Of a stretch of 37,289 bases of DNA, positions 1-37,289 are shown in pieces. This DNA is from Candidatus Saccharimonadota bacterium (GTDB lineage: Bacteria > Patescibacteriota > Saccharimonadia > Saccharimonadales > Saccharimonadaceae): assembly GCA_017404795.1 (NCBI GenBank), contig JAFRBR010000010.1, forward strand, positions 1 to 37,289, read 5' to 3'. Below the pieces are notes generated by a model. That model searched no databases. It had not been told where the DNA came from and saw only the letters and a list, made by a program, of their open reading frames with translations. Within the stretch, counting starts at the first letter, position 1. Each line of letters opens with the position of its first letter. The position numbers and the translations under genes are program-made.

Positions 1-12
1 ACTAAACAAACA

Positions 13-45
13 TAAGGTTATAATACTAAAACTTAAGGTTATAAT
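13..45. repeat. 12-nt direct repeat containing TATAAT boxes
   Basis: The 12-mer TAAGGTTATAAT occurs at 13-24 and again at 34-45, 21 nt apart, which is about two helical turns. Each copy ends in a perfect -10 hexamer. This could be a tandem promoter or a repeated operator, but no gene start lies within 8 nt downstream of either copy, so the role is unknown. Confidence 0.4.
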
Positions 46-91
46 TATATTTTTTGACTTCATGTATTTTGCCCTCGCTTAAATTACCTAG

Positions 92-265
92 CCCTAGCGG
101 TGCCATTTAATAAAGGCGTATACAAAAATGGCACCGCAAGGGGTGCAACACATTAACTATCTTATACGAAGCGTACTTGACGGCTAATGGACCTTACGGT
201 GCCATTTTTTCCGTCAAGTTCTGCGTATAAAATCCGCTTCGAACTAATAATTAATGTGTTGCAGT
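92..265. repeat. Compound inverted-repeat structure upstream of queA
   Basis: The gene-free stretch 1-335 is dominated by this structure. GCGGTGCCATTT (97-108) pairs with AAATGGCACCGC (126-137). A third copy, CGGTGCCATTTTTT, lies at 197-210. A larger imperfect stem joins 145-183 with 211-262: 12 bp pair perfectly at the outer end (GCAACACATTAA with its complement) and 8 bp at the inner end (CTTGACGG), with unequal middles. No ORF is convincing here. It resembles the other large palindromes of this window in layout but shares no clear sequence with them. Confidence 0.6.
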
Positions 266-319
266 TGTATTGTATCACACTTTTACTCATTATGTTAGTC
301 TTTATTTTACAGTGAATTA

Positions 320-328
320 TGTTATAAT
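320..328 (+). promoter_or_regulatory. Extended -10 promoter of queA (leaderless)
   Basis: TGTTATAAT ends 7 nt before the queA ATG at 336. Transcription from this box would start at or within a nucleotide or two of the start codon. No Shine-Dalgarno sequence is present. Confidence 0.7.
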
Positions 329-335
329 ATAGTCC

Positions 336-3065
<2,730 letters not shown>

Positions 3066-3084
3066 ATTTCCTACTATATAATAA

Positions 3085-3180
3085 TGATGGAAATTTTTCA
3101 AGCGTGCCCTTCGGGCACGCTCCGGGCCGCTCTGGCCGAGTCTTTATGTCCCGCAGGACACATTTGAAAAATTTCCATCA
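3085..3180. repeat. Intergenic cloverleaf-like palindrome between queH and the AI-2E gene
   Basis: A perfect 17-bp outer inverted repeat pairs 3085-3101 with 3164-3180. Inside are an 8-bp hairpin (3102-3120, GCGTGCCC-TTC-GGGCACGC), a GGCC-GCTCT-GGCC hairpin near 3125-3138, and TGTCC-CGCA-GGACA at 3147-3160. The layout (long outer stem plus inner hairpins) matches the in-gene elements. The sequence shares only short motifs with them, such as TCCGGGCCG with the alaS element and TGCCCTTCGGGCA with the complement of the obgE one. Confidence 0.8.
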
Positions 3181-3185
3181 GCATA

Positions 3186-3209
3186 TGCTATAATATAAGT
3201 ATAAGGAGG
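3186..3209 (+). promoter_or_regulatory. Promoter and Shine-Dalgarno of the AI-2E/flippase operon
   Basis: An extended -10 TGCTATAAT (3186-3194) is followed by a strong Shine-Dalgarno AAGGAGG (3203-3209), 3 nt before ATG 3213. This is one of the few genes here with a conventional leader. Confidence 0.7.
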
Positions 3210-3212
3210 TTT

Positions 3213-4328
3213 ATGGCAAAGAAAATTGAAACTGATTTAAATACATTCATCAAATTTTGGTTGGTGCCGCTGGGGATTGTGGCGGCGTTGTTTTTGGCGT
3301 TTAAGTCGCTGACCGGCTTAATCATTATCGGGGTTTCGATTTTCCTCGCTTTGGCGCTGAGGCCGTTGGTGCGCAAAGTCAATGAGCTTTTTGCCAAAAT
3401 GTTTGGTAAAGACAAAAAACACCAAACCCTGTCGGTGGTGTTTGCTTATTTAATCGTAGTGCTGGTAATTGGGTCAATTTTGGCGATTGTGGGACCGGTA
3501 GTGGTGAATGAGACTTCTAAATTTATTCATAGTTTTCCGGAAACTTTTGAAACTACCTTTGGTGGGTGGGAAGGAGTAAATAATTTTGGCAAGACTATCG
3601 GGATTGATAACTTGGAAGAGCAAATCACGAACAATGTCGACAACATTTCTAAAAGCTTGCTGGGGGTGTTGGGAGATAATTTGCTTTCCAGCGTAAGCAG
3701 CATTGCCGATGTGGTGATGAAAATCGTACTGACGCTAGTGTTGACTTTGCTATTCCTGCTAGAAGGGCCGACATTACTAGAAAAAACTTGGCGAAACCTA
3801 GGGGCAAGAAAAGAAAACCGACACAAAGTCGGTGTAGCTCAGAGAATGCTCCGCAAAATGGCCGACGTGGTTTCTACCTATGTATCACGACAGATGCTGG
3901 TGGCAGTGCTAGATGGTTGTGCGACGATGATTATTGTCTTTATCTTGTCGCTGATTCTAGGGTTCTCGCCTAGTCTCGCGATACCGATGGGGATGATCAC
4001 AATGATTTTCTACATGATTCCGATGTTTGGCCAGTTTATTGGCGGGACGTTAGTGACGGTGCTACTCTTCTTCTCGAATCCTTTGGCGGCTCTAGTCTTT
4101 GCGATTATCTATATCGTTTACGCTCAATTTGAAAATAATTTGATTTCGCCGAAGATTCAGGGTGATGCACTGAATTTGCAGCCACTGATTATCCTTTGTG
4201 CGATTACAATTGGTATGTATATGTTTGGTCTGCTCGGAGCAATCATCGCAATTCCGATTGCGGGGTGCATCCGTGTATTAGCAGAAGAATACCCGAATTT
4301 TAGATTGTCAAGAGAAGAGCATGACTGA
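3213..4328 (+). CDS. AI-2E family transporter (PerM-like permease)
   Basis: A 371-aa polytopic membrane protein of the AI-2E/PerM family. Hydrophobic pairs near residues 15-50 and 70-95 are followed by an amphipathic stretch (about 100-160) and a cluster of membrane segments from about 165 to 355. The C-terminal part has the family block with FGQFIGGTLV, FENNLISPKI and the terminal GLLGAIIAIPIAG. Substrates of the family are varied (autoinducer-2, Na+/H+ exchange, unknown), so no substrate is assigned. It is the first gene of a three-gene envelope operon and overlaps the next gene by 8 nt (ATGACTGA). Confidence 0.9.
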   Translation: MAKKIETDLNTFIKFWLVPLGIVAALFLAFKSLTGLIIIGVSIFLALALRPLVRKVNELFAKMFGKDKKHQTLSVVFAYLIVVLVIGSILAIVGPVVVNETSKFIHSFPETFETTFGGWEGVNNFGKTIGIDNLEEQITNNVDNISKSLLGVLGDNLLSSVSSIADVVMKIVLTLVLTLLFLLEGPTLLEKTWRNLGARKENRHKVGVAQRMLRKMADVVSTYVSRQMLVAVLDGCATMIIVFILSLILGFSPSLAIPMGMITMIFYMIPMFGQFIGGTLVTVLLFFSNPLAALVFAIIYIVYAQFENNLISPKIQGDALNLQPLIILCAITIGMYMFGLLGAIIAIPIAGCIRVLAEEYPNFRLSREEHD

Positions 4329-5454
4329 GGCCGCTAAGAATAAAACTGGCAAGACTAAAGACGCCAGAGCAAATTCCTTTGTGCGGAGAATATCTTCAAA
4401 ACCGGTCTTAATAGTGCTGTTTATTTTGATTAATGTGGCGGTAATTGCGGCTACGGCAGTAGCGGAATTCGGTAATTCCGAAAACGCAGCTGAGCTCTCG
4501 GAAGTGCACATTAACTGGTGGCTGCTGGTGCCGGCGGCGCTATGTTTTTTGCTGGCAATTACGGCAGAAATCCATAAATATGTCGTGATGATGAAAGAAA
4601 TGTCCAAACGGGATGATTTTGATCGCAAATATGCGCGCAAAGTGGCTCGACGGACGGTGCTGCTGGGCAAATATTACGATAATATCACACCGGCGGCGAT
4701 TGGTGGACAGCCGTTTCAGATTTATTATATGCATAAAAACGGCAAGCTGCCAACTGGGCTAGCAACTACTATCCCGATTATTGGCATGGTGTCGGGACAA
4801 ATCGGGTTTTTGATTATTGCGGTGCTGTGTTTTTTGTTTGGGAGTTTGACAATTAATAATGCGGCACTGATTGCGACGGCTTGTTTTGGGTTGCTGTTTT
4901 ATGGGTTTTGGCCGGTGATTATTATGATTGCGACTTTTATGCCGAAAGGCGCTAAGGAGTTGATTACCTGGATAGTAAAGGGACTCGCCAAAATCAAAAT
5001 CGTCAAACATAAAGAAAGAACCATCACTAAGATTGAATACGAAGTAGATGAATACGCTAAAAGCGTACGCAAAATTTTGAAAACTAAAGGGTTGTTTTTA
5101 AGAACTATTGGGCTGTCGGTAGTGTTTAATGCACTGGTAGCGATGATTCCGTTTTTCGTGCTGACGGCGTTTGGTGGAAACGTGGACTTTCTGCCTTGCT
5201 TGGTGACAACGGTGGCAGTGACGAGTGCGGTGTATTTCATACCGACGCCAGGCAATGCGGGGGCGGCGGAAGGTACGTTCTTTGTGGTATTTTCGGCTTT
5301 GTCGCAGGGCTATGTGTTCTGGGCGATGCTGGTGTGGAGGTTCTTCTCGTATTATATATATATTATTATGGGGCCGATTATTTATCTCAAGATGCACCTA
5401 GAAAAAAGGCGAGGAACAAAAGATGGAAATCCGAGAAAATCTCCGGCAGCGTAA
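4321..5454 (+). CDS. Lysylphosphatidylglycerol synthase-type flippase domain protein (UPF0104)
   Basis: A 377-aa integral membrane protein of the LPG_synthase_TM / YbhN family, related to the flippase half of MprF. The aminoacyl-transferase half is absent, so lipid flipping rather than lipid lysylation is the likely role. Seen: membrane segments from about residue 26 on, the family motifs GKYYDNITPAAIGGQP and PTPGNAGAAEGTF, and WRFFSYY near the C terminus. It overlaps the AI-2E gene by 8 nt and the next gene by 32 nt, which indicates translational coupling. The lipid or glycan-lipid substrate cannot be told from sequence. Confidence 0.88.
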   Translation: MTEAAKNKTGKTKDARANSFVRRISSKPVLIVLFILINVAVIAATAVAEFGNSENAAELSEVHINWWLLVPAALCFLLAITAEIHKYVVMMKEMSKRDDFDRKYARKVARRTVLLGKYYDNITPAAIGGQPFQIYYMHKNGKLPTGLATTIPIIGMVSGQIGFLIIAVLCFLFGSLTINNAALIATACFGLLFYGFWPVIIMIATFMPKGAKELITWIVKGLAKIKIVKHKERTITKIEYEVDEYAKSVRKILKTKGLFLRTIGLSVVFNALVAMIPFFVLTAFGGNVDFLPCLVTTVAVTSAVYFIPTPGNAGAAEGTFFVVFSALSQGYVFWAMLVWRFFSYYIYIIMGPIIYLKMHLEKRRGTKDGNPRKSPAA

Positions 5455-7411
5455 GATCATCAAGATTTGCGCTACTGCTGCGGGGATAATCGTGGTCGGG
5501 TTTGCGACTTGGATGGTGATTGGTTTAGCGAATCAAAAGACGGATTTGGAAGTAATACGGAGACTGGAAATGCCGGAATTTGCTAGCCTCGAGGGTCAAT
5601 TTGCGGTAGGTGAAGGTAATTATGCTGTAGCGGTGGATGGTGAACAGGTGGCAGGAAATGAATCGGCGGTGCTACCAACGGCTAGTACAGCAAAAATGAT
5701 TTTGGGGCTAGCAGTGATGCAGGCTAAACCGTTTGAGGTAGGTTCTGCGGGTGAAACGATTGCGCTAACTGATGAAGATTATGATCGCTACGTGTGGTAT
5801 TATAACCACGGCGGTTCAAACACCGCAGTGCAGCCGGGCGAAGAAATTAGTGAGTACGAGGCGTTGATGTCGGTGTTTTTGGCTTCTTCAAATAATATGG
5901 CGGATAGTTTGGCAGCGTGGGCGTTTGGTTCGCTGGATAATTACCGCGAATACGCCACTAAGATGCTGGGGGAGTGGGGAATTAATGAGACCACGATTGG
6001 CGCGGATGCGAGTGGATTTGAGGCTAGTACTACTAGTACAGCTGGAGATTTAGCCCAAATTGGAGCCAAGGTGCTAGAAAATCCGGTTTTGGCTGAAATT
6101 GTCGGGACCAAAAGTTACACCGTGCCGGTGGCGGGGCTAATTGAAAACACTAATCAGCTCCTAGGGCAGGCTGGAATCGTTGGGATAAAAACCGGATATA
6201 TCGGCGAGATATCAGGGTATTGTTTGGTAGCTGGATACTTGGCGGGGGAACATATCATGACTACGGCTCTGATGGGGACGGAGAGTAGAGAAGCGTCGTT
6301 TGGGGAAAGTTTGAATTTGGTGGTCAAAATGCAGGAGCTTTTGCCGGAGAAATCGTTAGTGAAGGCGGGCGATACGGTGGGATATTATGATAGTTGGTGG
6401 ACGGGGCAAGTTAAAATCACCGCCGAGCAAGATTTGGCTGTGATTGGCTGGGCAGAGGCCGAGCAAGAGGTAGATTTAGAAATGGATGGACCGACAGGTG
6501 TACTAAAAATCAAAATCGGCGAACATGACTACGAGGCGCCGGTCAGAGCAGATGAATATAACAAGGAGCCGAGTTTTGGTGAGCGGTTGGGACATTTGTT
6601 TGGTTGGGCTAAGACAGATAAAATTGAAGTTGAAGTAGAACAGGTGGAAGAAAATGAGGAGACTGAGGATGAAGCTCAAAAACCAGAGGAGACTGAGGCG
6701 GCAAATGAGCCTGCGGTAGAAACTGACAAGTCGGCAGTGTTTACCAATGCGCCGTCTAATAACTGCACTGTTAAGTACGGGGCGCTGATGTTGATTAATC
6801 CGAATTTCAGTGTGGAAAATGATTTTATTGCGGCGCGACGCGGAGAGTTGATTAGCTTGTCGGCGAATTATGGGATTAACGAATTAAATGCTGGCAATGG
6901 TGATAATTTGCTAGATGCCGAAGCGGCTGGGCAGATTAATAAAATGATCAAGGCTTACGAGGCCGAAAATCCGGGGCACACGATGGGAACTTTGTCGTGT
7001 TTTCGCTCGGTGGGGACGAATTGCGGAAGGCTTTGCGCGGCTACGGGGACAAGTGACCATCATACGGGGCTAACTTGTGATTTAGTGGATCCGGCTTATG
7101 GGATGTCGCTAGATACTAGCACTTATGACCAGCATCCAGATTGGCAGTGGCTAAAAGCAAATTCTTATAAATACGGCTTCATTGACCGATTCCCCGAGGC
7201 TTGGGCAGGAGGCTCAATGGATGAGCCAGTCAATGTAGACGCCAATGGGTCGACGGGATTATTTGAGACTTGGCATTATCGGTATGTGGGTGTAGGACCA
7301 GCGACCGAAATTGCGACTGGCAAATATAATAACGGGCAGTATGATTCATTGGAACACTATCTGCTTGCACGTGGAATGGTTTCAGATTTAAAAAATGGTA
7401 CTTGTAAATAA
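5423..7411 (+). CDS. Two-domain peptidoglycan carboxypeptidase: serine DD-peptidase (S11) fused to a VanY-type M15 metallopeptidase
   Basis: The 662-aa protein has an N-terminal membrane anchor (about residues 12-35). A penicillin-binding S11 domain follows with its triad: Ser88-x-x-Lys91 (TASTAK), SSNN at 155-158, and Lys256-Thr-Gly. After a Glu-rich linker (about 405-440) comes a D-alanyl-D-alanine carboxypeptidase domain of the VanY/M15B type. It has SDHHTGLTCD, where His546 and Asp553 fit the S-x-H-x-x-G-x-x-x-D zinc motif, and TWHYRY with His618. Both domains should act outside the membrane, trimming stem peptides. Having two mechanistically different carboxypeptidases on one chain is unusual. 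Last gene of the envelope operon; its stop codon lies in the left arm of a palindromic element. Confidence 0.9.
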   Translation: MEIRENLRQRKIIKICATAAGIIVVGFATWMVIGLANQKTDLEVIRRLEMPEFASLEGQFAVGEGNYAVAVDGEQVAGNESAVLPTASTAKMILGLAVMQAKPFEVGSAGETIALTDEDYDRYVWYYNHGGSNTAVQPGEEISEYEALMSVFLASSNNMADSLAAWAFGSLDNYREYATKMLGEWGINETTIGADASGFEASTTSTAGDLAQIGAKVLENPVLAEIVGTKSYTVPVAGLIENTNQLLGQAGIVGIKTGYIGEISGYCLVAGYLAGEHIMTTALMGTESREASFGESLNLVVKMQELLPEKSLVKAGDTVGYYDSWWTGQVKITAEQDLAVIGWAEAEQEVDLEMDGPTGVLKIKIGEHDYEAPVRADEYNKEPSFGERLGHLFGWAKTDKIEVEVEQVEENEETEDEAQKPEETEAANEPAVETDKSAVFTNAPSNNCTVKYGALMLINPNFSVENDFIAARRGELISLSANYGINELNAGNGDNLLDAEAAGQINKMIKAYEAENPGHTMGTLSCFRSVGTNCGRLCAATGTSDHHTGLTCDLVDPAYGMSLDTSTYDQHPDWQWLKANSYKYGFIDRFPEAWAGGSMDEPVNVDANGSTGLFETWHYRYVGVGPATEIATGKYNNGQYDSLEHYLLARGMVSDLKNGTCK

Positions 7412-7527
7412 GCCAAAATAGTATTTTTCGGGTCGCGTCGCTCGCGCCCGTCGCCACGGGGCTCGCGCGCTAATTCTCGCGCTGCCGCGCTCCGAAATCC
7501 CCTTAAAACACTATTTTGGCTTATTTA
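7405..7527 (+). repeat. Family-1 palindromic element, intergenic copy
   Basis: A perfect 18-bp outer stem pairs 7405-7422 with 7510-7527. The core hairpin is CCCGT (7447-7451) and ACGGG (7456-7460) with loop CGCC. The left arm contains the stop codon of the preceding carboxypeptidase gene, and the right arm abuts the -10 box of the ABC exporter. The core and the tract after it (CTCGCGCGCTA...CGCTCC) match the ruvX-mltG copy. Confidence 0.85.
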
Positions 7528-7530
7528 TAG

Positions 7531-7536
7531 TATAAT
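7531..7536 (+). promoter_or_regulatory. -10 box of the ABC exporter operon (leaderless)
   Basis: TATAAT ends 8 nt before ATG 7545 and directly follows the right arm of the intergenic palindrome. There is no Shine-Dalgarno sequence. Confidence 0.6.
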
Positions 7537-7544
7537 ATATTTAT

Positions 7545-9296
7545 ATGCTTAAACTTTTCCGGTATTTGAAGCCATATTGGTGGCAAGTTGGGTTGTTGAT
7601 TCTGGCGACGGGCGGGCAGACTTTTGCGACCTTGCAAATTCCAGCCTTGATGGCGGACATTATCAATAATGGGATTGTCAAGGAGAACACGGATTATATC
7701 TGGCAGCAGGGGCTGATTATGCTGGGGGTGGCGGTGATTTCGGCGGGTTGCGCGCTAGTATCTAGTTATTTTTCGGCTAGGGTGGGGGCGAATTTTTCTC
7801 GTGATGTGAGGGCGGATATTTACCGGCAAGTGCTGAATCTGAATTTGGCGGATACTAAGGATTATAGTACGGCATCTCTAATTACGCGGACGACGAATGA
7901 CGTCAATCAAGTCCAGCAGATGATTATGATGATGCTGTCGGTGATGTTGCTCGCGCCGATGTTTTGTATTTTTGCGCTGGTGATGGCGGTACAGACGGCG
8001 CCGGATATGAGCTGGATTATCGCGATTGGGGTGGCGGGGATTATTATCTCGGCGATTGTGATTCTAGGAATTACGATGCCTAAATTTAAGATTTTCCAGA
8101 AATTAATTGATAAGATTACTCTGCTAACGCGCGAGAATTTGACGGGGCTAAAGGTGATCCGGGCTTTTGACAATGAGGGGCTAGAGAAAGATAAGTTTGA
8201 TAAGACTAATAATGAGTTGATGCGGCTCAATATCTTCTTAGATAAGATCTTGAAGCTGGAGGGGCCGCTGGTGAATATTATCTTTAACGGGACGACTTTG
8301 CTCTGTTCATGGGTAGGGATTTCGCTACTCAATAAAGATTTTACCTATCTTGGGGATATGTCGGCCTTTGCTCAGTATGTGGCTTACGTGATGATGTCGT
8401 TCTTGATGCTGTCGATACTGTTTGTGATGTTGCCGCGGGCCAATGTCTGTGCGGGGCGGATTAGGGAAGTGCTAAACATCAAGCCTAAAATCTGCTGGAA
8501 AGTTGAGACCGAGGGGGTGCCAGATAAGCAAGCTTCGATTGAATTTCGGAAAGTGGATTTTCGTTATCCTGGGGCGGGCGAAAAGGTGCTGGACGACATC
8601 TCCTTCAAAGCGCAAGCGGGGGAGTCGGTAGCGTTTATTGGCTCGACGGGGTCGGGTAAGTCGACTCTGATTAATTTGGTGCCGAGATTTTACGAAGCGA
8701 CGAGTGGAGAGATTTTGGTTAACGGGATTAATGTGCGAAATTACGCACGGGATGATTTGATCCGGCGGATTGGCGTGGTGCCGCAAAAGGGCGTGCTATT
8801 TGCTGGTACGGTGAAGTCAAACATTAAGTTTGGGGCGCCCAAGGCGACTGATGCGCAGGTGGAGGAAGCGGCCAAGATTGCCCAGGCGGATAACTTTATC
8901 CGGAAACTACCGGATGGCTATGCGGCGCATATTGCTCAGGGTGGTACCAACGTGTCTGGCGGACAGAAACAACGCCTGTCGATTGCGCGGGCGATTTGTA
9001 AGAATCCGGATATTTTTATTTTTGACGATGCGTTTTCGGCTCTGGATATGAAGACGGATGCGCGCCTTAGGGCGGCTTTGAAGCCGGTGACTGACGAGGC
9101 GGTGACTTTAATTGTGGCGCAGAGAGTAAGTACGATTAAGGATGCTGATCAGATTATTGTGCTAAATGACGGCAAAATTGTAGGCAAGGGAAAGCATTTT
9201 GATTTGCTAAAAAAGTGCAAAATTTACCAAGCGATTGTGGAATCTCAACTATCTGAGGCGGAGTTTAAGAAAGAAATGAGGCGGGCTGATGGGTAG
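7545..9296 (+). CDS. ABC exporter half-transporter, degenerate-site subunit
   Basis: A 583-aa type IV ABC exporter half (membrane domain about 1-310, nucleotide-binding domain about 330-575). Seen: Walker A GSTGSGKST and the canonical signature VSGGQKQRLS. Walker B reads FIFDDAFSALD, so the catalytic Glu is Asp, and the switch-loop His is Gln (VAQRVSTI). These changes define the degenerate ATP site of heterodimeric exporters such as TM287/288. The gene overlaps the partner by 8 nt (ATGGGTAG). The substrate is unknown; this fold exports drugs, lipids or peptides. Confidence 0.93.
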   Translation: MLKLFRYLKPYWWQVGLLILATGGQTFATLQIPALMADIINNGIVKENTDYIWQQGLIMLGVAVISAGCALVSSYFSARVGANFSRDVRADIYRQVLNLNLADTKDYSTASLITRTTNDVNQVQQMIMMMLSVMLLAPMFCIFALVMAVQTAPDMSWIIAIGVAGIIISAIVILGITMPKFKIFQKLIDKITLLTRENLTGLKVIRAFDNEGLEKDKFDKTNNELMRLNIFLDKILKLEGPLVNIIFNGTTLLCSWVGISLLNKDFTYLGDMSAFAQYVAYVMMSFLMLSILFVMLPRANVCAGRIREVLNIKPKICWKVETEGVPDKQASIEFRKVDFRYPGAGEKVLDDISFKAQAGESVAFIGSTGSGKSTLINLVPRFYEATSGEILVNGINVRNYARDDLIRRIGVVPQKGVLFAGTVKSNIKFGAPKATDAQVEEAAKIAQADNFIRKLPDGYAAHIAQGGTNVSGGQKQRLSIARAICKNPDIFIFDDAFSALDMKTDARLRAALKPVTDEAVTLIVAQRVSTIKDADQIIVLNDGKIVGKGKHFDLLKKCKIYQAIVESQLSEAEFKKEMRRADG

Positions 9297-11118
9297 AAAT
9301 AGTGGTAATTCTGGGGTGATTGGAGCGCGTGTGCAAACTCCGCAAAAACAGGGGCGAAAGGGCCAAAAGCAGAAGGGGCAGGCCTGGGTAGCGTTTAAGC
9401 GATTTTTGACGTCGATCAAGAAATACCGCGGGTGGATTATTTTCTCGATTATCCTGGCGATAGGCTCGGTGGCGCTCAGTATTATGATTCCGAAATTCCT
9501 GGGCGATATGACTAATATCGCGGTGAATACTTATCCGGAGATTGATTTTGGGTCAATTTTGGGATTAGTGTGGTTAGTATTGGGGCTGCTGGTTGGCTCG
9601 GCGGCACTAAATTATGCTCAGGCTTATATCCTGACGATTGTGGCAGCCAAATATACGCGGAATTTGCGTGAGCAGATTATTGATAAAATTGCCAGGTTGC
9701 CGATTGCGTATTTTGATAAGCACAAATACGGTGATACTTTGTCGAGCATGACGAATGACGTGGATATTATTGCTGGGTCGTTGTCGCAGGAGATTACGGA
9801 TATTTCTCTCAGTCTGTCGACGCTGGTGGGAGCGATGGTGATAATGTTGTCTATCAGTGTGCCGTTGTCGCTGGTGGCCTTTATCGTGGTGCCGATGTCG
9901 GTCGTGGTGGTAGGCAAAATTATGAATCACGCGCAGAAATTCTTTGAGCTCCGGCAAAATACTCTCGGGGTACTAAACAGCGTAATTGAGGAAGATTACG
10001 CTGGGCAACTCATCATTAAGGCGAATTCGCACGAGCGTGAATCTTTGACGGATTTTAAACAGACCAATCAAAAACTGACTAATATTACGCGAAAAGCCCA
10101 GTTTTTGTCGCAGCTGTCGATGCCGATTACGGCGACTTTTACGAATTTGAGCTACATTGTGGTAACGGTGGTGGGTGGGATGTTTACGATTCAGGGGCAG
10201 ATTACGATTGGAGCTTTGCAGGCCTTTATCCAGTATGTGTCGCGGTTTAACCGGCCGATTACCGAGATTGCTTCGGCGACGGCGACAATTCAGGGGCTGC
10301 TGGCCTCGACAGAGCGGATATTCCAGTTCCTAGAACAGCCAGAAGAAGCACCGGATCTTGAGCCGGCTCGGGTGGTCGATGATGTGAAGGGCGCAGTGGA
10401 ATTTCATAATGTAGACTTTAGCTACCTGCCCGATAAGCCGGTAATTCGGGATTTTTCGGTCAAGGTGATTCCTGGAATGAAGGTAGCGATTGTGGGACCT
10501 ACGGGCGCAGGGAAGACGACTTTGATTAATTTGCTGATGCGGTTTTATGACCCTGTATCAGGGTATATTACGATAGATGGGGTGCCGACGATGGAAATGA
10601 AGCGATCTGACGTGCGGCGGTTATTTGGCATGGTGCTGCAAGATACTTGGTTGTTTTCTGGGACGGTGGAGGATAATTTGCGTTATGGCTGCCAGTCGGC
10701 GAGCCTAGAGGACATCAAACGAGCGGCCAAAATGTGTAATGTGCATCACGTGATTGAGGCTCTGCCCAATACTTATCATTCGGTGATTAGTGAGGATTCG
10801 GATAATATTTCAGCGGGAGAGAAACAGCTGATTACAATTGCGCGGGCGATGGTGGCAAATCCACCAATGATGATACTGGACGAGGCGACTTCGAATGTGG
10901 ATACACGGACTGAGCGGCTGATTCAAGACTCGTTGGAAAAATTAACTCACGGGCGGACTTCGTTTGTGATTGCGCATCGGCTGTCGACAATTCGGAATTC
11001 GGATTTGATATTGGTGATGCGGGATGGAGCGGTGGTGGAGCAGGGAACTCACTCGGAGCTATTGAAGGCCGGCGGGTTCTATGCGGAGCTGTATAATTCA
11101 CAGTTTGCCGAGAATTAA
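9289..11118 (+). CDS. ABC exporter half-transporter, catalytic-site subunit
   Basis: A 609-aa ABC exporter half, with a basic N-terminal extension (about 1-40) before the six-helix membrane domain. The nucleotide-binding domain has Walker A GPTGAGKTT, Walker B MMILDEATSNVD with the catalytic Glu, and switch His in VIAHRLSTI. Its own signature is degenerate (ISAGEKQ). It therefore supplies the active Walker B while the neighbour supplies the good signature, an exact complement. Its 3' end overlaps the convergent tmk gene by 21 bp. Confidence 0.93.
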   Translation: MGRNSGNSGVIGARVQTPQKQGRKGQKQKGQAWVAFKRFLTSIKKYRGWIIFSIILAIGSVALSIMIPKFLGDMTNIAVNTYPEIDFGSILGLVWLVLGLLVGSAALNYAQAYILTIVAAKYTRNLREQIIDKIARLPIAYFDKHKYGDTLSSMTNDVDIIAGSLSQEITDISLSLSTLVGAMVIMLSISVPLSLVAFIVVPMSVVVVGKIMNHAQKFFELRQNTLGVLNSVIEEDYAGQLIIKANSHERESLTDFKQTNQKLTNITRKAQFLSQLSMPITATFTNLSYIVVTVVGGMFTIQGQITIGALQAFIQYVSRFNRPITEIASATATIQGLLASTERIFQFLEQPEEAPDLEPARVVDDVKGAVEFHNVDFSYLPDKPVIRDFSVKVIPGMKVAIVGPTGAGKTTLINLLMRFYDPVSGYITIDGVPTMEMKRSDVRRLFGMVLQDTWLFSGTVEDNLRYGCQSASLEDIKRAAKMCNVHHVIEALPNTYHSVISEDSDNISAGEKQLITIARAMVANPPMMILDEATSNVDTRTERLIQDSLEKLTHGRTSFVIAHRLSTIRNSDLILVMRDGAVVEQGTHSELLKAGGFYAELYNSQFAEN

Positions 11119-11697
11119 GCCGAAAACTTCTTCGATAGTACCGGAGGCGTCGATGAGTTCAAGATTAAAATCCTTAGCGATTTTGGGATAGGCGGCGTTG
11201 ACTTTGGCTTGGAAGTCGTGCTGCTTCATTTCAAAAGTTTCGGCGGCTTTGCCACGGGTTTGCTGGCGTTTTTCGCGGATTTCGTCTGGTACGGTGAGAA
11301 TGAAACCGTGGTCGGGTTTAAAATACTTTTCGGGGAGCATTTCTTTGGTTAGTTTGATGATTTTGCTGCGCGAGACACCTTCGCCGTAGCCTTGGTAGGC
11401 GAGGGTGGACCAGTAATTGCGGGCGGAGACCACGATGCCATTTTCTTTTAAAACTGGTTCGGCGATTTTTTTCCAGAGTTCGACCCGGGCGGCAGTGAAT
11501 AATAGGACGTTGGTTAATGGCTCTAAGCGATAACCGCGTGTTAAGATCATATCATGTAGGTCGTGGGCTTGAGGCAAATCGCCATCCGGCTCCTCCATCA
11601 TCACGACTCGTTTGCCTTGCTTTTCGTAGTGTTCTTTAAGTAGCTCCACTTGGGTGGATTTGCCGGTACCGTCCTGACCTTCGATTACGATATACAT
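11098..11697 (-). CDS. tmk: Thymidylate kinase
   Basis: Phosphorylates dTMP to dTDP. The 199-aa protein has the P-loop GQDGTGKST at residues 7-15, EEPDGDLPQAHDLHDMIL at the usual EPGGT position, STLAYQGYGEG, and a lid-like QQTRGKA. The usual DRY motif reads ARNYWS: the Arg is kept and the Asp is lost. The divergence means a related deoxynucleotide kinase role is possible, but Tmk is the best match. Overlaps the ABC exporter end by 21 bp. Confidence 0.85.
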   Translation of the reverse strand: MYIVIEGQDGTGKSTQVELLKEHYEKQGKRVVMMEEPDGDLPQAHDLHDMILTRGYRLEPLTNVLLFTAARVELWKKIAEPVLKENGIVVSARNYWSTLAYQGYGEGVSRSKIIKLTKEMLPEKYFKPDHGFILTVPDEIREKRQQTRGKAAETFEMKQHDFQAKVNAAYPKIAKDFNLELIDASGTIEEVFGLILGKL

Positions 11698-11703
11698 GGT
11701 TTT

Positions 11704-11709
11704 ATTATA
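11704..11709 (-). promoter_or_regulatory. -10 box of tmk (leaderless)
   Basis: TATAAT on the minus strand ends 6 nt before the tmk ATG (complement of 11695-11697). Confidence 0.6.
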
Positions 11710-11770
11710 ATTGATGGCGAGAATTTTTCAACAATTTTAATCTTAAAATTTATTGAAATTGTGTGGGTGG

Positions 11771-11789
11771 TGTTGTAAAAATTACAACA
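11771..11789. repeat. 19-bp palindrome (copy 2), downstream of the FISUMP-like gene
   Basis: An exact copy of TGTTGTAAAAATTACAACA, 7 bp past the stop codon of the minus-strand gene ending at 11797. It could act as a hairpin terminator, though it lacks a long U-tract. Confidence 0.7.
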
Positions 11790-11796
11790 TGGGTGG

Positions 11797-12615
11797 CTAG
11801 GAGCTAGTGAGGCACCGAACAGAGAAGCCTTGGTTCTTATAAGTATTACTTTGACCGCTGTGGGTGCCTGGATACATATAGGCATCCAATATTCGTAGAC
11901 TATACGCAGATGAACGATTATCGCCACGAGATGTAGTTGTCCAATAACATCCGATGCTGTTTCTTGAACTCGCCGATTCATCATAGATATAACCAGCAAG
12001 TATATAATTATTTGGAAATTGACGCCATCTTCTAGACTGAGTAGTGCCACCACTATTGACATCTTGATATTTTCCAGGCCCACCCATTTGTACATCTAAA
12101 TAAGAAAAACCTCCGGGCTTAGCGCCATTAGAGGAATTATTACCGTAAGGTAAACGCCAACTGGTCGGGCAAAGAGAGGTTCCGGCATTTTCAGAAGAAG
12201 AATAGCCCAGCTCGTCAGTATTAGCCATGGTGGCTGGCCAATTATAATAGTTACCATAACTATACCATTGATAAGGAGTAGAACTATCGCTAGTACTGCT
12301 GTGGTTGGCAGTGAGGTTTCTGTTAGTGTTGTTGTTATTGTAGCGAGGAATACGATAATATGGATTATTAGTGGTGTTAATATTGATAGTGTTGTTGCTG
12401 CCGTCAGCACCAATGAGTTTAGTGCTATTAGTGTCTCCTACTACATTTCCGGTATAGCCTGCAGCATAGATAGCGAAGCCATTGGCGTCATTACAGATGG
12501 CTTTCAGAGTGGTGGTACCAATGTCGTCTTCATAGATATCTGGTTCAATCGTAGCTGTATGGGCAGTATTACTAGTACTAGAAAGAGTACAGGCTATTGG
12601 TACAGTAATGTTCAC
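11797..12615 (-). CDS. Secreted FISUMP-like surface protein (5' end frameshifted)
   Basis: The body resembles the Fibrobacter succinogenes major paralogous domain (FISUMP): YYNWPAT, SLCPTSWRLP, GCYWTTTSRG, SAYSLRI and the terminal GFSVRCL. The N-terminal part (VNITVPIACTLSS...AICNDANGF) looks like a separate exported-protein domain. The region is Asn/Ser/Thr-rich, unlike its neighbours. The 272-aa open frame starts at a GTG and has no signal peptide. The same frame upstream (12616-12733) encodes a very good one (ILSLPLLVGLTSITLVSGIVAG) but has no start codon. One base lost or gained in an A-run would join it to an ATG. Function unknown; likely surface-exposed. Confidence 0.75.
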   Translation of the reverse strand: MNITVPIACTLSSTSNTAHTATIEPDIYEDDIGTTTLKAICNDANGFAIYAAGYTGNVVGDTNSTKLIGADGSNNTININTTNNPYYRIPRYNNNNTNRNLTANHSSTSDSSTPYQWYSYGNYYNWPATMANTDELGYSSSENAGTSLCPTSWRLPYGNNSSNGAKPGGFSYLDVQMGGPGKYQDVNSGGTTQSRRWRQFPNNYILAGYIYDESASSRNSIGCYWTTTSRGDNRSSAYSLRILDAYMYPGTHSGQSNTYKNQGFSVRCLTSS

Positions 12616-12752
12616 GTCATCTACTGTGGCATCGTCTGCTGATACCGTTACATTACCAGCTACAATACCAGAAACAAGTGTAATACTAGTTAGGCCTACT
12701 AAGAGAGGGAGAGAGAGGATTTTATATAATTTTCATTGTTTGACCTAATCAT
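12616..12752 (-). other. Disconnected 5' end and signal peptide of the FISUMP-like gene
   Basis: Read on the minus strand, an extended -10 TGCTACAAT (hexamer at complement 12759-12764) precedes ATG 12752 by 6 nt, the leaderless spacing common here. That frame (MIRSNNENYIK...) stops after 18 codons. A second ATG lies at 12736. Deleting one A from the run at 12730-12733 joins ATG 12736 to give MKLYKILSLPLLVG. Adding one A to the run at 12720-12723 joins ATG 12752. Either a sequencing error, a real null mutation or slippage-based on/off switching would explain this. Confidence 0.7.
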
Positions 12753-12792
12753 AAGCTCATTGTAGCATATGAATCATAATTAGTAAATGTTT

Positions 12793-13440
12793 TTACCAAA
12801 TTATTTCGTCATAGCCACAGGATTTCAGAAAAGCGTTGGCCTTAGAAAAATGACGACTGCCAAAAAAGCCAGAGTGAGCGGAAAGTGGGGAAGGGTGGGG
12901 GGATTCGAGAACTAAATGTTTGTCTGTATTAATTAAAGGTTTCTTACTACGCGCGTCACGGCCCCATAGTAAAAAGACTAAGTGTGGGCGAGTTGCGTCG
13001 AGATATTTAATCACTTCGGTGGTAAAAACTTCCCAGCCTTTGCCACGGTGTGAGCCGGCTTTGTGAGCCTCTACTGTCAACACGGTGTTCAGCAGCAACA
13101 CGCCTTGATCTTGCCAGTTTTTGAGGTTGCCGGTCTGATTGGCGTGACAGCCGATGTCGCTGTCGATTTCTTTGTAAATGTTGACCAGCGAGGGCGGAAT
13201 CGGCTGCGAACTAGGCACCGAAAAAGCCAGCCCGTGCGCAGCACCTGGGGTGTGGTAAGGGTCTTGGCCTAGAATCACGACTTTGACCTTGTTTAAATCG
13301 GTCGTAAAGGCCGAGAAAACCAAGGATTTCTGAGGATAAATCGTTTTGGTTTCGTAGGCTTCGCGCAAAAAGGCTGATAAATCCTTGAAATAGGGTTTAT
13401 CAAACTCGGATTTTAAGAATGGTTTCCAACTCTTGTGCAT
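12793..13440 (-). CDS. ung: Uracil-DNA glycosylase (family 1)
   Basis: Removes uracil from DNA as the first step of base-excision repair. The 215-aa protein has the catalytic water-activating motif GQDPYHTPGAAHGLAFSVP, the VFLLWGRDA strand, and the minor-groove loop HPSPLSAHSGFFG with its catalytic His. Length and motif order are normal. A -10-like TATAAT (complement 13445-13450) lies 4 nt before the ATG. It is followed on the same strand by the secreted protein and tmk, with dCMP deaminase upstream, so dUMP/uracil handling genes sit together. Confidence 0.97.
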   Translation of the reverse strand: MHKSWKPFLKSEFDKPYFKDLSAFLREAYETKTIYPQKSLVFSAFTTDLNKVKVVILGQDPYHTPGAAHGLAFSVPSSQPIPPSLVNIYKEIDSDIGCHANQTGNLKNWQDQGVLLLNTVLTVEAHKAGSHRGKGWEVFTTEVIKYLDATRPHLVFLLWGRDARSKKPLINTDKHLVLESPHPSPLSAHSGFFGSRHFSKANAFLKSCGYDEIIW

Positions 13441-13445
13441 ATATA

Positions 13446-14006
13446 TTATATACTACGCGAAATCCATTTAGACAAGCGGGCGTGCTCTTCCGAATCCTCA
13501 GGATAGGAGTCAAGAATATCCTGAATGTAGGTCTTGCCGTTGGTGAGATTGAGAGTCTTGACGTCAGGCATGGAGGTAAGCATGCGGATGACGGCTTCGT
13601 CGGTTTCGATGTTGGTCATGGAATGTTGTGGATCGGTAGAGTGGGAATGAACACGAAGTTCTTTATAGACGAAGCGTTTGATGCCGGCCTGGAGGCAGTA
13701 TTTGAGGCAGTTTTCACAGGTGGCGACTCGATTATAAATGGTGCAGCCAGTGAGGTCTTGATAGGCAAAGAGAAGAGCGTTCATCTCGCTGTGAATAGCG
13801 AAATAATACTTCATCGGGCGCTCGGAAAGAGTCATTTTGGACTCGTCGGCGCCTTGGATCATGCCGTTGTAGCCGAGCGAGACTACGCGCTTGTTATGGT
13901 CGACAATAACGCAGCCCATTTTGGATGAGGGATCCTTGGACTTGGCGGCCACGGCTTCGGCAATTTTCATAAAATATTCGTCCCAATCTTGTTGTGTGCT
14001 ACTCAT
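13446..14006 (-). CDS. Deoxycytidylate (dCMP) deaminase
   Basis: Deaminates dCMP to dUMP, feeding thymidylate synthesis. The 186-aa protein has the zinc motif HSEMNALLFA (His and catalytic Glu) and TCENCLKYC, where the usual PCxxC has Thr in place of Pro. The frame is open upstream to 14144, but the ATG at 14006 gives the family-like start SSTQQDWDEYF. It lies 9 nt after TATAAT with AGGGG between. A ComE operon-type deaminase is the alternative label. Stop is 5 bp from the ung start. Confidence 0.9.
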   Translation of the reverse strand: MSSTQQDWDEYFMKIAEAVAAKSKDPSSKMGCVIVDHNKRVVSLGYNGMIQGADESKMTLSERPMKYYFAIHSEMNALLFAYQDLTGCTIYNRVATCENCLKYCLQAGIKRFVYKELRVHSHSTDPQHSMTNIETDEAVIRMLTSMPDVKTLNLTNGKTYIQDILDSYPEDSEEHARLSKWISRSI

Positions 14007-14015
14007 ATTACCCCT

Positions 14016-14021
14016 ATTATA
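14016..14021 (-). promoter_or_regulatory. Promoter of the dCMP deaminase gene
   Basis: An extended -10 TGTTATAAT on the minus strand lies 9 nt before ATG 14006, with an AGGGG in between. Confidence 0.55.
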
Positions 14022-14066
14022 ACACGTTTTGAGGGTGGGGGGTTGATTTTTGATGCGAGATGTGCC

Positions 14067-14094
14067 TATAATACCGCCAAAATTAAAATGGGAG
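14067..14094 (+). promoter_or_regulatory. Promoter and Shine-Dalgarno of the cutinase-VWA gene
   Basis: TATAAT lies at 14067-14072 and GGGAG at 14090-14094, 5 nt before ATG 14100. The Shine-Dalgarno decides the start among several in-frame candidates. Confidence 0.6.
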
Positions 14095-14099
14095 TAAAT

Positions 14100-15872
14100 A
14101 TGCGAGGAAAAATCCATATCCAAAATCGTGGTGGGCAAAAGCAAAAAATTAAAATCCGCTACGTGATGGTGGCGGTGGTGGCGCTAATGATAACATGGGT
14201 GGCGGTAATGCCGCACGCGCAGACAAGAGCCGAGACTTGTCCGAGCTTGCGTGTGGTTTTTGCGAGAGGATCAGGAGGGGAGAGATGGACCGACCAAAAT
14301 TATTTGGCGTTTAAGGAGGCAATTGAGAACAAACTGAGGACCGTAGAGCTAGATTATGAGTTTATTGATTTGGACTATCCGGCGGTGGGAATCGGGATAG
14401 ACAAACTAGATGTGACGGCAGGAGCAATATTTGGGTCGGGTGAGGCGTATGAGTTTGGGGCAAGTGTAGACACAGGCACACAAAATCTAACTAATTTAGT
14501 AAACGGAAGTTGCCCGGGGACCAAGTATGTAGTAGGTGGATATTCGCAGGGGGCGATGGTAGTCAGCAAGTCCTTGAAGAGTTTAAACGCGGATAATTTG
14601 ATTTACGCGGCGACTTTTGGTGACCCTAAGATTTATCTGCCGGAGGGGGAAGGAGTGTTTCCAGCGGCCTGCCGAGGCGAGAATTTGTCGGACTATCGGG
14701 CGTATGTGCCGGATTGTCAGGCCTACAAAGGGATGCTGGGGGCATATATCCCGTATGAGCCGACGAGTTTGGCGGGCAAAGTAGGAACTTGGTGTAATAA
14801 TAAGGATATTTTCTGTAGTTCAAAACACTTGCATTTAGGGGGTATGGCAGACCACACTTCATACATAAAAGATAATTTGTATGAGGATGCCTCTAGGGTG
14901 ATTTTTGATAAAATTTGTGGGACTTTTGGGCTTGAAAATCGGGTGTCTTCGCCACATGATACGGCGATTTTGATTGATTCAACCGGGTCGATGATGGGGA
15001 TGCTGGGTGAATACAAGGCCGAGGCTTTGCGGCTGGCGACAGAAACCTTGGAGTCGGGCGGACGAGTGGCGCTGTTTGACTATCGGGATTTGGATGACCC
15101 GTATGATTTGGTGCAACACTGTGGATTTGAAGATTGCACGTTGGAAGTATTTGAGGAAGAGCTAGGGTCTATTCGGGCGGATGGTGGGGGTGACGATCCG
15201 GAATCTTTATTGTCGGCGTCGTTTCACACGATGGAAGCTCTGAATTGGAAGCAAGGTTCGACGAAATCATTAGTAATCTTGACGGACGCCAATTTCCTGT
15301 CACCGGATAGAGATGGGATGACTTTTGATGAAGTGGTGGCGCTAAGCAAGCGGATTGATCCGGTGAATTTTTATATTATTACCACTGCGGAGTATGGAGT
15401 TGATTATGCTGAGCTGGCCGAAGCGACGGATGGGAAAGTGGTGACTGATTTTGATGAATTGTCGCTACTGACGGATTATATTATGGAGCGATATGACTCT
15501 TTGCCGCGGGTAGAAGAAGGTGCGACGGTAGAGTTGCCGGTGCTAGAAATAGTGGAGACCGCGCAGGCGGTGTCGGAGGTAAAAGTGAAGTTTGCTAATA
15601 CTGGTTCAAAAGCGATCGTGATGCTAAATGACCGTGTGCTGGGGGTGACGGATGAGACTGAAGTGACTATCACGGGGCTAGATATGTCTAAGGATAATGT
15701 GGTGGGTTTGGTGCCGATAAATGATGAGGTGCGGGGCGAGACGGTGATGGTGAAAATTGCTGCTAATGGGTATGGGCAGATGGGTGGTGGTAGTGTCAAT
15801 AGTGTGGGTAATAATGAAGCTGGCTTGATTGAATCACGAAATCTCAAAGTCCCTGCCACCGGAAGACGCTAG
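14100..15872 (+). CDS. Secreted cutinase-like / von Willebrand factor A fusion protein
   Basis: The 590-aa protein has a basic N terminus and one hydrophobic segment (about residues 20-38) serving as signal or anchor. An alpha/beta-hydrolase of the cutinase family follows (about 45-265): CPSLRVVFARGSGG, nucleophile motif GGYSQGA and a late Asp/His pair near DHTSY. Next is a VWA domain (about 290-480) with the metal-binding DSTGSM and ILTDAN, then a beta-rich tail. It ends in LKVPATGRR, an LPxTG-like box with no hydrophobic segment or further tail. The hydrolase could act on lipids or esters of a host envelope, with VWA giving adhesion; that role is inference. The frame opens at 13989, but the Shine-Dalgarno supports 14100. 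Confidence 0.85.
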   Translation: MRGKIHIQNRGGQKQKIKIRYVMVAVVALMITWVAVMPHAQTRAETCPSLRVVFARGSGGERWTDQNYLAFKEAIENKLRTVELDYEFIDLDYPAVGIGIDKLDVTAGAIFGSGEAYEFGASVDTGTQNLTNLVNGSCPGTKYVVGGYSQGAMVVSKSLKSLNADNLIYAATFGDPKIYLPEGEGVFPAACRGENLSDYRAYVPDCQAYKGMLGAYIPYEPTSLAGKVGTWCNNKDIFCSSKHLHLGGMADHTSYIKDNLYEDASRVIFDKICGTFGLENRVSSPHDTAILIDSTGSMMGMLGEYKAEALRLATETLESGGRVALFDYRDLDDPYDLVQHCGFEDCTLEVFEEELGSIRADGGGDDPESLLSASFHTMEALNWKQGSTKSLVILTDANFLSPDRDGMTFDEVVALSKRIDPVNFYIITTAEYGVDYAELAEATDGKVVTDFDELSLLTDYIMERYDSLPRVEEGATVELPVLEIVETAQAVSEVKVKFANTGSKAIVMLNDRVLGVTDETEVTITGLDMSKDNVVGLVPINDEVRGETVMVKIAANGYGQMGGGSVNSVGNNEAGLIESRNLKVPATGRR

Positions 15873-16064
15873 GTGGTAGTGGTTGGCGTAGGGGCATTTG
15901 TAGGGTTTAAGAGGAGTGGATAGGTGGTGGTCGTGGGCGGCGACGGCGGCGGCGAGCTCGGCTTCTTCGAGAGTGTCGTAGATGATCTTATGAGTGTCAC
16001 CTACCCAGCAACGAGGTGGCTGGTAGCTCTTGGAGGGGTTTAGGTGTTTGTGTCGGTTAGCCAT
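15834..16064 (-). CDS. Small conserved-looking protein, His/Cys-rich
   Basis: The 76-aa protein is convergent with, and overlaps by 39 bp, the cutinase-VWA gene. It contains CWVGDTHKIIYDTLEEAELAA and then YKCPYANHYHLAS, which looks like a small metal- or nucleic-acid-binding fold, but no family can be named. The leaderless-type promoter 8 nt upstream and sensible composition argue that it is real. Function unknown. Confidence 0.7.
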   Translation of the reverse strand: MANRHKHLNPSKSYQPPRCWVGDTHKIIYDTLEEAELAAAVAAHDHHLSTPLKPYKCPYANHYHLASSGGRDFEIS

Positions 16065-16072
16065 ATACCTCT

Positions 16073-16078
16073 ATTATA
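16073..16078 (-). promoter_or_regulatory. -10 box of the small gene at 15834-16064
   Basis: TATAAT on the minus strand lies 8 nt before the ATG; AGAGG lies between and could serve as a weak ribosome site. Confidence 0.55.
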
Positions 16079-16181
16079 TCACAGATTGGGTGGTTTGTCA
16101 AGGGTTCCGGGCCCTGGCTTTGGAATTTAAACAATAATTCGGTATTAATGCGCAGGGCTTGTTTTTAGCGAAAAAATATAT

Positions 16182-16187
16182 TATAAT
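16182..16187 (+). promoter_or_regulatory. -10 box of typA (leaderless)
   Basis: TATAAT lies 7 nt before ATG 16195. Upstream in-frame codons, back to 16159, overlap the box and are therefore unlikely starts. Confidence 0.6.
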
Positions 16188-16194
16188 AATGTTT

Positions 16195-18009
16195 ATGACT
16201 TTGAAACCGGAGTTAATTAGAAATGTGGCGATTATTGCCCACGTGGACCATGGTAAAACTACGCTAGTTGATGGGCTACTGAAGCAATCCAATACCTTCC
16301 GCGATAATCAGGCCGAGATGAGCCAGACTTTGATTATGGATTCGATGGACCAGGAACATGAGCGGGGGATTACGATTACCGCCAAACAGACCTGTGTGCA
16401 TTATGATGGCTATAAGATCAATATCATTGACACGCCGGGGCATGCGGATTTTTCGGGCGAGGTAGAGCGGACGCTAAATATGGCGGATGGGGTACTGCTT
16501 ATTGTTGATGCACAGGAAGGGCCGATGCCGCAGACTAAATTTGTATTGTCAAAGGCATTAGAATTGGGGTTGAAACCGGTGGTGGTAATTAATAAAATCG
16601 ACAAGCCGGCGGCGCGGATTCCGGAGGTTTTGAGTGAAATTGAAAGTCTATTCTTAGAGCTAGCGACAGATGAATCGCAATTGTTTTATCCGGTGTATTA
16701 CGCAATTGCTAGGGAGGGGCGAGCAGGCAAAACTACTGATTTAGATGATGATTTAAGGGTGATTTTTGAAGCGATTATTAATGATATCCCGGCGCCAATG
16801 GTTGATAGCGATTCCGAATCTGCACAACTACTGGTGGCAGCGCTGACTAGTGACAATTACCTTGGTAAATACTGTATTGGGAAAATTTTTAAAGGAAAAC
16901 TAAAGAAAAATCAAAATGTAGAAATCTTACATAAAAATGATATTAAATCTACCAAGATTGATCGGATTTTTATTTATAAGGGGCTGGGGAAGGAAGAAGT
17001 GCCGGAGGCGGTGGCGGGAGATATTGTGGCGATTACAGGTGTGAATGAGGCGAATATTGGTGATACGATTGCTACCGGTGAGAACCCCGAAGCCTTGCCG
17101 GGAATTACGCTCGAAGAGCCGACGCTGTCGATTTACATCGGGCCAAATACTTCGCCGCTGAAAGGGCGGGAAGGTGAATTTACCACTTCTAGGCAGATTG
17201 CCGAAAGACTAGAAAGGGAATTAGAAACCAATATCGCCCTCAAAATCCAACCGGACGGGCTGGGCTATAAAGTATCGGGGCGAGGGGAACTACATTTGTC
17301 AGTGCTAATTGAAACGATGCGCCGTGAGGGCTATGAACTAGAAGCGGGCAGACCAGAAGTGGTATACCGCGAAATTGATGGAGTGAAGTGCGAACCGATT
17401 GAGGATTTAACAATTGAAGTAGCGCCGGAGTTTGTGGGGGCGGTAAGCCAAGAATTAGGGATTCGGAAGGCAGAATTAAAATTACAGGAAATCACTACTA
17501 GCAACACTACTAGGATGGTATACGAGATTTCGACAGCGGCACTGATTGGGCTTCGGAATAATTTGCTAACCGCCACTAAAGGCACAGTGATTATGTCTAG
17601 TATCCCTGATGGTTATCGACCGGTGGAGGCAAAATATAAGCCTGAGCGCAACGGGGCTTTGATTGCTTCGGAGGCGGGAAAATCTACGGCCTATGCGCTA
17701 GATTCGGCTCAGGCACGGGGGACACTGTATATCCCACCCGGAGTGGAAGTCTATCAAGGGATGATTGTGGGGCTATCTAATAAGAAGGACGATCTGGATA
17801 TTAATGTCTGCCGAGAAAAACAACTAACCAATATGCGGACTCACGCCAGCGATGGGGCGATTCAGTTGACGCCTTATACACGGTTATCTCTAGAGCAATG
17901 TTTGGATTTTCTACTTGATGATGAATTGTTAGAGGTAACGCCACAATCTTTAAGACTGCGCAAGCGGCAACTTGACCCAATCAAACGAAAGCGAGAAAAT
18001 CGAGCCTAG
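16195..18009 (+). CDS. typA: Ribosome-associated GTPase TypA/BipA
   Basis: An EF-G-like translational GTPase that binds 70S ribosomes and helps subunit assembly and stress adaptation. The 604-aa protein is full length. Seen: G1 AHVDHGKTT, switch I ERGITI, G3 [15 protein letters not shown]4 NKID, then the EF-G-like domains III and V ([20 protein letters not shown]) and the TypA-specific C-terminal domain. The ATG at 16195 gives the usual family start ([13 protein letters not shown] about 9 residues in). An in-frame ATG two codons earlier is possible but would lie upstream of the predicted transcript start. Confidence 0.97.
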
Positions 18010-18076
18010 ATTTTGTCAAGTTGTGCAAAAGTCGGAAAATTTAAAAAATGCCTAAAAATGTCATTATGCTATTGTT

Positions 18077-18106
18077 TTGACTATTGAAAATTGTTATACT
18101 TATAAT
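18077..18106 (+). promoter_or_regulatory. -35/-10 promoter of the large surface protein gene
   Basis: TTGACT (18077-18082) and TATAAT (18101-18106) are 18 nt apart, one of the few recognisable -35 boxes in the window. They overlap the upstream extension of the reading frame, so the codons from 18077 are promoter rather than coding. Confidence 0.6.
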
Positions 18107-18109
18107 AGA

Positions 18110-21085
18110 GTGAATGGAGTTTATTTCAGGAGATGTAAAAAAACCTTTACCGTTTTGGAGCAAATAATATTTGTGACAGCAGTTTTAGTTTTGATGCTGA
18201 TATTAAAGCTGGACGGGTCGGTTTTTGCTACCATTGACCCCAGTAGTTACACAGCAACATTAAGTATACAAAACCAATCGAGCGCGATTAGCCTTACCCC
18301 CACTGACTGGGGTCAAGATATATACGTCAGCACAATGCGGACCCTGACAGTCACTTCTACTGGACTATCAGAATATGAGATTTTTGCGAACATTCCATCT
18401 AGTGACGCTAATAACGGGAGCTTAATTCTAATTGGGGGCTCTTCGTCTAGCCCCGAAATTGACCAAGTCAACGCCAAGCCGAGCACTGCGGCCACTTTAA
18501 GTACCGATACTTGGGGATTTGGTATTCCGAGCGGGACAACTGGCCTGCCGACTAACACTTTCAGTAATTCATACACTTCCGGGACACCATCTACCAGTAG
18601 CACATATTCTAGCTACGAGATTGGGCCTGACTATACTTTGCTAAGAACAGTGGCTAATGCAACTGGCAGTGATAGTTTTGATCTCTATTATGGAGCGCGC
18701 TTGGGCTCTGATGTATTAACCAACCCCGGGACTTACCAAACTAATATCGAATATCACGTAGTGGCTAACGCTAGTGATGTCCCGGGCGGGGAGGCGACCA
18801 TCTCGCCTACTTCTGGCCCGAAAACTGGCAGCCAGACAGTGACCATCACTACTTCCTTAATGGCGGATTTTGTGCCACCTGATATCAGTGTCACGATTGG
18901 TGGAAACACTTGTGTCTCGCCATCTGGGAGTGTCAGCACGGGCGTATTGGTGATTACTTGCACCACACCGGTACATCTACCAGGTGCGACAAATGTGGTC
19001 GTGAGTGTTGGCTCTCTCGGCTGGAGTTATACAATTCCAAACGGATACACTTATCTCGAGACTGGGACAGTTGAGCTCACTAGTATTTCATATGTTTCTG
19101 GTACCAACGTTAGCGGCACGCCAAACCCTTCGATTACTAACGGTACTGATATTGATTTTGATTTGACATTTATAGGCGGTCAAGATAATACTACTACTCT
19201 CCAAGCAATTTATCGTCTAACATTGTCAAATACTACTTCGAGCGATTATATTTTCACGGCACCAGCCTCTAATCTCACCATTAGGATATCGCCGACAGAG
19301 GTGAGAGATATTACTTATGAACTCAGTGGGATTTCAGTGGGTGACGTGGTACCGGCTGAATCTTCAGTTTCGTTTAATATTATTTTGAATGCCGATTATG
19401 TTTCGGGTGAACACGGAACCGAGGGTGGGATGGGAGTTGATCCAGTCGAAGAAGACAACAGTCTAACTGGCAGTATTTATGGTAGCAATACTGGCGACTT
19501 ATCGGGTAGCAATACGCTCACTTCGTTCCAAATCAGCGTCCAAAACACTTTCCCGGAAAGTAAAAGTTTCACTATTGACTCCTTAAATTCTGATTTTGAA
19601 ATTGTGGACTCAAGTGGTAATGCACTTGGGGCGCAAACCATCGCTGCAAGCACTACTGGTACCTATACATTTTACATGAAAAAAGTTAGCGGAGCTGCTT
19701 TTGCATCAACGACAACTCCAGCCGGAATCATTATTTCTTATGACAGTGCTTATGTCAATGTCGGCGAAGTAAAAATCACCGTGGATAGAGATGCCTCATA
19801 CGTCGATAATCAAGCCCCGACGATTAGTGGAGTAACAGTGACCAGAGATTCTGGTGTTGATGGGCAGGCAACGGTAAGTTGGGTAGGTTCAGATAACGTT
19901 GGCGTAGCAAGTTACAGTATTTATAAATGTCAAACTACTTGTGATAGCCCGATAACTGGAATTAGCGGTCTGGACAGTTCTTATACCTTTAGTGGTCTAT
20001 CTGATGGTACTTACCACTTTATTGTAGTAGGCTTTGATGACGAAGGCAACACTGCGACCCAAAACGAAATAAATGGTGCCAATACCGACCCCGGTCATGC
20101 TTCGAGCTCGGGTGACGTAGCACTAAGTTGGGAATATTCAATCACCGGTAACATTACAAACGGTAGTTTGACTAATAATAGTGGAAATACAGTAAGAGCA
20201 GGTGGCACCTACCGAGGAACTATTTCGCCAAATGAAAATTATAACACCCCTTCAAGCAAGAGTGATGTGACCGTGAAAATCAACGGACAAACTACCACCA
20301 ACTTTACTTATAGTGGCGGAGTAGTGGAAATCAGTGGGGTAACCGGCAATATCGAAATTACTGCAACTTGTCCTTCTGGCGGATGCTTGATTGAGGGAAC
20401 GATGATTGCAGTATTAGATGAAAACGGTAGGCGTGCCACCAAGCCGATTGAGGATATTACTTACAGCGATATACTGGTAGTTTGGAATCACGAAACTGGC
20501 ACAATTGGCTATGTCCATCCAGCTAGGATTGAAAAAACAAACGTCATGCCTAGCTATCAACTAACTACCTTTAGCGATGGTTCAACATTAGGCACTACCA
20601 GCTGGCATGGGATATTTGATGTTGATGCTAATAAGTTTGTATCGGTGGATGATTTTGATAGCTTTGGAATCGGGACTAGGGTATATAAAGTAGTTAATGA
20701 CCAGTTAACTCCGGTGACCGTAACTAATATCGAAAGAGTTGAGCAAGAAGTGAATGTTTACTACGTCACATCAAGCACCTATTATAATATTATCTCCGAT
20801 GAATTCTTGACCACTAACGGCTATGTGATTACGTCTAATTTCTACGGATTTGAAGGCAATGTCCAGTGGCCAGCGGCTCGTGCCGAGTTTATCTCCGACC
20901 CGAATAACCTCTATACCTATCTTGACTTCGCAGATATCGGTATCTCGCAAAGATTATTCAATGATCTACGCCTCGGCGAAGCTAAATACCTAGATATCCA
21001 TTATGGGATTACCCTCCAAATGTTTAAGGACTATCTAGTGTCCAACCGAGTAGTCGAAGATATGGTTCCATACGATGATGAGTAA
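18110..21085 (+). CDS. Large secreted surface protein with IPT/TIG, Ig-like and C-terminal Hint (autoprocessing) domains
   Basis: About 991 aa. The basic N terminus (RRCKK) and hydrophobic segment (IIFVTAVLVLMLIL) form a signal peptide. A Ser/Thr-rich body follows, then an IPT/TIG-like repeat (starting TISPTSGPKTGSQTVTI), beta domains with periodic strands, and a fibronectin-III-like unit (SYSIYKCQTTCDSP...FIVVGFDDEGN). A Hint domain then begins at the Cys of GGCLIEGTMIAVLDENG. Its second block contains TTSWHG and the third YNIISDEFLTTNGYVIT. About 80 more residues follow. Hint domains make an N-to-S shift and can cleave the chain or attach it to another nucleophile, as in Hedgehog and bacterial toxins. 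The GTG start lies only 3 nt from the -10 box and is uncertain. No close homolog recognised. Confidence 0.8.
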   Translation: MNGVYFRRCKKTFTVLEQIIFVTAVLVLMLILKLDGSVFATIDPSSYTATLSIQNQSSAISLTPTDWGQDIYVSTMRTLTVTSTGLSEYEIFANIPSSDANNGSLILIGGSSSSPEIDQVNAKPSTAATLSTDTWGFGIPSGTTGLPTNTFSNSYTSGTPSTSSTYSSYEIGPDYTLLRTVANATGSDSFDLYYGARLGSDVLTNPGTYQTNIEYHVVANASDVPGGEATISPTSGPKTGSQTVTITTSLMADFVPPDISVTIGGNTCVSPSGSVSTGVLVITCTTPVHLPGATNVVVSVGSLGWSYTIPNGYTYLETGTVELTSISYVSGTNVSGTPNPSITNGTDIDFDLTFIGGQDNTTTLQAIYRLTLSNTTSSDYIFTAPASNLTIRISPTEVRDITYELSGISVGDVVPAESSVSFNIILNADYVSGEHGTEGGMGVDPVEEDNSLTGSIYGSNTGDLSGSNTLTSFQISVQNTFPESKSFTIDSLNSDFEIVDSSGNALGAQTIAASTTGTYTFYMKKVSGAAFASTTTPAGIIISYDSAYVNVGEVKITVDRDASYVDNQAPTISGVTVTRDSGVDGQATVSWVGSDNVGVASYSIYKCQTTCDSPITGISGLDSSYTFSGLSDGTYHFIVVGFDDEGNTATQNEINGANTDPGHASSSGDVALSWEYSITGNITNGSLTNNSGNTVRAGGTYRGTISPNENYNTPSSKSDVTVKINGQTTTNFTYSGGVVEISGVTGNIEITATCPSGGCLIEGTMIAVLDENGRRATKPIEDITYSDILVVWNHETGTIGYVHPARIEKTNVMPSYQLTTFSDGSTLGTTSWHGIFDVDANKFVSVDDFDSFGIGTRVYKVVNDQLTPVTVTNIERVEQEVNVYYVTSSTYYNIISDEFLTTNGYVITSNFYGFEGNVQWPAARAEFISDPNNLYTYLDFADIGISQRLFNDLRLGEAKYLDIHYGITLQMFKDYLVSNRVVEDMVPYDDE

Positions 21086-21091
21086 ATGTAG

Positions 21092-21097
21092 TATAAT
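21092..21097 (+). promoter_or_regulatory. -10 box of tatD (leaderless)
   Basis: TATAAT ends 6 nt before ATG 21104. Confidence 0.6.
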
Positions 21098-21103
21098 TGG
21101 GGC

Positions 21104-21880
21104 ATGTCGTATTTGATTGATTCACATTGTCATTTGCATGACCGAGAGTTCTTCACCTCTGAGCAAGCGGAAAAAATGCTTGCTCGCGCGCATGAAAATG
21201 GTGTCGAAAAAATCATTTGTATTGGGACATCGCATGAGGATTCTTTGGCCGCTTGCGAGTTTGCAAGTGCTCATCGAAATACATATTGGACTTATGGGAT
21301 ACATCCCGAAAATGCTGGGCGAGTCCTGGCTGAACCTATTTTTTCTTCGGCTACCCCCGCCGAGCCTGTGGCTATTGGGGAGGTGGGGTTGGATTATCAT
21401 TATGAGGGGTATGATCGGGGGGCGCAGATACGGTTGCTTGAGGAGATGTTGCAACTAGCGATGGATAATGATTTGCCGGTTTCGTTTCATGTACGAGAGG
21501 CGTTTTTTGATTTCTTTCCGGTGGTGGCGAATTTCCCAGAGGTGAAGGGAGTGGTGCATTCGTTTACAGATAATAAGGGGGTGCTGAAGCGGATTTTGAA
21601 TGAAACGGAGTTTTATATAGGGGTGAACGGCCTGGCGACCTATTCAACTTTGCCCTTGCCACCGCTGGAGCGGATTTTGCTTGAAACCGACGCTCCCTTC
21701 TTGACACCAAAGCCGTTCCGTGGTATAATTAACGAACCGGCCTATATTCGCAATATTGCCGAGTGGCTAAGCGACAAATTAGGCCTAGAAGCCAAAATTA
21801 TAGAACGGGAGACTACTAAAAATGTCGAAAAATTATTCCACCTTTCAGATACCGTCTTTTGCGCGAACGACAGCGTATAA
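21104..21880 (+). CDS. TatD family metal-dependent hydrolase/DNase
   Basis: The 258-aa amidohydrolase-fold protein has metal ligands in SHCHLHD, the Glu in AIGEVGLDYHYEG, His in VSFHVREAF, His in VVHSFTD, and Asp in LLETDAPFLTPKP. This matches TatD/YcfH nucleases. The segment before AIGEVGLDY (LAEPIFSSATPAEPV) is shorter than usual and is encoded by a tract similar to part of the alaS palindromic element. The 3' end overlaps a 49-aa ORF by 59 nt, suggesting an operon with the next two small genes. Confidence 0.92.
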   Translation: MSYLIDSHCHLHDREFFTSEQAEKMLARAHENGVEKIICIGTSHEDSLAACEFASAHRNTYWTYGIHPENAGRVLAEPIFSSATPAEPVAIGEVGLDYHYEGYDRGAQIRLLEEMLQLAMDNDLPVSFHVREAFFDFFPVVANFPEVKGVVHSFTDNKGVLKRILNETEFYIGVNGLATYSTLPLPPLERILLETDAPFLTPKPFRGIINEPAYIRNIAEWLSDKLGLEAKIIERETTKNVEKLFHLSDTVFCANDSV

Positions 21881-21971
21881 TTTTGAAGCGACACCTGAAA
21901 CTTTTGACATCTACCAAGAACTTAGTCAAATCGCAGAGGAGATTGAGAAATGTCGAGCCGAAAACTCCTAA
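21822..21971 (+). CDS. Possible 49-aa small protein overlapping tatD and the next gene
   Basis: ATG at 21822 opens a 49-codon frame (MSKNYSTFQIPSFARTTAYN...ending AEEIEKCRAENS). It overlaps the tatD end by 59 nt and the start of the next gene by 22 nt. Without it the gap between tatD and the gene at 21950 would be 69 nt, and the overlaps fit the coupled arrangement common here. The C-terminal half looks like an amphipathic helix. No family recognised. Chance cannot be excluded for a frame this short. Confidence 0.5.
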   Translation: MSKNYSTFQIPSFARTTAYNFEATPETFDIYQELSQIAEEIEKCRAENS

Positions 21972-22336
21972 AAAACCCCTTCATAGGGCTGAAAAAAGCC
22001 ATGCTGTCCTCGCCAGTTTATACCAATAAACTGAGCTACGACGACTTAATCAACGCCGAATCAGCGCTAGGACGGACGTTGTTTGGACCGATTCCGGCGG
22101 GGCATAAACGAGAGTTTTTTGCGGCTAAGAAAAATGTCTGGATTTGGTACGAAAGCTGGACGGATGCCGCTGGGGCTGTGCAAGACATGATCGTGCGCTA
22201 TGAGGTGCGACCAACAGGGGTGTATAAGAGAGCCGGTAAGGGCAGTTATCAGAGAATTGAGGGGGAGGAATTGAATAATTTTCGACGGGCAGCGCATTCG
22301 TATTTGACGCTTGTCAAAACAAAACTCTATTGCTAA
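21950..22336 (+). CDS. Hypothetical protein, 128 aa
   Basis: Not recognised. The protein is basic and Trp/Tyr-rich in its centre (KKNVWIWYESW, then MIVRYEVRPTGVYKRAGKGSYQRI), with no signal peptide or membrane segment. A globular beta-rich fold is likely. It may be translated by coupling from the 49-aa frame, whose last 22 nt overlap its start; GAGGAGATT lies just upstream. Confidence 0.75.
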   Translation: MSSRKLLKNPFIGLKKAMLSSPVYTNKLSYDDLINAESALGRTLFGPIPAGHKREFFAAKKNVWIWYESWTDAAGAVQDMIVRYEVRPTGVYKRAGKGSYQRIEGEELNNFRRAAHSYLTLVKTKLYC

Positions 22337-22339
22337 AAT
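22331..22339 (+). promoter_or_regulatory. Promoter of the gene at 22346 (leaderless)
   Basis: An extended -10 TGCTAAAAT ends 6 nt before ATG 22346. A -35-like TTGTCA (22312-22317) lies 16 nt upstream of the hexamer, inside the preceding gene's last codons. Confidence 0.55.
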
Positions 22340-22345
22340 AGAGTT

Positions 22346-22774
22346 ATGGATAATTTAGCAGCTACACCCAAGAAAAAAACCAAAAACCCAGAGAAGAAAA
22401 AGAAAATCATCTCTATTGTGGTGCTAGTAATAGGATTAATTGTGCTGGCGGTAGGGGTGGCAATGCTAGTGATTAATTCGATCAAAATGAGTAGGGCGGC
22501 CGATGGGGATTATCTGGTATCGGCGGGGGAGTGGGTGCTAGAAGGAGAAGAAGGGGTGATTTGGGATTTTACTGAGATAGGCAAGGGTGAATTGACCACT
22601 AATGACCATTTGAATGATTATGATTTTATCTGGGCGATTGAGGATGGGAAGCTTCTGATGGAGACGAATTGGCTGTATGAGTTAGAAAATGAATATGAAT
22701 ATTCTCTAGACCAGGGGGCGGGAGTGTTGACTTTGACGGCGGATGACGTCACTTATCAGTTTACGGCACAGTAA
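22346..22774 (+). CDS. Hypothetical single-pass membrane protein, 142 aa
   Basis: A Lys-rich cytoplasmic N terminus (about 1-24, KKKTKNPEKKKK) precedes one membrane helix (about 25-47). An acidic external domain (about 50-142) follows, with Trp, Glu and beta-strand-like segments ending in LTLTADDVTYQFTAQ. The strand pattern suggests a small lipocalin-like or META-type barrel, but this is only a guess. Encoded just upstream of the cysteine desulfurase, which has its own promoter. Confidence 0.75.
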   Translation: MDNLAATPKKKTKNPEKKKKIISIVVLVIGLIVLAVGVAMLVINSIKMSRAADGDYLVSAGEWVLEGEEGVIWDFTEIGKGELTTNDHLNDYDFIWAIEDGKLLMETNWLYELENEYEYSLDQGAGVLTLTADDVTYQFTAQ

Positions 22775-22779
22775 AAATA

Positions 22780-22788
22780 TGTTATAAT
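22780..22788 (+). promoter_or_regulatory. Promoter of the cysteine desulfurase-mnmA operon (leaderless)
   Basis: TGTTATAAT ends 7 nt before ATG 22796. It lies directly after the stop codon of the preceding gene. Confidence 0.65.
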
Positions 22789-22795
22789 ATGGGCT

Positions 22796-23944
22796 ATGAT
22801 TTATTTGGACTTTGCGGCGGCGACGCCAGTCAACGATAAAGCCTTAAAAGCGATGGGGCCGTATTTTGCTGAAGAGTTTTTTAATCCGTCGAGTCCGTAT
22901 TTGCCGGCTAAAAAAGTGGCGGCTGAGTATGAGTCAGCTAAGGCTGTGATTGCTCGCGCTATCGGTGCCAAGGCGACCGACCTCGTCATCACTGCCGGAG
23001 CGACTGAGGCGAATAATTTGGCGTTTACAGCTTTAAGTTTAGGGGAGGCTGAGCCTACTTTTAAAATTCTATATCTGGAGACGGAACATGATTCGGTTCG
23101 TAGGGTCGCTGAGCAGTGTGGCGGGGTGGCGATTCAGGTGCTGCCGAGTGGGTTGATTGATCTTGAGGATTTGAAGGGTAAAATTACAGATGGGACGGAG
23201 CTGATTTCGGTGTCACTAGTCAATAATGAGCTAGGGACGATTCAGCCGCTGGCGGAGGTGGCGAAGATTGTGCGCGAGATAAGGTTGGACCGGATGCGGA
23301 GAGGTGTAAAACGACAGTTATTATTACATTCGGATGCTTCGCAGGCGCTGAATTTGCTGGATGTGAACGTGGCGCGGTTAGGGGTAGATTTGATGACTTT
23401 GAATTCGGCGAAAATTTATGGCCCGAAGGGGGTGGGGGCGTTATATGTGTCGCATGAGGCCAAGTTGCGACCTCTAGTGGCTGGGGGTGGGCAAGAACAG
23501 GGGCTGCGCTCTGGGACGGAAAATGTACCTGGGGTGATTGGGTTTGCGACGGTCGTAGCCGAAGCCAAGAAACACGTCAAGAATAATCGAGCCAAATATC
23601 GCGAATTAAGGCGGATTTTATTAGATGAATTACAGGGGTATGAGCTGATTAATAAAAAGCATACGCTTGACAATTTTGTAATTTTGTGCTATAATGGATT
23701 GGATGCGGAACGATTAGTGTTTCTTCTTGAAGACAAGGGGGTATATGTGGCAACAGGGGCGGCGTGTGCGGCTTCTAAAGGGGTGCGGTCACATGTGTTA
23801 AAAGCAATTGGGCTGTCTGATTCTGAAATTGCTGGGTCTCTGAGACTGTCTCTGGGCGAACTGAATGATGCCGAGCAAATGCATGAAGCTGCGCGGATTA
23901 TCAACGAAGTGGTTTTGGCAGAAAGGGCTAGAATTAATGGCTAA
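22796..23944 (+). CDS. Cysteine desulfurase (IscS/NifS family)
   Basis: A PLP enzyme that takes sulfur from cysteine; here it most likely supplies MnmA, encoded by the overlapping next gene (8 nt). Seen in the 382-aa protein: DFAAATPVN, ITAGATEANNLA (cofactor phosphate site), HSDASQAL (Asp for the pyridine nitrogen), the PLP Lys in NSAKIYGPKGVG, RSGTENVPG, and catalytic-loop Cys in ATGAACAAS. The His that usually precedes the PLP lysine is Ala here. No iron-sulfur scaffold gene is nearby, so a thiouridine-dedicated role is the better inference. Confidence 0.93.
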   Translation: MIYLDFAAATPVNDKALKAMGPYFAEEFFNPSSPYLPAKKVAAEYESAKAVIARAIGAKATDLVITAGATEANNLAFTALSLGEAEPTFKILYLETEHDSVRRVAEQCGGVAIQVLPSGLIDLEDLKGKITDGTELISVSLVNNELGTIQPLAEVAKIVREIRLDRMRRGVKRQLLLHSDASQALNLLDVNVARLGVDLMTLNSAKIYGPKGVGALYVSHEAKLRPLVAGGGQEQGLRSGTENVPGVIGFATVVAEAKKHVKNNRAKYRELRRILLDELQGYELINKKHTLDNFVILCYNGLDAERLVFLLEDKGVYVATGAACAASKGVRSHVLKAIGLSDSEIAGSLRLSLGELNDAEQMHEAARIINEVVLAERARING

Positions 23945-25199
23945 AACGGTATATGTCGGGATGAGCGGGGGGGTGGATTCGAGTGTGGCGGCGATGCTTT
24001 TGGTGGAACAGGGATATAAAGTGGTGGGGGTGTATATGAAAAACTGGTCGGAAGACCTGCCTGGCATGAAATGCCCTTGGGCGGAAGACCTCGCCGATGC
24101 CAAGCGGGTGGCGGTGAAGCTCCGGATTGATTTCGAGGTCTGGGATTTTGAAAAAGAATACCGCGAAAAGGTAGTGGAATATATGCTTTCGGAATTTAAG
24201 GCTGGCAACACACCAAATCCTGATATTATGTGTAATCAAGAGATCAAGTTTAAGTTATTTTATGAGAAAGCAATGAAACGGGGGGCTGATTTTATTGCCA
24301 CTGGACATTATGCGAGAACCGGACAATTCGAATGCGTTCTCTCGGGGACGGGTCCCTCGCGCCCGTCTTCACGGGGCTCGGGCCCTCACACCTTGGCAGC
24401 AGCCTCCGGACTGCCCCGAGAGAAGCATTCGCAATTGTCCCAAACTCGATTAATGCGAGCAGTGGACGAAAATAAGGATCAGACGTATTTTCTTTACCGA
24501 ATTTCTGAGAAAGCGCTGGCGCGGACGCTTTTTCCGATTGGGGAGATGACGAAACCGGAGGTGAAGAAGTTGGCGGAGAAACATGGGCTACATAACGCTT
24601 ACAAGAAAGAGTCGATGGGGGTGTGCTTTGTGGGAGAGGTGGGGATGAAGGATTTTTTGAAAAAATATATTGATGTTCAGCCCGGGGAGATTCGGGAGAT
24701 TGAGAGTGAAAATGTTTTGGGGTATCATGAAGGGGCGGTGTTTTATACGATTGGGCAGAGGCATGGGTTGTATCTTAGTGGTGAAAAGGGTGCTGTGAAT
24801 GACGGAATGCCATATTATGTCGTTAAGAAAGACCTTAAAAACAACATTGTGTATGTATCGAAAAACCTAAATGATGAGCATCTATGGACCGATAAGCTAC
24901 AATTAAAAGATATAGTATTAAGGCAATCCGAATATATCCTCTCGGGGACGGGTCCCTCGCGCCTGTCTTCACAGGGCTCGGGCCCTCACACCTCGGCAGC
25001 AGCCTCCGGACTGCCCCGAGAGGAATATTCGCGATTGCCTTCTATCCTTGTTCGCCTGAGGCATCGGGCGCCGTTAGTTCCGGCGGAGTTTGACGGAGAG
25101 ACGCTGTATTTTGAGCATAAAATTAGGCGCCCTGCGAGTGGGCAGAGCGCGGTGATTTATGACGATGGAATCTGCCTGGGTGGCGGAATAATCATCTAG
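23937..25199 (+). CDS. mnmA: tRNA-specific 2-thiouridylase MnmA with two in-frame palindromic insertions
   Basis: MnmA adenylates and thiolates U34 of Lys, Glu and Gln tRNAs. Seen: PP-loop GMSGGVDSS (residues 8-16), catalytic Cys99 in NPDIMCNQ, ATGHYAR, KDQTYFLY, and the second catalytic Cys230 in ESMGVCFVGE. The length is 420 aa against about 360 for the family. The excess is two inserts at residues about 129-168 and 329-368. Each comes from a 120-bp palindromic element (24321-24440 and 24921-25040), and both are read in the same frame to give [15 protein letters not shown]-like peptides. All catalytic motifs survive. The ATG at 23937 overlaps the desulfurase; the longer frame from 23865 is rejected. 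Confidence 0.96.
   Translation: MAKTVYVGMSGGVDSSVAAMLLVEQGYKVVGVYMKNWSEDLPGMKCPWAEDLADAKRVAVKLRIDFEVWDFEKEYREKVVEYMLSEFKAGNTPNPDIMCNQEIKFKLFYEKAMKRGADFIATGHYARTGQFECVLSGTGPSRPSSRGSGPHTLAAASGLPREKHSQLSQTRLMRAVDENKDQTYFLYRISEKALARTLFPIGEMTKPEVKKLAEKHGLHNAYKKESMGVCFVGEVGMKDFLKKYIDVQPGEIREIESENVLGYHEGAVFYTIGQRHGLYLSGEKGAVNDGMPYYVVKKDLKNNIVYVSKNLNDEHLWTDKLQLKDIVLRQSEYILSGTGPSRLSSQGSGPHTSAAASGLPREEYSRLPSILVRLRHRAPLVPAEFDGETLYFEHKIRRPASGQSAVIYDDGICLGGGIII
24321..24440 (+). repeat. Family-1 palindromic element, mnmA copy A
   Basis: A 27-bp outer stem pairs 24321-24347 with 24414-24440 and has only two single-base bulges. Inside are the core hairpin (CCCGT 24362-24366 with ACGGG 24371-24375, loop CTTC), flanked by a GGGTCC/GGGCCC stem, and a second hairpin GGCAG/CTGCC (24395-24415). 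This makes a three-way-junction fold. It inserts 40 codons with no stop into a variable loop after the GHYAR motif. Confidence 0.92.
24921..25040 (+). repeat. Family-1 palindromic element, mnmA copy B
   Basis: The same length and fold as copy A, exactly 600 bp downstream. The central 66 bp differ from copy A at only 3 positions. All 16 differences over 120 bp are transitions, and 14 of them make seven base-pair-preserving double changes. The mnmA sequence between the copies is not duplicated. Confidence 0.92.
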
Positions 25200-25396
25200 G
25201 CCATCATCATTGCAGCATTAGCGCAAAGCAATACGCCGGCGATAATAGCCATGGCGGTAACGATGTAGATGTGCATCTTTTCCTGGCTGGAAACGCACTT
25301 CTTTTTGCAGGTGCGGGTGTTAGCCCGAGAGCCAGTCTTGCGCTGAGTGCTGGCCTTCTTGGTCTTGGTTGCGGTTTTCTTTTTTGCTTGTGCCAT
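25196..25396 (-). CDS. Small Lys/Thr-rich membrane protein, 66 aa
   Basis: A very basic N-terminal half (KKKTATKTKKASTQRKTGSR, residues 5-24) with two Cys (CKKKC) precedes one membrane helix (about 44-64). It could bind DNA, RNA or acidic lipids at the membrane; no family is recognised. AAGGAATT lies just before the ATG, with AT-rich -10-like sequence upstream. It overlaps the mnmA stop by 4 bp. Composition and a proper start region support it as real. Confidence 0.65.
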   Translation of the reverse strand: MAQAKKKTATKTKKASTQRKTGSRANTRTCKKKCVSSQEKMHIYIVTAMAIIAGVLLCANAAMMMA

Positions 25397-25466
25397 AATA
25401 ATTCCTTTATATTATTCTTAAGGTTATTTTAGCACACTATTTTAAAAATGCAAGCAAATTCTGATT

Positions 25467-25581
25467 AGCAATTTGTTTACTATTCCTGAGACGCCTGCGT
25501 CCGCAAAAAGTAAAAGCCTAAAGGCCTTGACTTTTTGCTGGGACTCCGGGAAACTGTCTCAGAAACAGTAAACAAATTGCT
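25467..25581. repeat. Intergenic long palindrome upstream of alaS
   Basis: A 26-bp outer stem with two mismatches pairs 25467-25492 with 25556-25581. An inner hairpin pairs 25503-25518 with 25523-25538 (GCAAAAAGT...CTTTTTGC). It ends 22 nt before the alaS -10 box. The core sequence is unlike families 1 and 2, but the architecture is the same. A regulatory role on the upstream side of alaS is possible. Confidence 0.8.
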
Positions 25582-25599
25582 TTAATAATATTTAGATAC

Positions 25600-25608
25600 C
25601 TGTTATAA
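25600..25608 (+). promoter_or_regulatory. Promoter of alaS (leaderless)
   Basis: An extended -10 TGTTATAAT ends 7 nt before ATG 25616; GAGG lies between and might act as a weak ribosome site. Confidence 0.65.
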
Positions 25609-25615
25609 TAGAGGA

Positions 25616-27661
25616 ATGGATGCAAATGAGATCAGGAAAAAGTTCTTAGAATTTCAAGAAAAACGGGGGCACAAGGTGATTGCGCCGGCGCCACTGGTGT
25701 TGGAGGGTGACCCGACGACTTTGTTCACGGGGTCGGGGATGCAACCTTTATTGCCATATCTGTTAGGTGAGCCTCATCCTCTAGGGAAAAGGTTGTGTGA
25801 TTCGCAGCCTTCGATGCGAATGCAAGATATTGACGACATCGGTGATCCCAGGCATACGACGGTGTTTGAAATGTTAGGAAATTGGTCGCTAGGGGATTAT
25901 TTCAAAGAGGAGCAGATTAGAGGGTTTTTTGAATTTTTGACCGAGGTAGTGAGGCTAGACCCGAGCAAAATCTATGTCACCTGCTTCATTGGGAACGAAA
26001 AATACGGCATCCCTAAAGATACTGAGGCGGCAGAGATTTGGCAAAAAGTATTTGAGGAGGCGGGGATTGAGGCTAAAATTGCCGAAATTGGCACTGCATC
26101 TGAGGGCGATAAACGGGGAATTAAGCCGGGGGAGCGGATCTTCTTCTATGATGACCATGAAAACTGGTGGTCTAGGGGTGGTGGGTGTGAGTCTACCCCG
26201 ATTGGTGACCCCTGTGGGCCAGATTCGGAAGTATTTTACGACTTTGGCGAAGATTTGCAAGACGTCGATAAATACGGGTTGGCCCATCCGGCTTCAGACG
26301 GGGCCAGATTTATGGAAATCGGCAATCAGGTGTTTATGCAATACCGGAGACTAGAAGATGGGTCATTTGAGGAGTTAGAGAAGAAAAATGTGGATTTTGG
26401 CGGAGGACTGGAGCGAATTGCGGCAGCGGCGATTGGGTCGTTTGATGTGTTTAAGATTTCCCTGATGAAGCCGATTATTGATAAGCTGGAAGAGATCTCA
26501 GGAAAAAAATATGAGAACAATACCGATGAAATGCGAGTAATTGCGGACCATATCAGGGGTGCGTATCTGTTGGCGGCTCAGGGGCTGGTGCCGTCCAATA
26601 AAACTCAGGGGTATGCGATGCGGAGGTTGCTCCGGCGGGCGATTTTGCGTGCATTAGATCTCGGGATTTCCGCTAATTTCTTGGCGGAAATTGTGCCGAT
26701 TGTGGCCGAGATTTATCAAGATTTGCCGGGTTCGATTTTGACTCATCGAGAGAGTGCGCTCGAAACACTGCTAGCAGAGGAAAAAATGTTTCGTAAGACA
26801 CTTAATCGAGGGCTGAAAGAGCTCAAAAAGATGGCGCGGGTCCTGTCCGAACCTATTTCTTCGGCATCCGGACTTGAATTTTCGAGCACGTCATACGCTG
26901 GGCCGCGGGCAGAACCGTCCCTTTGGGACGAACCTGTCCGGGCCGTCAGGAATATACGTGTCGAAAATTCAAATCATTTTACGATGCCGAGAGAAACAGG
27001 TTCGGCCACCCGCGCCCTGTCTGGATACGATTTGTTTAAGTTGCAGGATACTTATGGGTTTCCGCTGGAGTTGTCGGTGGAGGAGTGTTATAGAGAGGGG
27101 ATTGAGTTGACGACAGATTATGTGAAAGAATTTGAAACGGCTTTGAAGGAACAGAGGGAGCGGAGTCAGACGGCTTCGAAGGGGATGTTTAAAGGTGGGC
27201 TGGAGGACCACGGTGAGCAGTCTATAAAATACCATACTGCTACGCATTTGCTGCTTGCGGCTTTGCAGAAGTTAGTTGCTCCTGATATTGTGCAAAAGGG
27301 GTCAAATATTACATCAGAGCGAGTGCGGTTTGATTTTAATTGTGATCACAAACTCACCCCTGAGGAAAAATCCGCCGTAGAGGCCCAGGTCAATGAATGG
27401 ATTGAGGCAGATTTGCCCGTGGTGCATGATGAGTATGACAAAGCCTATGCGCGAGATGAGCTACACGCCCACGGGCAATTCTGGGATAAATACCCCGAAA
27501 AATTGACCGTCTATACGATTGGCGATTTTGAAAAACCGGTGTCACGCGAAGTTTGCGGTGGTCCCCATGTGGAGCATACTGGCGAAATTGGGCATTTTAA
27601 GATCAAAAAAGAGGAGTCGTCCTCGGCTGGGGTGCGGCGAATCAAAGCGGTAGTGGAATAG
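25616..27661 (+). CDS. alaS: Alanyl-tRNA synthetase lacking C-Ala, with an in-frame palindromic insertion
   Basis: Charges tRNA-Ala. Class II catalytic core: IRKKFLEFQEKRGH, LFTGSGMQPLLPYLLG, HTTVFEMLGNWSLGDYF and GGGLERIAA, followed by the tRNA-recognition region with RRLLRRAIL. The second additional (editing) domain keeps HTATH and REVCGGPHVEHTG zinc ligands. The protein stops right after this domain (GVRRIKAVVE), so the C-Ala/DHHA1 domain is missing: 681 aa against about 870. About 60 residues (406-467), just before SGYDLFKLQDTYGFPLELS, come from a palindromic element and match no family sequence. Confidence 0.95.
   Translation: MDANEIRKKFLEFQEKRGHKVIAPAPLVLEGDPTTLFTGSGMQPLLPYLLGEPHPLGKRLCDSQPSMRMQDIDDIGDPRHTTVFEMLGNWSLGDYFKEEQIRGFFEFLTEVVRLDPSKIYVTCFIGNEKYGIPKDTEAAEIWQKVFEEAGIEAKIAEIGTASEGDKRGIKPGERIFFYDDHENWWSRGGGCESTPIGDPCGPDSEVFYDFGEDLQDVDKYGLAHPASDGARFMEIGNQVFMQYRRLEDGSFEELEKKNVDFGGGLERIAAAAIGSFDVFKISLMKPIIDKLEEISGKKYENNTDEMRVIADHIRGAYLLAAQGLVPSNKTQGYAMRRLLRRAILRALDLGISANFLAEIVPIVAEIYQDLPGSILTHRESALETLLAEEKMFRKTLNRGLKELKKMARVLSEPISSASGLEFSSTSYAGPRAEPSLWDEPVRAVRNIRVENSNHFTMPRETGSATRALSGYDLFKLQDTYGFPLELSVEECYREGIELTTDYVKEFETALKEQRERSQTASKGMFKGGLEDHGEQSIKYHTATHLLLAALQKLVAPDIVQKGSNITSERVRFDFNCDHKLTPEEKSAVEAQVNEWIEADLPVVHDEYDKAYARDELHAHGQFWDKYPEKLTVYTIGDFEKPVSREVCGGPHVEHTGEIGHFKIKKEESSSAGVRRIKAVVE
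26833..27016 (+). repeat. Family-2 palindromic element inside alaS
   Basis: A long imperfect inverted repeat joins about 26833-26893 with 26955-27016, starting with perfect GGCGCGGGT/ACCCGCGCC ends. Inner hairpins include CCGTCCC-TTT-GGGACG (near 26916-26930). The inner arms (GTCATACGCTGGGC at the left, CCGTCAGGAATATACGT at 26943-26959) recur in the complement of the obgE 3' region. No stop arises in the translated frame. Confidence 0.85.
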
Positions 27662-27674
27662 ATTTAGTCTACTC

Positions 27675-27699
27675 AACTGTTGTAAAAATTACAACAGTT
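27675..27699. repeat. 19-bp palindrome (copy 3) between alaS and the FtsA-like gene
   Basis: The 19-mer at 27678-27696 is extended to an 11-bp stem by flanking AAC/GTT. It sits 14 bp after the alaS stop and touches the stop codon of the convergent gene, so it could terminate transcription from both sides. Confidence 0.7.
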
Positions 27700-28927
27700 A
27701 ATTTTGGAGGAGTTTGGCGATGCGGGCGCGGAGCTTGTTTTCGGGTGGGGCGCCGGCAAGAGTGTCTACGCCCACGCGCAACAGACCCAGCGCCGTAGCG
27801 TAAGAGTGGTCTAGGTTTGAAGTGAAATTATCTTTGATGATTAGATTTGGCAAATCGGTCACCTCTATTAAGTGAATTAACGGCCGGCGTGAAAAGGGTA
27901 GATTCTCATACCAATCAGAAATAGCCAAGGTTTCTTGCAATAGAGACAGTCCGGCTCCACCTCCGCAGAGTAAGATGTTGCGTGGCAAACTGCCAACGTT
28001 TTCAAACTCTTCAAGGGCTACCTCTACCCCTGTCAGCCAGACAGATAGATTGCGCGAAATGGCGGTTTCGACCTTGGATTTGATGCGGTCGTCTAATTTG
28101 CCGGTGTCATAGTCTAGTTTGTAATTTTCGGCAGTGTCAAAATCTACACCGAGGGCCTCGGCGATTTGATGTGTAAAACTGCGCCCGCCAATACCAAACA
28201 TCTTGGTGCCCTCGACACCGCCGTCCTCAACTACGGCGATATCAGTAGTGCCACCCCCAATATCCATGACGATACCGGAGAAGTTAGATTCTAAATCGTC
28301 TCCTAGGCAGGCTCGGCAAACTGCAAACGGCTCTACCGCGACAGTTAATAAGTCTAAGTTGAGCTCGGCACAGACCTTTTCGATGGCGGCGACATGAATC
28401 AGGGGAGCAAAGGCGGTGTAAAACTGGATGACAATGTCTGAGCCTTTGAAACCGATTGGGTTGCTGATTTTATAGCCGTCAATGGTGAGTGAGACGATGG
28501 CGGAATTGATTAGTCGTACCTCGACATTTTCGTTGCCAGTCTCAAGAGCAACGGTTTTCTTGGCGACCTCGCCGGATTTTTGCTGAACTTTCTTGATGAT
28601 TTGCTCCATTTCGGCATCGGTGATAGGCTTGTTGGGGTTTTTGCGGGAGTAATTGACTGTAGTGGTGTTGCCCTTGATCAACTCGCCGGCAATACCGACT
28701 ACGGTGAGACCGGCACGCTCACCGGCTTGTTTTTCTACTTCTACCAAAGCCTCTTCGCAGACAGAAACTACGGCCGGAATATCGGCCACGGCACCGGCGT
28801 GCATATTGCCCTCAACCTGACGGGCTTTGCCAACGCCAAGAATTTCGAGATTGCCCTTCTTAGCGGGTCTAGCTAGGACCGCTTTGACAAATTCCGTACC
28901 AATATCTAGCGCCAAAATAGTGCTCAT
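27698..28927 (-). CDS. FtsA/PilM-like actin-fold ATPase
   Basis: A 409-aa protein of the FtsA/PilM/EutJ superfamily. Seen: phosphate-1 ALDIGTEFVKAVL at the N terminus, phosphate-2 MDIGGGTTDIAVVEDGGV near the middle, the GIGGRSFTHQIAEALGV that follows it in FtsA-like proteins, and adenosine motif NILLCGGGAGLSLL. It could be a divergent cell-division FtsA or a type IV pilus PilM. No C-terminal amphipathic membrane helix is obvious. No pil genes are in the window. It starts by a 4-nt overlap (ATGA) with the pseudouridine synthase gene, and also has its own -10 box. Confidence 0.85.
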   Translation of the reverse strand: MSTILALDIGTEFVKAVLARPAKKGNLEILGVGKARQVEGNMHAGAVADIPAVVSVCEEALVEVEKQAGERAGLTVVGIAGELIKGNTTTVNYSRKNPNKPITDAEMEQIIKKVQQKSGEVAKKTVALETGNENVEVRLINSAIVSLTIDGYKISNPIGFKGSDIVIQFYTAFAPLIHVAAIEKVCAELNLDLLTVAVEPFAVCRACLGDDLESNFSGIVMDIGGGTTDIAVVEDGGVEGTKMFGIGGRSFTHQIAEALGVDFDTAENYKLDYDTGKLDDRIKSKVETAISRNLSVWLTGVEVALEEFENVGSLPRNILLCGGGAGLSLLQETLAISDWYENLPFSRRPLIHLIEVTDLPNLIIKDNFTSNLDHSYATALGLLRVGVDTLAGAPPENKLRARIAKLLQN

Positions 28928-29613
28928 GGTTCAATTATAACACAAAATTTACCTGGCGGTAGCTCGTTTAATTCAAATGGTCCAAATTTAATGCGGTGGA
29001 GTTTTATGACTTTGTAGCCGAGAGCTGCAAAAGTCCGGCGGATTTGGCGATTGCGGCCCTCGGATAGCGTCACGATGTAACGATTCTGCTGAGCCGTCTC
29101 ATTACGAACCACTGTGAATTTGCTGGGGCCGTCGTCGAGCAAGACGCCGAAATCGGAAATCATTTGCTGATGGAGGGGTTCTAGGGGTTTGCCGAGTTCG
29201 ACCTCGTAGATTTTGTTTTTGCGGAATTTGGGGTGGGTCATTTGATAGGCAAAGTCACCGTCGTTGGTGAGGAGAATTAGGCCGGAACTATCTTTATCTA
29301 AGCGGCCAACGGTCTTGAGATGGTGATATTTGGCGGGAAGTAAATCATACAGTGTGGGGGCCTTACCCTGAGCGCGACGCGAACAGACATAGCCAACAGG
29401 CTTATTAAAAGCCAAATACAGATATTCGGCTTGGTGAGGAACGATTTTATTGTTATAAAATATCTTTGACTTACTGTCAATTTTATTTCCTAATATAGCT
29501 GTTTGGCCGTCGACAGTAATCTTGCCGGCGGTAATTAGATCATCGGCTTCACGCCGAGAAACGCCAAGGCGCTCAGCTAAGAATTTATTGAGCCGGACTG
29601 GTCGGTTGTCCAT
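28924..29613 (-). CDS. rRNA pseudouridine synthase, RsuA/RluB family
   Basis: Isomerises uridine in rRNA (RluB targets 23S 2605, RluE and RsuA other sites); the specific target is not decidable here. The 229-aa protein has an N-terminal S4 RNA-binding domain (about 4-60, VRLNKFLAERLGVSRREADDLI). The catalytic domain has Asp in VGRLDKDSSGLILLTNDG and EGRNRQIRRTFAALGY. Start overlaps the response regulator gene by 29 bp, so this is part of a four-gene minus-strand operon. Confidence 0.92.
   Translation of the reverse strand: MDNRPVRLNKFLAERLGVSRREADDLITAGKITVDGQTAILGNKIDSKSKIFYNNKIVPHQAEYLYLAFNKPVGYVCSRRAQGKAPTLYDLLPAKYHHLKTVGRLDKDSSGLILLTNDGDFAYQMTHPKFRKNKIYEVELGKPLEPLHQQMISDFGVLLDDGPSKFTVVRNETAQQNRYIVTLSEGRNRQIRRTFAALGYKVIKLHRIKFGPFELNELPPGKFCVIIEP
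28934..28939 (-). promoter_or_regulatory. Internal -10 box of the FtsA-like gene (leaderless)
   Basis: An extended TGTTATAAT on the minus strand lies 6 nt before the ATG and inside the end of the pseudouridine synthase gene, so the ATPase may be transcribed on its own as well as by read-through. Confidence 0.55.
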
Positions 29614-30202
29614 TTTGGGGCTCGGTTGGTTGTGGAGCGGGGATAGGTGCGGAGGCTGGGGTCGGTTCAGGAGTGGGAACTGGAGTAGGAGCGGGTTGCG
29701 GAGCTGGTTCGGGCGCTGGTTCTGAAGTTGATTCAGGAGCGGGGGCCGGAGCTGGAGCAGGAGATGGTGCTGAAGCTGGGGGCGTGGTTGGAGCAGGGGC
29801 CGGAGCTGACTCTGGAGCTGGGCTAGCTGTGGGCTTGTCGCCTAGTACTTCGTGAATGGTGTTGACGACATCCTCGATGCCTACTTGGGATTTTACTAAA
29901 TAGCGGTCGGCGCCGAGGCGTTCACCACGCTGGCGCTGATCCTCGGCTGAGAGAGCGGTCATCATCACGACTTTAATACCGGCGGTCTCGGGGGTTGAGC
30001 GCAGGATGTCCAACATATCAAAACCGGAAATTTTGGGCATCATGACGTCTGATAAGATGAGGTCGGGTTTTTCGCGCACGGCCATAGCCAGGGCTTCCTC
30101 GCCATCACCGGCCGAAACTACATCATAGCCCTCGGCGGTAATGCGGATACTGTAGATTTCACGAAGCGATGCATCGTCTTCGACTACCATTATTTTACTC
30201 AT
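29585..30202 (-). CDS. Single-domain response regulator with a Pro/Ala-rich tail
   Basis: CheY-like receiver (about 1-122): acidic pocket Glu8-Asp9-Asp10, phosphoacceptor Asp52 in PDLILSDVMMP, Thr82 and Lys104. No DNA-binding output domain follows; the remaining about 80 residues are almost only Pro, Ala, Glu, Ser and Thr (APAP-type repeats). The output must be protein-protein. Its start overlaps the histidine kinase end by 4 nt, so the kinase is the probable partner. Confidence 0.93.
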   Translation of the reverse strand: MSKIMVVEDDASLREIYSIRITAEGYDVVSAGDGEEALAMAVREKPDLILSDVMMPKISGFDMLDILRSTPETAGIKVVMMTALSAEDQRQRGERLGADRYLVKSQVGIEDVVNTIHEVLGDKPTASPAPESAPAPAPTTPPASAPSPAPAPAPAPESTSEPAPEPAPQPAPTPVPTPEPTPASAPIPAPQPTEPQNGQPTSPAQ

Positions 30203-31701
30203 GTTCTTCCTCCGTTTAAGTTAATATCAATTTGAGTGGGCTTAGGTGAAGAGATAGGCTCGGGCGGTGAAGTTTGGATGGGGGCAGCAGCGGGGACTAC
30301 TACTGGTGCAACGGGTTGCGGAACTGGCGCTGCGACTGGCTGAGGGGCCACGGCGGGTTGAGCCATGGCGGGTTGAGCTACCGCAGGTTGAGCCGCGGGA
30401 GCAGCTGGCGCCGCAGGCTGAGCCGCGGGAGCTGCTGGTACTGCGGGAACAACTGGCACTGTAGGTTGAGCCGCGGGAGCTGCTGGTGCTGCGGGCGCTG
30501 CTGGCGCCTGCAAGGATTGATTTCGTACAGCAATCATGCGTTTTTCGTATTCATCTTGGGTCAAGCGAGGCAAAGAAACATAAAAAGTAGAGCCTTCGCC
30601 AAAGGCAGATTCGGCCCATACTTTGCCGCCCATAGCTTCGACGCGCTGTTTGACCAAATACAAACCCAGACCAGTACCACCGATGGTACGAGTATCAGAG
30701 TTGTCGGCGCGATAGAATTTTTGAAAAATATGGCTGATGTCATCAGAAGAAATGCCGATGCCGGTATCGGTAACGTTGATAAGAACTCGGTCGCCATCGC
30801 CCCGCACATTAACGTAGACTGAGCCGCCGTCTGGAGTGTATTTGAGAGCATTGTCGATAAGGTTGTCCATAATTTCGCGCATAAAATCAACATCTACAGA
30901 GCTATAAACCACTTGGTCAAGCCGACGACTTTCGCCAAAAGACAAATTTTGACCTGTGCCAAAGCTAAAATTGACTTTGGCCTCGCGAGCGCGCGGAGCA
31001 TGATCGTTGGTAATAGATTGAATAAGGGAATTCATCTCTACTGGTTGGAAATGAGGTCGAATCCGGCCATCATCTAGTTTGGTAGCGTCTAGCAAATCTT
31101 GAAATAGTTTGCCAAGGTGCTTGGAAGCAGCTTGAGCGGCGGTCAGATAACCACGAGCCCGCTCGTCTACTGAGGCGGTCTGAGGATTGAGGGCAAGAGA
31201 TAAATAGCCGTCAATCGTGGCGACTGGGGTACGCATTTCGTGTGAGGCGGTAGAAATAAACTCGGCTTGCTCGCCTTCTTCTTCGAGTTCTTTGGCGATG
31301 TTGCGAAAAGTGATGATGCGATTGCTATTTAAACCCTCAGATGGCAAGACCGAAATAGCCACCGGGACTCGTTTGTCGGACTGGCCGACAAATAGACTGG
31401 CCTGAAAAGACTCTAAAGGCTGATTGGTACGCATGGCTTGGATAAGCGGGTTTTCGGCTTCGGAAAGCTCGCGACCTTCCTTAGATTCAATTCTAAGAAC
31501 CAAGCCATAATCTAGACCGATGGCCTTATCAGGTGAATTAAGGCCGGCCATACTGGCTCCAGCTGGATTGATGAATTGAATAACGCCAGATTTGTCAGTA
31601 ATAACTACGCCATCGTGGATGCTTTTGAGGGCCATTTCAGCTAAGGCCGACTGATTATTAGCGGAGTCAACAGGGGTAGTGATGCGTTTGAATAATTTCA
31701 T
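30199..31701 (-). CDS. Soluble PAS histidine kinase with a Pro/Ala-rich tail
   Basis: The 500-aa protein has no membrane segment. A PAS domain (about 20-135, KSIHDGVVITDKSGVIQFINPAG) precedes HisKA with His154 in TASHEMRTP. The ATPase domain has the N box NLIDNALKY, VTDTGIGI and GGTGLGLYLVK. From about residue 395 on, the chain is Ala/Pro repeats (PAAPAAPAAQP) ending in a short IDINLNGG. Kinase and regulator share this unusual tail type, though not its sequence. The signal is presumably cytoplasmic. Confidence 0.94.
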   Translation of the reverse strand: MKLFKRITTPVDSANNQSALAEMALKSIHDGVVITDKSGVIQFINPAGASMAGLNSPDKAIGLDYGLVLRIESKEGRELSEAENPLIQAMRTNQPLESFQASLFVGQSDKRVPVAISVLPSEGLNSNRIITFRNIAKELEEEGEQAEFISTASHEMRTPVATIDGYLSLALNPQTASVDERARGYLTAAQAASKHLGKLFQDLLDATKLDDGRIRPHFQPVEMNSLIQSITNDHAPRAREAKVNFSFGTGQNLSFGESRRLDQVVYSSVDVDFMREIMDNLIDNALKYTPDGGSVYVNVRGDGDRVLINVTDTGIGISSDDISHIFQKFYRADNSDTRTIGGTGLGLYLVKQRVEAMGGKVWAESAFGEGSTFYVSLPRLTQDEYEKRMIAVRNQSLQAPAAPAAPAAPAAQPTVPVVPAVPAAPAAQPAAPAAPAAQPAVAQPAMAQPAVAPQPVAAPVPQPVAPVVVPAAAPIQTSPPEPISSPKPTQIDINLNGGRT

Positions 31702-31709
31702 CTATATAT

Positions 31710-31718
31710 ATTTTAACA
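31710..31718 (-). promoter_or_regulatory. Promoter of the kinase-regulator operon (leaderless)
   Basis: An extended -10 TGTTAAAAT on the minus strand lies 8 nt before the histidine kinase ATG. It is back to back with the promoter of the gene at 31750. Confidence 0.6.
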
Positions 31719-31734
31719 CAAGCATTAAAAAATG

Positions 31735-31743
31735 TGATAAAAT
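31735..31743 (+). promoter_or_regulatory. Promoter of the gene at 31750 (leaderless)
   Basis: An extended -10 TGATAAAAT ends 6 nt before ATG 31750, divergent from the kinase promoter. Confidence 0.55.
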
Positions 31744-31749
31744 TTATGT

Positions 31750-33555
31750 ATGAACAAAGATGTGATTTATATTGAACCCGAGGATGATATCACTGATATC
31801 ATCGCTAAAATCGAAAAGTCAAAAGAAAAAATCGTCGCTCTGGTCCCGCCTAAGAAAGCTGGCGTGTTTCGGAGCATCGTAAATATCAAATTAATCGCCA
31901 AAGCTGGTGCTGCGGCCGAGAAAAGTGTGGTATTGGTGACGGTAGACCCGTCTATTACTAAATTGGCGGCTGCGACCAAACTGCCGGTAGCCAAAAATTT
32001 ACAGTCTGCGCCATCGGTTCCAGAGGTAGAAGTAGAGGGAGCAGCGGGAGAGCAGACGATTGAAGACGTCGCCGAGCCAGAGGATGAAGACGAAGAAGAA
32101 AAAGAGGCCGAGGAAGAGGTCGAGGAAGCCGTAGAAGAGTCAGATGAGGAGGCGGATGAAGAGGAAGAAGAAGAGGAAGAGACCGATGAGAAGCCGAAGC
32201 CAGCCAAGAAAACTAGAAAAGAGCACAAAGGGACTAAGTCCAAAGGCAGCAAATTCTTAAACTGGATTAAGGCTCATAAGAAAACTACGATTTTCTTGGG
32301 GGTTTTCCTGCTAGGGGTGATTGGATTTTTGATTTGGGCCTTTGGATTTGCGCCAGCGGTAGATATTTCGGTGGCGATTAAGGCTGAATCGAAGAATTTT
32401 TCAGAGGGAATTACCTTTACCGACCAATTGTCTAGCGAGGATGCCAAGGAGGGCAAATTCTATCTAGAGCAGAAGAAGATTGAAAACGCTCAAGAGGTGA
32501 ATTTTGAGGCCACTGGTGAGAAAAACCAAGGCGACAAAGCCACCGGCGACGTTGTGATTTATGGCTATTTTGACGCTAAAGGGGTGATTGCGGTGAATGC
32601 CGGATCGGTGTTTACGGTAAATAATCTATCGTTTGTGTCGAATAGCGATGCTTCGCTGGTCTGGGATGGCAAACCAAGCAGTTGCGAAAATTCCAATGAC
32701 GAGGTGACAGATGGGCATTTTCAGTGTCTGATTTCGGGTCGCGTGGCGGTCACGGCAATGAATGGAGGCTCTAACTATAATATCCCGGCTACGCCCTCAG
32801 GGTGGAGCACTACGGCTAATATCCGAGTTTATTCGGACAAAGCGATGGTGGGCGGGACGGATAAGATCATAACCGTAGTCCAACAATCTGATATTGAGAA
32901 GGCCAAGGGAGAACTGACCACTGCCAAAGAGGAAGAAAATAAGAAAAAACTATATGATTCGATTGACCAAGATGAATACTACATCATTGATTCGAGTTTT
33001 GAGCAGTCCACCTCTAATGCTGAAGCTACTCCAGCGGCTGACCAAGAGGTGACTGAGGGGCAGAAACCGGTATTAAAGGCCACCACTACGGCCACGGTGT
33101 ATGTGGTAAATAAGAACAAGATGCAAGAGTTCATCCGTGCTAAGGCCGATCTAGAGGACGATCAGAAGGTTTACGAAGTTAAAGATATCTATGTGGAGAA
33201 TTTCACTGATAATGGGGCAAATAGCACCGCCAAACTGAAAGCGCAATACTACATCGGACCCAAAATCACAGAAACAGAGGTGGTAGACAAAGTCAAGGGC
33301 AAAGGCCTAGGGGACGCTCAGCGTGAAATCAGGGATATCTACGGCGTATCTGATGTGGGGATTGACACTTCTTATCCATGGGTAATGACGGTACCTGGAG
33401 ACTCTAATAAGGTGACGGTCTCATTTGAGGTGAAAGATCAAGACGGCAAAGAGGTGAAGGAACAGAGTGACGAGGAAAAGGACGATTCTGGCGATAAGCA
33501 AGAGCAGACTGAGGACACCTCTGATACCAAAGACAAGGCTAAAGAGGATAAATAG
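31750..33555 (+). CDS. Conserved single-pass membrane protein with acidic linker
   Basis: 601 aa. The N-terminal cytoplasmic domain (about 1-85, IEPEDDITDIIAKIEKSKEKIVALVPP) looks like a nucleotide-binding-type alpha/beta unit. An acidic low-complexity linker follows (about 95-155, Glu/Asp runs), then Lys-rich residues and one membrane helix (about 182-202). The outer region (about 210-560) has the beta pattern GDVVIYGYFDAKGVIAVNAGSVFTV...GRVAVTAMNGGSNYNIPA, which recalls baseplate-J-like domains. The C-terminal tail is acidic. A role linking cytoplasm and surface is suggested but unproven. It lies 6 bp before ruvX-mltG, so the genes are likely co-transcribed. Confidence 0.8.
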   Translation: MNKDVIYIEPEDDITDIIAKIEKSKEKIVALVPPKKAGVFRSIVNIKLIAKAGAAAEKSVVLVTVDPSITKLAAATKLPVAKNLQSAPSVPEVEVEGAAGEQTIEDVAEPEDEDEEEKEAEEEVEEAVEESDEEADEEEEEEEETDEKPKPAKKTRKEHKGTKSKGSKFLNWIKAHKKTTIFLGVFLLGVIGFLIWAFGFAPAVDISVAIKAESKNFSEGITFTDQLSSEDAKEGKFYLEQKKIENAQEVNFEATGEKNQGDKATGDVVIYGYFDAKGVIAVNAGSVFTVNNLSFVSNSDASLVWDGKPSSCENSNDEVTDGHFQCLISGRVAVTAMNGGSNYNIPATPSGWSTTANIRVYSDKAMVGGTDKIITVVQQSDIEKAKGELTTAKEEENKKKLYDSIDQDEYYIIDSSFEQSTSNAEATPAADQEVTEGQKPVLKATTTATVYVVNKNKMQEFIRAKADLEDDQKVYEVKDIYVENFTDNGANSTAKLKAQYYIGPKITETEVVDKVKGKGLGDAQREIRDIYGVSDVGIDTSYPWVMTVPGDSNKVTVSFEVKDQDGKEVKEQSDEEKDDSGDKQEQTEDTSDTKDKAKEDK

Positions 33556-33561
33556 GTTTAG

Positions 33562-35010
33562 ATGCGGATAATTGGGTTGGATATTGGCGAAAAACGCATT
33601 GGCGTGGCCAAGGCGGACTCTAGCACCCGGATTGCGGTACCGGTAGGGTTTTTGGAGGTAGATGGCTCAGAATGGCAGGAAATCGCCCGAATTGCTAATT
33701 TACAGGGGTCTGAGTTCTTTGTGTTGGGCTTACCTAGGAGTAATGAAGGGGCGGAAACCCAACAATCTCTATATGTGCGAAATTTTGCCAAGGCGCTGGT
33801 GAGCAAGATGCCAGGGGCGAAAGTACGATTTCAAGATGAATCTTTGACTTCGGTGATGGCTGAAGAGCGTCTGAAGGCCAGGGGTAAGGCTTATGAGAAG
33901 GGCGATATCGATGCTGAAGCCGCCGCGATTATTTTGCAGGATTTTATGGAAAGCTTCAGTTCTTCGGAGTCATTTTCTTCGGACACGCTTCGCTCGCGCC
34001 CGTCTTCACGGGGCTCGCTCGCTATAATCGCTCCAGCCGTCGCTCCAATGTCCTCAGAAAAGACTCCCGAAGAACTGAAAACGATTAAAAACCTAGCCAA
34101 AAAGGAGGCGGATAAGGTAAAATTAAACACTAAGAAAGCGAAACATCAGATGAAAACAGCAACAAAATTGATTTCAGGGGTGGCGATTGTGGTGATTTTG
34201 GCATTAACCGCGACTGGGGTGGCCTTGATTATTAGAGAACAGCGTTATAGAGAATATCAGGAGTGGTTTGCCGAGCAAGAAGCCCAGATGGAGGCGGAGG
34301 TTTTTACTTTTACTGTCCGTCCAGGGGAGACGATTTACGACGTGGAGCAGAATTTGGTAGCGGTGGGCTATAATGCTACAGAGGTCAAACAGGCGCTTGG
34401 CGCTAGTTATGATTTTAGTTTTTTAAGGGGTAGGCCGGCCGATGCGACTCTAGAGGGGTATTTATACGGAGAAACGCATGAATTTTATAAAGATACTCCG
34501 GTCAAAGAGGTGATTGAGACTTATCTCAAGGGAATGGAGCAGGTGATAAACGATAATAACCTAGAGGCGCGCTACCAAGAACAGGGGTTGTCGCTGTATG
34601 AGGGGATTACACTGGCCTCGATCATCCAAAAAGAGGCCAAAACTGAGGATATGCCGACGGTAGCGCAGGTGTTTTTGACTCGGTTAGAAAATGGGATGCT
34701 GTTGGGGAGTGATGTAACGGTGTCATACGCATTAGATACGATAGACCCCTATCGGCAAATTTACGGGGATAATTTTGCGGCGGTAGAGGTGGATTCGTGC
34801 TATAATACTCGGCGTTACGGGGGTCTACCCTGTGGGCCCATCTCTAATCCGGGGCTTTCGGCTCTCCTAGCGGTGGCGGAGCCGAGTGATACTGCTTACC
34901 TTTACTTCTTGACAGGAGACGATGGTTTGATGTATTATAGTTATACAGAGGCCGAGCATCTCCAGAATGCGGCTGTCCATTGTCAGGCTCTCTGCACAGT
35001 TTCATTATGA
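33562..35010 (+). CDS. RuvX (YqgF)-MltG fusion protein
   Basis: The 482-aa protein joins two genes that are neighbours in many bacteria (yrrK and yrrL in Bacillus subtilis). Residues 1-131 are a complete RuvX/YqgF RNase-H-fold nuclease: [38 protein letters not shown] and [14 protein letters not shown]. Residues 132-173 come from a palindromic element. A Lys-rich stretch, one membrane helix (about 203-224) and an MltG lytic transglycosylase (about 240-480) follow, the last with [43 protein letters not shown] and the final EH. The topology works, with RuvX inside and MltG outside. ATG 34150 could give MltG alone as an internal start. Overlaps the next gene by 4 nt (ATGA). Confidence 0.93.
33955..34080 (+). 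repeat. Family-1 palindromic element at the ruvX-mltG junction
   Basis: A near-perfect outer stem pairs about 33955-33984 with about 34050-34080 (TTCAGTTCTTCGG... with its complement). The core hairpin is CCCGT (33999-34003) and ACGGG (34008-34012), loop CTTC. It adds 42 codons, reads RPSSRGS like the mnmA copies, and lies exactly where RuvX should end. Confidence 0.88.
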
Positions 35011-36083
35011 GTAAGCGCAAGAAATTTAATCTGAAAAAATTTGAAGGGGTATTGCCGTATGCAGCGGTAGGGATTTTGACGCTTGGCGTAGTAGCCTTGG
35101 GCTCTATTGATAAGCAAAATGCCGACGTCAACCTTAGTTTGGAGACTTTTGTGGCTAACGGATACGATGTGTCGGTGGATCAGATGAGCGAGCTATACGT
35201 GGTGGCGGATTTGTCGGACGCTTTGGGGCTGGCTTCGGCTTCGGATGTGGCTTCTAATTATGTAATAACTACCACGATGTATGATTCGGGGCAAACGGCG
35301 GTCGGCAAGCTCGAAAAACCTGCCCTAACCAGTGTAGATGCTTCTAGGGGTGTGGTTGAGCGCACCTTAAACGAGGGGGAGACTTTGGACACCTTGGCGG
35401 CCGAATATGGGGTCAGCGTCGACCAAATTCGTTGGTCTAACGGGCTCAAAACCGCTGATGTGGCCCCAGGGACAGTGCTATACATCCCGAGCTCTCCAGG
35501 GATTGTTTATATGGTCAAGGCTGGTGACACACTAGAGTCAATTGTCGCCAAATACGGTTCTAGTGCCTCGGAGATCATTGCAATGAACGATTTGGAGGCT
35601 TCGGGGCTGGTAGAGGGAACACGAATTGTAATCCGAAACGGGACTTTGCCCGAAACCGAGCGGCCTGAATACGTGGCGCCGACTAGGACTTATACGGCTA
35701 CTACTTATGCTTATACCTACCTCGGTAATACTTCGGAGCGGCAAAATATTCAGGTAGTGGGGTATTATAGTATTGGTGGTGGCCAGTGTGTAGACTGGGC
35801 TCTATATATGCGGCCGGATTTGCAGCCGTATGCGATGACTCTCGGCAACGCCAACCACTGGGCGTATGGCGCCGCGTCGGTTGGGCGCGTGGTCAACCGC
35901 ACACCAGCACCAGGGGCGATTTTCCAGACTTCTTCGGGTTGGTATGGGCATGTGGGATATGTGGAAAGTGTCAATGGTGACGGGTCAATCGTAGTGACCG
36001 AGATGAACTATGGGATTCCATATCGAGTGATTCGGTCGACTATTCCGGCTTCGGCAGTGGGGAACTTTAATTATATTCATTAG
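35007..36083 (+). CDS. Secreted/membrane-anchored LysM-CHAP peptidoglycan hydrolase
   Basis: 358 aa. A Lys-rich N terminus with one hydrophobic helix (about 15-33) anchors or exports it. Two LysM domains (about 110-155 and 160-205, [27 protein letters not shown]) bind peptidoglycan. A CHAP amidase/endopeptidase domain follows (about 240-358), with Cys in [12 protein letters not shown], His in [12 protein letters not shown] and EMNY. Its product likely cuts stem peptides or cross-bridges in growth or in contact with a host cell. The frame is open back to 34980, but ATG 35007 overlaps mltG by 4 nt (ATGA), the coupling typical here. Confidence 0.94.
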
Positions 36084-36111
36084 AGACTGGTCGTTGTGGC
36101 CGATATGTTAT

Positions 36112-36130
36112 TGTTGTAATTTTTACAACA
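36112..36130. repeat. 19-bp palindrome (copy 4) between the CHAP gene and obgE
   Basis: TGTTGTAATTTTTACAACA, the exact complement of the other three copies, 28 bp after the CHAP gene stop. Confidence 0.7.
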
Positions 36131-36158
36131 TTAGCGGATTTTGGTGGGTGGGGGAATA

Positions 36159-36167
36159 TGGTATAAT
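36159..36167 (+). promoter_or_regulatory. Promoter of obgE (leaderless)
   Basis: An extended -10 TGGTATAAT ends 6 nt before ATG 36174. The in-frame ATG at 36168 touches the -10 box and so would lie upstream of the transcript start. Confidence 0.65.
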
Positions 36168-36173
36168 ATGAAT

Positions 36174-37289
36174 ATGTTTGTAGATACGGCAAAAGTGAGT
36201 TTGAAGGCAGGCAAAGGCGGCGATGGGGCCGTTTCCTTTCGGCATGAGATTTATATTCCTAAGGGCGGGCCAGATGGTGGCGACGGGGGCCGAGGCGGGA
36301 ATATCGTGTTTAAGGCCGACCGAAATACTAATACTCTGGTAGACTTTCGTTTTACGCCGATACTGACTGCTGAAAACGGCAAAAATGGTGCTGGGCAGCG
36401 CGCCGCGGGCCGGAGCGGGCGAGATTTGGTGGTGGAAGTGCCCGTGGGGACTTGCGTATATCGTGTTGACGACGAGTATTCTCACGCTTTGATTGCAGAC
36501 TTGACAGAGGACGGGCAGACGGCCATCATCGCCCATGGCGGCGCGGGCGGGTACGGCAATGCGCATTTTAAGAGTTCGACTCGGCAGACGCCGCGAGTGG
36601 CTGAGGTGGGTGAGCCAGGGGAGGAGTTTGAGGCAGAATTAGAGCTCAAGTCGATGGCCGATGTAGGTCTAGTGGGGCTGCCGAATGCAGGGAAATCTAC
36701 TTTTTTGTCAGTTGTATCTAATGCGCGGCCAGAGATTGCCGATTATCCGTTTACCACTATTACACCGAACCTCGGTGTGGCCACGATTGACGGGCAAGAT
36801 TTGTTGATTGCCGATATTCCGGGGCTGATTGAGGGGGCAGCTGAAGGGAAGGGGCTAGGGCACGATTTCTTGCGGCATGTGGACCGGACGGCGGTTTTGC
36901 TGCATTTGGTAGATGTGTATAATGGTGATGCGGGCGAGGCTTATGCGACAATTCGGGGGGAACTAGCTAAGTATTCTGATTTGGCTGAGCGGCCAGAAGT
37001 GGTAGCCTTGACCAAATGTGAGGGAGTAGATGAGGAAATCATCAAAATGCAGATGGCTTCGATTTTGGCTCAGAATCCTGAAGCGCAAGTTTTTGCAATT
37101 TCTAGCGCCGCGCACCAAGGGGTCAAGGAGCTACTGAGAGAGCTTTCAGCGCGGGTGGCGGAAAATGCCTTTTTCACGGACGTTTCCCGATTTTCGAGTC
37201 CCGAGACGTATATTCCTGACGGCGCCGAGAAAGCTGCCCGAAGGGCAGACTTTCCCGGACGCCCAGTGTATGACGTCGAGGGCGAGAAA
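36174..37289 (+). CDS. obgE: GTPase ObgE/CgtA (incomplete, runs off the window)
   Basis: Ribosome-assembly and stress GTPase. 372 codons are present with no stop before the window end. The Gly-rich Obg domain (about 1-155) has KAGKGGDGAVSF and GGPDGGDGGRGGNI. The G domain has GLPNAGKST, the DIPGLIEGA switch, NKxD replaced by TKCE, and ISSAAHQG. After ELSARVAENAFF the sequence stops looking like Obg, and the coding DNA matches the alaS palindromic element in reverse orientation (residues about 338-372). The C-terminal domain would lie beyond the window. Confidence 0.94.
   Translation, partial: MFVDTAKVSLKAGKGGDGAVSFRHEIYIPKGGPDGGDGGRGGNIVFKADRNTNTLVDFRFTPILTAENGKNGAGQRAAGRSGRDLVVEVPVGTCVYRVDDEYSHALIADLTEDGQTAIIAHGGAGGYGNAHFKSSTRQTPRVAEVGEPGEEFEAELELKSMADVGLVGLPNAGKSTFLSVVSNARPEIADYPFTTITPNLGVATIDGQDLLIADIPGLIEGAAEGKGLGHDFLRHVDRTAVLLHLVDVYNGDAGEAYATIRGELAKYSDLAERPEVVALTKCEGVDEEIIKMQMASILAQNPEAQVFAISSAAHQGVKELLRELSARVAENAFFTDVSRFSSPETYIPDGAEKAARRADFPGRPVYDVEGEK
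37181..37289 (-). repeat. Family-2 palindromic element inside obgE (cut by window end)
   Basis: On the minus strand, 37203-37222 reads CCGTCAGGAATATACGTCTC, which differs at one base from alaS 26943-26962. The far arm reads CGTCATACACTGGGC, close to alaS CGTCATACGCTGGGC. The centre is a hairpin AAAG-C-TGCCC-GAA-GGGCA-GA-CTTT (37229-37252). The orientation is opposite to alaS, yet the frame stays open. Confidence 0.75.

Follow-up and report, generated by a model that had tools for sequence, protein, structure and literature searches.

The window, by which we mean the whole 37,289-nucleotide stretch of DNA analyzed, comes from a genome of a genus of ultra-small gut bacteria within the Saccharibacteria. 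It carries the tRNA-modification gene mnmA, whose reading frame contains two palindromic elements, and further elements lie elsewhere in the window, both within genes and between them. We refer to the elements by the family of their central core. The features are as follows (the evidence for each element is given in parentheses).

1837 to 1952, plus strand: family A element, in frame in the tgt-like ORF 1316-2524 (core repeat, fold, ORF)
3085 to 3180, no strand assigned: palindromic element with core GTGCCCTTCGGGCAC / GTCCTGCGGGAC, at the 5' end of ORF 2487-3101 on the minus strand (core repeat, inverted repeat, fold)
7405 to 7527, plus strand: family A element, intergenic between ORFs 5423-7411 and 7545-9296 (core copy, inverted repeat, fold)
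23937 to 25199, plus strand: mnmA (tRNA 2-thiouridylase), 420 aa, with two in-frame palindromic inserts (Pfam PF03054, PF20259, PF20258)
24321 to 24440, plus strand: family A element 1, 120 bp, in frame in mnmA (loop 1 residues)
24921 to 25040, plus strand: family A element 2, 120 bp, in frame in mnmA (loop 2 residues)
25467 to 25581, no strand assigned: family B element, intergenic between mnmA and alaS (core repeat, inverted repeat, core clustering, fold)
26833 to 27016, plus strand: family D element, in frame in alaS, ORF 25616-27661 (fold; Pfam tRNA-synt_2c)
33955 to 34079, plus strand: family A element, in frame in ORF 33562-35010 (core copy, fold, ORF)

The second mnmA element starts 600 bp downstream of the first. 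Recounting the differences between the two reproduced the initial annotation position for position: the 120-bp elements differ at 16 sites, all of them transitions, with seven pairs changed in both arms and the remaining two changes at 24336 and 24394. The fold described there, an outer stem plus inner hairpins, was likewise recovered in both elements by RNA folding (z = -6.4 and -6.3), and 0 of 200 shuffles were as stable. In element 1, the arms occupy approximately 24321-24347 and 24414-24440, with two inner hairpins in the core between them. The 24-nt piece at 24339-24362 had no further match in the window at three or fewer mismatches, and none in 100 shuffles; no Rfam family reached its gathering score for the elements. 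At the protein level, both inserts fall in gaps separating aligned stretches in matches to MnmA structures in the PDB. An AlphaFold2 prediction for the MnmA protein encoded here (mean pLDDT of 73, fold otherwise mostly confident) shows both inserts as low-confidence turns between strands, with pLDDT below 50 at residues 133-166 (loop 1) and 331-364 (loop 2).

The remaining elements in the window follow the same plan. Near-perfect, locus-specific arms flank the element at 7405-7527, and the family B element at 25467-25581 has a core unlike that of family A and arms that are locus specific by the same design. The core family of the alaS element, family D, also occupies mnmA loop 1 and loop 2 in other species. 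The name tgt for ORF 1316-2524 is our assumption from its sequence alone. We presume from reading the sequence that ORF 33562-35010 joins an N-terminal RuvX/YqgF-like part to an MltG-like part downstream of it. The element at 33955-34079 sits at the junction of these two parts, and its insertion may have led to the fusion of two adjoining genes. The same genome holds approximately 20 more copies of the family A core or of core parts. An apparent family A element also lies near the 5' end of xseA (exonuclease VII large subunit; G000:C25:2003-2120, L029). At some loci, elements are nested or tandemly duplicated: two core parts with another palindrome in between (G000:C24:24250-24373; L021, L023), arm segments repeated ahead of the core (L093, approximately 46-250), and a second arm pair within the first (L140, approximately 2770-2920).

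The initial annotation had left it to a search of relatives whether copies exist beyond chance. They do: of 99 genomes of this Saccharibacteria genus, 68 carry family A elements, and when 275 kb of the own genome was surveyed for inverted repeats, 16 such palindromes were found versus 0 in Markov-shuffled sequence. In an order-wide sample of 149 genomes from 104 genera, a family A match appeared in one genus only (E 1e-5). The exact core pattern was found in 115 stretches and, among the matches listed, all were from Candidatus Saccharibacteria, most of them MAGs of rumen or gut origin. Clustering the cores of 207 collected elements gave families of 148, 14, 11, 6, 5, 4, 2, and 2 members plus singletons; the design recurs in six or more multi-member core families, of which at least five are unrelated to family A. 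Each element consists of a family-specific core of approximately 60 to 140 nt with inner hairpins, enclosed by a locus-specific outer stem of 15 to 35 bp. The core hairpin pairs are mostly invariant, with few variants (7 TA and 2 AT in 132). In this sample, the three largest core families were mostly genic and the other multi-member families nearly all intergenic. Family C (tggactt ... tggtctaaatctcattat; L024:15763-15951, L036:5931-6106, L040:2241-2468), intergenic in this sample, has a second, longer inner stem and seems to form a palindromic-element lineage of its own. All genomes used were MAGs or drafts; recurrence of the same design, in frame, in dozens of independent assemblies argues against an assembly artifact.

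We gathered mnmA, present in 96 of 99 congeners, from the related genomes and compared the insert regions. Loop 1 (ATGHYAR to LLRAVDENKDQTYF) and loop 2 (LKDxxxR to VRLRHRAPL) are filled by insert families that vary from species to species, and in other species these loops comprise a few residues only. A site in a methylase gene, from NLKW to F-x-[VIL]-x-x-GDA, is likewise occupied by different families or empty. Many more genes carry elements besides mnmA, alaS, and the methylase; from sequence reading, we take these to resemble tRNA synthetases, tsaD, gatA, truB, dus, rluB, obg, and cysteine desulfurase. The hosts checked against Pfam are mnmA, alaS, the class-V aminotransferase of the window (cysteine desulfurase-like), and the methylase. 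We judged reading frame from the open frames of orthologs and dropped element length modulo 3, which is meaningless when taken from an inverted-repeat finder because arm ends are fuzzy. Open frames were also compared in genic versus intergenic elements, and the outcome was set aside as biased by the definition of genic.

The frame runs open and stop-free across the insert site in the mnmA orthologs (among those listed) and in the methylase orthologs. These open frames bear on whether the inserts are removed or skipped, by intron-like splicing or by the ribosomal bypassing that the initial annotation had raised. Bypassed inserts are known as the byp elements of Magnusiomyces; these mitochondrial elements are untranslated and free to accumulate stops and frame shifts, whereas the inserts here keep an open frame. 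Removal or skipping would suit inserts that disrupt essential genes and fold into strong hairpins, as these do. Against this stand the stop-free frames and the mapping of the mnmA inserts to low-confidence turns between strands, and we regard such removal as extremely improbable. The inserts are presumably translated in the cell.

The outer arms hold a feature beyond what the initial annotation could see: they are host derived and specific to each locus. At mnmA loop 2 of several species, the 5' arm extends 17 to 20 nt into the conserved LKDxxxR codons, and the 3' arm is its inverted copy (arm pairs AAGGATGTTTTCCTTCG ... CGAAGGGAAACATCCTT in L219 and AAGAGCTTTTCTTT ... AAAGAAAAGCTCTT in L230). 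In the methylase of eight species (L234, L235, L241, L246, L248, L250, L257, and the own genome, L258), the conserved NLxW codons make up one arm, each species with its own synonymous codons. In other methylase classes, the 5' arm is a mirror of the species' own 3' codons (FEIS in L244, FELA in L233, FSLS in L236). Because the arms of most mnmA inserts lie wholly within the variable loop, host origin is not provable for those. Outer arm positions have no consensus beyond approximately 35 nt from the core hairpin, and the host-derived arms blur the element boundaries.

We quantified this relationship as the complementarity of each 5' flank to the 3' flank of its own versus other species, with 2000 permutations per site. 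At filled methylase sites, own-species complementarity was 13.1 versus 6.7 for other species; the corresponding values were 12.2 versus 5.9 at filled mnmA loop 1 and 11.8 versus 6.1 at loop 2 (0 of 2000 permutations in each case). At element-free sites, the difference between own and other flanks was not significant (750, 599, and 125 of 2000 permutations), and so the palindrome was, on average, absent before the element. This result weighs against insertion into pre-existing host palindromes (hairpin loops), with the arms being the target, which we consider quite unlikely even though short palindromes do exist at a few element-free sites (methylase of L272, mnmA of L228 and L229). The L272 methylase site carries a palindrome of approximately 12 bp with no core (AACTTGAAAAAAG ... 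CTTTTTTTCAAGTT), which may equally be a scar left by a core lost long ago or a target palindrome that predates any element.

The initial annotation read the paired changes as strong covariation, with selection or a copying process preserving the fold. That covariation is borne out, as is a process that keeps the palindrome intact. The covariation score of the orthologous methylase elements exceeds that of shuffles and of slid versions. Were an RNA helix under selection, G·U mismatches should far exceed A·C, and equal counts would mean that selection for an RNA fold is not what matches the arms. We counted mismatches in the 207 elements with ends trimmed and the fixed positions next to the core left out. 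Internal stem positions on the mRNA strand showed G·U to A·C at 50 : 51 (species taken as independent); intergenic elements, counted on the plus strand, gave 23 : 26, and the core-strand ratio was 39 : 47. As a control, tRNA acceptor stems from the same loci gave 18 G·U and 0 A·C (Fisher p = 1.5e-5 against 50 : 51). Two apparent strand biases were discarded along the way: an element-strand excess in a first count (A·C 57 versus G·T 19), which was gone without the fixed core-adjacent positions, and a mild core-strand G·T lean at positions beyond 30 nt (61 : 38), which the larger set with trimmed ends did not bear out.

Mirrored substitutions carry the same message. When elements with similar arms were compared, 124 changes were mirrored (79 transitions and 45 transversions) and 94 one sided. 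Among five orthologous methylase elements, both sides had changed in 6 of 21 pairs and one side only in none, and the mirrored changes include A-U to C-G and U-A to A-U or G-C. This pattern is expected if one arm is rewritten from the other. Selection on an RNA fold, whether an mRNA hairpin or an element RNA, would instead drive compensatory substitutions, and it draws on the strong folds (z of approximately -6.4), the covariation scores, and the transition-only differences between the two window elements, which are one small sample of a mixed spectrum. Set against it are the equal mismatch counts on the mRNA and core strands, with intergenic elements alike, the tRNA control, the many mirrored transversions, and the orthologous set, which held no one-sided standard-pair cells. 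The property is, moreover, common to unrelated cores, and arms copy host codons. We therefore hold RNA-fold selection as the preserving force to be very unlikely. Symmetric mismatches would also arise if selection favored a perfect DNA palindrome on either strand, a reading made less likely by mirrored transversions without intermediates.

The same substitutions speak to when the arms arise. They might be made once at insertion as an inverted copy of the flank, by snap-back synthesis, and then only decay, which would account for locus-specific arms in unrelated families and for arms that reach into conserved codons on one side. However, where different species carry one core subtype at a shared site, mirrored changes separate their elements. 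Such changes, seen also between the window elements, need continued maintenance or repeated reinsertion, making one-time creation unlikely. The two mnmA elements have similar arms, which suggests that a copy can carry its arms along, to be rewritten later.

Taken together, we consider it likely that these are selfish palindromic elements, sited like the Rickettsia palindromic elements (RPEs), with host-derived arms kept identical by arm-to-arm copying at the DNA level. The arm-to-arm gene conversion offered as an alternative by the initial annotation is thus the right class of process. In the proposed mechanism, non-autonomous elements would insert into intergenic DNA and, in frame, into protein surface loops, presumably by some route of transposition. 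One arm would be the present or former host flank and the other its inverted copy, and the arms would be kept identical most likely by quasipalindrome correction, in which the polymerase switches template at the hairpin, or else by cruciform gene conversion. Such arm copying, rather than RNA-fold selection, would yield the "compensatory" changes. We infer the copying, and template switching as its probable step, from patterns between species rather than from an event caught in progress, and these patterns would look no different under cruciform gene conversion.

Repair genes are relevant here, since SbcCD cleaves hairpins and MutS repairs mismatches. None of 20 genomes of this order had an SbcD score above cut-off, and a search of the own genome detected no MutS (controls positive for both). 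Without SbcCD, and possibly without MutS, palindromes would be able to persist and be rewritten. Loss of ExoVII would favor template switching; it was ruled out as a cause by XseA (ExoVII large subunit), present in 20 of 20 genomes. More tentatively, the elements may represent a class of mobile element without fixed ends, in which a core hairpin rewrites neighboring host DNA into inverted arms on insertion and afterwards. The termini would then be templated by the target and the palindrome would spread into conserved codons, with several unrelated cores behaving alike in one genus through a general property of DNA replication. Target-templated termini are plausible as a general rule.

Template switching at quasipalindromes is already established in E. 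coli, where a stalled polymerase copies the nascent strand and turns an imperfect inverted repeat into a perfect one (PMC7202029), and in yeast, template switching homogenizes arms within genes (PMC8604942). As in those cases, one arm would template the other and produce multi-nucleotide changes in coding DNA, and the arms here become or stay identical without bias to RNA-stable mismatches. Quasipalindrome correction is known at scattered sites, whereas here it would maintain mobile families genus-wide. RPEs, named by the initial annotation as the closest analogue, are indeed so for in-frame, multi-copy, protein-coding palindromes. PMC10969869, citing Ogata et al. (2000, 2002), describes them as palindromes of approximately 100 to 150 bp, in several families, in frame in housekeeping genes. 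Compared by description, the likeness extends to size, several families, dispersed copies, and in-frame siting in unrelated housekeeping genes. The present elements differ in belonging to Saccharibacteria, with no known relation by descent, and in having locus-specific arms that mirror host codons. Arm identity decays in RPEs, which lose repeat identity over time according to PMC6649704, whereas the arms here co-change between orthologs.

In the mitochondrial coding palindromes of Nematomorpha, arms encode conserved protein segments and stay matched, and template switching has been proposed (PMC6649704). No mobile core families are described for those palindromes, whereas here dispersed cores lie between the arms and recur at hotspots; the present elements thus combine the niche of RPEs with nematomorph-like arm upkeep. 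MITEs and REP/RAYT systems are also small, non-autonomous palindromic repeats. Unlike MITEs, the ends here are not conserved between copies. A link to the Y1 transposase of REP/RAYT systems was rejected, as PF01797 was not found in the own genome or in 11 congeners. Our literature search, light on subscription journals, found no report of palindromes in Saccharibacteria.

Palindromic elements read as part of proteins are a known kind; what would be new here is that the target templates their arms. The present elements extend protein-coding palindromes, otherwise found in the literature searched only in Rickettsia and mitochondria, to Saccharibacteria. Strong covariation can arise without RNA function, which bears on any method that reads covariation as demonstrating an RNA structure. 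The link between tolerance of palindromes and loss of SbcCD or mismatch repair is now testable. For this genus, the elements would preserve, in nature and across the genus, a record of DNA copied from arm to arm within essential genes, in which protein loops are rewritten by a mutational process.
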